A stretch of 64,000 bases of DNA from Caulobacter sp. NIBR2454 (GTDB lineage: Bacteria > Pseudomonadota > Alphaproteobacteria > Caulobacterales > Caulobacteraceae). The notes beneath the pieces are model-generated. The model did no database searches. It was not told where the DNA came from and saw nothing but the letters and a program-made list of their open reading frames with translations. Where the stretch lies: positions 992,001 through 1,056,000 of the forward strand of contig NZ_CP114871.1 in assembly GCF_027474405.1 (NCBI RefSeq). Direction: 5' to 3'. Positions 1 to 64,000 of the stretch are shown here, in pieces. Position numbers and translations under genes: made by a program. Within the stretch, counting starts at the first letter, position 1, and each line of letters starts with the position of its first letter.

Positions 1-32
1 AGAAGCGCGAGGGCGGCTGCGGTCAGGCTCAC
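1..32 (-). CDS. possible 5' end of a gene downstream of ilvN (truncated by window)
   Basis: On the reverse strand a GTG codon lies five bases after the ilvN stop and opens a frame reading V-S-L-T-A-A-A-L-A-L to the window edge. That is compatible with the start of a hydrophobic signal or membrane segment. Only ten codons are visible, so neither function nor reality of the gene can be settled here. Confidence 0.2.
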   Translation of the reverse strand, partial: MSLTAAALAL

Positions 33-37
33 GGCGA

Positions 38-589
38 CTACATCCCCTCGGCGCCGCGCTCGATGGAGAGGACGCCGGTGCGCGAGAGTTCGACGAGGCC
101 CAAGGGGCGCATCAGCTCCACGAAGCTGTCGATCTTGGTCGGCGCGCCGGTCAGCTCAAACACGAAGGACTCGGCCGTGGTGTCGATGACCTTGGCGCGG
201 AAGATGTCGGAGACCCGAAGGGCTTCGACGCGCTCAGGTCCCGTGCCGCGCACCTTGACCAAGGCCAGCTCACGCTCGACCCCGTTGGGATCACGGGTCA
301 CGTCATGGACGCGGCGGACCGCGACCACCTTCTTCAGCTGCTGCTCGATCTGCTCGATCACGTGGCGCGTGCCGCGGGTCACCACGGTGATGCGGCTGGT
401 GTGGGCCTTGCGGTCCGTCTCGGCGACGGTGAGGCTTTCGATGTTGTAACCCCGGGCGGCGAACAGGCCGACCAAGCGATGCAGCACCCCCGGCTCGTTG
501 TCCACGAGCAGGGCGAAGGTGGCGGTGTACTCGGCCGCGTCGGCGGTCACGAGGTCATAGGCGGAGGCGGGCGTAAGATCGCTTGGCAT
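38..589 (-). CDS. ilvN: acetolactate synthase small (regulatory) subunit
   Basis: Regulatory subunit of acetohydroxyacid synthase, the first common step of valine, leucine and isoleucine synthesis. It binds the feedback inhibitor valine and activates the catalytic subunit. The 183-aa product has an N-terminal ACT domain at about residues 22-95 (TFALLVDNEPGVLHRLVGLF, then GYNIESLTV) followed by the conserved C-terminal half (ELALVKV). Length is normal for the short bacterial IlvN/IlvH form. It lies 8 bases downstream of ilvB on the same strand and almost certainly shares its transcript and its leader control. Confidence 0.95.
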   Translation of the reverse strand: MPSDLTPASAYDLVTADAAEYTATFALLVDNEPGVLHRLVGLFAARGYNIESLTVAETDRKAHTSRITVVTRGTRHVIEQIEQQLKKVVAVRRVHDVTRDPNGVERELALVKVRGTGPERVEALRVSDIFRAKVIDTTAESFVFELTGAPTKIDSFVELMRPLGLVELSRTGVLSIERGAEGM

Positions 590-597
590 GCGCTTCC

Positions 598-2406
598 TTA
601 AACCAGACGTCGGCCGGCTTCGTCGATGACCTTGGTCATGTCGAGGTCGGCGTCGTCGGGCAGGATCATTTCATTGTGCGCCTTGCCGGAGGGGATCATC
701 GGCAGGCAGTTCTCATGCTTCTCGACGCGGCAATCGACGATCACCGGGCCGGGCGTGTCGATCATCCGCTGGATCGCGGCGTCCAGATCGGCCGGATCAT
801 CGACCCGGATGCCGGTGGCGCCATAGGCTTCCGCCAGCTTCACGAAGTCGGGCAGGCTGTCGGAATAGGAGTGGCTGTACCGCTCGCCGTGCAGCAGTTG
901 CTGCCACTGGCGGACCATGCCCATCCATTCGTTGTTGAGGATGAATATCTTCACCGGCGTGCCGTACTGGATGGCCGTCGACATCTCCTGGATGCACATC
1001 TGGATCGAGGCTTCGCCCGCGATGTCGATGACCAGGCTTTCGGGGAAGGCCATTTGCACGCCAATGGCGGCCGGCAGGCCGTAGCCCATGGTGCCCGCGC
1101 CGCCAGAGGTCATCCAGCGGTTTGGTTCCTGGAAGCGGAAGTACTGGGCGGCCCACATCTGGTGCTGGCCGACCTCGGTGGTGATGCGCACGTCGCGGCC
1201 CTTGGTCAGCTCGTACAGGCGCTCGACGGCCTGCTGCGGCTTGATGACCTTGTCGGAGGCGCGATAGCGCAGGCACTGGCGGGCGCGCCAGCCGTCGATT
1301 TGCCGCCACCAGTCATCCAGGGCGTTGCGGTTGGCCTCATGACCGCCCGACTTCCAGGCGGCGATCATGTCCTCGAGAACCGTGGCGCAGTCGCCGATGA
1401 CCGGGATGTCGACGCGGACGTTCTTGTTGATCGAGGACGGGTCGATATCGATGTGGATCTTCTTGGAGCCAGGCGAGAAGGCGTCCAGCCGCCCGGTGAC
1501 CCGGTCGTCGAAGCGCGCTCCGACGCAGATCATCACGTCGCAGTCGTGCATGGCGTTGTTGGATTCATAGGTTCCATGCATGCCGACCATGCCCAGCCAC
1601 GCCGGGTCCGAGGCTGGAAAGGCGCCCAGGCCCATCAGGGTCGATGTGACCGGCGCGCCGGTCAGGGCCGCGAACTCTCGCAGCAGGGCGCTGGCCTTCG
1701 GCCCCGAATTGATGACGCCGCCGCCGGTATAGAGGATCGGTTGACGGGCCCCGGCGATCAGGCGAACCGCATCGGCGATGCGGCCGGCGTCGGCGCGGAT
1801 GCGCGGCTCATAGCCATGGACCGGCTCGACCTCTTCGGGACCATAGTAGTCGGCGCGAGCGAACTGGACGTCCTTGGGGATGTCGATCAGCACCGGGCCC
1901 GGCCGGCCCGTGGTGGCGATGGTGAAGGCCTCGTGGATCACGCGCGGCAGTTCCGACGCGCTCTTGACCAGATAGTTGTGCTTGGTGATCGAGCGGGTGA
2001 TGCCGACGGTGTCGGCTTCCTGGAAGGCGTCGGTGCCGATCAGATGCGTGGGGACCTGGCCGGTGATGATCACCATCGGGATGGAATCCATCAGGGCATC
2101 CAGGATGCCGGTCACCGCATTGGTCGCGCCGGGGCCCGAGGTGACAAGGCAAACGCCCGGCTTGCCGGACGAGCGGGCGTAGCCTTCCGCCGCGTGGGTC
2201 GCGCCCTGTTCGTGGCGGACCAGCACGTGTTGCAGGCGCGGCTCGTGGAACAGCGCGTCATAGATCGGCAGCACCGCGCCACCGGGATAACCGAACAGGG
2301 TCGAAACGCCCTGATCGACCAGGGCGCGGACGACGATCTCGGCGCCGGTCATAGAGCGGTCTGTCGTGTCAGCCGGTTTGGCGGGTTGCAGGGTCTGGGC
2401 GGTCAT
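598..2406 (-). CDS. ilvB: acetolactate synthase large (catalytic) subunit
   Basis: ThDP/FAD-dependent acetohydroxyacid synthase that condenses pyruvate with pyruvate or 2-ketobutyrate. The 602-aa protein has the three thiamine-enzyme domains: an N-terminal PYR domain with the catalytic Glu in RHEQGATHAAEGYAR, a central FAD-binding domain, and a C-terminal PP domain ending the cofactor motif with ILNNEWMGMVRQWQ. The Mg-binding GDG signature reads GEAS here (DIAGEASIQM); from memory this is common in alphaproteobacterial AHAS and so is not by itself a defect. It is first in the ilvB-ilvN operon and preceded by an attenuator-like terminator and leader ORF. The biosynthetic rather than catabolic type is inferred from the FAD-type length and the paired ilvN. 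Confidence 0.95.
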   Translation of the reverse strand: MTAQTLQPAKPADTTDRSMTGAEIVVRALVDQGVSTLFGYPGGAVLPIYDALFHEPRLQHVLVRHEQGATHAAEGYARSSGKPGVCLVTSGPGATNAVTGILDALMDSIPMVIITGQVPTHLIGTDAFQEADTVGITRSITKHNYLVKSASELPRVIHEAFTIATTGRPGPVLIDIPKDVQFARADYYGPEEVEPVHGYEPRIRADAGRIADAVRLIAGARQPILYTGGGVINSGPKASALLREFAALTGAPVTSTLMGLGAFPASDPAWLGMVGMHGTYESNNAMHDCDVMICVGARFDDRVTGRLDAFSPGSKKIHIDIDPSSINKNVRVDIPVIGDCATVLEDMIAAWKSGGHEANRNALDDWWRQIDGWRARQCLRYRASDKVIKPQQAVERLYELTKGRDVRITTEVGQHQMWAAQYFRFQEPNRWMTSGGAGTMGYGLPAAIGVQMAFPESLVIDIAGEASIQMCIQEMSTAIQYGTPVKIFILNNEWMGMVRQWQQLLHGERYSHSYSDSLPDFVKLAEAYGATGIRVDDPADLDAAIQRMIDTPGPVIVDCRVEKHENCLPMIPSGKAHNEMILPDDADLDMTKVIDEAGRRLV

Positions 2407-2437
2407 CTTGGCGGTCCGGAAAACGGGGTGACGGATT

Positions 2438-2466
2438 AGAAAAAGAAAAAGGCCCCAGAGGGGCCC
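2438..2466 (-). terminator. attenuator terminator upstream of ilvB
   Basis: Reading the reverse strand, a six-base-pair GC stem (GGCCCC-TCT-GGGGCC, forward 2451-2465) is followed at once by TTTTTCTTTTTC. This is a classical intrinsic terminator placed 30-60 bases before the ilvB start and after a short leader ORF, so it is best read as a transcription attenuator rather than the end of another gene. Competing pairings upstream are described under the leader peptide. Confidence 0.85.
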
Positions 2467-2508
2467 TTGTGCGCGCGACCTAACTTCGTCGCGATCCTTT
2501 TGAGGGGA

Positions 2509-2577
2509 TCACGTCGATGTCGGTCGCCTTGTAAGTACGATCTTCAGGTCGCGCACGAGTTGTTGCTCCAAATCCAC
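2509..2577 (-). CDS. ilvBN leader peptide (branched-chain-rich)
   Basis: A 22-codon reverse-strand frame from GTG to TGA carries Leu3, Leu7, Val8, Leu11, Ile13, Val14 and Leu15, ending the cluster with Leu-Lys-Ile-Val-Leu, the three end products of the pathway. Inside it, GTGCGCGACCT (2556-2546) can pair with AGGTCGCGCGCAC (2481-2469) right before the terminator, while CGCGAC/GTCGCG (2493-2488 with 2479-2474) offers a competing hairpin. This is the layout of amino-acid attenuation. No strong ribosome site precedes the GTG. A second frame from ATG at 2593 (37 codons) is open but lacks the branched-chain codon run. Attenuation of ilvBN is, as I recall, reported for Caulobacter crescentus. Confidence 0.65.
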   Translation of the reverse strand: MDLEQQLVRDLKIVLTRRPTST

Positions 2578-2608
2578 GACCGAGGAATGCCATGCCCTTT
2601 AATGGGCG

Positions 2609-3529
2609 TCAAGCACGTGTTTGAGCAATAAACTGCCCCCATTGATCATTTTGCGTGACGGCGTCGATGCGGGGCCAGTCGGGGGTCTGGTTCCGGAACC
2701 AGGTCAACTGGCGCTTGGCGTAGCGGCGCGTCTCCATCTGCGCGGCCGATAGGGCTTCGGCCAGGGAGATTTCACCCCTCAGATGCGCCGATAGTTCGCG
2801 AAAACCGACCGCCTTGAGAGCCGGAAGCGCGGGATCGAGCCCCCGGGCGTCCAGCGCGGCCACCTCATCCAGCGCGCCTTGAGCGACCATCGCCTCAAGT
2901 CGCAGGTCGCAGCGAGCGTAGAGCGCTTCGCGGTCGGGTTCGAGAACCACGCCCTGCCAGGCGTCGGCGAGAATCGGCGGGCTGGTGTCCGCCTGCCATT
3001 CGGACAGAGGACGGCGGGTGACCGTCGCGACGGCGTGCGCCCGGACCAGGCGCTGGCGGTCAGCGGGGGCGATCCGCGCCTCCGCCACAGGATCTAAGGC
3101 GCGCAACTCCGCCCGGAACGCTTCCTCCCCGATGGTGTCGAACCGCTCACCCGCAGCGTCGCGTTCAGCGTCGGGCACAGGCGGGATCTCCGCCAGGCCG
3201 TGGGTCAGGGCGCGGAAATAGAGTCCGGTGCCGCCAACGACCACCGCCGGGCGGCCTCGCGCGGCGATATCGGCCAGGACCTTGAGCGCCGTCTCCTGCC
3301 AGCGGCCGACTGACCAGCCTTCGGCGGAATCAACCACGCCGAACAGGTGGTGCGGGGCCAGAGCCTCTACCTCTTCGGATGGACGGGCGGTCAGCAGATG
3401 CAGGTCGGAATAGATCTGCATGGAGTCGGCGTTGACGATCTCGGCGCCGGTTTCCTGCGCCAGGCGGAGGGCCAGGGCGGACTTGCCGCTTGCGGTGGGT
3501 CCGGCGATCAGCCACATGCGGGGCTCCAT
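2609..3529 (-). CDS. miaA: tRNA dimethylallyltransferase
   Basis: Adds an isopentenyl group to A37 of tRNAs reading UNN codons, using dimethylallyl diphosphate. The 306-aa product from ATG 3529 begins [17 protein letters not shown], placing the P-loop at residues 10-17. It is followed by [19 protein letters not shown], the substrate-binding DSMQxY motif, and [10 protein letters not shown]. An internal ATG at 3517 (MWLIAG) is an equally plausible start; the frame stays open upstream to 3679, but that extension runs back across serB and lacks family similarity. The chosen ATG overlaps the divergent serB ATG, so no separate intergenic promoter exists. The stop is 31 bases from the ilv leader ORF and its own terminator is not evident. 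Confidence 0.93.
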
Positions 3530-4406
3530 GCTATTCGCCGTCACGCTCGTCAGCTCCGATCCGGACGCGCTTTCCGCCGGGACCCATGCGGTCGCAGGCC
3601 TGAACGCCGTCGTCAAGGAAACCGCACGCCTTGGCCCCCAGGCCGAGGACTTGATCGTGGAGGCGACCGACCGCGTCACGCTCCGCGCCGAGGCGGAGGC
3701 GGCCGTGGCTCATCTACCGGTCGATGTCTGCGTCCAGCCGACCGAGGGCCGCCGCAAGCGCCTGCTGGTGGCGGACATGGACTCGACCATCATCGGCTGT
3801 GAATGCATCGACGAACTGGCCGACTATGCGGGTGTGAAGGCGCAGATCGCCGAGATCACCGAACGCGCCATGCGCGGCGAGCTGGCCTTCGAGGGCGCGC
3901 TGCGCGAACGGGTCAGCATGCTGAAGGGCCTGAACCGCTCGGCCCTTCAGACCTGCTTCGACGAGCGGGTGAGCCTGAACCCCGGCGCCGAGGTGCTGGT
4001 GAAGACCATGGCCGCGCACGGCGCGCGCTGCGTACTGGTCTCGGGAGGCTTCACCTTCTTCACCGACCGCGTAGCGATCGCGGCGGGCTTCCATGACAAC
4101 CGCGCCAACACCCTGCTTGAGGATGGTGATGTGCTGTCGGGTCTGGTGGGCGAGCCGATCCTGGGCCGCCAAGCCAAGCTGACCGCCTTGCGGGAAGAGG
4201 CCGCGGCCCTGGGCGTCACCCCCGCAGAAGCCCTGGCCATCGGCGACGGCGCCAACGACCTGGCGATGATCGAGGCCGCGGGCCTGGGCGTCGCCTATCG
4301 CGCGAAGCCCGTGGTCGCCGCCCAGGCTGACGCCCGGGTTGATCACGCCGACCTGACCGCCATGCTCTACTTCCAGGGCTACCGCGCCGAGGAGTTCTTC
4401 GCCTGA
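3528..4406 (+). CDS. serB: phosphoserine phosphatase
   Basis: HAD-superfamily enzyme dephosphorylating O-phospho-L-serine, the last step of serine synthesis. The 292-aa protein starts [15 protein letters not shown]; the catalytic loop is [16 protein letters not shown] with nucleophile Asp83 and acid/base Asp85. Later HAD motifs are LVSGGFTFF (motif II Ser) and [12 protein letters not shown] (motif III/IV acids). An N-terminal regulatory-like region of about 75 residues precedes the HAD fold, as in other SerB proteins. The ATG overlaps the divergent miaA ATG, and no Shine-Dalgarno is visible, which suggests a leaderless message. Its TGA overlaps the ATG of the next gene by one base. Confidence 0.95.
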
Positions 4407-5071
4407 TGCCCTTTCCCCGCCGCATCGAAGCTGTCGTTTTCGACATGGACGGCCTGCTGATCGATACCGAGACGGTCTATGCCGCGGGCATGGAGGCGGT
4501 GGGCAAGGAGTTTGGCGTCGATATCAACCGCGGCGTCTATTGCTCGATGATCGGCCACACCCACGCGGTATGCACCGACATCCTACGGGATCTGTATGGC
4601 CGGGATTTCTCGACCGACGCCTTTTGGGCGCGGGCCTGGAGCGAGATCGAAGGTTTGCTGCAGGTACAGCTTCAGCTGAAGACCGGGGTGATCGAACTTC
4701 TCGACCACCTGGACGAACTGAACATGCCGCGCGCTATCGCCACGTCCAACGGACCGTTGCAGGTCGAGGGATATCTGGGCCGGCTGGGTGTGCGTGAACG
4801 CTTCCACGCCACAGTGACTGGGCCCGAGGTCGTCAACAAGAAGCCGCATCCGGAGCCGTACCTGACCGCCGCCGCGCGGCTGGGTATCGATCCGCTGCAT
4901 TGCTTGGCGCTGGAGGACTCGCATGCGGGGGTCACCGCCGCTCACGGGGCGGGGATGATGACCGTGATGGTGCCCGACCTGCTGGACGCCAATGAGGACG
5001 CCCGGACCAAGTGCGTCCACATCGCCGACAGCCTGCACCACGTGCTGGACCTGCTGAAGCGGGCGGCCTGA
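4406..5071 (+). CDS. HAD family hydrolase (beta-phosphoglucomutase-like subfamily)
   Basis: A 221-aa haloacid-dehalogenase fold protein. Motif I is VVFDMDGLLIDTE with Asp13 and Asp15, motif II is IATSN, the motif III lysine lies in VVNKKPHPEPYL, and motif IV is ALEDSHAGV. The cap inserted between motif I and II is the alpha-helical C1 type of the GS1/YcjU/pseudouridine-phosphatase group. Substrate is not determinable; phosphosugars or pseudouridine monophosphate are the usual ones. Start codon overlaps the serB stop (TGATG), so it is translationally coupled to serB. Confidence 0.85.
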   Translation: MPFPRRIEAVVFDMDGLLIDTETVYAAGMEAVGKEFGVDINRGVYCSMIGHTHAVCTDILRDLYGRDFSTDAFWARAWSEIEGLLQVQLQLKTGVIELLDHLDELNMPRAIATSNGPLQVEGYLGRLGVRERFHATVTGPEVVNKKPHPEPYLTAAARLGIDPLHCLALEDSHAGVTAAHGAGMMTVMVPDLLDANEDARTKCVHIADSLHHVLDLLKRAA

Positions 5072-5105
5072 CGAAGAAAACCCTCCCCCGCATGGCGGAG
5101 GAGGG
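5072..5105 (-). terminator. intrinsic terminator of hflKC
   Basis: On the reverse strand CCCTCCTCCGC-CAT-GCGGGGGAGGG folds with one mismatch and is followed by TTTTCTTCG. It sits 28 bases past the hflC stop. On the forward strand no U-tract follows, so it acts mainly for the reverse transcript. Confidence 0.75.
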
Positions 5106-5132
5106 CTCATCAGGTTGGTCTGCGGGAAGCGG

Positions 5133-5975
5133 TTATTGGCCGCTCGGACCGCGTTCGAAGTACTTGAAGAAGGCGCTGTCAGGCGACAGCACCAGGGTTG
5201 CGTCGCCATTGGCCAGCGACGCTTCATAGGCCTGCATCGACCGGTAGAAGGCCGCGAAGCTGGCGTCTCGGCCGAAGCTGGAGGCGAACAGTTCGGCGCG
5301 GCGGGCGTCGCCCTCACCTCGGATCTTTTCGGACTCCTCGGTGGCGGTGGCGATGATCTCGCGCTTCTGCTGTTCGCCGACGGCGCGGATCTGGGCCGCT
5401 TCCTGCTGTCGGGCGGTCTGCATGCGTTCATAGACCGCCTTCTGGTTGGCTTCGGGCAGGTCGGCGCGCTTGATACGGACGTCCACCACCTGCAGGCCGA
5501 GTTTGGAGGCGGCGGCCTGACGGATCACGACGTCGCGGGTCATGCGGGTCAATTCCGGACGACGGCGGGAGATGATGTCCTCCGACGTGGCCGAGCCCAG
5601 AGTCTGGCGCAGGGTGGCGTTGACCAGCCGCTCCAGACGGTCGGCCGCCACGCGTTCATCGCGCAGGGTGCGGTAGAACTGCAGCGGATCGTTGATCTGG
5701 TAGCGGATGTAGGCGTCCACGACCAAACGCTCCTGGTTGGCGGTGATGACTTCGCCCTGTTCGGCGTCTAGCGACAGGTTGCGCTTGTCGAACATGACGA
5801 TGTTCTCAAGGAACGGCGCCTTGAGCTTCAAACCCGGGTCGGTGACCACGCGAACCGGCTCACCAAAGCGGATGACAAGCGCCTGCTGGCGCTGGTCGAT
5901 CTGGTAGATGCTGTTGCCGAGGACGATGAGAGCGACCACGACGACGGCGGCGATGGCGACGAGATTACGGTTCAT
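5133..5975 (-). CDS. hflC: protease modulator HflC (SPFH family)
   Basis: Inner-membrane, periplasm-facing band-7/SPFH protein that with HflK forms the large cage around FtsH and restrains its proteolysis. The 280-aa product has a single N-terminal membrane anchor (about residues 6-24, NLVAIAAVVVVALIVLGNSI) followed by the SPFH core (QQALVIRFGEPVRVV) and a long helical stretch with ERMQTARQQEAAQIRAVGEQ. Start codon overlaps the hflK stop by four bases, so the two are coupled. Length is normal for the family. Confidence 0.95.
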   Translation of the reverse strand: MNRNLVAIAAVVVVALIVLGNSIYQIDQRQQALVIRFGEPVRVVTDPGLKLKAPFLENIVMFDKRNLSLDAEQGEVITANQERLVVDAYIRYQINDPLQFYRTLRDERVAADRLERLVNATLRQTLGSATSEDIISRRRPELTRMTRDVVIRQAAASKLGLQVVDVRIKRADLPEANQKAVYERMQTARQQEAAQIRAVGEQQKREIIATATEESEKIRGEGDARRAELFASSFGRDASFAAFYRSMQAYEASLANGDATLVLSPDSAFFKYFERGPSGQ

Positions 5976-7108
5976 TGGCCGCTCCTCGCGGCGGGAGCCG
6001 CGGTACGTGGGCGGAAGACGTCAGGCGGCAGGACGACCGGGCCGCTGCCCTTGGTGTCCAGGATGACCTTGTTGGAGTTGGCCAGCACGCGCTGCATGGT
6101 TTCGATATAGAGGCGCTCGCGGGTCACGCCCGGGGCCAGGCGGTACTGTTCGTACACCTGGTTGAAGCGGGCGGCCTCACCGGCGGCTTCGCGCACGACT
6201 TGCTCGCGATAGCCGATGGCGGCCTGGATCACCTTTGCCGCTTCGCCGCGGGCTACGTTGGCGGCGGATTCGGCGTTCTGGCCGGCGGCGGCCACGTCGC
6301 GGAAGGCGTCGATGACGTCGATCGGCGGGTTGGCGTTACGGATCTGTACGCCGTCGATGAACACGCCAGCGTCGTAGCGGTCGAGGACCGACTGCATCAG
6401 CTGGGCGGCCTGTTCCTGGACCTGGCCACGGGCGGTGGTCAGGACGGGCTGCAGGGCCGTGCGGCCGACCACTTCGCGCATGGCGCTTTCGGCGACGGCT
6501 TTGACCGTGGCGTCGGGGTCGCGGACGTTGAACAGGTACTTGGAGGCGTCGGCGACGCGCCACTGAACCGAGAAGTCCAGATCAACGATGTTCTCGTCGC
6601 CGGTCAGCATCAGGCTTTCTTCCGGCACGTCAGCGCCTTCCAGGCCGCCCACGTCGATACGGTTCAGGGTGGTGACGGAGACCTTCTCCACCGCCTCCAC
6701 CGGCCAGGGCAGGTGATAGCCCGCGCCCGAACCCGTTGTGCGCGAATAGGCGCCGAAGGTGGTCACGACCGCCTGTTCGTCCGGCTGCACGAAATAGACG
6801 CCGGTCGCCAGGTAAAGAATCGCTGCGCCCGCTACCACGGTTCCGACCGCGCGTGGGCGAACCTTGCCATTGCGGTCGGTGAAGAATTCCCGCAGGCGAG
6901 CGTTCAGCCGATCCAGCGCTTCGCTCAGATCCGGCCCAGGCGGGGGCGGCTTGCGGGGACCCCTGGGTCCCCCGGGTCGACCGCCCGAGGGACGCTGGGC
7001 CTTGTCGTCGCGGGTTTCCTTGCCGTCTTCCGGCTGGGGCGCGCCCCAGGGACCTGGCTTGCCGGGCCCGGAGCCCGAACCTGAATTAGAATTGTCGTTC
7101 CAAGGCAT
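5972..7108 (-). CDS. hflK: FtsH protease activity modulator HflK
   Basis: Partner of HflC in the membrane HflKC-FtsH assembly. The 378-aa protein has a Gly/Pro-rich cytoplasmic tail (residues 1-60), one membrane segment around 92-110 (VGTVVAGAAILYLATGVYFV), the SPFH domain beginning QPDEQAVVTTFGAYSRTT, and a C-terminal helical region rich in Ala/Glu. The disordered N-tail followed by the anchor is typical of HflK. First gene of the hflK-hflC operon; divergent from mrp with 121 bases between. Confidence 0.95.
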   Translation of the reverse strand: MPWNDNSNSGSGSGPGKPGPWGAPQPEDGKETRDDKAQRPSGGRPGGPRGPRKPPPPGPDLSEALDRLNARLREFFTDRNGKVRPRAVGTVVAGAAILYLATGVYFVQPDEQAVVTTFGAYSRTTGSGAGYHLPWPVEAVEKVSVTTLNRIDVGGLEGADVPEESLMLTGDENIVDLDFSVQWRVADASKYLFNVRDPDATVKAVAESAMREVVGRTALQPVLTTARGQVQEQAAQLMQSVLDRYDAGVFIDGVQIRNANPPIDVIDAFRDVAAAGQNAESAANVARGEAAKVIQAAIGYREQVVREAAGEAARFNQVYEQYRLAPGVTRERLYIETMQRVLANSNKVILDTKGSGPVVLPPDVFRPRTAAPAARSGQ

Positions 7109-7151
7109 AAGGTCGCGTCGTCTCTTTCATTAATTCGGCGCGGCCGCTGGT

Positions 7152-7168
7152 AAGCCCGAGGCGGGCTT
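7152..7168. promoter_or_regulatory. inverted repeat in the hflK/mrp divergent intergenic region
   Basis: AAGCCCG-AGG-CGGGCTT is a perfect 7-bp inverted repeat with a three-base centre, roughly midway between the hflK and mrp start codons. There is no U-tract on either side, so a terminator is unlikely. It could be an operator or an RNA hairpin in one of the leaders; I cannot assign a binding protein. Confidence 0.35.
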
Positions 7169-7229
7169 GTAAACCGGCGCTGTCCTGCGGATATGAGACC
7201 CCCATCGCCGCAAAGCAAGCCGATCAGAT

Positions 7230-8342
7230 ATGGATCACTCTCAAACCACCACCCGGGACGCCGCATTTTCGGCGCTGAACGGGATACTCGATCCAAAGAC
7301 TGGACGTGGTCTGGCCGACGCAGGGCGGGTGCAAGGACTGGTGGTGCGGGACGGTCGCGCCGGCTTTGTGCTGGAGGTTACGGCTGCGGACGCCGCCGCC
7401 TACGCTCCGGTGCGCGAGGCGGCCGAGAAGCTGCTGGCGGGCCTTCCGGGGGTCACGACAGCCCAGGTCGTGCTGACCGCTGCGGCTGAAAGCGGAACCG
7501 AGCGTGTGCGAAAGGGCGCAGCCCGCGTGGCCGCTGATCCGCAGGCCCAGGCCGCCCCGCCGCCGTCCGCCGAAAAGCCCGCCCATGTCCGCCACGTGAT
7601 CGCCGTGGCCAGCGGCAAGGGCGGGGTGGGTAAATCCACCGTGTCGGTGAATCTCGCCTGCGCCTTTGCGAAACTGGGCCTGCGCACCGGCCTGCTGGAC
7701 GCCGATGTCTATGGTCCGTCGGCCCCCACCATGATGGGCGTCGATGGTGAGCCGGTGTTCGTCGACAAGAAGCTGCAACCGTTGGAAGCCCATGGCGTGA
7801 AGCTGATGTCGATCGGCTTCATGGTCGATCCCGGCCAGGCGATGATCTGGCGCGGACCCATGGCCTCGTCGGCGGTGCGCCAGATGATCCAGGACGTGGC
7901 CTGGGGTTCGGAGGCTGAGCCGCTGGACGTGCTGGTGGTCGACCTGCCGCCGGGCACGGGCGACATCCAGCTGACCCTGATCCAGAAGCTGTCCATTGAC
8001 GGGGTGGTCATCGTCTCGACCCCGCAGGAGATCGCCCTAATCGATGCGCGGCGCGCGGCCGAGATGTTCCGCAAGACCGCCACCCCGATCCTGGGCGTGG
8101 TCGAGAACATGGCGTTCTTCGCCGATCCCTCGACCGGCGCGCCCATTCCCATTTTCGGTACGGGCGGCGGGCAGGCCGAGGCCGATCGCCTGGGCGTGCC
8201 GCTGCTGGGCCAGGTCCCCATCGAGATCGCCCTGCGCGAGGCAGGCGACATCGGCGTGCCTCTCACGTCCGGCCAAAACGAAAGCGCCGCCGCCAGGGCT
8301 TTCCTGACGGCGGCGCAGACGCTTGCAAAAGGCTTCGGCTAG
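7230..8342 (+). CDS. Mrp/ApbC family iron-sulfur cluster carrier ATPase
   Basis: P-loop ATPase of the Mrp/NBP35 type, thought to bind and hand over Fe-S clusters. The 370-aa protein carries an N-terminal MIP18-like (DUF59) domain at about residues 10-85, a low-complexity linker, then the deviant Walker A SGKGGVGKST (residues 128-137) and the switch DLPPGTGD. The paired cysteines (CPxC) normally found after the GVVENM motif are absent: the segment reads ENMAFFADPSTGAPIPIFG. I recall the same loss in other alphaproteobacterial Mrp proteins, so cluster binding by this protein needs caution. It converges with the fadL-like gene with four bases between stops. Confidence 0.88.
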   Translation: MDHSQTTTRDAAFSALNGILDPKTGRGLADAGRVQGLVVRDGRAGFVLEVTAADAAAYAPVREAAEKLLAGLPGVTTAQVVLTAAAESGTERVRKGAARVAADPQAQAAPPPSAEKPAHVRHVIAVASGKGGVGKSTVSVNLACAFAKLGLRTGLLDADVYGPSAPTMMGVDGEPVFVDKKLQPLEAHGVKLMSIGFMVDPGQAMIWRGPMASSAVRQMIQDVAWGSEAEPLDVLVVDLPPGTGDIQLTLIQKLSIDGVVIVSTPQEIALIDARRAAEMFRKTATPILGVVENMAFFADPSTGAPIPIFGTGGGQAEADRLGVPLLGQVPIEIALREAGDIGVPLTSGQNESAAARAFLTAAQTLAKGFG

Positions 8343-8346
8343 ACGA

Positions 8347-9651
8347 TCAGAACGTCCAGCGAGCGCCGGCTGACATGACCACGCCGCTACCTTCGGCCTT
8401 GCCGCGCAGGGCGATCGGGGTCGCCAACGGCGTGCCGCCAAAGACCACGTCGTCGCGTACGATGTCGGCTTCGTCGAAGGCGATATAGGCGCCAGCGATG
8501 TCCAGCTTCAGGTTCTCACGCAGGTTGATGGTCGCGCCGGCGGCGTAGAGCCAGCGGTCGCCGTCCGGCACGCGGGCGGTGCGGCCGATGTCCGGGGTAG
8601 GGGTCGGGTCGTACTGGACGCCCGCGCGGACGGTCAGCTTCTCGTTGACGTCGTAGTCGAAGCCGACGCCGCCGCTGGTGACGTCCTTGTAGTTCTGTTC
8701 GCTGACGAAGCCGCCGCCGGCGTAGGTCACGCGGATGGCGTCGAACTCGCCCCAGCCGATGCGCTGGGCCTGGGCGTTCAGGGTCAGCCGGTCGGTCACG
8801 GCCCAGCGGGCGCCCAGGGTGGCGATCCAGGGCGTGGTGATCTTGGCCGTGCCGTCGGCGTCCATATTGGCGGCGCTGGCCGGGGCCAGCAGGCCGCTGA
8901 CCACCACCGAGCCGTCCAGGCTGTGATCGATTTCCGAACGATACGAAGCGCCCACCGTCAGCTTGTCGCTGGCGTGCAATTGCACACCGGCGTTCCAGCC
9001 GAAGTCCCAGCCGTCGCCGGTCAGTTCCGAGCGGCCGTCGGGCTGCAGCGGCGAGACGTTCGGATAGGCCGAGGTCAGGGTGGCGTCGGCATATACGGCG
9101 TTGACGCCCACGCCCACGTCCAGCCAGTCGGCGAGGCGATAGGCGGCGGTGCCCTGGATGTTGGCGGTCATCAGGCGCGACTTCAGGGCGTCGTAGCGGG
9201 TGAAGCTCGTACCCGAATAGGCGGTGGTGAAGTTGTAGGGCGCATAGGTCGAGACGCCGAGGGCCAGGCGGTCGGTGACGCGGAAGGCGCCCGACAGGTT
9301 GGGAACGATGCCGCCCTTGATCGGATCATAGGCGCGCTCGTCACCGCCGACAGGCAGGACCGGAACGCCCGGAGCCACGCGATCGATGGTCGAGCCGGTG
9401 TTGGACACTTCGGAATCGACCATGACCAGGCTCATGCCGCCATAGACTTCGTTGTTCTGGATGCCGGCGATGGCGGCGGGGTTCCACCACAGGCTGGCGG
9501 CGCCGCGATCGGCCACTTCGCCCGAATAGGCGCGGCCGGTGCCGCGGACCGATTGTTCTTGGAGGTAGAAGCCGGCGGCGGACGCCTGGCTGGCGGCGAC
9601 GAGGGCGGCGCTGGCGACGCCGAGCGCGAGGATAAGCTTGCGGGAGGACAT
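8347..9651 (-). CDS. FadL/OmpP1 family outer membrane transport protein
   Basis: Predicted outer-membrane beta-barrel for uptake of long-chain fatty acids or other hydrophobic compounds. The 434-aa precursor has a clear Sec signal peptide (MSSRKLILALGVASAALVAA, cleavage after SQASA) and the FadL N-terminal hatch signature AGFYLQEQSVRGTGRAYSG followed by ASLWWNPAAIAG. Alternating amphipathic strands run to the C-terminal aromatic residue (GARWTF), the usual barrel insertion signal. Substrate is inferred from the family only. Confidence 0.9.
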   Translation of the reverse strand: MSSRKLILALGVASAALVAASQASAAGFYLQEQSVRGTGRAYSGEVADRGAASLWWNPAAIAGIQNNEVYGGMSLVMVDSEVSNTGSTIDRVAPGVPVLPVGGDERAYDPIKGGIVPNLSGAFRVTDRLALGVSTYAPYNFTTAYSGTSFTRYDALKSRLMTANIQGTAAYRLADWLDVGVGVNAVYADATLTSAYPNVSPLQPDGRSELTGDGWDFGWNAGVQLHASDKLTVGASYRSEIDHSLDGSVVVSGLLAPASAANMDADGTAKITTPWIATLGARWAVTDRLTLNAQAQRIGWGEFDAIRVTYAGGGFVSEQNYKDVTSGGVGFDYDVNEKLTVRAGVQYDPTPTPDIGRTARVPDGDRWLYAAGATINLRENLKLDIAGAYIAFDEADIVRDDVVFGGTPLATPIALRGKAEGSGVVMSAGARWTF

Positions 9652-9738
9652 GGGGGAGAACCTTGAAGACAGCCGTGGGGGAGACGGCGGGACGGCCCTC
9701 TAACGTATGTTTGTCCTGACTGTTGCCGTTGAAAGGGG

Positions 9739-9764
9739 CGCTCCGTCGCCAAGACGACGGAGCG
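9739..9764. promoter_or_regulatory. 10-bp inverted repeat upstream of the fadL-like gene
   Basis: CGCTCCGTCG-CCAAGA-CGACGGAGCG is a perfect inverted repeat about 90 bases upstream of the porin start on the reverse strand. No U-run follows on the reverse strand, and only TTGCCT follows on the forward strand, so termination is doubtful. It may be an operator or a 5' leader hairpin of the porin transcript. Confidence 0.35.
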
Positions 9765-9794
9765 TTGCCTAAACGTCACAAATGCATGGGTGTC

Positions 9795-9825
9795 AAAAAC
9801 CCTCGATTTGGCAAATCGAGGGTTT
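9795..9825 (-). terminator. intrinsic terminator after the SDR gene
   Basis: A 14-base perfect inverted repeat (AAACCCTCGATTTG at 9797-9810, complement at 9812-9825) sits just past the stop of the reverse-strand dehydrogenase. On that strand it is followed by a TTTTTG tract, the standard terminator form. Confidence 0.85.
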
Positions 9826-9831
9826 GTCTGG

Positions 9832-10737
9832 TCAGCCGCCGGCCATTTTGCGGAAGAATTTCTGCCCTTGCTCGCCGCCGGCGAAATAGGGCTTCTGGCC
9901 CGTCTCGTCGCTGATCTGGCCCCAACTGTCGCGGACTTCCTCGGCCGAGAGACCATTCTCGCCCAGATAGACGCCTTCGGTCTCGTAGATGCGCGACAGG
10001 GCGAAGGCGCCAGCGCCGGCTGTCAGGATCGCGCCGGTCGGCGCTTCGTCGGAAGCCAGATAGATCACGCCGGGGGTGACATATTCGGGCTTCAGCTTCT
10101 CCAGCACTTCCGGCGGCATCAGGCCTTCGGTCATGCGGGTAGCCGCCACGGGGCTGATGGCGTTGACGTGGACGCCGTTCTTCTGGCCCTCGAGCTTGAT
10201 GGTGTTCATGAAGCCGACGATGCCCAGCTTGGCCGCGCCGTAGTTGGACTGCCCGAAGTTGCCGTACAGGCCCGACGACGAGGTGGTGACCACGATACGC
10301 CCGTAGTTCTGGGCCTTCATGATCTCCCACACGGCCTTCACCGGCTTGACCGTGCCCATCAGGTGGACGTTCAGCACGAACTCGAAGTCGGGCATGTCCA
10401 TCTTCGAGAAGGACTTGTCGCGCAGGACTCCGGCGTTGGCGATCAGGATGTCGATGCGGCCCCATTGATCCATGGCCTGCTTGACCATCAGGGCCACGCC
10501 CGCGTCGTCGGTGACGGACGAGCCGTTGGCGATGGCCTCGCCGCCCAGCGCCTTGATCTCCTCAACCACCTTCATGGCGGCCTCGGACGAGCCGCCCGAA
10601 CCGTCCATGGAGCCCCCGAGATCGTTGACCACGACCTTTGCGCCGCGGCGAGCCAGCTCCAGCGCATGCTGGCGGCCCAGACCGCCGCCCGCGCCCGTTA
10701 CGATCGCCACCTTGCCGTCGAAGCGGATGTCCGCCAT
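9832..10737 (-). CDS. SDR family oxidoreductase (3-hydroxyacyl-CoA dehydrogenase-like)
   Basis: Classical short-chain dehydrogenase/reductase of 301 aa. The cofactor motif is TGAGGGLGRQHALELARRGA, then NDLGG, NAG (IANAGVLRD), and the catalytic Ser with YGAAK (Tyr-x3-Lys) after VVTTSSSGLYGNFGQ. The wording around NDLGGSMDG, LRDKSF and LYGNFGQSNY is that of the dehydrogenase domain of multifunctional beta-oxidation proteins (MFE-2 type), so a 3-hydroxyacyl-CoA or similar substrate is likely. An approx. 50-residue C-terminal extension follows the SDR core. It is monocistronic with its own terminator. Confidence 0.85.
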   Translation of the reverse strand: MADIRFDGKVAIVTGAGGGLGRQHALELARRGAKVVVNDLGGSMDGSGGSSEAAMKVVEEIKALGGEAIANGSSVTDDAGVALMVKQAMDQWGRIDILIANAGVLRDKSFSKMDMPDFEFVLNVHLMGTVKPVKAVWEIMKAQNYGRIVVTTSSSGLYGNFGQSNYGAAKLGIVGFMNTIKLEGQKNGVHVNAISPVAATRMTEGLMPPEVLEKLKPEYVTPGVIYLASDEAPTGAILTAGAGAFALSRIYETEGVYLGENGLSAEEVRDSWGQISDETGQKPYFAGGEQGQKFFRKMAGG

Positions 10738-10819
10738 GCCCGTCGCTCCTCAAACGCTTGTTTTGTAGAGGGCGTTGTGCGGCGCGGCGCGAGGGTCGTC
10801 AAGCGGCGGCTGAACCAAA

Positions 10820-10851
10820 CAAAAACGCCGCCTGGAGGGCCAGGCGGCGTT
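10820..10851 (-). terminator. intrinsic terminator of the HlyD-ABC-permease operon
   Basis: A perfect 12-bp stem (AACGCCGCCTGG with complement, loop CCCT on the reverse strand) is followed on that strand by TTTTTGTTTGG. It lies 24 bases beyond the stop of the adaptor gene. Confidence 0.9.
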
Positions 10852-10874
10852 CGAGATCATGTTTTTGCGGAGCT

Positions 10875-11867
10875 TCAGCTCTTCTGTTGTGTCTCGGCCG
10901 GCGGAGCCGCGCGCTTGGCGCCCGCGACCTGGCCCGGCTTCATGAACTTCACCAGCACGCGCTGACCGATCAGGAAGGGCGCGCCGTCGGCGGTGACCAC
11001 CGTCTCGACCACGCGCTCGTCGGTGCGCTCGGACGGATCGTCGGACTGCAGTTTGCGTGCGCCGAACATGGCCGAGCGGCGGATGACCTTGCCGGTGAAG
11101 ACCTTGGTGGGATCTGATTCCAGGCTGATCTCGACCGGCTGGCCGATGAACACGCCCGTGACAGAGGCTTCGGCGATTTCCGCGCGGATGATGCGCGGGC
11201 TCTTGGGCTCCAGGTCGAACATCGGGGTGACGTTCAGGGTCGAGGCACCGGCGCCGGGATTGGCGTAGCGGCGCACGATCACGCCGTCGGCCGGGGCCCG
11301 GATGTTGGTCATTTCCAGGTTGAATTCGGCCTGACGCAGGGCGGCTTCGGCGGTGGCGATACTGGCGCGCTGGGCGGCCAGGCTCGCCTCGGCCGAGGCG
11401 ATCGCGTCACGGGCCGTGTCCAGGCGCTGGCCGGCCACGAAGTTGGAGGCGGACAGGTTCTGCAGGCGCTGGGCTTCGCGGCGGGCGGTGCGCAGCTGGA
11501 CCTCCAAAAGGGCGATCTGGGCGCGGCTCTGGGCGACGTCTGCCCGGGCGCGGTTGACGGCCAGGATGGAGTCCTCGTCCTGCTGGCGAGCGAGGATCTG
11601 GCCCTTGGCGACCGTCGCGCCTTCCTGGACCAGGACTTCGCTGACGATGCCCTGACGGCGGGCTGCCACCTGGATGATGCCGCCCTCGACGTCGGCCTTG
11701 CCGTTGGCGATCGCGGCGTAGGGGCTTTCCGGAGCCTTCTTGGCTTCAGCGGCGGCCTTTTCCTTCTTGGCGTTGGCGTTGGCCATCATGAAGGCGCCGC
11801 CCCCGCCGAGGATGACCACGGCGGCGGTGACGAGCCAGAAGGAACGGCGGCGAAGAAACGCGGGCAT
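10875..11867 (-). CDS. HlyD/MacA family periplasmic adaptor (membrane fusion protein)
   Basis: Adaptor subunit of an ABC exporter, linking the inner-membrane transporter to the outer membrane. The 330-aa product has a short cytoplasmic start, one membrane anchor at about residues 10-28 (FWLVTAAVVILGGGGAFMM), a biotinyl-lipoyl-like half motif (VQEGATVAKGQILARQQDED), a long coiled-coil hairpin rich in Ala/Gln/Arg (about 95-170), the second lipoyl half (IRAPADGVIVRRYANPGA) and a beta-barrel. It is the last gene of a three-gene operon: permease, ATPase, adaptor. The substrate is unknown. Confidence 0.88.
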   Translation of the reverse strand: MPAFLRRRSFWLVTAAVVILGGGGAFMMANANAKKEKAAAEAKKAPESPYAAIANGKADVEGGIIQVAARRQGIVSEVLVQEGATVAKGQILARQQDEDSILAVNRARADVAQSRAQIALLEVQLRTARREAQRLQNLSASNFVAGQRLDTARDAIASAEASLAAQRASIATAEAALRQAEFNLEMTNIRAPADGVIVRRYANPGAGASTLNVTPMFDLEPKSPRIIRAEIAEASVTGVFIGQPVEISLESDPTKVFTGKVIRRSAMFGARKLQSDDPSERTDERVVETVVTADGAPFLIGQRVLVKFMKPGQVAGAKRAAPPAETQQKS

Positions 11868-11871
11868 GGTC

Positions 11872-12678
11872 TTAGGCTCCGATCAGGTTGGCGCCGTGGC
11901 CGGTCTTCGGCGCTTCGGCATTGGAAGTGCGGCTGTCGCTCAGGATCAGGCCGTCTTCGATGTGGATGATGCGGTCGGCGAAGGCTTCCAGGCGCGGGTC
12001 GTGCGTGACGCAGATCACCGCTGCTCCATGTTCCTTGGCCGCCCGTTGCAAAAGCTTGGTGACGATCTGACCGTTCTCGCCGTCGAGGGCGGAGGTGGGT
12101 TCGTCGGCGAACAAAAGGCGCGGACGCTTGGCCAGGGCGCGGGCGATGGCCACCCGCTGCTTCTCCCCGCCCGACAGTTCCGACGGACGCTGATTCAGGC
12201 GATGGCCAAGACCGACCTCGGTCAGGGCTTCCTTGGCGCGCTCGTGAGCTTCGCCAGGAGGAACACCCTGGTACTTCAGGACCGTGGTCACCTGCTGCAG
12301 GGCCGAGAGAGCCGCGAACAGGTTGAAGCCCTGGAAGATGAACCCACAGTTGTCGAGACGGAACTTGTCCAGCTTGGTAGGCGTCAGACCTTTTATGTTG
12401 GGCGAGGGACCGTCACGTTCCTCCACCCACTTCTCCGCCGGCCCCCACATGTTGACGCCCAGGGCTTCGACGCGGCCGCCGTCCGGCCGCAGCAGGCCCG
12501 ACAGGTTGGCCACCAGGGTCGATTTGCCCGAACCCGAGGGGCCCATGACCATGGTCACTTCGCCCAGCAGGGCTTCGAAATCGACACCCTTGAGGACCTC
12601 GATGTAGGAGCGGCCGGTCTTGAACCGCTTGCGCAGTCCGCTGGCCTTGACGGCATAGGTTGGCTTGGGCGCGCTCAT
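11872..12678 (-). CDS. ABC transporter ATP-binding protein (MacB/DevA/LolD type)
   Basis: Nucleotide-binding subunit, 268 aa. Walker A is GPSGSGKST (about residues 46-54), the Q-loop is FIFQGFNLF, the signature is [15 protein letters not shown], Walker B is [12 protein letters not shown] and the H-loop is [15 protein letters not shown]. Between Walker A and the Q-loop there is an unusually long segment ([17 protein letters not shown] to LTPTKL), longer than in typical LolD/MacB ATPases. It overlaps the upstream permease gene by four bases and precedes the adaptor by four, so a single three-component exporter is encoded. Confidence 0.9.
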
Positions 12679-13814
12679 CGCAGCAGGTCCGCAGGTTGGC
12701 TCTTCTTGAGGATGCCCAGGGCCATCAGGCCGGACAGCATCGCGATCGAGACGAGGAAGATGGCGACCATGGTGATCATGCCGATCGGGAAGGACATCGG
12801 CAGACCGCCGGCGTTGGCCAGCATGGCCACTCCGAAGGTCATCAGGGCCGTGGCGCCCAGACCGGCGATGCCGACCCAGAACGAGAGCTCCAGGACGATG
12901 ATCCGGAGCGAGCCCATGGACACACCCAGGGCGCGCAGGGAGGCGAACTCCTTAATGTTGGCCAGGATCGCGCCGCGCAGGGTCTGAGAGGTGATGCCGA
13001 CCCCGATCAGCAGGCCGACGAACAGCGAGAAAGCCAGCATGATGCCGATGATCTGCTCCTTGAGCAGAGCGCCCTGGTTGGCTTCGCTCAGTTCAGCCCG
13101 CGTCCAGACGCGGTAGGCCTCGTTGGCGTTGGCGTTCAACTGGTCCCGGATGGCGATGGCTTGCGCCGGATCGCCGATCCGGACCATCAGCGGGCCGGTG
13201 CGATCGGCGCGGCCGCTCATTCCCAGCTTGCGCATCGAGTCGCGGGACATGAACACCATGGGCGAGTTCATGTTGGGATAGTTGTCGAGCACGGCGACGA
13301 TGCGGACGGTCTGGCCGTTGATCGAGGCCCGGTCGCCGAGTTTGACGCCCAGGCGCGCCAGGGCGCTCTTGTCCACCGCCACGCCCTTGGGCTCCAGCAG
13401 CGCGACGCGCAGGTCCTCATCGAAATCGGTGGGCAGGGTGACGGCGTCGGGCCAGGTGTCCACCGCGTAGGTCTGGATGAACTCGCGCTTGCGCTTCTTG
13501 CCCGGGCCGGGGTCGTTCTGCCACATGCCGCCGTTGACCATCAGGTCCCCGACATCAACCACGGCCGGATTGGTGTAGAGCGCAGGCTTGATGCGGGCCG
13601 GCAGGCCCGCGCCGCCGTTCATCAGGCTTTCGGCCTTGGGGCCGAGCACGATGAGGTCGCCGCGAGAGCGGTCGATGTTGGCTGTGAACGCCTTGCCGAT
13701 GCCCATGAACATGCCGACCTGGGCAAGCACGAGCAGGCCCGAGAAGGCGAGTGCGATGACCGCCGCCAAGTAGCGCCGCCATTCGTAGATCAAAGTCGCT
13801 AGGGCCAGGGACAT
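12675..13814 (-). CDS. ABC transporter permease (FtsX/MacB-like, DevC type)
   Basis: Permease with one N-terminal membrane helix (ALATLIYEWRRYLAAVIALA region), a large extracytoplasmic domain of roughly 230 residues, and three C-terminal helices (LAFSLFVGLLIGVGI, FWVGIAGLGATALMTFGVAM, MITMVAIFLVSIAML): the MacB/FtsX layout. The chosen start is ATG 13814 (MSLALATLIYEW), giving 379 aa, with GGGGGAG upstream; a TTG at 13847 would add eleven residues. It is the first gene of the exporter operon and lies divergent to the nucleoside transporter. Confidence 0.85.
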   Translation of the reverse strand: MSLALATLIYEWRRYLAAVIALAFSGLLVLAQVGMFMGIGKAFTANIDRSRGDLIVLGPKAESLMNGGAGLPARIKPALYTNPAVVDVGDLMVNGGMWQNDPGPGKKRKREFIQTYAVDTWPDAVTLPTDFDEDLRVALLEPKGVAVDKSALARLGVKLGDRASINGQTVRIVAVLDNYPNMNSPMVFMSRDSMRKLGMSGRADRTGPLMVRIGDPAQAIAIRDQLNANANEAYRVWTRAELSEANQGALLKEQIIGIMLAFSLFVGLLIGVGITSQTLRGAILANIKEFASLRALGVSMGSLRIIVLELSFWVGIAGLGATALMTFGVAMLANAGGLPMSFPIGMITMVAIFLVSIAMLSGLMALGILKKSQPADLLR

Positions 13815-13887
13815 GGGCCGGCTGAACTCCCCCAAAGATTGCGCCAAGCAATGTGCGCGAGGGGCGTCGGAACCAAGTTAAATCGGG

Positions 13888-13912
13888 GTAAGGCGAGCGT
13901 TGTTCGCCTTAC
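13888..13912. promoter_or_regulatory. 9-bp inverted repeat between exporter operon and nucleoside transporter
   Basis: GTAAGGCGA-GCGTTGT-TCGCCTTAC is a perfect 9-bp inverted repeat with a seven-base centre, in the 217-base divergent intergenic region. No U-tract flanks it. Placement 75 bases before the permease start and 120 bases before the transporter start fits an operator for either gene or a leader hairpin. Confidence 0.4.
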
Positions 13913-14031
13913 AAATTCGTCATGCAAAACGTGCTTGCGACAAGCGGACCCTTGCCTTGCTGGGCCACGGCGGTGTCAAAAGGGGTCCGAGCGGCCCCAA
14001 GGGGGCGGCCGCCAAGGGCCAGTCTCGCTTC

Positions 14032-15312
14032 ATGTTCCGTCCTGAAAACGCCCAGAGCCTTGTCGGCGTGGTCTTCACCATTGGCGTCTGCTGGGCGCTG
14101 TCGGAAGACCGCAAGCGCTTTCCGTGGCGTCTGGCCGTAGGCGCCGTCGCTCTTCAGGCTGGCCTGGTGGTCCTGATCTTCGGCCTCCCCGCGGCCCGGG
14201 CGATCATCAGCGGAATCAACGGCGTTGTGGACGGCCTGGCCGCCGCGACCGCCCAAGGGACCCAGTTCGTCTTCGGCTACATGGGCGGCGGGGTGCAGCC
14301 CTATTCGATCGAGAATCCCAACGCCCTGTTCGTCTTCGCCTTCCAGGTGCTGCCGGTGATCCTGGTGATCTCGTCGCTGTCGGCCCTGCTATGGCACTGG
14401 AAGATTCTAAAGTGGATCATCCGCGGCTTTGGCTTCGTCTTCGAAAAGACCATGGGCATGGGCGGCGCTTCGGCGACGGCGACGGCCTCCAACATCTTCC
14501 TGGGCATGGTCGAGACCCCGATCATCATTCGGGGTTATCTCGACAAGCTGTCGCGCTCTGAACTGTTCATGATGATGGTCGTCGGTCTGGCCACCGTCGC
14601 CGGCTCGACCATGGTCGCCTACGCCACGGTGCTTAAGACCGTCCTGCCGAACGCCGCGGCCCACGTCCTGGCGGCCTCGGTGGTTTCGGCTCCGGCCGGC
14701 GTGCTGCTAGCCCGCATCATGATTCCGGAAAAGCCGAACGTCGGCGGGGTGTCGGTCGATTACACCAGCCTGCTGAAATACGACTCCGCGGTCGACGCCA
14801 TCTCCAAGGGCGTGTCGGACGGCTTGATGGTGGTCCTGAACATTTCGGGCGTGCTGATCGTCTATGTGGCGTTCGTGGCCATCGCCAACGCCTTCCTGGG
14901 CTGGGCCCTGCCCGACATGTTCGGCGGTCCGGTGACTATCGAGCGCGTTCTGAGCTTCGCCTTCGCGCCGCTGGCCTGGGCGCTGGGCATCCACTGGGAC
15001 GAGGCGTTCAAGGCCGGATACTTGCTGGGCGTGAAGCTGATGCTCACCGAGTTCATCGCCTTCATCCAACTGGGCGCCGTTCCGGCGACGGAGATGAGCG
15101 AGCGTACTCGCACTATCCTGACCTACGCCCTTTGCGGCTTCGCCAATGTCGGCTCGGTCGGGATCACGGTGTCTGGCATGGGCGTGCTGATGCCCGAACG
15201 CCGGGGCGAGGTGATCAATCTCGTCTGGAAGGCTCTGCTGGCCGGCTTCCTGGCCACCTGCCTGACGGCGGCCATCGTCGGCGCCATGCCCAATGAGCTG
15301 TTCGCGCTCTAA
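14032..15312 (+). CDS. concentrative nucleoside transporter (NupC/CNT family)
   Basis: Inner-membrane nucleoside:cation symporter, 426 aa. After the start (MFRPENAQSLVGVVFTIG) come multiple hydrophobic helices and CNT signatures: GYMGGG, the pore region MGMGGASATATASNIFLGMVE (split here as GGASATATASNIFLGMVETP), and LMLTEFIAFIQLG with ALCGFANVGSVGI. The frame is open upstream to 13900, but that part is Arg/Gly-rich and unlike the family, so the ATG at 14032 is preferred. In this lineage such transporters are often paired with TonB receptors or nucleoside catabolism, but no such partner is next to it here. Confidence 0.92.
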   Translation: MFRPENAQSLVGVVFTIGVCWALSEDRKRFPWRLAVGAVALQAGLVVLIFGLPAARAIISGINGVVDGLAAATAQGTQFVFGYMGGGVQPYSIENPNALFVFAFQVLPVILVISSLSALLWHWKILKWIIRGFGFVFEKTMGMGGASATATASNIFLGMVETPIIIRGYLDKLSRSELFMMMVVGLATVAGSTMVAYATVLKTVLPNAAAHVLAASVVSAPAGVLLARIMIPEKPNVGGVSVDYTSLLKYDSAVDAISKGVSDGLMVVLNISGVLIVYVAFVAIANAFLGWALPDMFGGPVTIERVLSFAFAPLAWALGIHWDEAFKAGYLLGVKLMLTEFIAFIQLGAVPATEMSERTRTILTYALCGFANVGSVGITVSGMGVLMPERRGEVINLVWKALLAGFLATCLTAAIVGAMPNELFAL

Positions 15313-15369
15313 GGGCCTTTGCATCCCTCGCGTCACCCGTGAAAGGGTGGCGGCGGGAGGAACAAGCGT

Positions 15370-15987
15370 ATGAAACTGTATGATAGCCGCCGCGCGCCCA
15401 ATCCGCGCCGGGTCCGCTGGTTCATGGCGGAGAAGGGCATCGAGGACATCGAGATCGTCGATGTCGATCTGTTCAAGGGCGAACACCGCACGCCAGACTA
15501 TCTGACCCGCGCGGGCGCCGCGAACGTGCCGGCCCTGGAGATCGACGACGAGACGACCATCACCGAGTCGGTCGCCATCTGCCGCTATCTGGAGAGCTTG
15601 TACCCGGAGCCGAACTTCTTCGGGCGCGATCCCAAGGAGACGGCGGTCATTGAGATGTGGGCGCGGCGCGTCGAGTTGATGGTGGCCATGCCGCTGATGA
15701 TGGCGGTGCGACATGGGCACCCGCGGCTCGCGGCGCTCGAAACCCAGGTGCCGGAAGTGGCCGCCGCCAACCGCGCCTGGGCCGATCGGGCGATGAAGAT
15801 GCTGAACCGCCGCCTGGCCCAAAGCGAGTTCATCGCCTGCGACCGCGTGACCATGGCCGATATCCTGGCCGCCACCAGCATCGACTTCGCCCGCATGGTC
15901 CAGTTCAAACCGGCCGAGGAGATGGAGCATGTCCACCGCTGGCTGGAGGCGATGATGGTCCGCCCGGCGGCCTCCGCCGGGACCTAG
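15370..15987 (+). CDS. glutathione S-transferase family protein
   Basis: A 205-aa two-domain GST. The thioredoxin-like N-domain reads MKLYDSRRAPNPRRVRWFM, with the cis-Pro and glutathione gamma-Glu site in NVPALEIDDETTITESVAIC; an all-helical C-domain follows. GGGAGG lies nine bases before the ATG. The catalytic Ser/Cys near the N-terminus is not the canonical type (SRRAPNPRR), so activity may differ. Its TAG shares two bases with the TAG of the convergent thioesterase (CTAG). Confidence 0.85.
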   Translation: MKLYDSRRAPNPRRVRWFMAEKGIEDIEIVDVDLFKGEHRTPDYLTRAGAANVPALEIDDETTITESVAICRYLESLYPEPNFFGRDPKETAVIEMWARRVELMVAMPLMMAVRHGHPRLAALETQVPEVAAANRAWADRAMKMLNRRLAQSEFIACDRVTMADILAATSIDFARMVQFKPAEEMEHVHRWLEAMMVRPAASAGT

Positions 15988-16436
15988 CGCGAGCGGATTT
16001 TCTTCACCACGCCCGAGAAGGACAGCATCGCCCGCCCGCCCGTCGACAGCTTGCCCCGCACGAACAGCAGCGAGCCCCCATCGCGGACGATCTCGCCCGT
16101 GGCCTCGATCAGGTCGCCGACGGCGGCCGGGCCGACGAACTCGCCGTTCAGGCTGACGGTTACGGCGCGGGTGTCCTTCAGCGCGCTCCAGCCGATGGCG
16201 AACAGGCAGAAGTCGGCGAAGGTCATCATGCAACCGCCGTGCATGAAGCCGCCGCCGTTCATATGCTTCTTCTCGGCGCGGAAGGCGCAGCGCACCGTGC
16301 CGTCGTCCTCGTCGCGGAAGTAGAAGGGACCGGACTGATCCTCGAACGGGTCCGAGCCGCGCCAGGTGCGCCAGCCGGCCCACTCGCCTTCGGTGACCAA
16401 TTGTGGGCCGCCCATGTTCTCGCCGCCGCCGTCCAT
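15984..16436 (-). CDS. PaaI-type hotdog-fold thioesterase
   Basis: Predicted acyl-CoA thioesterase, 150 aa from ATG 16436 (MDGGGENMGG). The hotdog signature is HMNGGGFMHGGCMMTFADF (the HGG...D catalytic region) and SLNGEFVGPAAVGDLIEATG. GGGAG six bases upstream supports this start; ATG at 16442 and a GTG-led extension to 16493 are alternatives. It is divergent from the thiolase gene (79 bases), a pairing that suggests a shared role in acyl-CoA metabolism. Confidence 0.85.
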   Translation of the reverse strand: MDGGGENMGGPQLVTEGEWAGWRTWRGSDPFEDQSGPFYFRDEDDGTVRCAFRAEKKHMNGGGFMHGGCMMTFADFCLFAIGWSALKDTRAVTVSLNGEFVGPAAVGDLIEATGEIVRDGGSLLFVRGKLSTGGRAMLSFSGVVKKIRSR

Positions 16437-16515
16437 GCCCATCTCCCGAACGATTGTTTGATCGCCACGCTCTCTCTGCCTAACCTGCCGCAAAATGGAA
16501 AGTCGGGAGACAGCG

Positions 16516-17724
16516 ATGCAAGGGCGGACAGTCTATCTGTGCAGCGGATTTCGGACGCCCATAGGCCGGTTCGGCGGCGGGCTGTCCAAGGTGCGGGCCG
16601 ACGATCTGGCCGCTCATCCGCTGAAGGCGTTGATGGCCGCGCATCACAAGGTCGACTGGGATCGCCTGGACGAGGTGATCTACGGCTGCGTCAACCAGGC
16701 GGGCGAGGACAACCGCAACGTCGCGCGTATGGCTCTGCTGCTGGCGGGCCTGCCGGTGCGGACCCCGGCTGTGACCGTCAATCGCCTCTGCGCCTCCGGC
16801 CTGGAGTCGGTTATCCAGGGTGCGCGGATGATCGCTACCGGCGACGCCGAGTTCGTGGTCGCCGGCGGGGTGGAGCACATGACCCGCTCGCCGTTCGTCA
16901 TGGGCAAGGCCGAGACCGCCTTCCAGCGCAGCAACGAGATCTTCGACACCACCATCGGCTGGCGCTTCATCAACCCCGCCATGCGTAAGGCCTACGGCGT
17001 CGACGCCATGCCGGAGACGGCCGAGAACGTGGCCGAGGACTACCAGATCGCCCGCGCCGACCAGGACGCCTTCGCGTTCCGCAGCCAGCAGCGCGCCGCC
17101 GCCGCGATCAAGGCGGGCTACTTCGAGGGCGAGATCGCCCCGATCACGGTGTTCGACAAGAAGAAGGAGACGGTGCTGTCCGCTGACGAACACCCGCGCC
17201 CCGACACCACGCTGGAGGCGCTGCAGGCGCTCAAACCCATCGTGCGTGAGGGCGGCACGGTCACGGCCGGCAACGCGTCGGGCATCAATGACGGGGCGGC
17301 GGCCATGATCCTGGCCACAGAAGAGATCGCCCGCGAATTCGGCCTGGAGCCCATCGCCCGGGTCGAGGGCGGGGCTGCCGGCGGCGTCGCGCCACGCATC
17401 ATGGGGGTGGGTCCGATCCCGGCGGTGGAGACCCTGACCAAGCGTCTTGGCATCACCGCCAAGGACTTCGACATCATCGAGCTGAACGAGGCCTTCGCCG
17501 CCCAGGCCCTGGCCTGCACGCGCGCCTGGGGTCTGGCCGACGACGCCGAACATGTGAATCCGCATGGCGGCGCCATCGCCCTGGGCCACCCGCTGGGCGC
17601 CAGCGGAGCCCGGCTGGCGATCACCGCCGCGCGGGCGATGAAAGCCCGCGGCGGCAAGCGCGCTCTGGCCAGCATGTGCATCGGGGTTGGCCAAGGCGGG
17701 GCGCTTGCATTAGCAAGCGTCTGA
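16516..17724 (+). CDS. pcaF: thiolase, 3-oxoadipyl-CoA thiolase type (PcaF-like)
   Basis: Thiolase of 402 aa that cleaves a 3-ketoacyl-CoA. Nucleophile Cys is in VNRLCASGLESV, the His in GGAIALGHPLGASGARL, and the second Cys in ASMCIGVGQGGALA. The segment VMGKAETAFQRSNEIFDTTIGWRFINP is the PcaF/PaaJ subfamily wording, pointing to 3-oxoadipyl-CoA and aromatic degradation, although no other pca or paa gene lies in this window. Start taken at ATG 16516, seven bases after GGGAG; an ATG at 16495 would add seven residues. The next gene starts two bases after the stop. Confidence 0.88.
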   Translation: MQGRTVYLCSGFRTPIGRFGGGLSKVRADDLAAHPLKALMAAHHKVDWDRLDEVIYGCVNQAGEDNRNVARMALLLAGLPVRTPAVTVNRLCASGLESVIQGARMIATGDAEFVVAGGVEHMTRSPFVMGKAETAFQRSNEIFDTTIGWRFINPAMRKAYGVDAMPETAENVAEDYQIARADQDAFAFRSQQRAAAAIKAGYFEGEIAPITVFDKKKETVLSADEHPRPDTTLEALQALKPIVREGGTVTAGNASGINDGAAAMILATEEIAREFGLEPIARVEGGAAGGVAPRIMGVGPIPAVETLTKRLGITAKDFDIIELNEAFAAQALACTRAWGLADDAEHVNPHGGAIALGHPLGASGARLAITAARAMKARGGKRALASMCIGVGQGGALALASV

Positions 17725-17725
17725 C

Positions 17726-18037
17726 ATGACCTCTCCCATCGAAGACGCCCTGCTTTCCGCCATCGCCCTCTTGCCCGAAGGCAAGTCGGCCGATCCCGTC
17801 AAGGTCGCCCAGAGCGTCGAGCCCGAGCGCTGGCGCCGGATTCTGCCGCATGTGCGCAACGTGGCCATCGGCCTCGCCCGCGAGAACAAGCTGGTGATCC
17901 TGCGTCACAACAAGCCGGCCGACCCCGGCAAGTTCAAGGGCGTCTGGCGCTACCGCGCCCTGACCGCCGCCGAAGTCGCCGCCGGCGGTCCGACCTTCGT
18001 CCAGGCCTACGGAACCGACGAGGACGGCCTCGATTAG
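17726..18037 (+). CDS. DUF3253 domain-containing protein
   Basis: A 103-aa soluble protein recognised as DUF3253 from the pattern IEDALLSAIALLPEGKSADP, ERWRRILPHVRNVAIGLARE and KFKGVWRYR. The fold looks like a small winged-helix. Function is unknown. It lies one base after the thiolase stop and seven bases before a UDG-like gene, so it is probably in the same transcript. Confidence 0.75.
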   Translation: MTSPIEDALLSAIALLPEGKSADPVKVAQSVEPERWRRILPHVRNVAIGLARENKLVILRHNKPADPGKFKGVWRYRALTAAEVAAGGPTFVQAYGTDEDGLD

Positions 18038-18043
18038 GACGGC

Positions 18044-18631
18044 ATGAGTTCGCTCGACGCCGTTCTCGCTGATATCGCCGCCTGCCGCGCCTGCGCTGGC
18101 GAGCTCGCGCATGAGCCTCGGCCCGTGGTTCGCGTTTCGCCTCAGACCCGCATCCTGATCTGCGGCCAGGCGCCCGGACGACTGGTGCATGAGACGGGCC
18201 TGCCGTTCAACGACCCGTCCGGAAACCGCCTGCGTGGCTGGATGGGTGTCGACCGCGAGACGTTCTACGCGAACCCCGCGATCGGGGTGGCGGCCATGGC
18301 CTTCTGCTTTCCAGGCACAAATCCCAAGGGCGGTGACTATCCGCCTCCGACCCGCTGCGCCAAGCTGTGGCGCACAAAGCTGCTCGACAGCCTGCCCAAG
18401 ATGGAGCTGACCCTTCTGGTTGGTTGGCATGCTCAGGCCTGGGCGTTGGGGCCTCGTTCCATGGAGAACATGACCCAGACCGTGCGGGCCTGGGAACGAT
18501 ACCTGCCGCAGTTCCTGCCCATGCCGCATCCGTCCTGGCGCAACACGTCGTGGCTGAAGAAGAACCCCTGGTTCGACGCCGAGGTGGTTCCCTATCTGCA
18601 AGATCGTGTGGCTAAACTGCTCAAGGCATGA
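18044..18631 (+). CDS. uracil-DNA glycosylase-like family protein
   Basis: A 195-aa member of the UDG fold family. Visible elements are a CxxC near the N-terminus (CRACAG), ILICGQAPGRLVHETGLPFND (the GQxPG motif A position) and FLPMPHPSWRNTSWLKKNPW (the HPS motif B position). It lacks the catalytic Asp/Asn arrangement of family 1 UDG, and activity on uracil is not certain; many members of this group are uncharacterised. Start codon ATG 18044; stop overlaps the next ATG. Confidence 0.78.
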   Translation: MSSLDAVLADIAACRACAGELAHEPRPVVRVSPQTRILICGQAPGRLVHETGLPFNDPSGNRLRGWMGVDRETFYANPAIGVAAMAFCFPGTNPKGGDYPPPTRCAKLWRTKLLDSLPKMELTLLVGWHAQAWALGPRSMENMTQTVRAWERYLPQFLPMPHPSWRNTSWLKKNPWFDAEVVPYLQDRVAKLLKA

Positions 18632-19644
18632 ACCGGCGCGTCTTCCTCTTCAGTTCGGCGGCGATGACCGCCGCGGCCTGTGCGCCCATGGTGCAGTCGC
18701 GGGGCACGCCAGGGCTCGGCTTTTCCGGCCCACACCTGACATCCGACGCCTTCGTCAGCATCGACGGCGCGCGGTTGGGCCTGTCGCACTGGGTTTCGGA
18801 TGAGGAACCCTGGGCGGTGATCGCCGGCCTGCACGGCATGAACGACTACGCCAACGCCTTCCATTTCTGGGGCGAGTGGGGGCAGGCGAGGGGAATCGCC
18901 ACCTACGCCATCGACCAGCGTGGTTTCGGCAGGTCTCCCGAACGCGGCGTATGGGGCGGCGACGATCTGATGGTGGACGATGTCCGCGCCCTCTGCGCCG
19001 TCCTGCGGGCCAAGCACCCCAAGGCCATCATCGCTATCGCCGGGATCAGCATGGGCGGGGCGGTGGCCATCGACGCCATGGCGTCCGATCCCGCGCCGGA
19101 CGCCGACCGCACCCTGTTGCTGTCGCCGGCGGTTTGGGGCTGGTCCGAACAGCCCCTGCCAAACCGCGCCATGCTGTGGCTGAGCGCCCATACGATCCGG
19201 TCCAAGGTCTGGACGCCGCCGGCTTGGCTGACCCGCAAGGTGCGGCCCACCGACAATATCGACGAACTCTACCGCATGGGCACGGACCGCCAGATGATCT
19301 GGGGCGCGAGGTCGGACACCCTTTATGGTCTCGTCGACATGATGGATCGGGGCCAGGAGCGTATCGGCGCGGTAAGGGGGCCGGTAGCCTACTTCTACGG
19401 CGCCAACGACGAGATCATCCCCAAGAAGCCGGCGCGCAAGGCGGCGGCCCAACTGCCGCCCGAGGCGCGCAGCGCGTACTATGCCAAGGGCTTCCACCTG
19501 CTGCTGGTCGATCACCAGCGCGAGGCGGTCTTCGCCGACATGGTCGCGTTCCTGAAGGACCCCGGCGCTCCGTTCCCATCGGGCGCCCCGCCCATCGTCG
19601 CAGCGCCAGAGTCAGGGCTTGTGACTCGCGCCCCGGAGGCGTAG
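18628..19644 (+). CDS. alpha/beta hydrolase, predicted lipoprotein (monoglyceride-lipase-like)
   Basis: A 338-aa serine hydrolase fold. The N-terminus MNRRVFLFSSAAMTAAAC has a twin-arginine start and a lipobox ending in Cys18, so Tat export with lipid anchoring is likely. The nucleophile elbow is AGISMGGAV (G-x-S-x-G); an oxyanion region follows from GLHGMNDYANAF, DQRGFGRSP, and a catalytic His in KGFHLLLVD. Overall organisation resembles monoacylglycerol lipases/lysophospholipases (Hydrolase_4). Start overlaps the preceding stop by four bases. Confidence 0.82.
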   Translation: MNRRVFLFSSAAMTAAACAPMVQSRGTPGLGFSGPHLTSDAFVSIDGARLGLSHWVSDEEPWAVIAGLHGMNDYANAFHFWGEWGQARGIATYAIDQRGFGRSPERGVWGGDDLMVDDVRALCAVLRAKHPKAIIAIAGISMGGAVAIDAMASDPAPDADRTLLLSPAVWGWSEQPLPNRAMLWLSAHTIRSKVWTPPAWLTRKVRPTDNIDELYRMGTDRQMIWGARSDTLYGLVDMMDRGQERIGAVRGPVAYFYGANDEIIPKKPARKAAAQLPPEARSAYYAKGFHLLLVDHQREAVFADMVAFLKDPGAPFPSGAPPIVAAPESGLVTRAPEA

Positions 19645-19686
19645 AGGGCGCGCACATAATTTCCGCAACGGGACGGACTTCCAGGC

Positions 19687-20748
19687 ATGACTCTTTTCGA
19701 TTCCCCGGCCTTCGAGGGCCATGAAGGCGTTCACACCTTCTTCGACGAAAAGACTGGCCTTAAAACCATCATCTCCGTTCACTCCACGGCCCTTGGCCCA
19801 GCAGCCGGCGGTTGCCGCATGTGGGCCTATCCGGACGCCGAAGCGGCCCTGACCGACGCCCTGAAGCTGTCGCGCGCCATGTCCTACAAGAACGCCATGG
19901 CCGACATCGGCTTGGGCGGCGGCAAGGCCGTGATCATCGGCGACAGCCGCACCCAAAAGACCCCTGAGCTGTTCGAGGCGTTCGGCCGTGCGGTGGACGC
20001 CGTCGGCGGCCGCTACTGGACCGCAGAGGACGTCGGCGTCTCGCCGGAAGATCTGCAGAACGCCCGCAAGCAGACCCGCTATGTCGCCGGCCTGGAAGGC
20101 CATGCGGCCGCCTCGGGCGATCCCAGCCCGGTGACCGCCGAGGGTGTGTTCCGGGGCGTGAAGCTGTGCGTCGAGCGCGCGTACAATCGAGACCTGAACG
20201 GCGTCACCGTCGCGATCCAGGGCGTGGGCCATGTCGGCGCCTATCTGGCCGAAAAGCTGCACGCCGCGGGCGCCAAGCTGGTGATCGCCGACGTTAATCA
20301 GACCGCCCTGGATGAAATCGCAGCCAAGACAGGCGCCAAGATCGTCTCGACCGACGCCATCTTCGACGTGGACGCCGAGGTGTTCGCCCCCTGCGCCCTG
20401 GGCGGCGCGGTCAACGCCGACACCCTCCCGCGCCTCAAAGGCAAGGTCGTCGCCGGCGGCGCCAACAACCAGCTGGCCACGCCGGAAATCGGCCGCATCC
20501 TGTTCGACAAGGGCATGCTGTATGCCCCCGACTACGTCATCAACGGCGGCGGCATCATCAATGTGGCCGGCGAAATCCGCGCCCTGGAAGCCGGAGGCGC
20601 GTTCGACCCGGCCTGGGTCGAGGGCAAGCTATCGACCCTGATGTTGACCCTAGGCGAAGTGCTCGATCGTTCGGTCGCCGAAAAGCGTCCGACCCACGAA
20701 GTGGCCAACGAAATGGCCAAGGCCCGCATCGCGGCGGGCCGTTCTTAA
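19687..20748 (+). CDS. Glu/Leu/Phe/Val dehydrogenase family protein (leucine dehydrogenase-like)
   Basis: NAD-dependent oxidative deaminase of branched-chain or aromatic amino acids, 353 aa. The N-domain contains GPAAGGCRMWAYPD and MSYKNAMADIGLGGGKAVII with the substrate and catalytic lysines; the C-domain has a Rossmann motif in VAIQGVGHVGAYLAEKL. This is the short leucine/phenylalanine dehydrogenase class rather than glutamate dehydrogenase. Its TAA overlaps the TAA of the convergent monooxygenase gene (TTAA). Confidence 0.88.
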   Translation: MTLFDSPAFEGHEGVHTFFDEKTGLKTIISVHSTALGPAAGGCRMWAYPDAEAALTDALKLSRAMSYKNAMADIGLGGGKAVIIGDSRTQKTPELFEAFGRAVDAVGGRYWTAEDVGVSPEDLQNARKQTRYVAGLEGHAAASGDPSPVTAEGVFRGVKLCVERAYNRDLNGVTVAIQGVGHVGAYLAEKLHAAGAKLVIADVNQTALDEIAAKTGAKIVSTDAIFDVDAEVFAPCALGGAVNADTLPRLKGKVVAGGANNQLATPEIGRILFDKGMLYAPDYVINGGGIINVAGEIRALEAGGAFDPAWVEGKLSTLMLTLGEVLDRSVAEKRPTHEVANEMAKARIAAGRS

Positions 20749-22256
20749 GCCTCGGCCCTAACCCGCTCCATGTCGTAGGCGGTCGGGTCGACCGCCTTCA
20801 CACGGCGCCGATAGTCGAAGGTGAAGCCGGGCCAGATGGTCGTATTGCGACCGTCCGCGGTCAGGTACCAGCTCTTGCAGCCGCCGGAATTCCAGACGGT
20901 CTTGCCGACCCGTTCCTGGACGAAGGCGTTGAACTGGTTCTGCGCCTCGCGCTTGGGGTCCATCCAGGCCGCCCCGGCGGCCTCCATCCGGCGCAGGCCG
21001 TCCATGACGTGCCGGATCTGGCTCTCGATCATGTAGACGATCGAGTTGTGGCCCAGGCCCGTGTTGGGGCCCATCAGCATGAAGAAGTTGGGATAGCCGC
21101 TGACCGTCACGCCCAGATAGGCCTGAGCCCCGGCCGCCCATTCGGCGTTCAGGTGCCTGCCGCCGCGTCCATGCACCTGGGTCGGCGACAGGGCGTCGGT
21201 GGCCGCGAAGCCCGTCCCATAGATGATGACGTCGGCCTTGTGCTCGATCCCGTCGGTGGTCCGCACGCCGCTGGGCGTGATCTCGGCGATGCCGTCGGTG
21301 ACCAGCGCCACGTTCTCCCGGTTCAGGGCCGGATAGTAGTCGTTTGAGATCAGGATGCGCTTGCAGCCCATGCGATAGTTGGGCGTCACCTTTTCGCGCA
21401 GGGCCGGGTCGGTGATAACCGCGTCGATGTACTGGCGCGCCAGCGCCTCGGACTTGGCCATGGCTTCAGGCTTGAAGACGAAGGCCGCCGCGCGGCTTTC
21501 CATGCGGGTGTAGATGAAGCCGCGCAGCAACTTCTGGAACACCGGGGCGGCCTTGAACAAGGCCTTTTCCCAGCCGTGCATCGGTCGGTCCAGCTTGGGC
21601 ACGATCCAGGGCGGAGTGCGCTGGAACAGGGTTAGCGACTTCACCTTCGGCGCGATCTGCGGGACAAACTGAATGGCGCTGGCGCCCGTGCCGATCACCG
21701 CGACCGTCTTGCCGGTCAGGTCCTCGTCATGATCCCACCAGGCCGAGTGAAAGGCCTTTCCCTTGAAGCTGTCCATGCCTTTTATGCTCGGCAGCACAGG
21801 GCGCGAAAGCCCGCCGGTCCCCGACACCACCACGCGGGCGGTCAGGGTCTGGCCATCGTCGCTGGTCACTTTCCAGAACCCCCCGGCCTCGTCGAAGGTC
21901 AGGTCGGTGACCGTCTTGCCGAACCGCAGATAGGGTCGCAGGTCGTACTTGTCGGCCACCCGCTCCAGATAGGCGCGGATCTCCGGCTGGGTCGGGTACA
22001 TCCGCGACCATTCCGGGTTCGGCTCGAAGGAGAAGGAATAGAGGTGGCTGGGCACGTCGCAGGCGCACCCCGGATAGGTGTTGTCGCGCCAGGTGCCGCC
22101 GACGCTGGCGGCCTTCTCCAGGATGACGAAGTCCCGCCGCCCGTCCTTGAGCAGGGCGATGGCCATGCCTAGCCCGGAGAAACCCGAGCCCAGGATGGCG
22201 ACGTCCACGTCCGGCTTGGCGGGCGCCTGGCCCGCCGGCTTGAAGGGCGCGTTCAT
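20745..22256 (-). CDS. flavin-containing monooxygenase, Baeyer-Villiger type
   Basis: FAD/NADPH-dependent oxygenase, 503 aa. FAD site: VAILGSGFSGLGMAIALLKD; then GGTWRDNTYPGCACDVPSHLYS. The BVMO fingerprint FKGKAFHSAWWDHD (FxGxxxHxxxW) lies around residues 175-186, followed by the NADPH Rossmann motif VIGTGASAIQ. The C-terminal motif GTGFAATD is present. Substrate (ketone) is unknown. It is monocistronic, preceded by about 80 bases before the small ORF on the same strand. Confidence 0.88.
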   Translation of the reverse strand: MNAPFKPAGQAPAKPDVDVAILGSGFSGLGMAIALLKDGRRDFVILEKAASVGGTWRDNTYPGCACDVPSHLYSFSFEPNPEWSRMYPTQPEIRAYLERVADKYDLRPYLRFGKTVTDLTFDEAGGFWKVTSDDGQTLTARVVVSGTGGLSRPVLPSIKGMDSFKGKAFHSAWWDHDEDLTGKTVAVIGTGASAIQFVPQIAPKVKSLTLFQRTPPWIVPKLDRPMHGWEKALFKAAPVFQKLLRGFIYTRMESRAAAFVFKPEAMAKSEALARQYIDAVITDPALREKVTPNYRMGCKRILISNDYYPALNRENVALVTDGIAEITPSGVRTTDGIEHKADVIIYGTGFAATDALSPTQVHGRGGRHLNAEWAAGAQAYLGVTVSGYPNFFMLMGPNTGLGHNSIVYMIESQIRHVMDGLRRMEAAGAAWMDPKREAQNQFNAFVQERVGKTVWNSGGCKSWYLTADGRNTTIWPGFTFDYRRRVKAVDPTAYDMERVRAEA

Positions 22257-22334
22257 AGTCCACCTAATGAGGCCGCCGTCTGACGCGGCGTGTCCGTCAT
22301 CCTGAAGGTGAACGGTGATAAGTCAATGCGCTGC
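22257..22334. other. short intergenic region upstream of the monooxygenase gene
   Basis: This 78-base stretch between the 58-aa ORF stop and the monooxygenase start should hold the latter's promoter. I see no recognisable box, hairpin or RNA gene in it. Confidence 0.4.
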
Positions 22335-22511
22335 TTAGTGCCCCGGCTTCGGCTCGAAGGATCGCGGCGGGTTGATCTTCAATGCGATCTTGCTGGCCTT
22401 TTGGCCGTGTTGCGGCTTGGCGACGCTATGGGGAATGACAACGGTCCGCAGAGGGTGATCCTGCTGTTGGAACCCGTGTGGCATGGCCTGGCGCTCCCTG
22501 GTTTTGTCCAT
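22335..22511 (-). CDS. 58-aa hypothetical protein coupled to the transglutaminase gene
   Basis: A short reverse-strand ORF starts four bases after the transglutaminase stop (TGA TAGG ATG) and runs 58 codons to TAA. The product is basic and polar (MDKTRERQAMPHGFQQQDHP, later VVIPHSVAKPQHGQKASKIA and a Pro-rich tail FEPKPGH), without signal or membrane segment. Third positions are about four-fifths G or C, in line with neighbouring genes. I do not recognise the family; the evidence is position, coupling and codon use. Confidence 0.5.
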   Translation of the reverse strand: MDKTRERQAMPHGFQQQDHPLRTVVIPHSVAKPQHGQKASKIALKINPPRSFEPKPGH

Positions 22512-22515
22512 CCTA

Positions 22516-23394
22516 TCACGCGGCTCCCAGGACAGGTCCGGCGAGTTGGACGTCGACCTTCACGTCCAGGTGAGAATCGCCCGGATCGCCGAAAATCGAG
22601 CCTGAAACCGGCGCCGCCTGGGACGGCGTGCGCGCCGAGGCGACGGCGATCAGGTCCGGCGACTCCGCCAGCCCGTTGGTCGGGTCGAACTCCATCCAGC
22701 CCAGGCCGGGCAGGAAAACCTCGACCCAGGCGTGGGTCGCGCTCGCGCCCCGCACCTTGCTGGCCTTGGCGCTGTAGAGATAGCCAGTGACGAAGCGCGC
22801 CGCGTAGCCGAGACGGCGCAGCCCCTCCACCATCAGCCACGCGAAGTCGCGGCACGTCCCCGACCCCAGACGCAAGGTTTCCGCGGGGCTCTGTGTGCCT
22901 TCATCGTGGCGAGCTCCGTAGGCGAACTCCTGATGAATGGCGCTGTTGAGCCTGAGCAGGAAATCAAGAGCGGGTTCATCGGCGCGTCCCATCTGGCTGC
23001 GCAGCCACGTCAAAAGGCCCAGCGCCTCGTCGTCCGTAGCAGGCGCCATGAAAGGCTCTAACGCCGTGCGATCCTCGCGGTCATAGACGATGGGCGTGGC
23101 GGTGTGCGGATCGCCAATCTCGAAGGGCGACAGGGGAGCGGGAAAGCGCTCGATCAGCAGGTTGCTGACGATGACCAGTTCGGTCGAGGGGGTGTCGGGG
23201 GTGTACCAGCACACGCAATTTCCCAGCGCGTCATAGACCCAGCGAACCGCGCCTAGCGGAGACAACTCTAGCGTCGCCTCCACGATGCGGGCGGCATGAC
23301 TGTCGCGCGGACGCAGCATCAGGCGCTGCGGACCAAACCGCACCGGACGCTCGTAGGTGTAACGGGTCTCGTGGCGAATACGCAGCCGCGTCAT
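22516..23394 (-). CDS. transglutaminase family protein
   Basis: A 292-aa cytosolic-looking protein of the bacterial transglutaminase-like cysteine peptidase group. An N-terminal beta domain (LRIRHETRYTYERPVRFGPQ) is followed by the papain-like core: nucleophile Cys in GSGTCRDFAWLMVE, His in ATHAWVEVFLPGLGW, Asp in MEFDPTNGL. Substrate unknown. The ATG at 23394 (MTRLRIRHE) matches the family start; a GTG at 23415 would add seven residues. It is divergent from the radical-SAM gene, with the LexA box between, so LexA might influence both. Confidence 0.88.
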   Translation of the reverse strand: MTRLRIRHETRYTYERPVRFGPQRLMLRPRDSHAARIVEATLELSPLGAVRWVYDALGNCVCWYTPDTPSTELVIVSNLLIERFPAPLSPFEIGDPHTATPIVYDREDRTALEPFMAPATDDEALGLLTWLRSQMGRADEPALDFLLRLNSAIHQEFAYGARHDEGTQSPAETLRLGSGTCRDFAWLMVEGLRRLGYAARFVTGYLYSAKASKVRGASATHAWVEVFLPGLGWMEFDPTNGLAESPDLIAVASARTPSQAAPVSGSIFGDPGDSHLDVKVDVQLAGPVLGAA

Positions 23395-23442
23395 GACCGC
23401 GTGGAAACGCCACACCCCATCGCGCGTTCCATTCTATCGACA

Positions 23443-23457
23443 GAACAAAAAGCGAAC
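23443..23457. promoter_or_regulatory. LexA (SOS) box upstream of the radical SAM-UdgX operon
   Basis: GAAC-AAAAAGC-GAAC is an exact match to the alphaproteobacterial LexA operator (GTTC-N7-GTTC on the other strand). It ends 14 bases before the ATG of the radical SAM gene, a position where LexA would block transcription. The same spaced motif appears upstream of recA in this window. Confidence 0.85.
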
Positions 23458-23471
23458 ATTATGGTGGACTC

Positions 23472-24704
23472 ATGGCCGTTCTTGATCTGAAGTCCAAGCT
23501 CGCAATCTTGTCCGATGCGGCCAAGTACGACGCGTCCTGCGCTTCTTCAGGCGGCCAGAAACGCAATTCCCTGGGCGGCAAGGGCGTCGGCTCGACCGAG
23601 GGCATGGGCATCTGCCACGCCTATGCGCCGGACGGGCGGTGCATAAGCCTACTGAAAATCCTTCTGACCAACTTCTGCATCTACGACTGCGCCTACTGCA
23701 TCAACCGTTCGTCCTCGAACGTGAAGCGGGCGCGGTTCACGGTGGAGGAGGTTGTCGACCTCACCCTGGGCTTCTACAAGCGCAACTATATCGAGGGGCT
23801 TTTCCTCTCATCCGGCATCATCCGCAGCGGCGACTACACCATGGAGGAGATGGTGCGGGTGGCCCGGACGCTGCGCGAGGTCCACGATTTCCGCGGCTAC
23901 ATCCACCTCAAGCTGATCCCGGAGGCCTCGGCGGCCCTAGTGCTGGAGGCGGGGCTCTATGCCGATCGCGTCTCGATCAACATCGAGCTACCCAAGGACG
24001 AGAGCCTGACCGCCCTCGCGCCGGAAAAGGATGTCGGGGTCATCAAGAAGGCCATGGGCGGCGTGCGCCTGGCCATCGAGGAGCGCGCGCCGCGGAAGAA
24101 GGACCGCGTCCAGCCCAAGAAGTATGTCACCGGCCAGTCGACCCAGCTGATCGTTGGCGCCGATGCCGCCACCGACGGCGACATCCTGGCGCGGAGCGAG
24201 AACCTCTACGGTTCCTACAGCCTCAAGCGGGTCTACTACTCGGCATTCAGTCCGATCCCCGACAGCTCCAGCCGCCTGCCGCCGCAAAAGCCGCCGCTGA
24301 TGCGCGAGCACCGTCTGTATCAGGCCGACTGGCTGATGCGGTTCTATGGCTTTGAGCGGGGCGAGATTGTCGGCGTGGGCCAGAACCTGGATCTGGCCGT
24401 CGATCCCAAGCTGGCCTGGGCCTTGGCCAATCGCGACCGTTTCCCCGTGGATGTGAACAAGGCCGATCGGGAGATGCTGCTGCGGATCCCGGGCCTGGGC
24501 GTCAAATCTGTGGATGGGCTTGTCGCCTTGCGTCGCCAGAAGCGGGTTCGGCTAGAAGATCTGAAAAAGCTGTGCGGCTCGGAGAAGAAGTTGCGCCCCT
24601 TCGTCATCGCCGATGACTGGACCCCCGGCCCATTGAGCGACGCCGACGACCTGACCGCGCACCTGCCGCGCGAAACGCCGCCGCAGCAGTTGAGTCTCTT
24701 TTAA
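23472..24704 (+). CDS. putative DNA modification/repair radical SAM protein (UdgX-linked)
   Basis: Radical S-adenosylmethionine enzyme of 410 aa. The Fe-S cysteines are C69-x3-C73-x2-C76 in NFCIYDCAYCINRSSSN. The SAM-domain barrel continues through LFLSSGIIRSGDYTMEEM and GYIHLKLIPEAS. The C-terminal part has a helix-hairpin-helix DNA-binding motif (DVNKADREMLLRIPGLGVKS). This matches the uncharacterised family routinely found next to UDG-fold genes, presumed to act in DNA modification or repair. Stop and next start overlap (TAATG), and a LexA box precedes it, so it is predicted to be DNA-damage inducible. Its reaction is not known. Confidence 0.9.
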   Translation: MAVLDLKSKLAILSDAAKYDASCASSGGQKRNSLGGKGVGSTEGMGICHAYAPDGRCISLLKILLTNFCIYDCAYCINRSSSNVKRARFTVEEVVDLTLGFYKRNYIEGLFLSSGIIRSGDYTMEEMVRVARTLREVHDFRGYIHLKLIPEASAALVLEAGLYADRVSINIELPKDESLTALAPEKDVGVIKKAMGGVRLAIEERAPRKKDRVQPKKYVTGQSTQLIVGADAATDGDILARSENLYGSYSLKRVYYSAFSPIPDSSSRLPPQKPPLMREHRLYQADWLMRFYGFERGEIVGVGQNLDLAVDPKLAWALANRDRFPVDVNKADREMLLRIPGLGVKSVDGLVALRRQKRVRLEDLKKLCGSEKKLRPFVIADDWTPGPLSDADDLTAHLPRETPPQQLSLF

Positions 24705-26131
24705 TGCACGTCGCACGACTGGCGGGTGAGATCGACTTCGATAGCTGGCGCCGAGAGGCGCGCACCCTGCGGGCCCAGGGCGTACCCCCCGAACAGGTCA
24801 GCTGGACCGTCGGCGGGGAGGGGGACCTGTTCGCGGACGAGCCAGCCGTCGCGGTAGTCGAACCGGTCTTCACCGTCTCGCGCGAGTTCGTGGAATTGGC
24901 GCAGCAGGTGATCCTGCATCGTTCGCCTGACCGGTTGCCGCTGCTCTACCGGTTGCTGTGGCGGCTGCGGGACGAGCCGAACCTGCTGGAGCTGATCACC
25001 GATCCCGAAGTGCTACAGGCGCGCCACTTCGCCCAATCGGTCAGCCGCGCAAAGCACAAGATGAAGGCCTTCGTCCGTTTTCGCCTGCTGGAGGATGTCG
25101 AGCCCGAAAGCTACGCGGCCTGGTTCGAGCCGCCGCATCGTGTGACCGAGGCGATGGCGCCGTTCTTCGCTCGGCGCTTCGCCGGGATGAATTGGTCGAT
25201 TCTAACGCCCGACGCCTGCGCCCACTGGGACGGCGTGAGGTTGAGCTTCACGCCCGGAGCGGACGCCTCCCAGGCTCCGTCGGAAGATGCGTTGGAAGGC
25301 GCGTGGTCCACCTACTTCGCTTCGATCTTCAATCCGGCCCGGCTGAACACTTCGGCCATGCAGCAGCACATGCCAAAGCGCTACTGGCGCAACCTTCCCG
25401 AGGCGCGGCTCATTCCCGACCTGATCGCCACCGCCCAGGAGAGGACCGCGGCCATGGTCCAGAGCGCCCCGACCACGCCCTCCAGACGCACCATGAAGGC
25501 GGCTCTGCGCATGGCTCGCGACAGGCCGGCCGAGGGTGGGGCGCCCACCACGCTGGAGGAAGTCGCCGCTGGCGTCGATGTCTGCCGCCGCTGCGACTTG
25601 TGGCGCGACGCCACGCAAGGCGTGGCCGGCGAGGGGCCGGGACGGGCCAAGCTGATGTTCGTGGGCGAGCAGCCGGGGGACCAGGAGGATTTGGCCGGCC
25701 ATCCCTTCGTCGGCCCCGCAGGCAAGGTGCTCGATCGCGCCCTGGCAGAGGCCGGCGTCCCGCGTGCGGAGACCTACGTCACCAACGCCGTGAAGCACTT
25801 CAAGCACGAGCCGCGCGGCAAGCGGCGGCTGCATAAGACTCCCGACCGCGGCGAGGTTCAGGCCTGCCGCTGGTGGCTGGACGCCGAGCGCCGCATCGTC
25901 CGCCCACGCGTGATCGTCGCCTTGGGCGCCACGGCGGCTCTATCGGTGTTTGGAAAGCCCACGGCCATCGCCGCCAATCGCGGCCAAGCGCTGCAGCTAC
26001 CGGATCAGGCCCAGGCGGTGGTCACCTACCACCCGTCGTTCCTGCTGCGCGTGCCGGATGAGGCGGCGAAGGCGAAAGCCTATGCCGAGTTCGTGCAGGA
26101 TCTGAGGTTCGCCTGGAGCCTGGCGGCCTAG
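24704..26131 (+). CDS. udgX: UdgX family uracil-DNA binding protein with N-terminal DUF4130 domain
   Basis: A 475-aa two-domain protein. Residues 1 to about 245 form the DUF4130 domain (ending around MPKRYWRNLPEA). Residues about 285-475 are a UDG-superfamily domain: CRRCDLW (likely Fe-S ligands), motif A GEQPGDQEDLAGHPFVGPAG from residue 321, the R-loop GKRRLHKTP and motif B TYHPSFLLR. His377 in KRRLH is the position that, in the characterised mycobacterial UdgX, forms a covalent bond to uracil-DNA, so this protein is predicted to trap uracil sites irreversibly. It is coupled to the radical SAM gene; its TAG overlaps the convergent TetR gene's TAG. Confidence 0.9.
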   Translation: MHVARLAGEIDFDSWRREARTLRAQGVPPEQVSWTVGGEGDLFADEPAVAVVEPVFTVSREFVELAQQVILHRSPDRLPLLYRLLWRLRDEPNLLELITDPEVLQARHFAQSVSRAKHKMKAFVRFRLLEDVEPESYAAWFEPPHRVTEAMAPFFARRFAGMNWSILTPDACAHWDGVRLSFTPGADASQAPSEDALEGAWSTYFASIFNPARLNTSAMQQHMPKRYWRNLPEARLIPDLIATAQERTAAMVQSAPTTPSRRTMKAALRMARDRPAEGGAPTTLEEVAAGVDVCRRCDLWRDATQGVAGEGPGRAKLMFVGEQPGDQEDLAGHPFVGPAGKVLDRALAEAGVPRAETYVTNAVKHFKHEPRGKRRLHKTPDRGEVQACRWWLDAERRIVRPRVIVALGATAALSVFGKPTAIAANRGQALQLPDQAQAVVTYHPSFLLRVPDEAAKAKAYAEFVQDLRFAWSLAA

Positions 26132-26781
26132 CGGTTGAAGCCGACCTCTGCGAAGTCGAGCATGCGCTCGAGCAGGGCGTTGGTGTCGTCCTCGCCCATC
26201 CGGCCTTCGGCCAAGGCGTTCATGCGGTCGAACTCGGCGAAACGGTTGTTGTGCAGCATGCCCAGCACAAAGTGCAGCCGCCAGTAGACCTCCACATCCG
26301 GCAGATCCGGCCGCGCGCCGGTCAGGGCGTCCGAGAAGCGGCGCAGGTGCGTCACGTCGGTGCGCAGGATGGTGCGGATTTCCTCCGTACCCTCACTGCG
26401 CGCGCGGATCAAAAACTGCAGGGAGATGCGGCGGTCGTTCTCCGGCGCCATCCAGCGCAGGGGCGGAATGAATAGGGCGGCCAGGATTTCCCGCACCGGC
26501 GGCTTGCCGCCGTGACGGTCATTGGCTTCGTGCAATAGGCGTGCGCGTTCGCGGTTCAGCTCCGTCGTCCGGCGACGGAAGATCTCGAACAGCAGGGCGT
26601 CCTTGGAGCCGAAGTGATAGTTCACCGACGCCAGATTCACGCCGGCCTCGGCGGTGATGTCGCGCACCGATACGTTCTGAAAGCCGTGCAGGGCAAACAG
26701 CCGCTCGGCGGCCACGAACACCAAATTCTTGGTGACGGCTTCGATCTGCGCCTCGTCGGCGCTTTCAACTTCGAGACTCAC
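26128..26781 (-). CDS. TetR family transcriptional regulator
   Basis: A 217-aa repressor-type protein. The N-terminal helix-turn-helix is AAERLFALHGFQNVSVRDIT followed by AGVNLASVNYHFGSKDALL, the standard TetR DNA-binding core; the C-terminal ligand/dimer domain is of the CecR/YbiH-like type with WRLHFVLGMLHNN. Its target cannot be told from position: it converges with udgX and is upstream of a VWA gene on the same strand. Autoregulation is plausible. Confidence 0.88.
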   Translation of the reverse strand: MSLEVESADEAQIEAVTKNLVFVAAERLFALHGFQNVSVRDITAEAGVNLASVNYHFGSKDALLFEIFRRRTTELNRERARLLHEANDRHGGKPPVREILAALFIPPLRWMAPENDRRISLQFLIRARSEGTEEIRTILRTDVTHLRRFSDALTGARPDLPDVEVYWRLHFVLGMLHNNRFAEFDRMNALAEGRMGEDDTNALLERMLDFAEVGFNR

Positions 26782-26875
26782 GGACAGAGACCCCTATTAC
26801 CCAGGGTCAGTCTTACGGGCGTATGAAACTGGCGCAAGCGTCCAATAAAACAAGTGGTTGCTGAACGCCGGTAAG
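26782..26875. other. intergenic region between VWA and TetR genes
   Basis: Ninety-four bases between the TetR start and the VWA stop, both on the reverse strand. It must hold the TetR promoter. No clear inverted repeat for a TetR operator is visible by eye. Confidence 0.35.
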
Positions 26876-28054
26876 TTAGCCCCGCACCAATTCCCGCATG
26901 GCCTTGTCCAGCCCCTCGATGGTCAGCGGATACATCCGGTCATTCATCAGCTGCTTCATCACGCCGATGGATTGGGTGTAGTCCCAGTGCCGCTCTGGCG
27001 TGGGGTTCAGCCACACGGCACTCTCATAGATGTTGGTCACGCGGTCGATCCACATGGCGCCCGGCTCTTCGTTCCAGTGCTCCACCGAACCGCCGGGATA
27101 GGTGATTTCGTAGGGGCTCATGGTCGCGTCGCCCACGAAGATGACCTTGTAGTCGCCGGGGTACTTGTGGAGCACGTCCCAGGTCGACGTCTTCTCGGTC
27201 TGGCGACGACGATTGTCCTTCCACACGCTCTCGTAGAGGCAGTTGTGGAAGTAGAAGAACTCCAGGTTCTTGAACTCGGTCTTGGCCGCGCTGAACAGCT
27301 CCTCGCAGAGCTTAATGTGGCCGTCCATCGAGCCGCCGATGTCGAAGAACAGCAGCACCTTGATGCTGTTGCGGCGCTCGGGCCGCAGCTGGATGTCCAG
27401 ATAGCCCTTCTCGGCCGTGCCACGAATGGTGCCGTCCAGGTCCAGCTCGTCCGGCGCGCCCTGACGGGCGAACTTGCGCAGACGGCGCAGGGCGACCTTG
27501 ATGTTGCGAGTGCCCAGCTCGACGCTGTCGTCGAGGTTCTTGTACTCGCGCTTGTCCCAGACCTTCACCGCCCGGCCGTGGCGGCCCTTGTCCTGGCCGA
27601 TGCGCACGCCTTCGGGATTGTAGCCATTGGCGCCGAAGGGGCTGGTGCCGCCGGTGCCGATCCACTTGTTGCCGCCCTCGTGGCGCTCCTTCTGCTCCCG
27701 CAGACGCTCCTGAAGGGTCTCCATCAGCTTCTCGAAACCACCCAGGGCCTCGATCTCGGCCTTCTCCTCCTCGGTGAGGAATTTCTCCGTCAGGGCCTTC
27801 AGCCACTCGGCGGGAATCTCGGCGTTCAGGCCCTCGCCAGTGTTCTCCATGCCCTTGAAGACGTGGCCGAACACCCTGTCGAACTTGTCGAGGTTCTTCT
27901 CGTCCTTCACCAAGGCGGCGCGGGACAGATAGTAGAAATCCTCGACCGAGCGATCGATGACGCCCTTGTCCAGCGCCTCCATCAGCAGCAGGTATTCCTT
28001 CAGCGTCACCGGCACCTTGGCTTGGCGAAGCTCGGAGAAGAAATTCAGGAACAT
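26876..28054 (-). CDS. VWA domain-containing protein (CoxE-like)
   Basis: A 392-aa cytosolic protein from ATG 28054 ([20 protein letters not shown]). The N-half is helical and charged; the C-half is a von Willebrand A domain with metal site [13 protein letters not shown], which reads D-x-G-x-S where the usual MIDAS is D-x-S-x-S, a variant common in CoxE-like proteins. Later conserved text is [15 protein letters not shown] and [14 protein letters not shown]. Relatives work with MoxR-type AAA ATPases, but none is adjacent here. An in-frame ATG at 28096 is judged too far upstream. Confidence 0.85.
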
Positions 28055-28108
28055 CGGCGCGCCCAACGGTCGTTTGAAAGCGCAGGATAGGCGCACGCCG
28101 CGCCGCCG

Positions 28109-28618
28109 TCATCCCCGGCTGAGGATGAACTCCAGATCCTGGGTCTGCCCGACCGGAAAGATGTACTCGCCGACCTTTGAAAAGCCCCGCCGCTCATAGA
28201 ATCGCTGGGCGCCGAAGTTCTGGGACCAAACCCCGATCCATAGCCGACGACCGGGCTGTTCGAGCCAAGCGAACACCTCATCCATCAGGCGCGACCCAAC
28301 CCCGCCGCCTTGGTGGGCTTTCAGGATATAGATGCGTTTGAGCTCGCCACAGTCGGCCGTGACCTCCGCGTGCGGCAGGTCGCTCGGGCCGGCCAGGGCG
28401 TAGCCGACGGTTTTGCCGTCGGCTTCCACCACCCACATGGCCTTGTTCGGATCGGCCAGGTCGGCGGTGATGCGCGCCGGCCCGTAGGCGTAGGCCAGAT
28501 AGTCGGCCAGGTCCTGCGCCGGATAGAGGTGGCCGAAAGTCTCTACAAAAGTGTCGCGGCCGATGGCGCAAAGCGCATCGGCGTCGGCAAGGGTGGCGCG
28601 GCGGATGGTCGGGCTCAT
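28109..28618 (-). CDS. GNAT family N-acetyltransferase
   Basis: A 169-aa acetyl-CoA dependent acyltransferase. The pyrophosphate-binding loop is KAHQGGGVGSRLMDEV (Q-x-x-G-x-G), preceded by the beta-4 strand ELKRIYILK and followed by GVWSQNFGAQRFYERRGFSKVGEY, the motif B Tyr region. Substrate unknown. It lies 54 bases upstream of the VWA gene and 34 bases downstream of the oxidoreductase gene on the same strand. Confidence 0.85.
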   Translation of the reverse strand: MSPTIRRATLADADALCAIGRDTFVETFGHLYPAQDLADYLAYAYGPARITADLADPNKAMWVVEADGKTVGYALAGPSDLPHAEVTADCGELKRIYILKAHQGGGVGSRLMDEVFAWLEQPGRRLWIGVWSQNFGAQRFYERRGFSKVGEYIFPVGQTQDLEFILSRG

Positions 28619-28652
28619 GTCCCGGCTGATACCCGCCGCGCGGACCTCAAGT

Positions 28653-29660
28653 CTAGAAGCCTTCCAGAACCACCTTGCCGATGGTGCGCGCGCTTTCGAC
28701 CTGGGCGTGAGCCTTGATCAGGTCGGCGGCGTTGATGCCACCCACCACCTCTGCCAGCGTGGTGCGGATACGGCCCTCATCGACCAGGTCGGCCACCGCG
28801 TTCAGCAGCCTGTGCTGCTCGATCATGTCGGGCGTGCCCATGGGGCGGGCGAACATGAACTCCCAATGCAGCGAGGCCGACTTATGGTGCAAGGGTCGGG
28901 GATCGATGGCGCGATCCGCCTCGATCACCCCGATCTTGCCCTGCATGCCGATGGCTGCCGCCACCGCCTCGAAATGGTCCGCCGTATGGGTGAGGGACGC
29001 GATGTAGGGCGGGTTTTCCAGGCCCAGGCGCTTCAGCTCGTCCGCCAGGGGTTTGGTATGATCGAACACCTGATGAGCGCCCAGGTCGCGGACCCACTCC
29101 TCGGTTTCGGGGCGCGAGGCGCTGGCGGCGATGGTGAACTTCGTCAGCTGCCGGGCGATCTGGATCAGGGCCGATCCGACGCCGCCGGCCCCACCGATGA
29201 TGACCAGGGCCTGCCCCTCGCCGTCGCCCGGCCTCACGCCAAAGCGGTCGAACAGCAGCTCCCAGGCGGTGATGAAGGTCAGCGGCATGGCCGCCGCCTC
29301 GGCGAAGGACAACGTCTCCGGCTTGCGGCCCACGATGCGTTCATCGACCAGATGCAGCTCGGCGTTGGTGCCTGACCGGCCGATGGCGCCAGCGTAGAAC
29401 ACCTCGTCGCCAGCCTTGAACAGGGTGACCTTGTCGCCGACCGCCTCGACCACCCCGGCGGCGTCGTAACCGAGGATGCGCGGCTCGCCTTCGGGCGGCT
29501 GGGCGCTGCGGCGCACCTTGGTGTCGACGGGGTTCACCGACACGGCCTTCACCCGCACCAGTATGTCGTGACCCGTCGCGACAGGAGCCGGCAGCTCCAG
29601 ATCGACCAGGGCGTTGGGTGCATCAATGGCGGCGGGGGTTTGGAAGCCGACGGCTTTCAT
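28653..29660 (-). CDS. zinc-type alcohol dehydrogenase/quinone oxidoreductase family protein
   Basis: Medium-chain dehydrogenase/reductase of 335 aa. N-terminal GroES-like domain (DILVRVKAVSVNPVDTKVRR) and Rossmann domain (VIIGGAGGVGSALIQIARQ) are present. The structural and catalytic zinc cysteines are missing, which is the zeta-crystallin/quinone reductase form. It is transcribed divergently from an HxlR regulator, the usual arrangement for a quinone- or electrophile-responsive NADPH quinone reductase, so that regulation is inferred. Confidence 0.88.
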   Translation of the reverse strand: MKAVGFQTPAAIDAPNALVDLELPAPVATGHDILVRVKAVSVNPVDTKVRRSAQPPEGEPRILGYDAAGVVEAVGDKVTLFKAGDEVFYAGAIGRSGTNAELHLVDERIVGRKPETLSFAEAAAMPLTFITAWELLFDRFGVRPGDGEGQALVIIGGAGGVGSALIQIARQLTKFTIAASASRPETEEWVRDLGAHQVFDHTKPLADELKRLGLENPPYIASLTHTADHFEAVAAAIGMQGKIGVIEADRAIDPRPLHHKSASLHWEFMFARPMGTPDMIEQHRLLNAVADLVDEGRIRTTLAEVVGGINAADLIKAHAQVESARTIGKVVLEGF

Positions 29661-29747
29661 TTCGTATCTCCTGAGGGCGGCCTCGCGCCGTCGACGGACA
29701 GATCGCGCCGCGCTACGCTAAGCGCAAGTACGGTACGTTTGTGTATG

Positions 29748-29767
29748 TAGTACCCATCTGGATACTA
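29748..29767. promoter_or_regulatory. predicted HxlR operator
   Basis: TAGTA-N10-TACTA forms a perfect inverted repeat in the 126-base gap between the quinone reductase and HxlR genes, 20 bases upstream of the hxlR ATG. The TAGTA/TACTA half-site resembles operators reported for YodB/QorR-type HxlR regulators. Binding is inferred from position and symmetry. Confidence 0.55.
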
Positions 29768-29786
29768 TTGGCGCTTGAGCGGACCT

Positions 29787-30122
29787 ATGAACGATCCCAA
29801 GGAATGCGGCGTCGAGGCCACCCTCGACCTGATCGGCGGCAAGTGGAAGGGCGTGATCCTGTACCACCTGCTGGGTGGGCGTATGCGGTTCAACGCCCTC
29901 AGCCGGCGACTGGGCGCCATCACCCAGCGCATGCTGACCAAGCAGCTTCGCGAACTGGAGCAGGCGGGCCTGATCATCCGCACCGTCTATGCCGAGGTGC
30001 CTCCGCGGGTGGAGTATTCCCTGTCGGCGAGGGGGCGCAGCCTTGAGCCAGTGATCATCGCCCTAAAGGCCTGGGGCGACGAGAACGTCCTTGCCGGGCA
30101 AAGCCTCAAGCAGGCTGTCTGA
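29787..30122 (+). CDS. HxlR family transcriptional regulator
   Basis: A 111-aa winged-helix repressor from ATG 29787 ([20 protein letters not shown]). Core HxlR text: [20 protein letters not shown] (redox-sensitive Cys7 near the N-terminus), [20 protein letters not shown], and [16 protein letters not shown]. Members with this N-terminal cysteine sense quinones or electrophiles. It is divergent from a quinone oxidoreductase and four bases upstream of the deacetylase-like gene, which may therefore be co-transcribed. A TTG at 29775 is an alternative start. Confidence 0.88.
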
Positions 30123-30126
30123 GGCC

Positions 30127-31047
30127 ATGACCGTCGCCCTCTTCACTCATTCGGACATGCTCGATCATCAGCCGGGCGCGGGCCATGCGGAACGGCCCGA
30201 ACGGCTGCGCGCCGTGATCGACGCCCTGCAGGACGACGCCAATCTGGACCTGGAGCTTAACGAGGCGCCGCTAGTCGAGCCGGCGGACCTGAAACGAATC
30301 CATCCGCGCCAGTACGTGGACGAAATCTTCGCCGCCGCGCCCAGCACGGGCCAGCGGGCGCTCGACCCGGACACCATCCTGTCGCCCGGCAGCCTGAACG
30401 CCGCGCGGCGCGCCGCCGGTGCGGTGGTGGCGGCGGTGCGCGAGGTCGCCGCCGGCAAGATCGACCGCGCTTTCTGCGCTGTGCGTCCGCCGGGCCATCA
30501 TGCAGAGCCGGACACGGCCATGGGGTTCTGCGTCTTCTCCAATGTCGCGGTCGCCGCGCGCGCGGCCCAGGCGGCGGGCCTGGCGCGTGTGGCGGTCGTC
30601 GATTTCGACGTCCATCACGGCAACGGCGCCCAGGCGGCGTTCGAGCACGACCCGAGCCTCTTCCTGGCTTCCATCCACCAGTCACCCCTTTATCCTGGCA
30701 CAGGCGATCCGTCGGAGCGCGGTCTGGGCAACATCGCCAATGCGACCGTGCCGCCCCACGCCCCGCGTGAGCTTTGGCGTCAACGGTTCGAGGGGCTGAT
30801 GGACCAGCTCGACGCCTTCGCGCCTGACCTGATCATCGTCTCGGCCGGTTTCGACGCCCATGCGCGCGATCCGCTGGCCAGCCAGTCCCTGGAGGAGGCG
30901 GATTTCGCCTGGGCGACGCGGGCCATCGCCTCGGTTGCTGCGAGCCGTTCGCGGGGGCGTATTGTCTCATCGCTCGAGGGCGGTTACGACCTAGAGGCTC
31001 TGGGCCGCTCGGCCCTTGCCCATGTGAGGGCGCTTCAGGAGGGGTGA
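30127..31047 (+). CDS. histone deacetylase family protein (class II HDAC/acetylpolyamine amidohydrolase-like)
   Basis: Zinc-dependent deacetylase fold, 306 aa from ATG 30127 (MTVALFTHSDMLDHQPG). Active-site elements: AVRPPGHHAEPDTAMGFCVF (catalytic His pair), DFDVHHGNGAQ (Asp and His zinc ligands) and SAGFDAHARDPL (third ligand). SLEGGYDLEALG carries the conserved Tyr. Substrate could be acetylated proteins, polyamines or other N-acetyl compounds. Start is four bases after the HxlR stop. Confidence 0.9.
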   Translation: MTVALFTHSDMLDHQPGAGHAERPERLRAVIDALQDDANLDLELNEAPLVEPADLKRIHPRQYVDEIFAAAPSTGQRALDPDTILSPGSLNAARRAAGAVVAAVREVAAGKIDRAFCAVRPPGHHAEPDTAMGFCVFSNVAVAARAAQAAGLARVAVVDFDVHHGNGAQAAFEHDPSLFLASIHQSPLYPGTGDPSERGLGNIANATVPPHAPRELWRQRFEGLMDQLDAFAPDLIIVSAGFDAHARDPLASQSLEEADFAWATRAIASVAASRSRGRIVSSLEGGYDLEALGRSALAHVRALQEG

Positions 31048-31089
31048 GGAGGGCTCAGGCGCATTCGTGCGCAGGACTTTCCATCAATT

Positions 31090-31704
31090 ATGGCTGACGC
31101 TTTCACCGCCGAATCCGGGCCTGTCCCCGCCCGTGCGGGGAGCATCACTCTCGTCCGTCACGGCGAGCCGGCTATTTCACGCAAGGTGCGCTTTAACGCT
31201 GAAAGCTACGGCCGTTGGTGGCTGGATCGCTATGAACCCGGCAGCCTGCGCGCCGGCCAGACGCCTCCGCCGGCTTTGATCGACGCCGCCGCCAAGGCCG
31301 GGACCCTGATCGCGTCCACCCGCATCCGCTCGATCGAGAGCGCGACTCTGCTGGCGGGCGGCCGCGCCTTTGCTCAGGACCCGCTGTTCATCGAGGCCCC
31401 CTTGCCCGCGCCGCCCTGGCCGTCGTGGATCAGGCTGTCGCCCAAGGCTTGGGGCTTCTGGTCGCGGTTCTGGTGGTGGTTTCTGGACTATCACGGGGGC
31501 CAGGAAAGCCGAGGGCAGGCTGAACTTCGCGCCGATCAGGCCGCCGCTGTGCTGGAAGGTTTCGCCGACAGCGGCCAGGACGTGATGCTGGTGGCCCACG
31601 GCTTCTTCAACGTCATGATCGGCCGCGCCCTGAAGAAACGGCAGTGGCGCAAGGTCAGCGATGGCGGCTTCCGCTATTGGAAGGCCAAGCGCTACGAGCG
31701 CTAG
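31090..31704 (+). CDS. histidine phosphatase family protein
   Basis: A 204-aa phosphoglycerate-mutase-like fold. The phosphoaccepting His is in TLVRHGEP and the second His in LVAHGFFN; an arginine in [10 protein letters not shown] fits the pocket. A Trp-rich stretch ([14 protein letters not shown]) in the middle is unusual and hydrophobic, possibly for membrane association or a bulky substrate. Function unknown beyond phosphatase. Confidence 0.8.
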
Positions 31705-31768
31705 AGCGTTGCCCCGCCGGTTCGCCCTGACTAGGGTGGCCGCTTCGATTTTGAGTTTCAGAGCCCAC

Positions 31769-32011
31769 ATGACCGACGCTGCAGACCTGTCGGGCCTTTC
31801 CTTTGAGCAGGCCCTCGCCGAGCTGGAGAAGATCGTCTCCGAGCTGGAGTCCGGACAGGCCCCGCTGGAGCGCTCCATCGACATCTACGAGCGCGGCGCC
31901 GCATTGAAAGCCCACTGCGAGAAGAAGCTGGAGGCCGCACGCCTGCGTGTGGAAAAGGTGGTTCTGGGCGCTGGCGGAGCCACGGGCGTCGAGCCGGCAG
32001 AGTTCGCCTGA
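31769..32011 (+). CDS. xseB: exodeoxyribonuclease VII small subunit
   Basis: An 80-aa helical protein that coats the large subunit XseA of exonuclease VII. Family text is [20 protein letters not shown] then [20 protein letters not shown] with the LxAA(R/E)xRVEK ending. Start ATG 31769 ([14 protein letters not shown]); the frame stays open upstream but overlaps the preceding gene. It heads the xseB-ispA-dxs string, a common proteobacterial order. Confidence 0.93.
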
Positions 32012-32054
32012 TGCGGCGGCTTCCGCCGAAAGCCCCGTTCAAGGGGGGAGGCCT

Positions 32055-32957
32055 TTGAGCGCCGCCCAACCCGCCAAGGGCCTAGAACAGCGCCTGGTCG
32101 AGGCCGCCGATCTCGTAACCGTAGCGCTGGACGCCCTGCTGCCGCGCGCCGACGGGCCCGAAGCCCGGCTTACCGAAGCCATGCGCTATGCTGCTCTCGG
32201 TCCCGGAAAACGCCTGCGGCCGTTCTTCGCGCTCGAAACAGCCAGGATGTTCGACTTGGAGGAGCGGCCGGTGCTTCGCGCGGCCTGCGCCCTGGAATGC
32301 ATTCACGCCTACAGCCTCGTGCATGACGATCTGCCGTGCATGGACGACGACGACATGCGCCGGGGCCGGCCCACGGTCCACAAGGCCTATGACGAGGCGA
32401 CCGCCGTGCTGGCGGGTGACTCTCTGCAGACAGCCGCCTTCGAGATTCTGGCGCATCCCGACACCCACGACGACGCCAATATCCGCACCCAGCTGATCAC
32501 GCGCCTGGCCATCGCCTCGGGCGCCAAGGGCATGTGCGGCGGGCAGATGATCGATCTGCTCGGCGTTCGTGACGACCTGGGCGCGGTGGCCCGCATGCAG
32601 CGCCTGAAGACCGGCGCCCTGATCGCCTATTCCTTCGAGATTCCGCTGATTCTGGCGCGGGCCAAGGATGCGGAGCGCTCGGCCCTGATGGCCTTTGCGC
32701 AGGACCTCGGCCTGGCCTACCAGATCGTCGACGATCTGCTGGACGTCGAGGGCGACCAGGACCTGCTGGGCAAGGCCGCCGGGGGCAAGGACGCCGCCAA
32801 GGGCAAGGCCAATTACGTCACCCTGTTGGGCGTCGACGCCGCCAAGGAGCGGGTGGAGCTATTGGCCGCACAGACCAAGGCGCACCTCGATCCTTTCGGC
32901 TCGATGGCCGAAACCTTGCGCGAAAGCGTTGATTTCGTACTGGATCGTCGCCGCTGA
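32055..32957 (+). CDS. ispA: farnesyl/geranyl diphosphate synthase
   Basis: Prenyltransferase condensing DMAPP and IPP to farnesyl diphosphate, 300 aa. First aspartate-rich motif is [11 protein letters not shown] (Asp91 onward, DDx4D bacterial form), the second is [19 protein letters not shown] carries the IPP-binding residues. A TTG at 32055 is chosen because GGGGGGAGG ends four bases before it and gives the normal length; an ATG at 31947 would lie inside xseB. It sits between xseB and dxs in the isoprenoid operon. Confidence 0.9.
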
Positions 32958-33017
32958 CGCTGCGTCATGGCTCGCTTCGTGCTTCCGGCGCGCTTCCGGA
33001 CGGATTAGATAGTCGAA

Positions 33018-34931
33018 ATGTCATCCACGCCGCTCCTCGATCGCGTCTCCTCGCCCGCCGACACCCGGGGGTTCAATCAAGCTGAGCTGAAGCAGCTCGC
33101 TGAAGAGGTTCGCAACCAGACCATCGACGCCGTTTCAGTAACCGGTGGCCACCTTGGCGCGGGCCTTGGAGTAGTCGAACTCACCGTGGCCCTGCACCAT
33201 GTGTTCGAGACCCCCAAGGACATCCTGATCTGGGATGTGGGCCACCAAGCCTATCCGCATAAGATTCTCACGGGGCGCCGCGACCGCATCAAGACTCTGC
33301 GCCAGGGAGGCGGCCTTTCGGGCTTCACCAAGCGGGCCGAGAGCGAATACGACCCGTTCGGCGCGGCCCACGCGGCCACCTCCATTTCCGCTGCGCTCGG
33401 CTTCTGCGCCGCGCGCGACGCCAAGGGCGAGAATAACAATGTCATCGCCGTGATCGGCGACGGCTCGATGAGCGCTGGCATGGCTTACGAGGCCATGAAC
33501 GCCGCCTGCGACACCACCAAGCGCCTGATCGTCGTTCTGAACGACAACGACATGTCGATCGCACCGCCAGTCGGGGGCATGAGCTCCTATCTGGCCAAGC
33601 TGGTCAGCGGCGGGGCCTATCGCCGGGTGCGTCAGATCGGTAAGAGCATGGCCGAACACCTGCCGCGCCCGCTGCAGTCCGTGGCCCGCAAGGCCGAGGA
33701 ATACGCCCGGGGCATGGTCACCGGCGGCACCTTCTTCGAAGAGCTGGGCTTCTACTATATCGGCCCGATCGACGGGCATGATCTGGACGCCTTGATCCCC
33801 GTCCTGAAGAACGCCAAGGCCTTCGAGGACAAGCCCGTCCTGGTCCACGTGGTCACCCAGAAGGGCAAGGGCTACGCTCCGGCCGAGAACGCCGCCGACA
33901 AGTACCACGGCGTCGTCAAATTCGACGTCGTCACCGGCCAACAGGCCAAAGCCCCAGCCGTCGCGCCCAGCTACACCAAAGTGTTCGCCGAGGCGCTGGT
34001 GAAGGAAGCGGAGAAGGACGACAAGATCGTCGCCATAACCGCCGCCATGCCGTCTGGCACCGGCCTGGACCTGTTCGGCAAGCACTTCCCACATCGGACA
34101 TTCGATGTCGGCATCGCCGAGCAGCACGCGGTGACCTTCGCCGCCGGGCTGGCTGCTGACGGCATGAAGCCGTTCGCGGCGATATATTCGACCTTCCTGC
34201 AGCGCGGCTATGACCAGGTGGTCCACGACGTGGCCATCCAGCGCCTGCCGGTGCGCTTCGCCATGGACCGCGCCGGTCTGGTGGGCGCTGACGGGCCGAC
34301 TCACGCGGGCTCGTTCGACGTGGGCTTCATGGGCGCCTTGCCCGGCATGGTGCTGATGGCCGCCGCCGACGAAGTCGAGCTGGCCCGCATGGTCGCCACC
34401 GCGGCCGCCATCGACGATCGACCCAGCGCCTTCCGATATCCGCGCGGCGAAGGCCTCGGCCTGGCCATGCCCGACGTGCTGGAGCCCTTGGAGATCGGCA
34501 AGGGCCGCATCGTCCGCGAAGGTACGGCGGTGGCCATCCTGTCTTTCGGCACACGCCTGGAGGAATCGCTGAAGGCCGCCGACCTGCTGGCCGCACGCGG
34601 CCTGTCGGCTACCGTGGCCGACGCTCGCTTCGCCAAACCCCTCGACATCGACCTGATCCTTCGTCTTGCGCGCGAGCATGAGGCCCTGATCACGGTGGAG
34701 GAGGGCGCCATGGGCGGCTTCGGAAGCTTCGTGCTGCAGGCCCTGGCCGAGCACGGCGCTTTTGATCGCGGGCTTAAGGTGCGCACCCTCGTCCTGCCCG
34801 ACATCTTCCAGGATCAGGACAAGCCGGAGGCGATGTACGCCGAGGCCGGTCTCGACGCCGCCGGCATCGTCGCCGGCGCTCTGGCGGCCCTGGGCGTTAG
34901 CAACAGCGCGACGGCCGGCCGCCGGGCTTAG
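33018..34931 (+). CDS. dxs: 1-deoxy-D-xylulose-5-phosphate synthase
   Basis: First enzyme of the non-mevalonate isoprenoid pathway, joining pyruvate and glyceraldehyde 3-phosphate with thiamine diphosphate. The 637-aa protein has the N-domain with [17 protein letters not shown] and the ThDP motif [16 protein letters not shown], a middle transketolase-like domain with [15 protein letters not shown] (catalytic Glu), and a C-terminal domain. It shares supply of precursors with ispA upstream. Its TAG overlaps the TAA of the convergent lipoprotein gene. Confidence 0.97.
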
Positions 34932-35401
34932 GCCCGACCGCAGCTGCGGAAGAACTGGCTCACCTCAGCGCGGTCATTTTTGCCGGCCTTGAGGTTATAG
35001 CGCCGGCCCTGGTTCTGGACGACTAGGTCGCCAGTTCGGTCAAAGACAGCCAGTGCGCCGCCGTCCGCGCGGCTGGACGCTTCGATCAACTGCGCGCCGC
35101 TCATCATGTCCGGCGCCGCACGCCCGACGACGCGCTCCTGGGTTTTGCGCGAGATCAGCGTGAATTCGGGCTTGGCTTCGTTGGAGATCAGCGACAGGCC
35201 GACGTTCCGCGACCCTGGCTTGCAGGTCATCATAAGGATGACCGCGTCGCTGTTGGGCAGGCCATAGGCAAGCTTGGCGCCTTCACTCTGGTTTTCCAGA
35301 TAGACCCAGCTGTAGCCGCCCATGACCTCGCCGCGCTCATGCGCGCAGGCGCCCAGGCCAAGGGCTGTCAGGACCGACAATGCGACGAGCGTCCGCTTCA
35401 T
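34928..35401 (-). CDS. hypothetical lipoprotein
   Basis: A 157-aa exported protein. The N-terminus [19 protein letters not shown] is a signal peptide with lipobox LGAC, Cys19 being the lipidation site. The mature part has no family I recognise; it has a conserved-looking Cys pair (TCKPG, FRSCG) at positions about 60 and 154 that might form a disulfide. It lies between dxs and flgH but on a separate reading from the flagellar operon, about 57 bases after flgH stops. Confidence 0.75.
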
Positions 35402-35458
35402 GGCGCGCCTCCCTATGCAGGAAACAACGCACCATGAACCGACCGGTTCTGGCTTGGA

Positions 35459-36196
35459 TCAGAACGGCGAGAATTTCTCGACCAACGCCTGACCGGCGGG
35501 CGTGCGCTGGACGCGGCTGATATCGCCCCGACCACCATAGCTGATGCGCGCCTCGGCGATCTGGCTGTGGTTGATGGTGTTGGTGCTGGAGATGTCCTCT
35601 GGCCGCACGATGCCCGCGACCGTGAGTTGGCGCAGCTCGGCGTTGGTGCGAACTTCCTGGGTGCCCTGGATCACCATATTGCCGTTAGGCAGCAAGGCGG
35701 TGACCACTGCGGCGATCGTCAGGTTGATCTGTTCGGCCCGATTCACGGCGCCCTGGCCCTGGTTGCTGGTGGTGGACTGGGTGTTGATGGCGTTGGCTGG
35801 ATCGTAACCGCCCGGCAGAATGCGCCCGAGGCTGGACTCGAGACCAAGGAAGTTCGGCACGCCGACGCTGGCGGTCGAGCCGCGCGAGGCTGTGGTCTGG
35901 TTCTGGGTACGGGCCGAATCCGCGATCTGGATCTGTACGGTCAGGATGTCGCCGATGCGGCTGGCGCGCTGGTCGTTGAAGAACGTCCGGGCGCCCGCCC
36001 GCCACAGTGAATTGGAAGACGCGGCGTTCGGCGCATAGCGCGGCGGGGCCATGGCCATGACGTCCTGCTGCTGCGGCACCAGGGCGGCGGGATAGCCGAC
36101 CGGACTCATGCTGGGACCCTTCACCGTGTCGATGACGGTGGAGCAGGCGGCCAGGGGCGCGATTAGGGCGAGGGCGGCGAACGGCGACAGACGCAT
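35459..36196 (-). CDS. flgH: flagellar L-ring protein
   Basis: Outer-membrane lipoprotein that forms the L-ring bushing around the flagellar rod. The 245-aa precursor has a lipobox signal (ALIAPLAAC, Cys18) and FlgH core text: SLWRAGARTFFNDQRASRIG, DILTVQIQIADSART, LPNGNMVIQGTQEVRTNAEL, and VAGIVRPEDISSTNTI. Length is normal. Last gene of the flgF-flgG-flgA-flgH operon, 13 bases after flgA. Confidence 0.96.
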   Translation of the reverse strand: MRLSPFAALALIAPLAACSTVIDTVKGPSMSPVGYPAALVPQQQDVMAMAPPRYAPNAASSNSLWRAGARTFFNDQRASRIGDILTVQIQIADSARTQNQTTASRGSTASVGVPNFLGLESSLGRILPGGYDPANAINTQSTTSNQGQGAVNRAEQINLTIAAVVTALLPNGNMVIQGTQEVRTNAELRQLTVAGIVRPEDISSTNTINHSQIAEARISYGGRGDISRVQRTPAGQALVEKFSPF

Positions 36197-36209
36197 GGAG
36201 CGGGCCTCT

Positions 36210-36788
36210 TTAGCGGGAAGCGTAACGGTTGGCGGGCGAAGCGTTCCGACGGGCGGATGGGCCGATCATGGCCTGACCGGGACCCATGGCCACGGCTTCG
36301 ATGACCTTCTTGGAGGCCGGGTTCTGCAGCTTCACCCACTGGCCTTCGGTAGCGGCGCCGAGCGCCTTGGTCTGGACCGTCAGGGTGATCTGACCGTCGG
36401 ACCAGGCCAGGTCGACGACATCTCCGGACCGGATGACCTGCTCGGCGGCGGGCTGGCGCGTGGCGACCCGTGAGACGGTGGCCTGGGCGCCATCCTGGGG
36501 TGTTTCAACCACACCGCGAACGATCACTCGACGCAGACGTTGTTCGTTGGCCCATTGAAGGCCGGCCCGGCTGGCCAGCATCTGGACCTGCGACGCCTCG
36601 AGCACCACGCTGGGGGCGATACGTTTGGCGATGACGACATCGGCGGCCGACCCGGCGCCGTCAAACAGGTCGCCCAGAGTGACCTGGCCGTCGATATCCG
36701 ACACGTCGGGGCGAAGCGTGACCGGCGCGGCGGCGGCGGAGCCGGCGATCATGGCGGCGGCGAAGGCGGCGGTGATGAGCTTGCTCAT
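36210..36788 (-). CDS. flgA: flagellar basal body P-ring formation protein
   Basis: Periplasmic chaperone needed for FlgI P-ring assembly. The 192-aa precursor has a Sec signal (MSKLITAAFAAAMIAGSAAA) and a C-terminal SAF domain (QVIRSGDVVDLAWSDGQI, VKLQNPASKKVIEAVAMGPG). It is shorter than enteric FlgA but typical for the alphaproteobacterial form. Four bases separate it from flgG. Confidence 0.92.
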   Translation of the reverse strand: MSKLITAAFAAAMIAGSAAAAPVTLRPDVSDIDGQVTLGDLFDGAGSAADVVIAKRIAPSVVLEASQVQMLASRAGLQWANEQRLRRVIVRGVVETPQDGAQATVSRVATRQPAAEQVIRSGDVVDLAWSDGQITLTVQTKALGAATEGQWVKLQNPASKKVIEAVAMGPGQAMIGPSARRNASPANRYASR

Positions 36789-36792
36789 GATC

Positions 36793-37584
36793 CTACGACT
36801 TCAGCTGCGAGGTGGCCTGGAGCATTTCGTCGGCCGCGCTGATGACCTTGGAGTTCATCTCATAGGCGCGCTGGGCGACGATCAGGGCGGTGATCTCGCT
36901 GACCGAGTCCACGTTCGAGGCTTCGGTGTAGCCCTGTAGCAGCGAGCCGACGCCGACGGTGTTGGGCTGGCCGACGACCGCCTGGCCCGAGGCCGCCGTC
37001 TCCATGAAGAGGTTGTCGCCGATGGCGTCGAGGCCGGCGTCGTTGACGAAGGTGGCCAGCTCAAGCTGGCCCACCACTTCCGGGGCTCCGGTGTTGTCGC
37101 CTCGGATCACCTGAACCTGGCCGGACTTGGAGACCTGGATGTCGCTAGCGTCCTCGGGGATGTTGATGCCCGGCTGCACCTCGTAGCCGTCCTCAGTCAC
37201 TAGACGGCCCTGGTCGTCGGTGGAGAAGTTGCCGGCTCGGGTGTAGGCGGTTTCGCCGGACGGCAGCAGGACCTGGAAGTAGCCCCGGCCCTGGATCGCC
37301 ATGTCGAGCGGCTTTTGGGTCTGGCTCATCGAGCCCTGCTGGGTGATGCGATAGACCGAGCCGGCCTTCACACCCGCGCCGATCTGGATGCCGGTGGGGA
37401 CGATGTTGCCCTGGTCGGACGACTGCGTGCCGGCCCGTTCGATGGTCTGGTAGAGCAGGTCCTGAAACTCGGCTCGCTGACGCTTGAAGCCGATCGTGTT
37501 CATGTTGGCGATGTTGTTCGAGATGACCTCGACGTTCAGCTGCTGGGCGGCCATGCCCGTCGCGGCGGTGCGGAGCGCTTGCAT
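36793..37584 (-). CDS. flgG: flagellar distal rod protein
   Basis: Distal rod subunit, exported through the flagellar type III apparatus. The 263-aa protein has the N-terminal rod motif MQALRTAATGMAAQQLNVEV with SNNIANMNTIGFKRQRAEFQ, a central D1 beta domain, and the C-terminal heptad region ITALIVAQRAYEMNSKVI. Length equals the usual FlgG (about 260). It follows flgF by 13 bases. Confidence 0.96.
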   Translation of the reverse strand: MQALRTAATGMAAQQLNVEVISNNIANMNTIGFKRQRAEFQDLLYQTIERAGTQSSDQGNIVPTGIQIGAGVKAGSVYRITQQGSMSQTQKPLDMAIQGRGYFQVLLPSGETAYTRAGNFSTDDQGRLVTEDGYEVQPGINIPEDASDIQVSKSGQVQVIRGDNTGAPEVVGQLELATFVNDAGLDAIGDNLFMETAASGQAVVGQPNTVGVGSLLQGYTEASNVDSVSEITALIVAQRAYEMNSKVISAADEMLQATSQLKS

Positions 37585-37597
37585 CTTCGAGGTCCTC

Positions 37598-38353
37598 TTA
37601 GTTCACGCGGCCCAGGCGCTCGATCGAGCGCCGGGAAAGGTCATTGTTGTCGCCGACGAGCTTGGCCGAGCGCTCGTAGGCGCGGGTCAGCTCGATCAGT
37701 TTCGTGATTTCAACCACCTGCTGGACGTTTGAGCTTTCCAGGACGCCTTGGTGGATGATGGCGTCGGCCGCAGGCTGGGGCTGGGCGTTGTTGGTGTTGC
37801 GGTAGAGATTGTCGCCTTCCTTGGCCAGAGCGCCGCGGTTTTCAAAGCGCACCACCGCCAAGCGTCCGACGACGTTGGCCTGGCCTGTCTGGGCGTCGGT
37901 CTGGGTCAGGGTCCCGTCCTTGCCGATGGAGACCTCGCCCTGCGCCGGATCGATGACGATCTGACCGCCGGCGCCCAGGACCGGAACGCCCGATTGGGTG
38001 ACCAGAACGCCTTCGGGGTTCAGGGTGAAGCGACCGTCACGAGTAAAGCGCTGTTCACCGGGAGGACCCTGGACCGTGAAGAAGCCTTGGCCCTCGATCG
38101 CGACGTCGAACACGCCATTGGTCTTGCGCAGCGGGCCCTGCCCGAAATTGCGCATGACGCCGTCGTCGATGACGAACTTGATGGAGCGGGGACCGTCCGC
38201 CGTGCGGGCCTCCGAGGAGGCTTCGGTGCGGACCAGCAGGTCCTCGACCTTGAAGCCCGCGGTGTCTGCGTTGGCGATGTTGTTCGCCACGATGTCGAGC
38301 TCGCGCCGCAGCGTCATCTGACGCGACAAGCTGATGTACAGCGAGTTGTCCAT
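37598..38353 (-). CDS. flgF: flagellar proximal rod protein
   Basis: Rod subunit of 251 aa. N-terminal motif: MDNSLYISLSRQMTLRRELD and VANNIANADTAGFK; C-terminal motif: EITKLIELTRAYERSAKLVG. Start is ATG 38353, six bases after GGAGG; the frame extends to 38377 without support. It heads the flgF-flgG-flgA-flgH operon and has a sigma-54-like promoter about 50 bases upstream. Confidence 0.95.
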   Translation of the reverse strand: MDNSLYISLSRQMTLRRELDIVANNIANADTAGFKVEDLLVRTEASSEARTADGPRSIKFVIDDGVMRNFGQGPLRKTNGVFDVAIEGQGFFTVQGPPGEQRFTRDGRFTLNPEGVLVTQSGVPVLGAGGQIVIDPAQGEVSIGKDGTLTQTDAQTGQANVVGRLAVVRFENRGALAKEGDNLYRNTNNAQPQPAADAIIHQGVLESSNVQQVVEITKLIELTRAYERSAKLVGDNNDLSRRSIERLGRVN

Positions 38354-38404
38354 CTGGGCCTCCAAAACCGGCGCCAACGGGGCGCTTCTTCACGCCGCCA
38401 TCCA

Positions 38405-38421
38405 TGCAAATGGCGGGCCAG
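38405..38421 (-). promoter_or_regulatory. sigma-54 (RpoN) type promoter of flgF operon
   Basis: On the reverse strand CTGGCCCGCCATTTGCA matches the -24/-12 consensus YTGGCAC-N5-TTGCA, with GG and GC separated by the required ten bases. The predicted start site near 38394 leaves a leader of about 40 bases before flgF. In Caulobacter, rod, ring and hook operons are RpoN/FlbD dependent (class III), which fits. Confidence 0.75.
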
Positions 38422-38505
38422 TCTGAAAGCTGAATAAAATCAACGATAAAAATAGTTAACGGCGACGACTGCGACAAACTTGCCGAGTGGATTTTCCAGG
38501 CCGGA

Positions 38506-38522
38506 AAAACAGATCGTTAACC
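38506..38522 (+). promoter_or_regulatory. possible CtrA half-box upstream of fliL
   Basis: AAAA-CAGATCG-TTAACC carries one good CtrA half-site (TTAACC) and one degenerate half. It lies about 45 bases before the fliL start, where a -35 region would be. Class II flagellar operons in Caulobacter, including fliL-fliM, are CtrA targets, so it is a plausible weak box. The match is only partial. Confidence 0.4.
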
Positions 38523-38565
38523 AAGCTGCGTGAATAGAGAGTGGGAAGATCGCAAGGAGCCGCGT

Positions 38566-39183
38566 GTGGCCAAGGACAAGGGCGCCGAGCCCGAAGACGC
38601 CATCGAGGAAGGTGAAGAGGGAGCCGAGGGCGCCAAGCCCAAGAAAAAGCTCCCCCTGTTGATCATCATAATCGTAGCCGCCGTCCTGGTTCTGGGCGTG
38701 GGTGGCGCCGCCGCGTTCTTCCTTCTGAAGCCCAAGCCTGAAGGCGAGCACGCCGAGGCCAAGGACAAAAAGAAGGACGAGAAGAAAAAGGAAGAAAAGA
38801 AGGGCGAGGGCGAAGAGGGAGCCAAGGCCGAGGGTGGTGAAGGCGGAGCGATCGGCTCAATCCGCGAAGGGCCGAACGGCGTGGTCTATTACACCCTGCC
38901 CAATGTCATCGTGAACATGCAGTCGGCCGATGGCCGGCCGTCCTTCCTGAAGCTCAAGCTTACCCTTGAGCTCGCCGACGCCGAGACAGCCGAGACGCTG
39001 ACGCCGAATCTGCCGAGACTCCAGGACATGTTCCAGTCGTTCCTGCGCGAGTTGCGTCCCGAAGACCTGTCCGGCAGCCAGGGCAGCTACCAGCTCCGCA
39101 TGGAGATTCAGCGCCGGGTGAATCTGGTCATCGCACCTGCCGAGGTTAAGGCGGTCCTGATCGAGGAGATGCTGATCAACTAG
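38566..39183 (+). CDS. fliL: flagellar basal body-associated protein FliL
   Basis: Stator-associated membrane protein of 205 aa. A charged cytoplasmic tail, a single helix (LPLLIIIIVAAVLVLGVGG), a Lys/Glu-rich segment of about 45 residues, and the periplasmic FliL domain (YYTLPNVIVNMQSADGRPSF to RRVNLVIAPAEVKAV). GTG 38566 is chosen: AAGGAG lies six bases upstream. The frame continues to another GTG at 38530. It heads the fliL-fliM-pflI-motE-TPR operon. Confidence 0.93.
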   Translation: MAKDKGAEPEDAIEEGEEGAEGAKPKKKLPLLIIIIVAAVLVLGVGGAAAFFLLKPKPEGEHAEAKDKKKDEKKKEEKKGEGEEGAKAEGGEGGAIGSIREGPNGVVYYTLPNVIVNMQSADGRPSFLKLKLTLELADAETAETLTPNLPRLQDMFQSFLRELRPEDLSGSQGSYQLRMEIQRRVNLVIAPAEVKAVLIEEMLIN

Positions 39184-39209
39184 GGTTCGCCCTGGCTGGC
39201 ATTGACCTG

Positions 39210-40328
39210 ATGGCTGACGAGATCGACGACGACGCCATGGCCCAGTGGGCCGCTGACAACGCCACGGGCGAGCTACCAACCGACGATGGCGGTTGGACGG
39301 GCCTCGACGACCTGGGCGGCGGTGGCGGCGACGGCATGATGGGCGCCGAGCGCATCCTGAACCAGGATGAGATCGACAGCCTGCTGGGCTTCGATTTCTC
39401 CACCGACAACGACGACGACCGCACCGGCATCCGGGCGATCATCAATTCGGCCTTGGTCTCTTACGAGCGTCTGCCGATGCTGGAGATCGTCTTTGACCGC
39501 CTGGTGCGGTTGATGACGACCTCATTGCGCAACTTCACCAGCGACAACGTCGAGGTCAGCCTCGACAACATCAGCTCGATCCGTTTCGGCGATTATCTGA
39601 ACTCGATCCCGTTGCCGGCCATCCTGTCGGTGTTCCGGGCCGAGGAGCTGGACAACTACGGCCTGCTGACGGTCGATTCCAACCTGATCTACTCGATCGT
39701 GGACGTGCTGCTGGGCGGCCGTCGCGGCACCGCCGCCATGCGCATCGAGGGCCGGCCCTACACGACCATCGAGCGGGTGCTGGTCCAGCGGATGGTCGAG
39801 GTCGTGCTGCAGGACGCCAAGACCGCGTTCGAGCCGTTGCATCCGGTCAGCTTCACCCTTGACCGTCTGGAGACCAACCCGCGCTTCGCCGCCATCGCAC
39901 GGCCGGCCAATGCGGCGATCCTGGTCAAGCTGCGCATCGACATGGAAGACCGCGGCGGCCGCATCGAGCTGCTGCTCCCCTACGCCACGCTCGAACCTAT
40001 CCGGAAGATGCTGCTGCAGCAGTTCATGGGTGAGAAGTTCGGCCGCGACAACATCTGGGAAGGCCACTTGGCCACCGAGCTATGGACCACCCAGATGGAG
40101 GTCCGCGCCGTGCTCGACGAGCAGCAGGTGGACCTTCGCAAGGTGCTCGACCTGAAGGTCGGCGATACCATCATGCTCAACGCCACGCCCGACAGCATGG
40201 TGGAGCTGCGCTCCGGGTCGATCCCGCTGACGCGCGGCCGCATGGGGCGGCGCAATCACAACATCGCCGTGCGCTGCGAAGCCGCGCTCAGCTCCCAGGC
40301 CCGCCGGGCCGTGCAGAAGATCAAGTGA
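39210..40328 (+). CDS. fliM: flagellar motor switch protein FliM
   Basis: C-ring subunit that receives CheY-P, 372 aa. The CheY-binding motif LNQDEIDSLLGF lies at residues 50-61, after an acidic, Gly-rich N-terminal extension that enteric FliM lacks. The middle CheC-like domain includes the conserved LGGRRGTAAMRIEGRPYT text, and the C-terminal SpoA (FliN-like) domain follows (VRAVLDEQQVDLRKVLDLKVGDTI, split in text). The extension appears typical for the lineage. It is 26 bases downstream of fliL. Confidence 0.96.
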   Translation: MADEIDDDAMAQWAADNATGELPTDDGGWTGLDDLGGGGGDGMMGAERILNQDEIDSLLGFDFSTDNDDDRTGIRAIINSALVSYERLPMLEIVFDRLVRLMTTSLRNFTSDNVEVSLDNISSIRFGDYLNSIPLPAILSVFRAEELDNYGLLTVDSNLIYSIVDVLLGGRRGTAAMRIEGRPYTTIERVLVQRMVEVVLQDAKTAFEPLHPVSFTLDRLETNPRFAAIARPANAAILVKLRIDMEDRGGRIELLLPYATLEPIRKMLLQQFMGEKFGRDNIWEGHLATELWTTQMEVRAVLDEQQVDLRKVLDLKVGDTIMLNATPDSMVELRSGSIPLTRGRMGRRNHNIAVRCEAALSSQARRAVQKIK

Positions 40329-40338
40329 GGGATCACAC

Positions 40339-40827
40339 ATGACCCTCGCTGGCATCGCCCTTCAAATACTCCTCGCCGTCCTTCTGGTGGTGGCGCTGGT
40401 GTTCGGCATGCGTCTTGAGCGCCGCCTGAAGGCGCTCAAAGACAGCCATGAGGGTTTCGCCAAGGCCGTACTGGACCTGGACAGCGCCGCCCAGCGCGCC
40501 GAGCAGGGCTTGGCCGACCTGCGCGCCGCCACGGACGAGGCCGCCGAGCAGCTGGCCGACCGTATCGACAAGGCCCGCGCCCTGACCGCCAAGCTGGACC
40601 GAGGCATCGCCCAGGCGTCTCGCGGCGGCGAAAGCGCACGGCCTCAGGCCAACCGACCGCCGGTCGAGCCGCCGGTGACACGGGCCCGCGCGGCTTTCGC
40701 CGCCGTGGATCGCCCGCCGCCGCCGCCGGAAACCCTACGTTCACGCCCCCGGGCTGATGATGACGATCTGTTCGACCCGCCGACCGGTTCCGGTGGGTTC
40801 GCACCCCGACCTGGAGGCCGGCGATGA
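40339..40827 (+). CDS. pflI: DUF6468 membrane protein, PflI-like flagellar positioning factor
   Basis: A 162-aa bitopic protein. Residues 4-24 (AGIALQILLAVLLVVALVFG) form one membrane helix; a coiled-coil-like Ala/Lys/Glu region follows to about 95, then a Pro-rich tail (RPPVEPPVT, DRPPPPPETL) with an acidic patch. Caulobacter crescentus PflI, which directs the flagellum to the pole, is as I recall a small bitopic protein with a Pro-rich region beside early flagellar genes, and this protein matches by context and architecture. Gene starts 10 bases after fliM and overlaps the next gene by four. Confidence 0.65.
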   Translation: MTLAGIALQILLAVLLVVALVFGMRLERRLKALKDSHEGFAKAVLDLDSAAQRAEQGLADLRAATDEAAEQLADRIDKARALTAKLDRGIAQASRGGESARPQANRPPVEPPVTRARAAFAAVDRPPPPPETLRSRPRADDDDLFDPPTGSGGFAPRPGGRR

Positions 40828-41636
40828 AGAACATTCCCCGCATCCTGCCGCTGGTTGGCGTCGCCGCCGTCGGTGTGCTCGCCCTTAACGCCCTTTCGGG
40901 GGCGAAAACGTTTTCAGACATGACCTCCGGGGCCCGGGCCTTCGCCGAGGAGGCCGCGGCCAAGGTCGCGCCCAAGGACGACAAGAACGCCGCCGCCGAG
41001 ACTGAAAAGCCGGCCGAGAAGGCCGCGGCCAAACCCGCGCCGGTCGCCGCCTGCGGACCGAGCGCCGCCGCCCTGGCCAAGGAAGCCGGGCTGTCGCCCG
41101 CAGAACTGAACATCTTGCAGAGCCTGCGCGCCCGCAGCGGCCAATTGGACGCCCGCGAGCAGGACATGGATGTGCAACTGAAGCTGCTCGCCGCCGCCGA
41201 GGCCAAGCTCGACGCCAAGATCAACACGCTCAACGCCCTGAAGTACAAGATGGAAGACGTCGTAGGCCAGGGCGACAACAAGACCAACGCGGAGGTTGAC
41301 CGCATGGTGACGGTCTTCTCCTCGATGAAGGCCAAGGATGCGGCGGCCCGTCTGGCCGTGCTGGACGATTCCGTCCGTCTGCCGATCGCCGCCAAGATGA
41401 AGGAGCGGGCGCTGTCGATGGTGCTGGCCGCCATGCCGCCCGCCGAAGCCAAGAAGCTAACCGAGAGCCTAGCCAAGCGGTACGCCGACAACGAAGCCAT
41501 GAAGAAGGGACGCGCGGCCCTGGCCCCTGGCGGCGATCAGGCGGCGGTCGACGCCGCCGCGGCCGAGGAAGCCGCCAAGACCGCGCCGGCCAAGGCGCCA
41601 GCCAGGCAACCCCAGCGCCGGCCGGCCAAGGGGTAG
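40824..41636 (+). CDS. MotE-like protein (MgtE-N/FliG-like domain)
   Basis: A 270-aa protein with a short N-terminal hydrophobic segment (LPLVGVAAVGVLALNAL), a low-complexity Lys/Ala/Pro region, a helical coiled coil (ILQSLRARSGQLDAREQDMD to LAAAEAKLDAKINTLNALKY) and a C-terminal MgtE-N type domain (VFSSMKAKDAAARLAVLDDS, then MVLAAMPPAEAKKLTESLA). This is the MotE family; in Sinorhizobium MotE is a chaperone for the periplasmic motor protein MotC. Here its flagellar role is inferred from operon position. A Lys/Ala/Pro/Gln-rich tail closes it. Confidence 0.75.
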   Translation: MKNIPRILPLVGVAAVGVLALNALSGAKTFSDMTSGARAFAEEAAAKVAPKDDKNAAAETEKPAEKAAAKPAPVAACGPSAAALAKEAGLSPAELNILQSLRARSGQLDAREQDMDVQLKLLAAAEAKLDAKINTLNALKYKMEDVVGQGDNKTNAEVDRMVTVFSSMKAKDAAARLAVLDDSVRLPIAAKMKERALSMVLAAMPPAEAKKLTESLAKRYADNEAMKKGRAALAPGGDQAAVDAAAAEEAAKTAPAKAPARQPQRRPAKG

Positions 41637-44507
41637 ATGATGAGCCTGCGCACGGTCCTGCGCGGCGGCGTGGCGGCGGTCTGCATCGCCGCCACAGTCG
41701 CGCCAGCGGGCGTCGCGGCGCCCGCCAGGACCGATGCGCGCGGTCCGCTGGATGTGCGGGTGGCGCAAGCCAAGGACTTCACCCGCCTGGAATTCCACTG
41801 GACCGGTCGCGCCAGCGTCTCCACCAAGCGTGAAGGCCAGGTGCTGACCTTGCGGTTCAGCAGGGGCGCCAAGCCGGACATCGCCTCGCTGAAAGCCTTT
41901 CCGCCCAAGTGGCTGAAAAAGATCGAGAGCCGCGACATCGGCGGTCGGCTTGAGGTCGCCCTGACCCTGGCCGATGACGCCGAGGCCAAGGTCGGCCAGG
42001 CGGACGGAACCACCTTCGTCAATCTGTTCGCCGCTCCTCCCAAGGTCGCCGAGGCCGCCAAGCCGGCAGAGCCCAAGAAGGTCGATCCGGTGCCAGCCGG
42101 CGGCATCGTACGGGTCCGGTCCGAAACCGCCGGCCTGCAGACGCGCCTGGTGATCGACTGGAACGCCCCGACGCCCGCCGCCGTATTCCGCCGGGGCGAT
42201 GCGATCTGGGTGGTGTTTGACGCCCCCGCTCGATTGGACGTCTCCGGCGCGGCGCGAAGCACGGCTCAATACACGCGCCTTGAGCCGATCCATGGCGAGG
42301 GGTTCGCCGCCCTGCGCATCGTCGCGCCCGCGAAGGTGGCCGCCCAGGCCACGGGGGAGGGGCCCCGCTGGACGGTGGCGCTCGGGCCGCAACGTGGCGC
42401 GGGCTCCAGCGGCGTCGCCGTGGAACGCGATCTTGAAGCCGCGCCCGCCGGCCTGAAGGCCGAACTTTCGGGCGCTAGCCGGGCGATCTGGGTCGACGAT
42501 CCCGCCGTGGGCGACCGTCTGGCCGTCGTCCCGGCTCTGGCGCCGTCAAAGGGCGTGGCCGCCCGCCGGGCCTTCGCCCAGCTGGCGGTGCTGCCGTCCA
42601 GCCAGGGTCTGGCGGTCGAGCCCTATGCCGGCGATCTGAACTTCACGGTGGAAGGCGATCTGGTTCGTATCGGCCGACCGCAGGGCCTCGCCCTGTCGGC
42701 CACCACCGCCCGGCCGCAAGCCGAGGCGCGGCTCGAAACGCCCCAGCCGGCAGGCATGCCGGCCCTGATCGACGAGACCTGGGGCGCGACCCCCAAGGGC
42801 AAGTTCCTGGAGCGTTACAACGCCCTGCAGGACGCCGCCTCCGACGAGGCCGCCCAGGTTCGCGCGCCGGGCAAGGACGCCCCTGTGGCCGCGCGCATGG
42901 CCTTGGCGCGTTTCCTGGTGGGCTCCAATCTTGGTTACGAGGCCATCGGCGTACTCAACAACGCGGCCCGCAGCCGCCAGAGCCTGATGGGCGATCCGGA
43001 ATTCCGCGGTCTGCGCGGCGTGGCTCGCATCTCCGTCGGCCGCTTCGCGGAGGCGGAGGCCGACCTGTCCTCCCCCGTGTTGCTGGGCGAGGCGTCATCG
43101 TCCATGTGGCGCGGTTACGCCGCCGCCAAGGCCGGCGACTGGGCGACCGCACGCAAGATGTTCGAGCAGGGCACGCCGGCCTTCGAACACTTTTCACCGG
43201 TCTGGAAAGCGCGCTTCGCCGCCGCCGACGCCGAGGCGGCCGTGGAGCAGGGCGATCTGGCGTCAGCCCGCGAAGGGATCGCCACCGCCCTGGCCGGCGC
43301 GATCCCCGCAGAGGAGCAATTGAAGGTCCGCCTGATCCAGGCCCGCCTGTTCGAAATGAGCGGCGACCGTCGCCGCGCGCTCAATGTCTTCAAGGCCGTG
43401 GCCACCGCACCTCTTGACGGCGTCGCAGCGCCAGCCCTGCTGAACGCCACCCGTATCCAGGTCGAGGACGGCAAGCTGACGCCGGACAAGGCGGCCGCCG
43501 TCTATGACCAACTGCGTTATCGCTGGCGGGGCGACGCCACCGAGCTGAAAACTATCCGAACCCTGGGGTCGCTCTATTTGGGCCAGGGCCGCTATCGCGA
43601 GGCGCTGGAAGCGCTGCGCTCCGCAGGTCAGCGTCTTCCTGATCATCCGGAAGCGCGCCTGCTGCAGGCCGATCTGTCCGGCGCCTTCCGCGCTCTGTTC
43701 CTCGACGGCATGGCCGACGGGTTGCAGCCGATCCAGGCGCTGGCCCTGTTCTACGACTTCAAGGATCTGACCCCCATCGGCGCCGACGGCGACTTGATGG
43801 TGCGCAACCTGGTTCGTCGCCTGGTGGACGTGGATCTGCTGGATCAGGCCGCCGACCTGCTGAAGTATCAGGTCGACAATCGCCTGGACGGCGCCGCCAA
43901 GTCACAGATCGCCACTGACCTGGCGGTCATCTACCTGATGAACCGCAAGCCTGAGAATGCGCTGCGCGCCATCAATGAGACGCGCACCACCGTCCTGACG
44001 CCGGCCCTTAACGCGGACCGCCGGGTGATCACCGCGCGCGCCATGGTCATGCTGGGCCGCACGGACGCGGGCCTTGAGATCATCGAGCAGGACAAGTCGC
44101 GCGAGGCCGCCGACATCCGCGCCGAAGCGGCCTGGAAGCAGCGCGACTGGCCGGCCGCCGGACAGATGCTGGAAACCGCCCTGGGCGAGCGCTGGAAGAC
44201 CAGCCTGGCGCTGGGGCCGGACGAAGAAGGCAAGCTGCTGCGCGCAGGCGTCGCCTATAGTCTGGCTGGCGACGAGGCCGCGCTGGGCCGCCTGCGTGGA
44301 CGCTACAGCGGCCTGCTGGATCAGGCCCGCAATCCGGACGCCCTGCGCGTGGCCCTTGCCGGCCCGGATGGCGACGTGACCTCGGCCAGCGACTTCACCA
44401 GCATCGCGGCCGACAGCGACGCCTTCTCGGGCTGGGTGTCGAAGATGAAGGAGCGCTTCCGCACCAAGCCTGAGGCGCCCAAGGCGCCCCCGGCCAAAAA
44501 GGCTTAG
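41637..44507 (+). CDS. large exported TPR-repeat protein of the flagellar operon
   Basis: A 956-aa protein that begins at once after the motE-like stop, so it is part of the same operon. Residues 1-28 are a signal peptide (VLRGGVAAVCIAATVAPAGVA). Residues about 35-125 and 155-250 look like two beta-rich AMIN-like modules (DVRVAQAKDFTRLEFHWTGR, then VRSETAGLQTRLVIDWNAPT). From about 390 to 900 it is all-helical with tetratricopeptide-like repeats (e.g. YREALEALRSAGQRLPDHPE, EAEADLSSPVLL). I recognise no specific function; a periplasmic scaffold in flagellar assembly or polarity is inferred. Its TAG overlaps the convergent fliP stop. Confidence 0.7.
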   Translation: MMSLRTVLRGGVAAVCIAATVAPAGVAAPARTDARGPLDVRVAQAKDFTRLEFHWTGRASVSTKREGQVLTLRFSRGAKPDIASLKAFPPKWLKKIESRDIGGRLEVALTLADDAEAKVGQADGTTFVNLFAAPPKVAEAAKPAEPKKVDPVPAGGIVRVRSETAGLQTRLVIDWNAPTPAAVFRRGDAIWVVFDAPARLDVSGAARSTAQYTRLEPIHGEGFAALRIVAPAKVAAQATGEGPRWTVALGPQRGAGSSGVAVERDLEAAPAGLKAELSGASRAIWVDDPAVGDRLAVVPALAPSKGVAARRAFAQLAVLPSSQGLAVEPYAGDLNFTVEGDLVRIGRPQGLALSATTARPQAEARLETPQPAGMPALIDETWGATPKGKFLERYNALQDAASDEAAQVRAPGKDAPVAARMALARFLVGSNLGYEAIGVLNNAARSRQSLMGDPEFRGLRGVARISVGRFAEAEADLSSPVLLGEASSSMWRGYAAAKAGDWATARKMFEQGTPAFEHFSPVWKARFAAADAEAAVEQGDLASAREGIATALAGAIPAEEQLKVRLIQARLFEMSGDRRRALNVFKAVATAPLDGVAAPALLNATRIQVEDGKLTPDKAAAVYDQLRYRWRGDATELKTIRTLGSLYLGQGRYREALEALRSAGQRLPDHPEARLLQADLSGAFRALFLDGMADGLQPIQALALFYDFKDLTPIGADGDLMVRNLVRRLVDVDLLDQAADLLKYQVDNRLDGAAKSQIATDLAVIYLMNRKPENALRAINETRTTVLTPALNADRRVITARAMVMLGRTDAGLEIIEQDKSREAADIRAEAAWKQRDWPAAGQMLETALGERWKTSLALGPDEEGKLLRAGVAYSLAGDEAALGRLRGRYSGLLDQARNPDALRVALAGPDGDVTSASDFTSIAADSDAFSGWVSKMKERFRTKPEAPKAPPAKKA

Positions 44508-45292
44508 CCGCCCGTCGGAGGGCCGCGCTGGAAGCTTTCCACCAGACTGCCGCACACTAGCCGCCAGCCGTCCACCAGTACGAAGAAGATCAGCTTGAAC
44601 GGCAGCGAGATCGCCGCCGGCGGCAGCATCATCATGCCCATGCTCATCAGCACGCTGGCCACCACCAGGTCGATGACCAGGAAGGGCACGAAAAGCAGAA
44701 AGCCGATCTCGAAGGCGCGTTTCAGTTCGCTGATCATAAAGGCCGGCGTGACCACGCGCAGGGGCGTATCCTGGGCGGTCGCGGGCGTCGGAATCTTGGA
44801 CAGGCGGACAAACAGCCCCAGATCCTCGCGATCGACCTGGCTGAGCATGAAGGTCTTCACCGGATCGGCTGCGGCGTCGAAGGCCTGGGGCAGCTCCATC
44901 TGGTTGTCGAGCAGCGGCTTGATGCCCTCCTCATAGGAGCGCTGGAAGGTCGGCTGCATGACGATGGCGGTCAGGAACAGGGCCAGACTGACCAGCACCG
45001 AGTTCGGCGGCGCCTGCTGGGTGCCGAGCGCCGTGCGCAGCAGCGACAGGACCACCGTGATCCGAACGAACGAGGTGGTCATGATGACGATGGACGGCGC
45101 CAGGGACAGCACCGTCAGCAGACCCATCAGCTGAACGACCCGCTCGGTCAGGCCCGCGCCGGTGCCGAGGTTGACGTTCAGCGCCTGGGCCAAAGCGATG
45201 GCTGGCCAGACAAATGAGGCGGCGCCCGCGATGCCCGCCACCAGCAAGGCGCGCTTCAGGTCAGCGCGACTGATGTTCCAAAGGCCGCTCAC
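44504..45292 (-). CDS. fliP: flagellar type III export gate protein FliP
   Basis: Export-gate subunit, 262 aa. An N-terminal cleavable-type hydrophobic stretch, then FliP signatures LAPSIVIMTTSFVRITVVLS, LRTALGTQQAPPN, VVTPAFMISELKRAFEIGF, and SMGMMMLPPAAISLPFKL. Four or five membrane helices. It overlaps fliO by four bases and converges on the TPR gene. Confidence 0.96.
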   Translation of the reverse strand: MSGLWNISRADLKRALLVAGIAGAASFVWPAIALAQALNVNLGTGAGLTERVVQLMGLLTVLSLAPSIVIMTTSFVRITVVLSLLRTALGTQQAPPNSVLVSLALFLTAIVMQPTFQRSYEEGIKPLLDNQMELPQAFDAAADPVKTFMLSQVDREDLGLFVRLSKIPTPATAQDTPLRVVTPAFMISELKRAFEIGFLLFVPFLVIDLVVASVLMSMGMMMLPPAAISLPFKLIFFVLVDGWRLVCGSLVESFQRGPPTGG

Positions 45293-45582
45293 GCTTCTGG
45301 CTCCGGTTCGGGGATGGGCGGCGGGGCGGGCTGGGTGGCCAGCAGGCGGCCTTCGCCGATCATGATCAGCCGTTCCTCATCGTCGAGCCGCACCAGGACA
45401 AGCCGGCGGGTTGGATCGAGGGGCAGGGTCTCGACCAGCACCAAGCGGCGCTGCTTCTTCTCCATCTGGATTCGAAGCAGCCATTCCGGGCCGTACTTGC
45501 GCATGGCCCAGGCCGCGAGGCCGATCAGACCAAGCGTCAGGCCCAGGGCCGCCACAGCGCGGATGAAGTCGACAAATCCCAT
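45289..45582 (-). CDS. fliO: flagellar biosynthetic protein FliO
   Basis: A 97-aa membrane chaperone for FliP. One helix at about residues 8-27 (AVAALGLTLGLIGLAAWAM) followed by FliO text LVLVETLPLDPTRRLVLVRL and ERLIMIGEG, and a Pro/Glu-rich tail. Starts about 60 bases from the symmetric CtrA box. Confidence 0.9.
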   Translation of the reverse strand: MGFVDFIRAVAALGLTLGLIGLAAWAMRKYGPEWLLRIQMEKKQRRLVLVETLPLDPTRRLVLVRLDDEERLIMIGEGRLLATQPAPPPIPEPEPEA

Positions 45583-45640
45583 CTTCGCTCCATGCGCCGA
45601 GTCGGGGCTGTCAGGCGATGGGGGCGGCCCGCGCAGACGT

Positions 45641-45659
45641 GGTTAATGCGTCGTTAACC
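45641..45659. promoter_or_regulatory. CtrA box between fliO and flgB
   Basis: GGTTAA-TGCGTCG-TTAACC is an exact TTAA-N7-TTAA CtrA box extended to a perfect six-base inverted repeat, so it reads equally well on both strands. It ends 24 bases before flgB and begins 59 bases before fliO. A start site 30-35 bases away would give fliO a short leader and place the flgB start almost at its ATG (near leaderless). CtrA control of early flagellar operons is established in Caulobacter. Confidence 0.85.
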
Positions 45660-45682
45660 TTGTTCTTTCACCCTTTGGAATC

Positions 45683-46099
45683 ATGAACCCGACCGACATT
45701 CCCATCTTTGCGATGCTCAAAAGCCGGCTCGGCTATCTGGGCCAGCGCGAGCGTGTGATCTCGGAGAACGTCGCCAACGCCGACACCCCGGGCTACACGC
45801 CCCGGGACCTGCGGACCTTCACGTTCAACGTCGCGCTCGGCGCAGACGGCGTGCGTCCGGCGGTCACGCCGGTCCAGACCCAGGGCGCTCACATGATGGG
45901 CAAGGCCAGCCAGAGGATTGCGCCCGAGCGCCGCCCGCAGAAGCAGCGCGATACGGTAACAACCCTCGACGGCAATTCGGTCTCGCTGGAAGACCAGATG
46001 CTCAAGATGGCGGACGCCAAGATGAACTACGACGCGGCCATCGGCTTCTACCAGAAGTCGCTGGGTCTGCTTCGCATGGCCGCCCAGAAGCCGCGGTAG
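45683..46099 (+). CDS. flgB: flagellar basal body rod protein FlgB
   Basis: Proximal rod subunit, 138 aa. N-terminal motif LGYLGQRERVISENVANADT with PGYTPRDLRTF; C-terminal heptad MLKMADAKMNYDAAIGFYQK. Normal length. First gene of flgB-flgC-fliE-fliQ-fliR-flhB, starting 24 bases after the CtrA box. Confidence 0.95.
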   Translation: MNPTDIPIFAMLKSRLGYLGQRERVISENVANADTPGYTPRDLRTFTFNVALGADGVRPAVTPVQTQGAHMMGKASQRIAPERRPQKQRDTVTTLDGNSVSLEDQMLKMADAKMNYDAAIGFYQKSLGLLRMAAQKPR

Positions 46100-46116
46100 G
46101 GGAACAGGAGCGCTAG

Positions 46117-46536
46117 ATGCCGCAGATCAATTCCCAGTCCGCCACGTCTCAGGCCATCGCCGCCTCGGCCCTTCGCGCCCAGCAGGCGCGCATGCGGATC
46201 ATCGCGGAAAATATCGCCAACGCCGACTCCACCGCCCGCACCCCGGGCGGCGACCCCTATAGGCGCCAGACCCCGATTTTCGAACCGGCGGCAGTCGGCG
46301 GCGGGGCGGGCGTGCGGCTGGCGCGGGTGGAGCCCGACCAGAAGGCGTTCAAGTCCGAATACAACCCGGGCCACCCCGGCGCCGATGAGCAGGGCTACGT
46401 GAAGATGCCCAATGTCGAAACCCTGGTGGAATCGCTCGACATGCGCGCGGCCCAGCGCGCCTACGAGGCGAACCTGAACGTCATCGAGACCGCACGCTCG
46501 ATCGACTCCAAGACGCTCGAAATCCTCAAGCGATAG
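46117..46536 (+). CDS. flgC: flagellar basal body rod protein FlgC
   Basis: Rod subunit, 139 aa. N-terminal ALRAQQARMRIIAENIANAD followed by TPGGDPYRRQTPIFEP; middle DEQGYVKMPNVETLVESLDM; C-terminal AYEANLNVIETARSIDSKTL. Lies 17 bases after flgB. Confidence 0.95.
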   Translation: MPQINSQSATSQAIAASALRAQQARMRIIAENIANADSTARTPGGDPYRRQTPIFEPAAVGGGAGVRLARVEPDQKAFKSEYNPGHPGADEQGYVKMPNVETLVESLDMRAAQRAYEANLNVIETARSIDSKTLEILKR

Positions 46537-46544
46537 GCTGAACG

Positions 46545-46865
46545 ATGATCACTCCGCTCGCCGTCGCCAAAGCCTACGCCAGCACGCAAGGCATCTCTCC
46601 GATCGGCGGCCTGTCCGAGGGCGTCGCGACCCTGAGCAACAGTCGCCAGAAGACCTTTGGCGACATGCTGGAGTCGGTCATGGGCGACGCCGTGCAGGCC
46701 TCGCGCGCCGCTGAAGGCCAGATCGCCAAGCAGGCGGCCGGCAAGGCTGAACTGCTGGATGTGGTGACGGCGATTTCCTCGGCGGAGGCCAGCCTGGAGA
46801 CGGTGATGGCCGTCCGCGACCAGGTGATCAGCGCCTATCAAGAAATCATGCGCATGCCGATCTGA
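46545..46865 (+). CDS. fliE: flagellar hook-basal body complex protein FliE
   Basis: A 106-aa MS-ring/rod junction protein. Family text is [40 protein letters not shown] and [20 protein letters not shown] at the C-terminus. Eight bases after flgC. Confidence 0.95.
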
Positions 46866-46922
46866 CGGCGGCGGCGACTCTCTCTAAATCTGTCAGCCGA
46901 CGAAGTTTGCGTGGGGCCTGCC

Positions 46923-47186
46923 ATGAGTGGCGCCGAAGTCATCGATATCGGCCGTGACGCCATCTGGTTGACGCTGCAGCTCTGCGCGCCTGCCTTGATC
47001 GTGGGTCTGGTCGTGGGGGTCGGCATCGGTCTGTTGCAGGCGCTCACCCAGATTCAGGAAGCCACGCTGGTCTTCGCCCCGAAGATCGTCGCGGTCTTTC
47101 TCACCCTGCTCTTGGCCCTGCCGCTGATGGGGGCCCTCATGGCGGGCTTCATGCGGCAGATCGCCTCGCGCATCGCGGGGATGTAG
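46923..47186 (+). CDS. fliQ: flagellar type III export gate protein FliQ
   Basis: An 87-aa two-helix export-gate subunit (IWLTLQLCAPALIVGLVVGV and VFLTLLLALPLMGALM) with the connecting LQALTQIQEATLVFAPKIVA motif. ATG 46923 is preferred, after GGGG; a GTG twelve bases upstream is an alternative. A 57-base gap separates it from fliE. Confidence 0.95.
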   Translation: MSGAEVIDIGRDAIWLTLQLCAPALIVGLVVGVGIGLLQALTQIQEATLVFAPKIVAVFLTLLLALPLMGALMAGFMRQIASRIAGM

Positions 47187-47192
47187 GCGGCG

Positions 47193-47948
47193 GTGGAGTA
47201 CTACGCCACCGCAGCTCAGGTCTATGCCTGCGGTCTGGTCTTCGCCCGGCTTGGGGCGATGGTGATGCTTATTCCGGGCTTTGGCGACGATGCGGTGTCG
47301 CCGCGCATCCGCCTGTCTTTCGCTCTCCTGATGGCCTTGCTGATCACGCCCATCGTGGCGAGCAACATCGGCGGCCCACCGGCCTCGGTCAGCGGTCTTG
47401 CGGGCGCGGTGATCAAGGAAGTGCTGGTCGGCCTGATGATCGGCACCATTCTGCGCGCCCTGACCGCCGCCCTGAACGTGGCGGGCGAAATCATCGCGAT
47501 CCAGACCACCCTGTCCTTCGCCCAGACGGTTGATCCCTCACTGGGCACCCAGAGCAACGCCATTGGCAGCTTCCTGGGCCTGTTGGGGGTGATGATCATC
47601 ATGACCACCGATCTGCATCACCTGTTCCTGGGCGCGATCGTGAGCTCCTACAGTCTATTTCCCTTCACCCAGCCGGTGCCGGTGGATGACGCGGTCACCC
47701 TCATGACCCGCACGGTGGCCGATGCGTTCGCTCTTGGGGTGCAGCTGGCCGCGCCGATCATCGTGTTCTCGCTGGTGCTCAATGTCGCCATCGGTTTGAT
47801 CAGCCGGGTGATGCCGCAGTTCCAGATTTTCTTCGTCACCTCGCCGCTCAGCGTCCTCATGGGCCTGTCGATCCTGGCCCTTGGCCTGGGGATCATCGGC
47901 GTCGTCTGGGCCGACCGTTATCGGGCCCTGCTCCAGGTCTTCAACTAG
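47193..47948 (+). CDS. fliR: flagellar type III export gate protein FliR
   Basis: A 251-aa membrane protein with about six helices. Family text: VFARLGAMVMLIPGFGDDAV, RIRLSFALLMALLITPIV, KEVLVGLMIGTILRAL, and PQFQIFFVTSPLSVLMGLSI. It starts with GTG six bases after fliQ; no ATG near it would give the family start. Confidence 0.94.
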   Translation: MEYYATAAQVYACGLVFARLGAMVMLIPGFGDDAVSPRIRLSFALLMALLITPIVASNIGGPPASVSGLAGAVIKEVLVGLMIGTILRALTAALNVAGEIIAIQTTLSFAQTVDPSLGTQSNAIGSFLGLLGVMIIMTTDLHHLFLGAIVSSYSLFPFTQPVPVDDAVTLMTRTVADAFALGVQLAAPIIVFSLVLNVAIGLISRVMPQFQIFFVTSPLSVLMGLSILALGLGIIGVVWADRYRALLQVFN

Positions 47949-47957
47949 GAGCGGGCG

Positions 47958-49037
47958 ATGGCGGAATCGGACGACAAAACAGAAGAAGCAACACCCCAGA
48001 AACTCTCGAAAGCGAGAGAGAAGGGCGACGTTCCCAAATCACAGGACGTCTCCCAACTGGCGACCCTGCTGGGCGGGGTGTCGGTGCTGCTGATCGCCGG
48101 CGGCTTCTTCTCGCAACGACTGATGAACGATCTGCTGCCCTTCGTCGCCCATCCCGACGAGTTCAGCATGGACGGCGTCGGCGCCAGGCAGGTGGGCATA
48201 CAGGCGATCCAGGCCGCCCTACCCATGATCGCCGCCGTCACCCTGACGGCGGCCATCGCCGGGGCGTGCAGCCACCTTTTCCAAGGCGGCTTCATGTTCA
48301 CGCCCGAAAAGCTGAAACCCGACCTGAAGAAGCTGAACCCGCTGTCGGCGCTCAAGCGCATCTACGGCCCCGACGGGTTTGTTCAGTTCCTCAAGACCCT
48401 GGTGAAGCTCGTCGTCACCGGCATCGTCGCTTGGCTTGTGATCGAGCCGCACGTGCCGGAACTGCAGAACCTGGCCTGGCTCAGTCCCAGCGCCATGATG
48501 CCGTTGGCGGTGCGGCTGCTGCGGTCGCTGATCATGGCGGTGCTGATCCTGCTGATCGCCACCGCCGCCTTCGACTGGTTCTTTCAGCGCATCCGCTTCG
48601 CCAAACGCATGCGGATGTCCAAGGAGGAAGTGAAGGAAGAGCACAAGCAGAGCGACGGCGACCCGCACGTCAAGGCGCGCCAGCGCCAGATCCGCATGCA
48701 ACAGTCGCGTCGCCGCATGATGCAGAACGTGCCCAAGGCGACGGTCGTGGTGATGAACCCGACTCACTACGCCGTGGCGCTGCGCTACGAGCCCGGCGAG
48801 ACCGCGGCTCCTATCTGCGTGGCCAAGGGTGTCGACGAACTGGCGCTCAAAATCCGCGCCGTGGCCGAGGAGCATGGGGTGTCGGTGATCGAGGATCCGC
48901 CTCTGGCCCGGTCGCTCTACGCCAGCGTCGAGATCGACGACGAGATCCCGCAGCAGCACTTCGAGGCGGTGGCCAAGATCATCAGCTTCATCCTTGGAAA
49001 CAAGGACAAGAGCAGGCAGCGCGCGCGCCCGCTCTAA
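47958..49037 (+). CDS. flhB: flagellar type III export switch protein FlhB
   Basis: Substrate-specificity switch of the flagellar export apparatus, 359 aa. N-terminal DDKTEEATPQKLSKAREKGD, four membrane helices, then the cytoplasmic domain with the autocleavage site MNPTHYAVALRY (Asn267-Pro268) and EEHGVSVIEDPPLARSLY. Nine bases after fliR, last of the six-gene operon; cckA follows after 60 bases. Confidence 0.96.
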   Translation: MAESDDKTEEATPQKLSKAREKGDVPKSQDVSQLATLLGGVSVLLIAGGFFSQRLMNDLLPFVAHPDEFSMDGVGARQVGIQAIQAALPMIAAVTLTAAIAGACSHLFQGGFMFTPEKLKPDLKKLNPLSALKRIYGPDGFVQFLKTLVKLVVTGIVAWLVIEPHVPELQNLAWLSPSAMMPLAVRLLRSLIMAVLILLIATAAFDWFFQRIRFAKRMRMSKEEVKEEHKQSDGDPHVKARQRQIRMQQSRRRMMQNVPKATVVVMNPTHYAVALRYEPGETAAPICVAKGVDELALKIRAVAEEHGVSVIEDPPLARSLYASVEIDDEIPQQHFEAVAKIISFILGNKDKSRQRARPL

Positions 49038-49097
49038 ACGCGTATCCTGTGCGTTGTCACATGGCTGATTCGGCTCACGATTTCGGGAAACGGCCTC

Positions 49098-51185
49098 ATG
49101 TCTGAGAAGACCGAAGCAGCGGCGCGCAAGCGGCGTTTCGATCCGCTGGTGATCATCGCCGGGGCGTTCTTCGCCCTCGCGGTGGGCTTCGCCGCCGTGC
49201 CGGCCATGAAAGCGGGGCCAGCCACCCTGGCCGGTCTGCTGCTGCTCGCCGGTCTGGTGGGCGTGGCGTGTCTGGGCCTGGTGGCGTTCCGCAGTTCGGG
49301 CCAGCCGGTCACGGACATCGACAGCGATTCCTTCCTGGACGCCCTGCCGGAGGCCGCGGCGACCGCCGCTCCGGACGGCCGAATCCTGGCCTCCAACCTG
49401 GCTTGGCGCACCGGTCTGGGCGAATCGCGGCGCTTGCCACGCCATGGCGCCGCGTCCGACCTGTTTACGGCCCTGGTCAAGGCGCGCCGCGGCGAGGCCG
49501 CCAGCGCGATGCTGCGCGTCGATGGCGTTGATCGTCCCGCGTCCGTGTCACCACTGGGACGCGGGCGCTTTCTGATCCGCCTGGTTGAACAGGCGGCCGA
49601 GCCGCTGCGCCTGCCCGCCGAAGCGGCCGCATCTCTGCCCGCCGCCGCCAGCCTGTTCACCGTCGCCGAGCCGGCCCCGACTGGCCTGGTGGTGCTCGAT
49701 CCCCTGGCCGCCTCGTCGCCGTTCGGCGCCGCGTTGCTGGAAGGCGCCGATGTCTTCACCGCCAAGATCGTCGAGGCCAACGGCGCGCTCGGCGCCATGA
49801 CCGCGGGCAAGGCCGCACAGGGCCTGACCTTTGGCGACCTGATTGACAAGAACAGCCATCTGGACGCCGCCCTGGGCGCCGCCGAGGGACGTTCCGGTCC
49901 GGTCGAGGTGCGGCTGGCTCACGACCCGGCCCGCATCGCCCACCTCTATATGGCGCGCGTCGGCCAGCGCCTGACCGCCTATCTGGTCGATGTGTCCGAA
50001 CAGAAGCAGATGGAGCTGCAACTCGCCCAGTCGCAGAAGATGCAGGCTATCGGCCAGCTGGCCGGCGGCGTGGCGCACGACTTCAACAACCTGCTGACCG
50101 CCATCCAACTGCGCCTGGACGAGCTGCTGCACCGCCATCCGGTGGGCGATCCGTCCTACGAGGGCCTCAACGAAATCCGCCAGACCGGCGTGCGCGCGGC
50201 CGATCTTGTCCGCAAGCTGCTGGCCTTCTCGCGCAAGCAGACGGTCCAGCGCGAAACCCTGGACCTGGGCGAGCTGATCAGCGAGTTCGAGGTTCTGCTG
50301 CGCCGGCTGCTGCGCGAAGACGTCAAGCTGGTCACCGACTACGGCCGCGATCTGCCCAAGGTCCGCGCCGACAAGAGCCAGCTTGAAACCGCGGTCATGA
50401 ACCTGGCCGTCAACGCCCGCGACGCCGTGCGGGCCGCCAAGGGCGGCGGTCTGGTCAAGATTCGCACCGCGCGCCTGGCGCACGCTGACGCGGTCAAGCT
50501 GGGCTACAACGGTCCGCCCGCTGAACTCGCCCTGATCGAGGTGTCGGACGACGGGCCGGGTATTCCGCGTGAGGTGATGGGCAAGATCTTCGACCCGTTC
50601 TTCACCACCAAGCCGGTGGGCGAGGGGACGGGCCTGGGACTGGCTACTGTTTATGGCATCGTCAAGCAGTCGGATGGCTGGATTCACGTCGAGTCCAAAG
50701 CCGGCGCCGGCGCCGCCTTCCGCATCTTCCTGCCGATCTTCAATGCGCCGGAAGTGGTCGCGCCGCCTACGGTGGAGCCGGTAAAGACCCGCACCATCGC
50801 CCGTGATCTGTCGGGGGCCGGGCGCATCCTGTTCGTGGAGGACGAGGACGCGGTGCGCGGCGTCGCCGCCCGCCTGCTGCGGGCCCGCGGCTACGAAGTG
50901 ATCGAAGCCGCCGACGGCGAAGAGGCCCTGGTGTTGGCCGAAGAGCATGCCGGCTCCATCGACCTGCTGATCTCGGACGTCATCATGCCCGGCATGGACG
51001 GCCCGACCCTGCTCAAGAAGGCACGCGGCTATCTGGGCAGCGCCCCGGTGATGTTCATCTCCGGCTATGCCGAGGCCGAGTTCTCGGACCTGCTGGAAGG
51101 CGAGACGGGCGTGACCTTCCTGCCCAAGCCGCTGGACATCAAGGTCCTGGCCGAGCGGGTCAAGCAGCAGCTTCAGGCGGCGTAG
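49098..51185 (+). CDS. cckA: hybrid sensor histidine kinase CckA
   Basis: Membrane hybrid kinase that sends phosphate through ChpT to the master regulator CtrA. The 695-aa protein has two N-terminal helices ([18 protein letters not shown] and [20 protein letters not shown]), two PAS-like regions, the dimerisation/phosphoacceptor [20 protein letters not shown] with His327, the ATPase domain ([52 protein letters not shown]) and a receiver domain with phosphoacceptor Asp627 ([15 protein letters not shown]). These match the C. crescentus His322/Asp623 arrangement. It sits right after a CtrA-boxed flagellar operon. Confidence 0.96.
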
Positions 51186-51314
51186 TCTTCGCCGCTCTGC
51201 GCGCAGGGCGACTCCCAGGTGTTTATTACGCGGAATTAATCAGGCGCCCGCTCGACGGGGGACACGTAAGTGGTACCGCTTCGTTCCTCAGAAAAACGAA
51301 CGGAGAGCGGGCCC

Positions 51315-53141
51315 ATGCAAAGCCGCCGTCAACTGCTTCAATTCACCGCCGCCGCCGGCCTCTTCGCCGCGGCTCCTCGCTTCGCTTCCGCCGCCGCCCC
51401 GGCCTCGCCCGAAGCAGCGAAGATGAACGTCATGTTCGACGCCTTCATGAAGGAGCAGCTGGAACGCTTCCCCGAGTACTCGTCGTACCTCGGCCTCGAC
51501 AAGGGCCCGATGGCGTCCCTGAAGAGCCGCATCAGCGATCTGTCTCCCTCGGCCCAGCGTGAGGACGCCCGCCAGAACGCCGAGCGTCTGGCCCGCCTGC
51601 GCACCATCGACCGCGCCAAGCTGACGGGCATGGATGTGGTGAACTACGACACGGTTGAGTTCACCCTCAATGTGGCCGACGAAGTCTCCAAAGCCAGCCC
51701 CGCCTTGCGTGGCCAGGGTTCGGTCTACGTGCTCAGCCAGTTGAGCGGCCTGTACCAGCAGGCGCCGGACTTCATGGACAACATGCACACCATCGAAAAC
51801 GCCGCCGACGCGGAGGCGTACCTGTCGCGCCTGTCCGCCCTGGGCAAGGCGCTCGACCAGGAGCTGGAGGTCGCCGTCCATGACGAGAAGCTGGGAATCA
51901 CCCCGCCGGACTTCGTCATCGACAAGGCGCTGGTGCAGATGAAGTCCCTGCGCGACGAGCCGCTGGAGAAGACCACCCTCGTCGAATCGCTGGTCCGCCG
52001 CACCAAGGCCAAGGGGCTGTCGCCCGAGTACGGCGTGCGCGCCGCCAAGATCTACACCGACAGCGTGCTGCCGGCCCTCAACCGCCAGATCGCCCATATG
52101 GAGCGCCTGCGCAAAACCGCCCGACATGACGCCGGCATCGGCGGCCTGCCCAATGGTCCGGCGATCTACGCCGCGTCGCTGAAGAGCTACACCACCTCGA
52201 AGCTGACCCCCGATGAGATCCACAAGCTGGGCCTCGACCTGGTGGCGAGCCTGTCGGCCGAGACCGACAAGCAGATGCGCAGCCAAGGCCTGACCCAGGG
52301 CACGGTCGGCGAGCGCTTCCGCGCGCTCTACAACGACCCGGCCCAGCACTACCCGAACACCGACGAAGGCAAGGTCCAGCTGATCCAGGACCTCAACGCC
52401 CAGATCAAGGTGATCGAGGCCAAGCTTCCGGCCTACTTCGGTCAACTGCCTAAGGCGGCCGTTGAAGTCCGGCGCGTTCCGCCGGCGATCGAAGCTGGCG
52501 CGCCGGGCGGTTCGTACAACTCGCCGCCGCTCGATAACTCGCGCCCCGGCATCTACTGGATCAACCTGGTCAACACGGCCGCGCAGCCGCGCTTTACCCT
52601 GCCGACCCTGACCTATCACGAAGCCCTGCCGGGCCATCACCTCCAGCTAGCCCTGAGCGGCGAGAGCCAGGGCATCCCCCTGATCCGCAAGGCAATCGGC
52701 TTCTCGGGCTACAGCGAAGGCTGGGGCCTCTACGCCGAGGAACTGGCCGTCGAGATGGGTATGTACGAGAAGGACCGCATGGGCCAGATCGGCATGCTGC
52801 ACGACGCCCTGTTCCGCGCCGTGCGTCTGGTGGTCGACACCGGTCTGCACCACAAGGGCTGGAGCCGGGAACAGGCGATCAAGTACTACGTCGCCCAGAT
52901 CGGCGATGAGGAAGCGGCGGCCACGCGCGAAGTTGAACGCTATTGCGTCTGGCCAGGTCAGGCTTGCAGCTACATGGTGGGCAAGATCACGTGGATGCGC
53001 CTGCGCGAAAAGGCCAAGACCGCCTTGGGTTCGAAGTTCGATATCCGCGAGTTCCATGACGCCGGCTTGCTGGCCGGGGGTACGCCCCTGACCACGCTGG
53101 AGAACGTCATCGACAACTACATCGCTTCGGCGAAGGCCTAG
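51315..53141 (+). CDS. DUF885 family predicted metallohydrolase, copy 1 (Tat-exported)
   Basis: A 608-aa exported protein. The N-terminus MQSRRQLLQFTAAAGLFAAA has a twin-arginine motif and an Ala-rich signal region. The DUF885 core carries a zincin-like motif YHEALPGHHLQLAL (His435-Glu436, with the downstream GHH) followed by FSGYSEGWGLYAEELAVEMG, whose Glu could be a third metal ligand; this places it among the gluzincin-like peptidases by motif. A run CVWPGQACSYMVGK near the C-terminus is conserved among all copies. Start ATG 51315 follows GGAG; a GTG at 51270 opens a less likely extension. It is followed by copy 2 after 13 bases. Confidence 0.85.
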   Translation: MQSRRQLLQFTAAAGLFAAAPRFASAAAPASPEAAKMNVMFDAFMKEQLERFPEYSSYLGLDKGPMASLKSRISDLSPSAQREDARQNAERLARLRTIDRAKLTGMDVVNYDTVEFTLNVADEVSKASPALRGQGSVYVLSQLSGLYQQAPDFMDNMHTIENAADAEAYLSRLSALGKALDQELEVAVHDEKLGITPPDFVIDKALVQMKSLRDEPLEKTTLVESLVRRTKAKGLSPEYGVRAAKIYTDSVLPALNRQIAHMERLRKTARHDAGIGGLPNGPAIYAASLKSYTTSKLTPDEIHKLGLDLVASLSAETDKQMRSQGLTQGTVGERFRALYNDPAQHYPNTDEGKVQLIQDLNAQIKVIEAKLPAYFGQLPKAAVEVRRVPPAIEAGAPGGSYNSPPLDNSRPGIYWINLVNTAAQPRFTLPTLTYHEALPGHHLQLALSGESQGIPLIRKAIGFSGYSEGWGLYAEELAVEMGMYEKDRMGQIGMLHDALFRAVRLVVDTGLHHKGWSREQAIKYYVAQIGDEEAAATREVERYCVWPGQACSYMVGKITWMRLREKAKTALGSKFDIREFHDAGLLAGGTPLTTLENVIDNYIASAKA

Positions 53142-53154
53142 GAGGGGCCGGGAT

Positions 53155-54972
53155 ATGGACCGTAGACACTTTCTGCTAAGCGCGTTGGGGGCTGCGCTCG
53201 CCAGCCCCACCCTCGCCAGCGCCCAGGCCGGCTCCGAAGCGGCCAAGATGAACGCCGCCTTCGACCGGGTCATGCAGGAGACCCTGCAGCGTTCTCCGGA
53301 ATACGCGACGATGCTGGGCCTCGACAAAGGCCCCATGGCGTCGCTGAAGGGCCGCTTTGGTGAAGCGTCCCTGGCCGCCCGCGCCAAGGACAAGGCCGAC
53401 AACAGCCGCTATCTGGCGGAACTGAGGGCTATCGATCGCTCCAAGCTGACCGGCATGGATGTCATCAACTACGACACGGTCCTGTTCACGCTGGAAACCG
53501 CGGAAAAGGGCAACAAGGCTTTCAATTACGGCTCGCCCGGTTCGGGCCAGCCTTACATCATCAGCCAGTTGACCGGTTCCTATCAGCAGATCCCTGACTT
53601 CCTCGACGCCCAGCATGGCATCGAGACCGCTGATGACGCCGAGGCCTACCTGTCACGCCTGTCGGCCTTCGCCAAGGTGCTGGATGGCGAGGTCGAGATC
53701 GCCCGTCACGACGCCGGCGTCGGGGTCATCCCGCCGGACTTCGCCATCGACCGCGCCCTGACGACCCTGGGCAACATCCACGGCGAGCCGTCGAGCAAGT
53801 CCACGCTCGTGCAGTCCGTGGTCCGCCGCACCAAGGCCAAGAGCATCGCTGGCGACTGGGAAGCCCGCGCCACGAAGATTTACGAAGGCGAGGTCCAACC
53901 GGCCCTTGGCCGTCAGATCGCGTTCCTGAAGGAAGTCCGCCCCAAAGCCGTCCACGACGCCGGCGTGTGGCGCTTGCCCAAGGGCGGCGAGTACTACGGC
54001 GTCTCGCTGCTGAACTACACGACCGCGGCGATCACCCCCGAGGAGATCCACACCACCGGTCTTCGCCTGGTGGACAGCATCTCCAAGGAGATCGACGCGA
54101 TCTTCAAGTCACAGGGCATGACTGAGGGCTCGGTCGGCGCGCGCCTGCAGCAGCTCTCCAAGCGTCCCGACCAGCTCTACGCCAACACCGACGAGGCCAA
54201 GGTCGAGCTGATCAGCGACCTGAACAAGATGGTGAAGGAGATCGAGGCCAAGATCGCCCCGTACTTCGGCCAGCTTCCCAAGGCGGCGCTGGAGATCCGT
54301 CGCGTTCCTAAGTCGATCGAGGCCGGCGCGCCGGGCGGCTACTACAACAGCCCGACCCTGGATGGTTCGCGCCCGGGCATCTACTGGATCAACCTGCGCA
54401 ACAGCGCCGAGGTCCCCAAGTTCGGCCTCAAGACCCTGACCTATCACGAGGGGATTCCGGGCCACCACCTGCAGCTGGCGCTCAACAACGAGAGCCAGGG
54501 CATTCCGCTGATCCGAAAGGCCATCGGCTTCTCGGGCTATTCCGAGGGCTGGGCGCTCTATTCCGAAGAGCTGGCCGTCGAGATGGGCATGTACAAGGAC
54601 GACCCGTTCGGCCACGTCGGCCAGCTTCAGGCCGCCCTGTTCCGCGCCGTCCGCCTCGTGGTCGACAGCGGCATGCACTACAAGAAGTGGAGCCGCGAGC
54701 AGGCGATCAAGTACTTCGTCGACAACCTGGGCCAGGAAGAGGCCACGGCGACGACGGAGATCGAACGCTACTGCGTGTGGCCGGGTCAGGCCTGCAGCTA
54801 CATGGTGGGCAAGCTCATCTGGCTGCGCCTGCGCGACAAGGCCCGCACGGCCTTGGGCGCCAAGTTCGACTACCGCAAGTTCCACGACACGGGCCTTCTG
54901 GCCGGCGGCACGCCGCTGACCGTGCTCGAGAACGCCATCGACGGCTACATCGCCAGCGCGAAAGCCGCCTGA
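53155..54972 (+). CDS. DUF885 family predicted metallohydrolase, copy 2 (Tat-exported)
   Basis: A 605-aa paralogue with signal MDRRHFLLSALGAALASPTL (RRHFL twin-arginine) and AQA before the mature part. Zinc-like motif YHEGIPGHHLQLAL (His431) and FSGYSEGWALYSEELAVEMG are intact. It is visibly similar to copies 1 and 3 from end to end (for example FDRVMQETLQRSPEYATMLG against FDRIMRERFQNSPGFATRLG). GGAGGGG precedes its ATG. Copies 1 and 2 form one transcription unit. Confidence 0.85.
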   Translation: MDRRHFLLSALGAALASPTLASAQAGSEAAKMNAAFDRVMQETLQRSPEYATMLGLDKGPMASLKGRFGEASLAARAKDKADNSRYLAELRAIDRSKLTGMDVINYDTVLFTLETAEKGNKAFNYGSPGSGQPYIISQLTGSYQQIPDFLDAQHGIETADDAEAYLSRLSAFAKVLDGEVEIARHDAGVGVIPPDFAIDRALTTLGNIHGEPSSKSTLVQSVVRRTKAKSIAGDWEARATKIYEGEVQPALGRQIAFLKEVRPKAVHDAGVWRLPKGGEYYGVSLLNYTTAAITPEEIHTTGLRLVDSISKEIDAIFKSQGMTEGSVGARLQQLSKRPDQLYANTDEAKVELISDLNKMVKEIEAKIAPYFGQLPKAALEIRRVPKSIEAGAPGGYYNSPTLDGSRPGIYWINLRNSAEVPKFGLKTLTYHEGIPGHHLQLALNNESQGIPLIRKAIGFSGYSEGWALYSEELAVEMGMYKDDPFGHVGQLQAALFRAVRLVVDSGMHYKKWSREQAIKYFVDNLGQEEATATTEIERYCVWPGQACSYMVGKLIWLRLRDKARTALGAKFDYRKFHDTGLLAGGTPLTVLENAIDGYIASAKAA

Positions 54973-54982
54973 CGAAGGTGTG

Positions 54983-55017
54983 TTCCGCCGGCTCGGCCCC
55001 GTGTCGGGCCGGCGGAA
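54983..55017. other. strong inverted repeat between DUF885 copies 2 and 3
   Basis: TTCCGCCGGC pairs with GCCGGCGGAA across a 15-base GC-rich loop. On the forward strand it is followed by AAAAA rather than U, so it does not meet the intrinsic-terminator form; it may still act as a 3' stabilising or Rho-associated hairpin. It splits the four copies into two pairs. Confidence 0.5.
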
Positions 55018-55146
55018 AAACCCGCTATCTCTCATTGAAAATCAGGTCGGCGCGCGACGCGGGCTCGTGACGCCGATGAAATCAAACTGGCCTGGCTGGC
55101 TGCTAAGCAAGCCGTCCGTCCGCGTGACCAAACGGGAGAGTATTTG

Positions 55147-56964
55147 ATGGATCGTCGCGCCTTTCTGGCCAGCGCAGCTGCAACCGCCTTCGCCGGCCCG
55201 GCCCTGGCCCAGGCCTCGTCGTCGGGCGAGGCGGCCAAGATGAACGCGCTCTTCGATCGCATCATGCGCGAGCGCTTCCAGAATTCCCCCGGCTTCGCCA
55301 CGCGCCTAGGCCTCGACAAGGGCGCCATGGCTGGCCTCAAGGGCCGCCTCAGCGAGATCTCGCTGAAGGCCCGCGCTGAAGAAGCGACCCGGACGACCCA
55401 ACAGCTCCGCGACCTGCGCGCGATCGACCGCAAGACGCTCACGGGCATGGACGCGGTGAACTACGACACCATCGAGTTCACCCTGGCCGTCGACGCCGAC
55501 GGCTACAACAAGTTCAACTACGGTGCGGGTTCGGCGGGCGAGCCCTATGTGCTCAGCCAGCTGACCGGCTCCTACCAGCAGACGCCGGACTTCCTCGACA
55601 CCCAGCACTCCATCGAGACCGCGGCCGACGCGGACGCCTATCTGTCGCGCCTGAAGGCCTTCGCCGGCAATCTCGACGGCGAGCTGGAGATCGCGCGCCA
55701 CGACCTGGGCCTTGGCGTCCTGCCGCCGGACTTCGCCATCGACCGCGCCTTGGCCTCGCTCGGCCAGATCGCCGGGGAGGGGGCCGACAAGTCGGTGCTC
55801 GTCCAGTCGGTTGTGCGTCGCACCGCCGCCAAGGGTATCGCTGGCGATTGGGCCGCTCAGGCGACGAAAATTTATGAGGGTGAGGTTGTTCCCGCCCTGA
55901 ACCGCCAGATCGAGTTCCTGAAGGCCAACCGCGGCAAGGCGACTCACGAGGCCGGCTGCTGGCGCCTGCCCAACGGCGCGGAATACTACGCTGTCTCGCT
56001 GAAGGGGGCGACGACGTCAGGCATCACGCCGGAAGACGTCCACCAGACGGGCCTTGATCTGGTCAAGAGCATCTCGGCCGAGATCGATGTGCTTCTGAAG
56101 GGCCAGGGCATGACCCAGGGCTCCGTCGGCGAGCGCCTCAAGGCGCTGGGCGATGATCCCAAGCAGCACTACCCCAACACCGACGAGGGCAAGGACCAAC
56201 TGCTGGCCATGCTGAACGGCAAGGTCGAAGAGATCCGGGGCAAGCTGTCGCCGTATTTTGGCCAATTGCCCAAGGCGCCGGTGGAGATCCGCCGCGTGCC
56301 CAAAGCGATCGAGGCTGGTGCGCCGCGCGGCTATTACAACTCGCCGACCCTCGATGGTTCGCGGCCGGGCATTTACTGGATCAACCTGCGCAACACCGCC
56401 GAGTCGCCGACCTTCACCCTGACGTCGCTCACCTATCACGAGAGCATTCCGGGCCATCACCTGCAGCTCGCCCTCAGCAATGAGAGCGACGCCATCCCGC
56501 TGATCCGCAAGGCCACCGGCTTCTCGGGCTATTCAGAGGGCTGGGCGCTCTATTCGGAGCAACTGGCTGTGGAAATGGGCATGTACGAAAACGACCCGCT
56601 GGGTCACGTCGGCCAGCTCCAGGGCGCGCTGTTCCGCGCCGTGCGCATGGTCGTCGACAGCGGCATGCACCACAAGCGCTGGAGCCGCGAGCAGGCGGTG
56701 AAGTACTTCGTCGAAACCCTGGGCTGGACCCAGGCGCGGGGCGTCACCGAGATCGAACGCTACGCCGTGTGGCCGGGCCAGGCGTCCAGCTACATGGTGG
56801 GCAAGATCATGTGGCTACGCACCCGCGAAAAGGCGAAGGCCGCCCTGGGGTCGAAGTTCGACCTGAAGGCTTTCCACAACGCCGGCCTCCTGTCGGGCAG
56901 CACGCCGCTGACCGTGCTTGAGACCGCCATCGACAACTACATCGCCGCGGCCAAGACCGCGTAA
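55147..56964 (+). CDS. DUF885 family predicted metallohydrolase, copy 3 (Tat-exported)
   Basis: A 605-aa paralogue with signal MDRRAFLASAAATAFAGPAL (RRAFL). Motif YHESIPGHHLQLAL (His431) and FSGYSEGWALYSEQLAVEMG are intact. Compared with copies 1 and 2, ERYCVWPGQACSY becomes ERYAVWPGQASSY, losing both cysteines, so any disulfide there is specific to the other copies. A TTG three bases upstream is an alternative start. The 174-base gap before it should hold a promoter, and copy 4 follows after 28 bases. Confidence 0.85.
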   Translation: MDRRAFLASAAATAFAGPALAQASSSGEAAKMNALFDRIMRERFQNSPGFATRLGLDKGAMAGLKGRLSEISLKARAEEATRTTQQLRDLRAIDRKTLTGMDAVNYDTIEFTLAVDADGYNKFNYGAGSAGEPYVLSQLTGSYQQTPDFLDTQHSIETAADADAYLSRLKAFAGNLDGELEIARHDLGLGVLPPDFAIDRALASLGQIAGEGADKSVLVQSVVRRTAAKGIAGDWAAQATKIYEGEVVPALNRQIEFLKANRGKATHEAGCWRLPNGAEYYAVSLKGATTSGITPEDVHQTGLDLVKSISAEIDVLLKGQGMTQGSVGERLKALGDDPKQHYPNTDEGKDQLLAMLNGKVEEIRGKLSPYFGQLPKAPVEIRRVPKAIEAGAPRGYYNSPTLDGSRPGIYWINLRNTAESPTFTLTSLTYHESIPGHHLQLALSNESDAIPLIRKATGFSGYSEGWALYSEQLAVEMGMYENDPLGHVGQLQGALFRAVRMVVDSGMHHKRWSREQAVKYFVETLGWTQARGVTEIERYAVWPGQASSYMVGKIMWLRTREKAKAALGSKFDLKAFHNAGLLSGSTPLTVLETAIDNYIAAAKTA

Positions 56965-56992
56965 GCCAAAGCGTACAAAGGGGGACACATCC

Positions 56993-58816
56993 ATGGACCG
57001 CAGAACCTTCCTCGCCACCGCGGCCGCCTCGGCCTTCGCCGCGCCGGCCTTGGCTCAAACCACCGGAGGCGCGGAGGATCAGCGGCTCCATGCGATGCTC
57101 GACAAGTTCTTCTATGACGGCGTCGAGAAGAGCCCGACCCGCGCCACCTCCCTTGGTCTCGACAAGGGTGCTCGCGCGCATCTGAAAAGCGAGCTGGGCG
57201 ACGCCTCCCTCGCTGACCGCGCCCGCCGGCTGGAGGACGCCAAGCAGCGCTTGGTCGATCTGAAAACCATCGACCGCGCCAAGCTCAGCCCCGCCGCCAG
57301 CATCGACTACGACGTCATCGCCTATCAGAACGAAGTCTCGGTCACCGCTCTGAGCCGTGTGAAGTTCGGTGAGGGTGGCAATGGCGGCTACTCGCCCTAC
57401 ACCCTGGATCAGCGCTCGGGCGCTTATCAGTCGGTGCCGGACTTCCTGGACAACCAGCACGGCATCGCAAATGCGGCTGACGCAGACGCCTATGTCGCCC
57501 GTGTGAGGGCCTTCGCCACGGTCCTCGACCAGGAGACCGACCGGATGAACGCCGAGGCGGCGATGGGCGTCATCGCGCCCAACTTCATCCTAGCCACCAC
57601 CCTGGACCAGATCCGCGCGCTGCGCGGGCAGGCGACCGCCGACACGGTGCTGGTCAAGTCGATCTCGCGTCGCGCCAAGGCCGCCGGCCTGACCGCCGAC
57701 TACGCATCCCAGGTCACGGGCGTGGTGGACGCCGACGTGTGGCCCGCCCTTGATCGTCAGATCGCCGCGCTGGAGGCCCTGAAGGCTAAATCCACGGACA
57801 AGGCCGGCGCCTGGACCCTGCCAGCCGATGAAGGCTACTACGCCGGCGCCGTACAGGCGGCGACCACCACCAAGATGACGCCTGAAGAGGTGCATCAGAT
57901 GGGTCTGTCCCAGGCGGCCGAGATCACCGCCCGTATGGACGTGCTGCTCAAGGGCCAGGGCCTGACTCAGGGTTCGGTCGCCGATCGGATGACCGAATTG
58001 GCCAAGCGTCCGGGCATGCAGTACCCGAACACCGACGCCGGCAAGGAAGAGATGATCAAGGAGCTGAACGCCCAGATCGCGGCGCTCGGCCCCAAGCTTC
58101 CCGCCGTGTTCGGCCGCTTGCCCAAGACCGCCGTGGAGGTTCGCCGCGTGCCGGTGAACATCCAGGACGGCGCCTCGAATGGCTATTACCAGCGCCCGTC
58201 GCTGGATGGGTCGCGACCCGGCGCCTTCTACATCAACCTCAAGGACAGCGCCGACTGGCCGAAGTTCAGCCTGGCGACCCTGACCTATCACGAGGCAAGC
58301 CCGGGCCATCACCTGCAGATCGGCCTGCAGATGGAGAACGCGGACGTGCCGCTGATCCGCCGCACCGGCGGGTTCTCAGCCTTCTCCGAAGGCTGGGCGC
58401 TGTATGCCGAGCAGTTGGCCTACGAGATGGACGTCTACAAGAACGATCCGACCGGCGAGCTTGGCTATCTGCAGTCGTTCCTGTTCCGCGCGGTTCGCCT
58501 GGTGGTCGACACCGGCATTCACCACAAGCGTTGGACGCGCGATCAGGCCACCGCCTACATGGTCGGCGCCACCGGCTACACCCATGGCCGCGTCCAGCGC
58601 GAGATCGACCGCTACTGCGTGTGGCCGGGCCAGGCGCTCAGCTACAAGGTCGGCCATACCCAGTGGGCGCGCCTGCGCGACGGGGCTAAGGCCAAGCTGG
58701 GTTCGAAGTTCGACATCCGCCAGTTCCACGACGCGGCCCTGCTTTCGGGCCCGATGCCGCTGCTGGTTCTGGAAAAGCAGATCGACGCCTACGTGGCGCG
58801 CGCAAGCAAAGCCTAG
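56993..58816 (+). CDS. DUF885 family predicted metallohydrolase, copy 4 (Tat-exported)
   Basis: The most divergent paralogue, 607 aa. Signal MDRRTFLATAAASAFAAPAL (RRTFL). The motif reads YHEASPGHHLQIGL (His433) and FSAFSEGWALYAEQLAYEMD. Text away from the motif, such as KFFYDGVEKSPTRATSLGLD and DQRSGAYQSVPDFLDNQHG, is related but clearly further removed from the other three. Start ATG 56993 after GGGGGACAC; the frame stays open upstream into the intergenic gap without family match. It converges on the EAL gene with 10 bases between stops. Confidence 0.85.
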   Translation: MDRRTFLATAAASAFAAPALAQTTGGAEDQRLHAMLDKFFYDGVEKSPTRATSLGLDKGARAHLKSELGDASLADRARRLEDAKQRLVDLKTIDRAKLSPAASIDYDVIAYQNEVSVTALSRVKFGEGGNGGYSPYTLDQRSGAYQSVPDFLDNQHGIANAADADAYVARVRAFATVLDQETDRMNAEAAMGVIAPNFILATTLDQIRALRGQATADTVLVKSISRRAKAAGLTADYASQVTGVVDADVWPALDRQIAALEALKAKSTDKAGAWTLPADEGYYAGAVQAATTTKMTPEEVHQMGLSQAAEITARMDVLLKGQGLTQGSVADRMTELAKRPGMQYPNTDAGKEEMIKELNAQIAALGPKLPAVFGRLPKTAVEVRRVPVNIQDGASNGYYQRPSLDGSRPGAFYINLKDSADWPKFSLATLTYHEASPGHHLQIGLQMENADVPLIRRTGGFSAFSEGWALYAEQLAYEMDVYKNDPTGELGYLQSFLFRAVRLVVDTGIHHKRWTRDQATAYMVGATGYTHGRVQREIDRYCVWPGQALSYKVGHTQWARLRDGAKAKLGSKFDIRQFHDAALLSGPMPLLVLEKQIDAYVARASKA

Positions 58817-58826
58817 TCCTTCCGGA

Positions 58827-60215
58827 TCAGGCCAGTCTGAGCAGAGGCGGCGCCACCGGCGCCGCCTTTCGCGTTTCCGGGGTCGTGGGTCGCGCCGACG
58901 GTTGCCCGTATAGATAGCCCTGGGCGAAATCGACGCCGGCGTGACGCGCGGCTTCCTCGACGCCGACATTCTCGACCATGGCGGCGACGGTACGCAGGCC
59001 CAGTTCACTGAAAGCCTGGACCAGATGACGAACCAGGGCCGCTTCCTCGCGTCCGCCCGTCAGCTCGCGCACATAGCGGCCGTCGATCTTGGCTAGGTCC
59101 AGTTGCAGCCGTTGCAGGTGCGCCATGGAGTCGGCGCCCGCTCCGAAGTCGCCCAGGCAGACCAGCGAGCCCATGCCGCGCAGGGCCTGGGCGTGACGGT
59201 TGGCCAGGACCATGTCGCCGATGGTCTTGCTCTCTACCATCTCGAAGATCAGCCGCCCGCGCGCCGACTCATGACGCTTCAACAGGCGCTCCACGTGCTG
59301 CGGATAAGCTTCGTCGCACAGAGTGCGGCCCGTGACCTTCACGGCCAGGCGCAGAGTCGGTGTGTCGGAGGCGAGGCGGCGCACCGCCTGTTCGACCACG
59401 GCGTGGTCCAACTCCTCCATCAGATCGAAGGCCTGGGCGGTACGGATCATCTGTAGCGGGTCCGCGCCGTTCTCGAACCGGGCCAGCACCTCGTGGTGAT
59501 GCACGGTGTCGTCGGCCAGACGCACGACGGGCTGGAACGCGAACTCGAACCGGCGCTGGCTCACCGCCGCCGCCAGGGCCTCAGCGCGGGCCAGGGCGCG
59601 GTGCATGGCCCGCGTGTTCTCGGAGATGGTCGTCCGGACGGCGGGATCGACAGGTTCGACAGGCGGCGGAGGCGGAGCCTCGACCACGGGCGGAGGGACC
59701 AGGTCGGGCGGCAGGTCGGCTAGCACCGAGGGCGCTGGCGTGACGGGCGCGGGTTGGGGAGCGGGAGCCGGCTGCGCTGACGGCGGGATCGCGAAGGGAG
59801 CGACGCTGACCGGCCCGGTCTCGAATCGCGGAAGGGGCGGGGCCTGGGTCAGGGCGCAGCAGATGCGGTTGGCGTTCTCGGCCAGGCGGCGCGCGGAGAG
59901 GCTCACGGGCCGCTCCGGATCGCTGGCGGGCGCCAAGACGATCGGCCCATGCCGGCCTCCGTCGGCTAGCCCGAGCAGAAAGCCATGCAGACGCTCGCGC
60001 TCGCTCGGCGCGAACAGGTCCAGCAGCATCACCCCGGTGAGCGGGACCAGGTCCGATCCCAGCACGCCATGCTCAGCGCCCGCCACGAACGTGATGCGTC
60101 CGTAGTCGTCCAGCTCCAGAAGGAGGTCGGAGCTGGCGAAGGCCAGGCCGAGCAGCCGATAAGGGTCCAGGGTCAAAGCGCGCGCGGTCCGCCAGTCAAT
60201 CGGCGAATCCTGCAC
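58827..60215 (-). CDS. PAS-linker-EAL domain protein with substituted catalytic residues
   Basis: A 462-aa protein from GTG 60215. Residues about 15-115 form a PAS-like sensor (ASSDLLLELDDYGRITFVAG), 130-195 a Pro-rich linker, 215-440 an EAL domain. Key positions: EVL instead of EAL at 242-244 (Glu kept); Asn of the VNxS motif is Lys293; DDFG is GDFG at 355-358; the AEGVE motif is AAMVE at 411-415. Three metal/substrate ligands are therefore changed and c-di-GMP hydrolysis is unlikely, leaving a binding or scaffold role. The frame is open upstream to 60545 and includes an ATG at 60359 inside the recA LexA box; GTG 60215 gives a complete PAS domain without using recA control DNA. Confidence 0.8.
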   Translation of the reverse strand: MQDSPIDWRTARALTLDPYRLLGLAFASSDLLLELDDYGRITFVAGAEHGVLGSDLVPLTGVMLLDLFAPSERERLHGFLLGLADGGRHGPIVLAPASDPERPVSLSARRLAENANRICCALTQAPPLPRFETGPVSVAPFAIPPSAQPAPAPQPAPVTPAPSVLADLPPDLVPPPVVEAPPPPPVEPVDPAVRTTISENTRAMHRALARAEALAAAVSQRRFEFAFQPVVRLADDTVHHHEVLARFENGADPLQMIRTAQAFDLMEELDHAVVEQAVRRLASDTPTLRLAVKVTGRTLCDEAYPQHVERLLKRHESARGRLIFEMVESKTIGDMVLANRHAQALRGMGSLVCLGDFGAGADSMAHLQRLQLDLAKIDGRYVRELTGGREEAALVRHLVQAFSELGLRTVAAMVENVGVEEAARHAGVDFAQGYLYGQPSARPTTPETRKAAPVAPPLLRLA

Positions 60216-60353
60216 GCTTATGGTTAAGCAGGTGTTGTCGCGGCCGGCGTCAGGTGGTCGCGGGGGTGTGCGCCGGATGCGCAGGTTCGACCGTATGGAG
60301 CACCCTTTTAGGTGTGCGTCAAAATCGGTCGTATCTACGTTCCGCGCCGAAAA

Positions 60354-60368
60354 GAACATCTTGCGAAC
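60354..60368. promoter_or_regulatory. LexA (SOS) box upstream of recA
   Basis: GAAC-ATCTTGC-GAAC matches the alphaproteobacterial LexA operator and lies about 100 bases upstream of the recA ATG. A third GAAC follows at 60372-60375. It identifies recA as the SOS target and lies upstream of the EAL gene start too. Confidence 0.9.
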
Positions 60369-60469
60369 ATAGAACAAAGCATGCACATTCGCTTTCGAGA
60401 GCTGGCGCTGTCGCGGGATCGCAGCGGGGCCAGTTGGGTTGGCGGAATCATGGAATAAGGGACGCCTAG

Positions 60470-61543
60470 ATGAACCAAGCGGCGTTGAGGCTCGTGGCAC
60501 GCGAAGAAGGCGATAAACAAAAGGCTCTTGAGGCCGCCCTGGCACAGATTGACCGGGCGTTCGGCAAGGGCTCGGTTATGAAACTGGGCGACAAGGGCAA
60601 GGTCGAGATGGAGTCGGTTTCGACCGGCTCGCTTGGCCTGGACATCGCCCTGGGGATCGGCGGTCTGCCCAAGGGGCGGATCATCGAGATCTACGGTCCG
60701 GAAAGCTCGGGCAAGACGACGCTCGCCCTGCACGTGGTGGCCGAGGTTCAGAAGGCCGGCGGCACCGCCGCCTTCGTGGACGCCGAGCATGCGCTCGACC
60801 CGTCCTATGCTCACAAGCTGAAGGTGAACCTGGACGAGCTGCTGGTGTCGCAGCCCGACACCGGCGAGCAGGCGCTTGAGATCACCGACACCCTGGTGCG
60901 CTCCGGCGCCGTGGACGTCATCGTCATCGACTCGGTGGCGGCCCTGACGCCGCGCGCCGAAATCGAAGGCGAGATGGGCGACAGCCTGCCGGGCCTCCAG
61001 GCCCGTCTGATGAGCCAGGCGCTGCGCAAGCTGACCGCCTCGATCAACAAGGCCAAGACCCTGGTGATCTTCATCAACCAAATCCGCCACAAGATCGGCG
61101 TCATGTACGGCTCGCCCGAGACGACCACGGGCGGCAACGCCCTGAAGTTCTATGCCTCGGTCCGCCTGGACATCCGACGCACCGGCTCGGTCAAGGTGCG
61201 CGACGAGATCATCGGCAACAATGTCCGGGTCAAGGTGGTCAAGAACAAGGTCGCCCCGCCGTTCCGCGAGGTCGAGTTCGACATCATGTACGGGGAGGGG
61301 ATCTCCAAACTGGGTGAGATCATCGATCTGGGCGTCAAGGCCGGGATCGTCGAGAAGTCCGGCTCCTGGTTCTCGTACAACAGTCAGCGGATCGGGCAGG
61401 GGCGCGACAATGTGCGCGAGTTCCTGAAGCAGAACCCGGACCTCGCAGACAGCATCGAAAAGGCCGTCCGCGCGTCTTCCAGCAAGATTGAGGAAGAATT
61501 GCTGGTTGGCGGACCCGACGCTCAGGAAGACACCGAAGGCTAA
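60470..61543 (+). CDS. recA: recombinase RecA
   Basis: DNA recombinase and LexA coprotease, 357 aa. Walker A is GPESSGKT at residues 76-83; other signatures are [34 protein letters not shown] (Walker B), and loop L1/L2 text [20 protein letters not shown] and [26 protein letters not shown] precedes the ATG. The C-terminal tail is acidic ([21 protein letters not shown]), as usual. A LexA box lies upstream. Confidence 0.98.
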
Positions 61544-61572
61544 GGCCCGCAGGGGCAAGCTTTCAAAGGGCT

Positions 61573-61648
61573 CTCGCGAGGCGGCCTTCGCCGCCGGACA
61601 CCCCGCCAAACCCTCCGGCGCGCGACCCCCGCCGCGCCGCCTCGCGAG
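61573..61648. repeat. 13-bp inverted repeat between recA and alaS
   Basis: CTCGCGAGGCGGC (61573-61585) and its exact complement GCCGCCTCGCGAG (61636-61648) are separated by 50 bases in the 281-base gap. Each arm contains the self-palindrome CTCGCGAG. The arms could form a long hairpin in a recA read-through message; there is no U-tract. The rest of the gap is GC-rich with no gene I can support. Confidence 0.5.
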
Positions 61649-61824
61649 CCGAGGACGTTCGGACCTGCGCCCCAAGCGTTGGACCGGGCGTCCTTTTTCG
61701 CGTTCCGAGCGGGCTCGCCGCGCCCGGCCATGCCACGAATTTCCTTGGGAGATCAGGCGCGCTTGGCTAAGGAGCGCTGCACTTCCTATCTCCGCTTTTT
61801 GCGCCTTCCAGACCCCGGACGATC

Positions 61825-64000
61825 ATGCCGAGCCTGAACGACATCCGCAGCACCTTCCTCGATTACTTCGGGGGCAATGACCACGCCGTGGTCCCGTCCG
61901 CCCCGCTGGTGCCGCAGAACGATCCGACCCTGCTGTTCGTCAACGCCGGCATGGTGCCGTTCAAGAACGCCTTCACCGGCGCGGAGACCCCGCTCGCCCC
62001 GCGCGCGACCTCGTCGCAGAAATGCATCCGCGCCGGCGGCAAGCACAACGACCTGGACAATGTCGGCTACACAGCGCGCCACCACACCTTCTTCGAAATG
62101 CTGGGGAACTTCTCCTTCGGCGACTATTTCAAGGAACGTGCGATCGAGCTGGCCTGGAACCTGCTGACCAAGGAATACAAGCTTCCGGTCGAGAAGCTGC
62201 TGGTCACGGTCTATGCCTCGGACGACGAAGCCGCTGATCTCTGGAAGAAGATCGCGGGCCTGGATGATCGCAAGATCATCCGCATCGGCACCTCCGACAA
62301 CTTCTGGTCCATGGGCGACACCGGCCCGTGCGGCCCGTGCTCGGAAATCTTCTTCGACCACGGCGACCACATCCCCGGCGGCCCTCCCGGCAGCCCGGAC
62401 GAGGACGGCGACCGGTTCATCGAGATCTGGAACCTGGTCTTCATGCAATTTGACCAGCAGCCAGGCGGCGAGCGGGTCAACCTGCCCAAGCCGTCGATCG
62501 ACACCGGCATGGGCCTGGAGCGCATCGCCGCCGTCCTGCAGGGCGTCCACGACAACTACGACGTCGATCTGTTCAAGGCCCTGATCGCCGCCTCGGAAGA
62601 GGCTACGGGCGTCAAGGCCGTGGGCGAGAACCAGGCCAGCCACCGGGTCATCGCCGACCACCTGCGCTCGACCTCGTTCCTGCTGGCCGATGGCGTGTCG
62701 CCCTCGAACGAAGGACGCGGCTACGTCCTGCGCCGGATCATGCGCCGGGCCATGCGCCACGCTTATCTGCTGGGCGCGCAAGAGCCCCTGATGCACCGCC
62801 TGGCCCCGACCTTGATCAACGAGATGGGCGACGCCTACCCCGAGCTGCGCCGCGCCGAGGCCCTCATCACCGAGACCCTGCGCCAGGAAGAGGAACGCTT
62901 CCGCCGCACCCTGGGCCGCGGCATGACCCTGCTGGATGAAGCCACGGCCGAACTGGCCGAGGGCGGCGTGCTGGCCGGCGACGTGGCCTTCAAGCTCTAC
63001 GACACCTACGGCTTCCCTCTCGACCTGACCCAGGACGCCGTGCGCGCCAAGGGCCTGACCGTCGACACCGACGCCTTCGACGTGGCCATGGACAAGCAGC
63101 GCCAGATGGCGCGCGAGAACTGGACCGGCTCGGGCCAGCAGGGCACCGGCGCCGAATGGTTCGCCGTCAAGGAGCGCTCGGGCCCCACCGATTTCATCGG
63201 CTATGACGTCACCGAAGCCACGGGCGAGGTGAAGGCGATCGTCGCCGACGGCGCCGAGGTCCAGTCGGCCGCGGCCGGGCAGACGGTGCAAGTCGTCCTC
63301 GACCGCACGCCCTTCTATGCCGAAAGCGGCGGCCAGGCCGGGGACCAGGGCGTCATCGACGTCAATGGCGGCGCCAGCCGCGTGCTCGACACCCAAAAAC
63401 AGGCCGGCGAACTGCACGTTCACACGATCGAACTGACCGGCCCGCTGAAGGTGGGCGACAAGGTCGTGGCTTCGGTCGACGCCGAACGCCGCCACACCAC
63501 GCGCTCCAACCACTCGGCCGCTCACCTGGTCCACGCCGCTTTGCACCACGTGCTGGGCGCCCACGTGGCGCAGAAGGGCCAGCTAGTCGATGGCGACCGC
63601 ATGCGCTTTGACTTCAGCCATGGCGGCCCGCTGACCCCGGACGAGATCGAGCGCATCGAGGCCGAGGTCAACGCGGTCATTCGCCAAAACGCCCCGGCCG
63701 AGATCAAGGTCATGGCTCCGCAGGAGGCCATCGCGGCTGGCGCGGTCGCCCTGTTCGGCGAAAAGTACGGGGACAGCGTCCGCGTCCTGACCCTGGGCAA
63801 GGCCCTGACCGGCGAGGACAAGGGTTATTCAGTTGAACTATGCGGCGGCACCCACGTGGCCCGCACCGGCGACATCGCCCTGTTCAAGATCGTGTCCGAG
63901 CAGGGCGTCGCCGCTGGCGTGCGCCGTATCGAGGCCCTGACCGGCGAGGCGGCCCGCCGCTTCCTGCTGGATCAAGCCGGTGTCGCCAAGGGTCTGGCCG
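61825..64000 (+). CDS. alaS: alanine-tRNA ligase (3' end outside window)
   Basis: Class II aminoacyl-tRNA synthetase, 725 codons visible and running off the window. It starts [20 protein letters not shown], with motif 1-2 text [40 protein letters not shown] and [14 protein letters not shown], motif 3 [15 protein letters not shown], and the editing domain with [12 protein letters not shown] and the [17 protein letters not shown] zinc site. The sequence after 63950 belongs to its C-terminal part. No other start codon is competitive. Confidence 0.97.

What the first reader, a model, noticed from the sequence alone, without database searches (positions are those of the whole stretch)
23443..26131. 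SOS-box-controlled radical SAM/UdgX operon: a candidate uracil-DNA capture and processing system
Seen: exact GAAC-N7-GAAC 14 bases before a radical SAM gene with C-x3-C-x2-C and a helix-hairpin-helix tail, overlapping (TAATG) a gene that fuses DUF4130 to a UDG domain carrying KRRLH. Known: in mycobacterial UdgX the His of KRRIH forms a covalent adduct with uracil sites; the radical SAM partner and DUF4130 are uncharacterised. Inference: damage induces a pair that captures uracil (or a modified base produced by the radical SAM enzyme) and perhaps resolves the adduct. The role of DUF4130 and the radical chemistry is open.
Basis: partly seen in the sequence, partly recalled or inferred. Interest (0 to 1): 0.75.

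Follow-up and report, generated by a model that had tools for sequence, protein, structure and literature searches.

The report
SOS-type radical-SAM/DUF4130 DNA-repair operon
A Caulobacter two-gene operon, very probably switched on by DNA damage, pairs a radical enzyme with a partner protein of unknown function that here carries a uracil-trapping domain; the association and its damage control are already in print, but what the pair does to DNA is unknown, and comparison across bacteria suggests that the uracil trap is an optional extra.

Summary
In detail: GAAC-N7-GAAC lies 14 nt before a radical SAM gene (TIGR03916) that overlaps (TAATG) a DUF4130 (TIGR03915) plus UdgX (TIGR03914) fusion; His377 aligns with the UdgX cross-linking His. 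The box is no richer than chance in the window (2 found, 1.58 expected), but its position is conserved: 120 of 126 loci (own locus included, nearly all alphaproteobacterial). The window's other exact box precedes recA. In 29 loci of the phylum outside the class the alpha box is absent; 19 have CTGT-N8-ACAG, 5 CTG-N10-CAG, 3 GTCTCA-N5-TGAGAC. I infer selected damage control. The association and its SOS control are in print. Added here: the core is radical SAM + DUF4130 (17 genomes with both, 18 with each, of 289). UdgX is optional (10 of 17), and standalone UdgX genes mostly lack the box (1 of 14 has it). That argues against the idea that the radical enzyme exists to resolve UdgX adducts. Best guess: light-independent radical processing of damaged pyrimidines, with UdgX capturing uracil left where damaged cytosine deaminated. 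SOS control about 0.95; core pair about 0.85; that chemistry about 0.25.

The parts
23443..23457 (+). LexA-type operator GAAC-N7-GAAC
   Evidence: exact match; conserved position in 120 of 126 loci, own included
23472..24704 (+). radical SAM gene, 410 aa, TIGR03916 (rSAM_link_UDG)
   Evidence: 540.5 bits, cut-off 343.5; AF2 mean pLDDT 86.4, residues 27-291 radical SAM fold
23538..23642 (+). stretch with the codons of three extra cysteines C23, C48, C57 ahead of the SAM cluster motif
   Evidence: invariant in the 54 rows of A4 and the 8 of A1, one Bacillota and one Bacteroidota member included; cluster role inferred
23676..23699 (+). C-x3-C-x2-C (C69, C73, C76), SAM [4Fe-4S] site
   Evidence: C69, C73, C76 invariant in A4
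24447..24569 (+). helix-hairpin-helix tail (residues 326-366)
   Evidence: PF12836 E 0.0037, below Pfam cut-off; stronger in relatives; profile match to a ComEA-related chain
24704..26131 (+). DUF4130-UdgX fusion gene, 475 aa, overlapping the radical SAM stop codon (TAATG)
   Evidence: TIGR03915 + TIGR03914; AF2 mean pLDDT 91.7, pTM 0.56
24704..25408 (+). DUF4130 part (residues 1-235)
   Evidence: TIGR03915 residues 11-234, PF13566 residues 76-233
25550..26113 (+). UdgX part (residues 283-470)
25820..25834 (+). KRRLH R-loop; His377 = predicted covalent nucleophile
   Evidence: aligns with KRRIH of UdgX; His in 97 of 97 UDG domains beside the pair, own included

Best explanation
A LexA-controlled DNA-repair operon. 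Layer 1 (about 0.95; strong sequence evidence, no experiment): LexA sits on the operator over the promoter and releases it after damage. Layer 2 (about 0.85; shown by co-occurrence; lowered from 0.9 because two loci, L087 and L167, lack DUF4130 next to the radical SAM gene): the working core is the radical SAM protein plus DUF4130, made together by adjoining genes; UdgX is an accessory domain on DUF4130. Layer 3 (about 0.25; inferred): the HhH tail holds the radical SAM enzyme on DNA, where a 5'-deoxyadenosyl radical reverses or processes a damaged pyrimidine with a saturated or cross-linked C5-C6 bond; DUF4130 recognises the site or hands it on. Cytosine with a saturated C5-C6 bond deaminates quickly (established chemistry, recalled), so reversal would often leave uracil; the fused UdgX captures it through His377 and holds the abasic site for later repair.
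Against: No experiment. Nothing here identifies the substrate. The protein matches no spore-photoproduct-lyase model. Presence does not track absence of photolyase: 9 of 54 genomes with the operon and 11 of 65 without it lack PF03441 at E <= 0.001. L087 has 1461 bases and L167 688 bases after the radical SAM gene with no DUF4130. DUF4130 matches only itself in Pfam above noise, and its fold was not tested on its own. The genome-wide count of the box is near chance. Single Bacteroidota, Acinetobacter, Acetoanaerobium and Verrucomicrobiia-labelled loci show none of the boxes tested.
Confidence: 0.3

Rival explanations
1. The radical SAM enzyme with DUF4130 installs or oxidises a base modification (on thymine for example) and the UDG domain removes the modified base.
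For: [quoted passage not shown] NCBIfam name 'DNA modification/repair'.
Against: SOS control fits repair better than constant modification; UdgX, where studied, acts on uracil (PMC10359453, passages); the UDG is missing from 45 of 152 operons in the tree.
Confidence: 0.2
2. A base-excision system for bases put in wrongly during SOS DNA synthesis.
For: PMC8565304 calls COG1573-COG4277 a putative UDG-based base-excision system of the SOS response and suggests that it deals with ribonucleotide misincorporation by error-prone polymerases (passages).
Against: Does not explain why operons without a fused UDG also have the box (21 of 24), nor why radical chemistry is needed.
Confidence: 0.15
3. One reading: UdgX captures uracil sites and the radical SAM enzyme resolves the covalent adduct.
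For: Fusion and operon; His377 conserved.
Against: The deep branches of the tree as I rooted it (L107, L110, L108, L109, L224, L003, L141) have radical SAM + DUF4130 without UDG; 12 of 24 UdgX genomes in the class sample have no radical SAM gene over the cut-off.
Confidence: 0.07
4. A defence or mobile-element function, with damage induction as the trigger.
For: Patchy: 54 of 119 family genomes, 18 of 289 class genomes over cut-off, 158 plasmid records, 10 records of the phage collection, 7 of them covering at least 80% of the query.
Against: No PADLOC match for either protein; the IMG/VR scan confirmed no relative (72 pattern matches, none confirmed); found on long chromosomal contigs with a damage-type operator.
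Confidence: 0.08

Closest known systems
TIGR03916 / TIGR03915 / TIGR03914 linked families (COG4277-COG1573 operon)
   Same: All three models over cut-off, genes adjoining; SOS control of such an operon inferred in print for Bacteroidetes and, by citation there, reported for Verrucomicrobia and Alphaproteobacteria. That COG4277 and COG1573 are these families is my reading, not from a call.
   Different: Nothing found in the window itself; it is an ordinary member.
UdgX (M. smegmatis, 6AJO and others)
   Different: C-terminal domain of a DUF4130 protein in an operon with an SOS box; standalone UdgX genes had the box in 1 of 14.
Spore photoproduct lyase SplB (COG1533)
   Same: Radical SAM protein tied to DNA repair and SOS; PMC3765255 calls the DUF4130 partner SplB-like; PMC3323433 predicts SOS control of splB in alpha- and betaproteobacteria (passages).
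   Different: No SPL model match; three extra invariant N-terminal cysteines and an HhH-like tail.
HydE / lipoyl synthase / biotin synthase fold group
   Different: These do not act on DNA (recalled); a shared fold shows no function.

Membership tests
TIGR03916 radical SAM | score over curated cut-off | tested here: met
   540.5 against 343.5 bits
TIGR03916 radical SAM | C-x3-C-x2-C SAM cluster motif | tested here: met
   C69, C73, C76, invariant in A4
TIGR03915 / DUF4130 | score over cut-off and adjacency to the radical SAM gene | tested here: met
   208.3 against 112.25 bits; overlap TAATG
UdgX (TIGR03914) | motif A GEQPG, R-loop with Arg and His, motif B | tested here: met
   window has GEQPG, KRRLH, HPSFLLR; signature taken from PMC10359453 passages
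UdgX (TIGR03914) | Fe-S ligands | tested here: inconclusive
   three Cys align with UdgX, each kept in 89 of 97; a fourth ligand was not traced
UdgX (TIGR03914) | covalent bond to the abasic site | not testable with these tools
   needs purified protein
Spore photoproduct lyase | match to SPL family models | tested here: not met
   TIGR03916 is the only NCBIfam match at E <= 0.001
Alphaproteobacterial LexA regulon | GAAC-N7-GAAC upstream, conserved in position | tested here: met
   120 of 126 loci
Alphaproteobacterial LexA regulon | LexA binding and damage induction | not testable with these tools
   reported in print for Alphaproteobacteria, seen by citation only; the cited paper is not held
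Known anti-phage systems | PADLOC model match | tested here: not met
   0 families for both proteins at E <= 0.001

The most novel reading that the evidence does not exclude
An unrecognised light-independent direct-reversal pathway: a second kind of radical SAM DNA-repair enzyme besides spore photoproduct lyase, with an N-terminal auxiliary cluster on C23, C48 and C57, a near-obligate DUF4130 partner, and, in many bacteria, a fused suicide uracil trap that catches the uracil left when a deaminated damaged cytosine is restored.
Probability: 0.22. Interest if true: 0.82.

Novelty: new member of a known kind. Interest (0 to 1): 0.5.

Why it matters
The operon is widespread and stands under damage-type operators of different kinds in different lineages (two well supported here, two more likely), yet its lesion is unknown. 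Evidence that UdgX is an accessory, not the core, changes which experiment to do first: look for a radical reaction on damaged DNA that needs radical SAM + DUF4130 alone. It also gives UdgX, a suicide enzyme with no settled cellular role that I know of, a concrete setting in which to look for one.

Tried and rejected
Box enrichment in the window or genome: none over chance, so motif presence alone was dropped as evidence. Photolyase complementarity: none. Spore photoproduct lyase complementarity: uninformative, 5 of 119 genomes with matches, none over cut-off. SPL does not appear among the rows shown, which excludes nothing. Viral contigs: no relative confirmed. PHROGs: only weak matches. DUF4130 in the PDB by sequence: only superoxide dismutase rows at E 0.58 and above, rejected. 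Gemmatirosa locus L111 (38% identity) lacks the extra cysteines by eye and had no DUF4130 hit in the stretch; left out of the box and tree counts. PMC10776899 was searched for operon, fusion, LexA, SOS, domain: no passage.

Rows and counts. One search read 22 of 46 loci (orientation error; repeated); one search read 73 of 80 (pattern too strict; repeated). One search picked wrong starts for some long frames; one search corrected them, and 19 of 29 is 16 plus L229, L230 and L248, where the box runs into the start codon. Six of 126 lack the exact box: L003, L080, L141, L160, L176, L192; in L080, L160 and L176 (by eye) one base differs. Five of 132 radical SAM loci had no DUF4130 hit: L018 and L166 are cut by contig ends, L111 is the distant relative, L087 and L167 have other genes there. 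The tree left out L007, L018, L087, L137, L149, L166, L167, L111 and L242; L137 has DUF4130 and the box and could have been kept. One search read 14 of 15 standalone UdgX loci; 16 such places were over cut-off, one without a locus; its window is 400 nt before the GEQPG codon, looser than the 150 nt used for the operon. The GTCTCA palindrome was noticed by eye in the loci in which it is then counted. In one search one site per genome was read (25 loci).

Full report
What is there. The window comes from a genome near Caulobacter by protein hits (one search lists Caulobacter sp. 73W at 94% and C. segnis at 93% identity for the radical SAM protein). At 23443-23457 stands GAACAAAAAGCGAAC, 14 nt before the ATG of a 410-residue radical SAM protein (23472-24704), whose stop codon overlaps the ATG of a 475-residue DUF4130-UDG fusion (24704-26131). 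NCBIfam gives TIGR03916 for the first, TIGR03915 and TIGR03914 for the second, all over cut-off. The details of the observation are right, His377 included; only the HhH tail is weak by Pfam in this one protein.

Is it more than chance? The motif alone is not: 2 exact boxes in the window against 1.58 expected, 92 in the genome against 81 for the reversed control. Its place is. Within 150 nt upstream of the radical SAM start an exact GAAC-N7-GAAC (or its complement) occurs in 44 of 46 loci from unnamed class and family genomes, the window's own included, and in 76 of 80 named GTDB loci; for the first set, 18 of 1213 other 150-bp windows have it, and 0.175 of 46 after shuffling. The 80 named loci are the best of 592 confirmed matches, themselves a capped list, hence mostly alphaproteobacterial; the two sets overlap. 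The window's only other exact box, at 60354, lies 101 nt before recA. In the same genome I read 12 further sites, most picked for A-rich spacers: four precede lexA, an imuA-like gene (below its curated cut-off), dnaE and an mmcB-like gene; behind the other eight I named no gene.

Other lineages, other operators. In 29 loci from the same phylum outside the class (genomes unnamed; beta/gamma-type is my reading of the operators and of the tree), the alpha box is absent (0 of 29), and CTGT-N8-ACAG stands instead in 19 (16 upstream, against 0.06 after shuffling; 3 running into the start codon); conversely CTGT-N8-ACAG occurs in 0 of 126 of the alpha set. Five more have CTG-N10-CAG, a weak pattern (21 of 29 observed in all, 1.16 expected after shuffling); four of the five share one sequence, CTGTACAAAAAACCAG, L234 differs. 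Three have GTCTCA-N5-TGAGAC with one end base left free (0 after shuffling, but noticed by eye first). Two have none, L224 and L245; L224 groups with Acinetobacter L109 in the tree, a genus that lacks canonical LexA (recalled). A Bacillota locus has two GAAC-N4-GTTC, the only two in 7251 bp, beginning 57 and 28 nt before a small leading ORF. No tested box was seen for the single Bacteroidota, Acinetobacter, Acetoanaerobium and Verrucomicrobiia-labelled loci; I did not test the published Bacteroidota motifs. The names of the CTGT-N8-ACAG and GAAC-N4-GTTC boxes as LexA boxes are recalled; GTTC-N7-GTTC for Alphaproteobacteria is stated in PMC8565304 (passage).

Promoter shape. In 73 of 120 loci the box ends 0 to 4 nt before the start codon. 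The consensus GAACATATCATGAAC holds a -10-like ATATCAT, and a loose -35 pattern begins 16-21 nt before the box in 52 of 112 (no control run). I infer that LexA covers the -10 element and that the mRNA is often leaderless. In the window the spacing is 14 nt.

Core and accessory. In the class sample of 289 genomes, radical SAM over cut-off: 18; DUF4130 over cut-off: 18; both: 17. The exceptions are a radical SAM gene cut by a contig end (G045) and a DUF4130 gene beside a partial radical SAM match (G182). UdgX over cut-off: 24 genomes, of which 10 have it as the fusion in the operon, 2 have it elsewhere beside a pair without it, and 12 have no radical SAM gene over cut-off. Five of the seven genomes whose pair lacks UdgX have no UdgX over cut-off. 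Among 132 radical SAM loci DUF4130 follows in 127, with the gap at most 30 nt in 104 and over 100 nt in 12; of the five without, two are cut by contig ends, one is the distant L111, and two, L087 and L167, have other genes there. So the pairing is near-obligate, not absolute. In the alpha set 21 of 24 operons without fused UdgX and 92 of 95 with it have the box (L146, one of the 24, has a UDG in another frame), while standalone UdgX genes have it in 1 of 14. A quick tree of 152 radical SAM proteins (107 fused, 45 not) needs 11 changes of the label, at least 6 forced by starred branches; with my rooting on L107, L110 and L108 the deep branches lack UDG. The root rows do not form one side of a branch and several deep rows are long, so the deep order is unsure. 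I read this as an ancestral radical SAM-DUF4130 pair to which UdgX was added and from which it was lost several times. Within the family the operon is patchy, 54 of 119 genomes.

What is in print. [quoted passage not shown] PMC8565304 (passages only): the two-gene operon COG1573-COG4277 is in the inferred SOS network of Bacteroidetes, and SOS control of a putative UDG-based repair system was reported in Verrucomicrobia and Alphaproteobacteria, citing papers on the Verrucomicrobia motif and on the Caulobacter crescentus SOS regulon; neither is held, so I have not seen which genes they name. PMC1839093 (passages) mentions four UDG-family genes in C. crescentus. Searches for UdgX with radical SAM, UdgX, DUF4130, radical SAM with UDG and LexA and COG4277 listed no paper that I recognised as an experimental study of the pair; the library lacks most subscription journals. 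The finding is therefore a member of a known, uncharacterised kind. In these searches I did not see the core/accessory split, the contrast with standalone UdgX, or the GTCTCA operator.

Mechanism. The radical SAM protein with its HhH-like tail is best placed as a DNA-acting enzyme; SOS control and the UDG fusion say lesion, not housekeeping modification. Because UdgX is optional, the radical step must be useful without it, which is the main argument against the adduct-resolution idea. A direct-reversal or lesion-processing step on saturated or cross-linked pyrimidines would explain why a uracil trap is a useful extra: such cytosines deaminate quickly (recalled chemistry), so reversal uncovers uracil. 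Nothing here identifies the lesion; the operon's presence is unrelated to photolyase presence (9 of 54 lack it with the operon, 11 of 65 without, at E <= 0.001). I put this chemistry at about 0.25.

Noticed in passing
L282-L290, L303-L327 (Xanthomonadaceae-type genomes; unnamed, placed by likeness to the Xanthomonas dyei locus L192): Palindrome GTCTCA-N5-TGAGAC occurs 3 times in each of G484, G678 and G758 (reversed control 0), before uvrA (3 of 3 genomes), a DEAH-box helicase (3 of 3), the radical SAM operon (2 of 3; one base differs in the third) and a small ORF (1) (families tested for L282 and L287 only). It occurs in 26 of 40 family genomes, reversed control 0. Of 25 sites read, 9 lie beside the helicase, 5 beside the radical SAM gene and 1 before recA; 10 were not identified. 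It looks like an SOS-type operator of this lineage; the regulator was not sought.
   Followed up: partly
L142:5318-5797; also L007, L143, L154, L168, L174: A hemerythrin-like gene lies between the radical SAM and DUF4130 genes in six loci (PF01814 tested for L142 only), four of them named Sphingomonadales, L007 and L143 not named; a possible oxygen- or iron-handling partner for the Fe-S enzyme.
   Followed up: partly
window 60354-60368 and 60470-61543: The only other exact GAAC-N7-GAAC of the window lies 101 nt before recA.
   Followed up: yes
window 18044-18631: A second small UDG-superfamily protein (PF03167, 85.5 bits), far below cut-off for the UdgX and type-4 UDG models, next to a DUF3253 gene.
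   Followed up: no
L087:1462-2766 (reverse strand) and L167: Radical SAM gene with the box but no DUF4130 next to it: in L087 rhomboid- and CBS-like frames follow within 1461 bases (names by eye), in L167 another frame within 688 bases.
   Followed up: partly
L111:2815-4266: Gemmatirosa radical SAM relative (38% identity) whose translation lacks the extra N-terminal cysteines, with no DUF4130 found in the stretch: perhaps a sister subfamily.
   Followed up: no
L146:4705-6674: DUF4130 and UDG lie in different overlapping frames in one alphaproteobacterial MAG; a split or a sequencing error.
   Followed up: no
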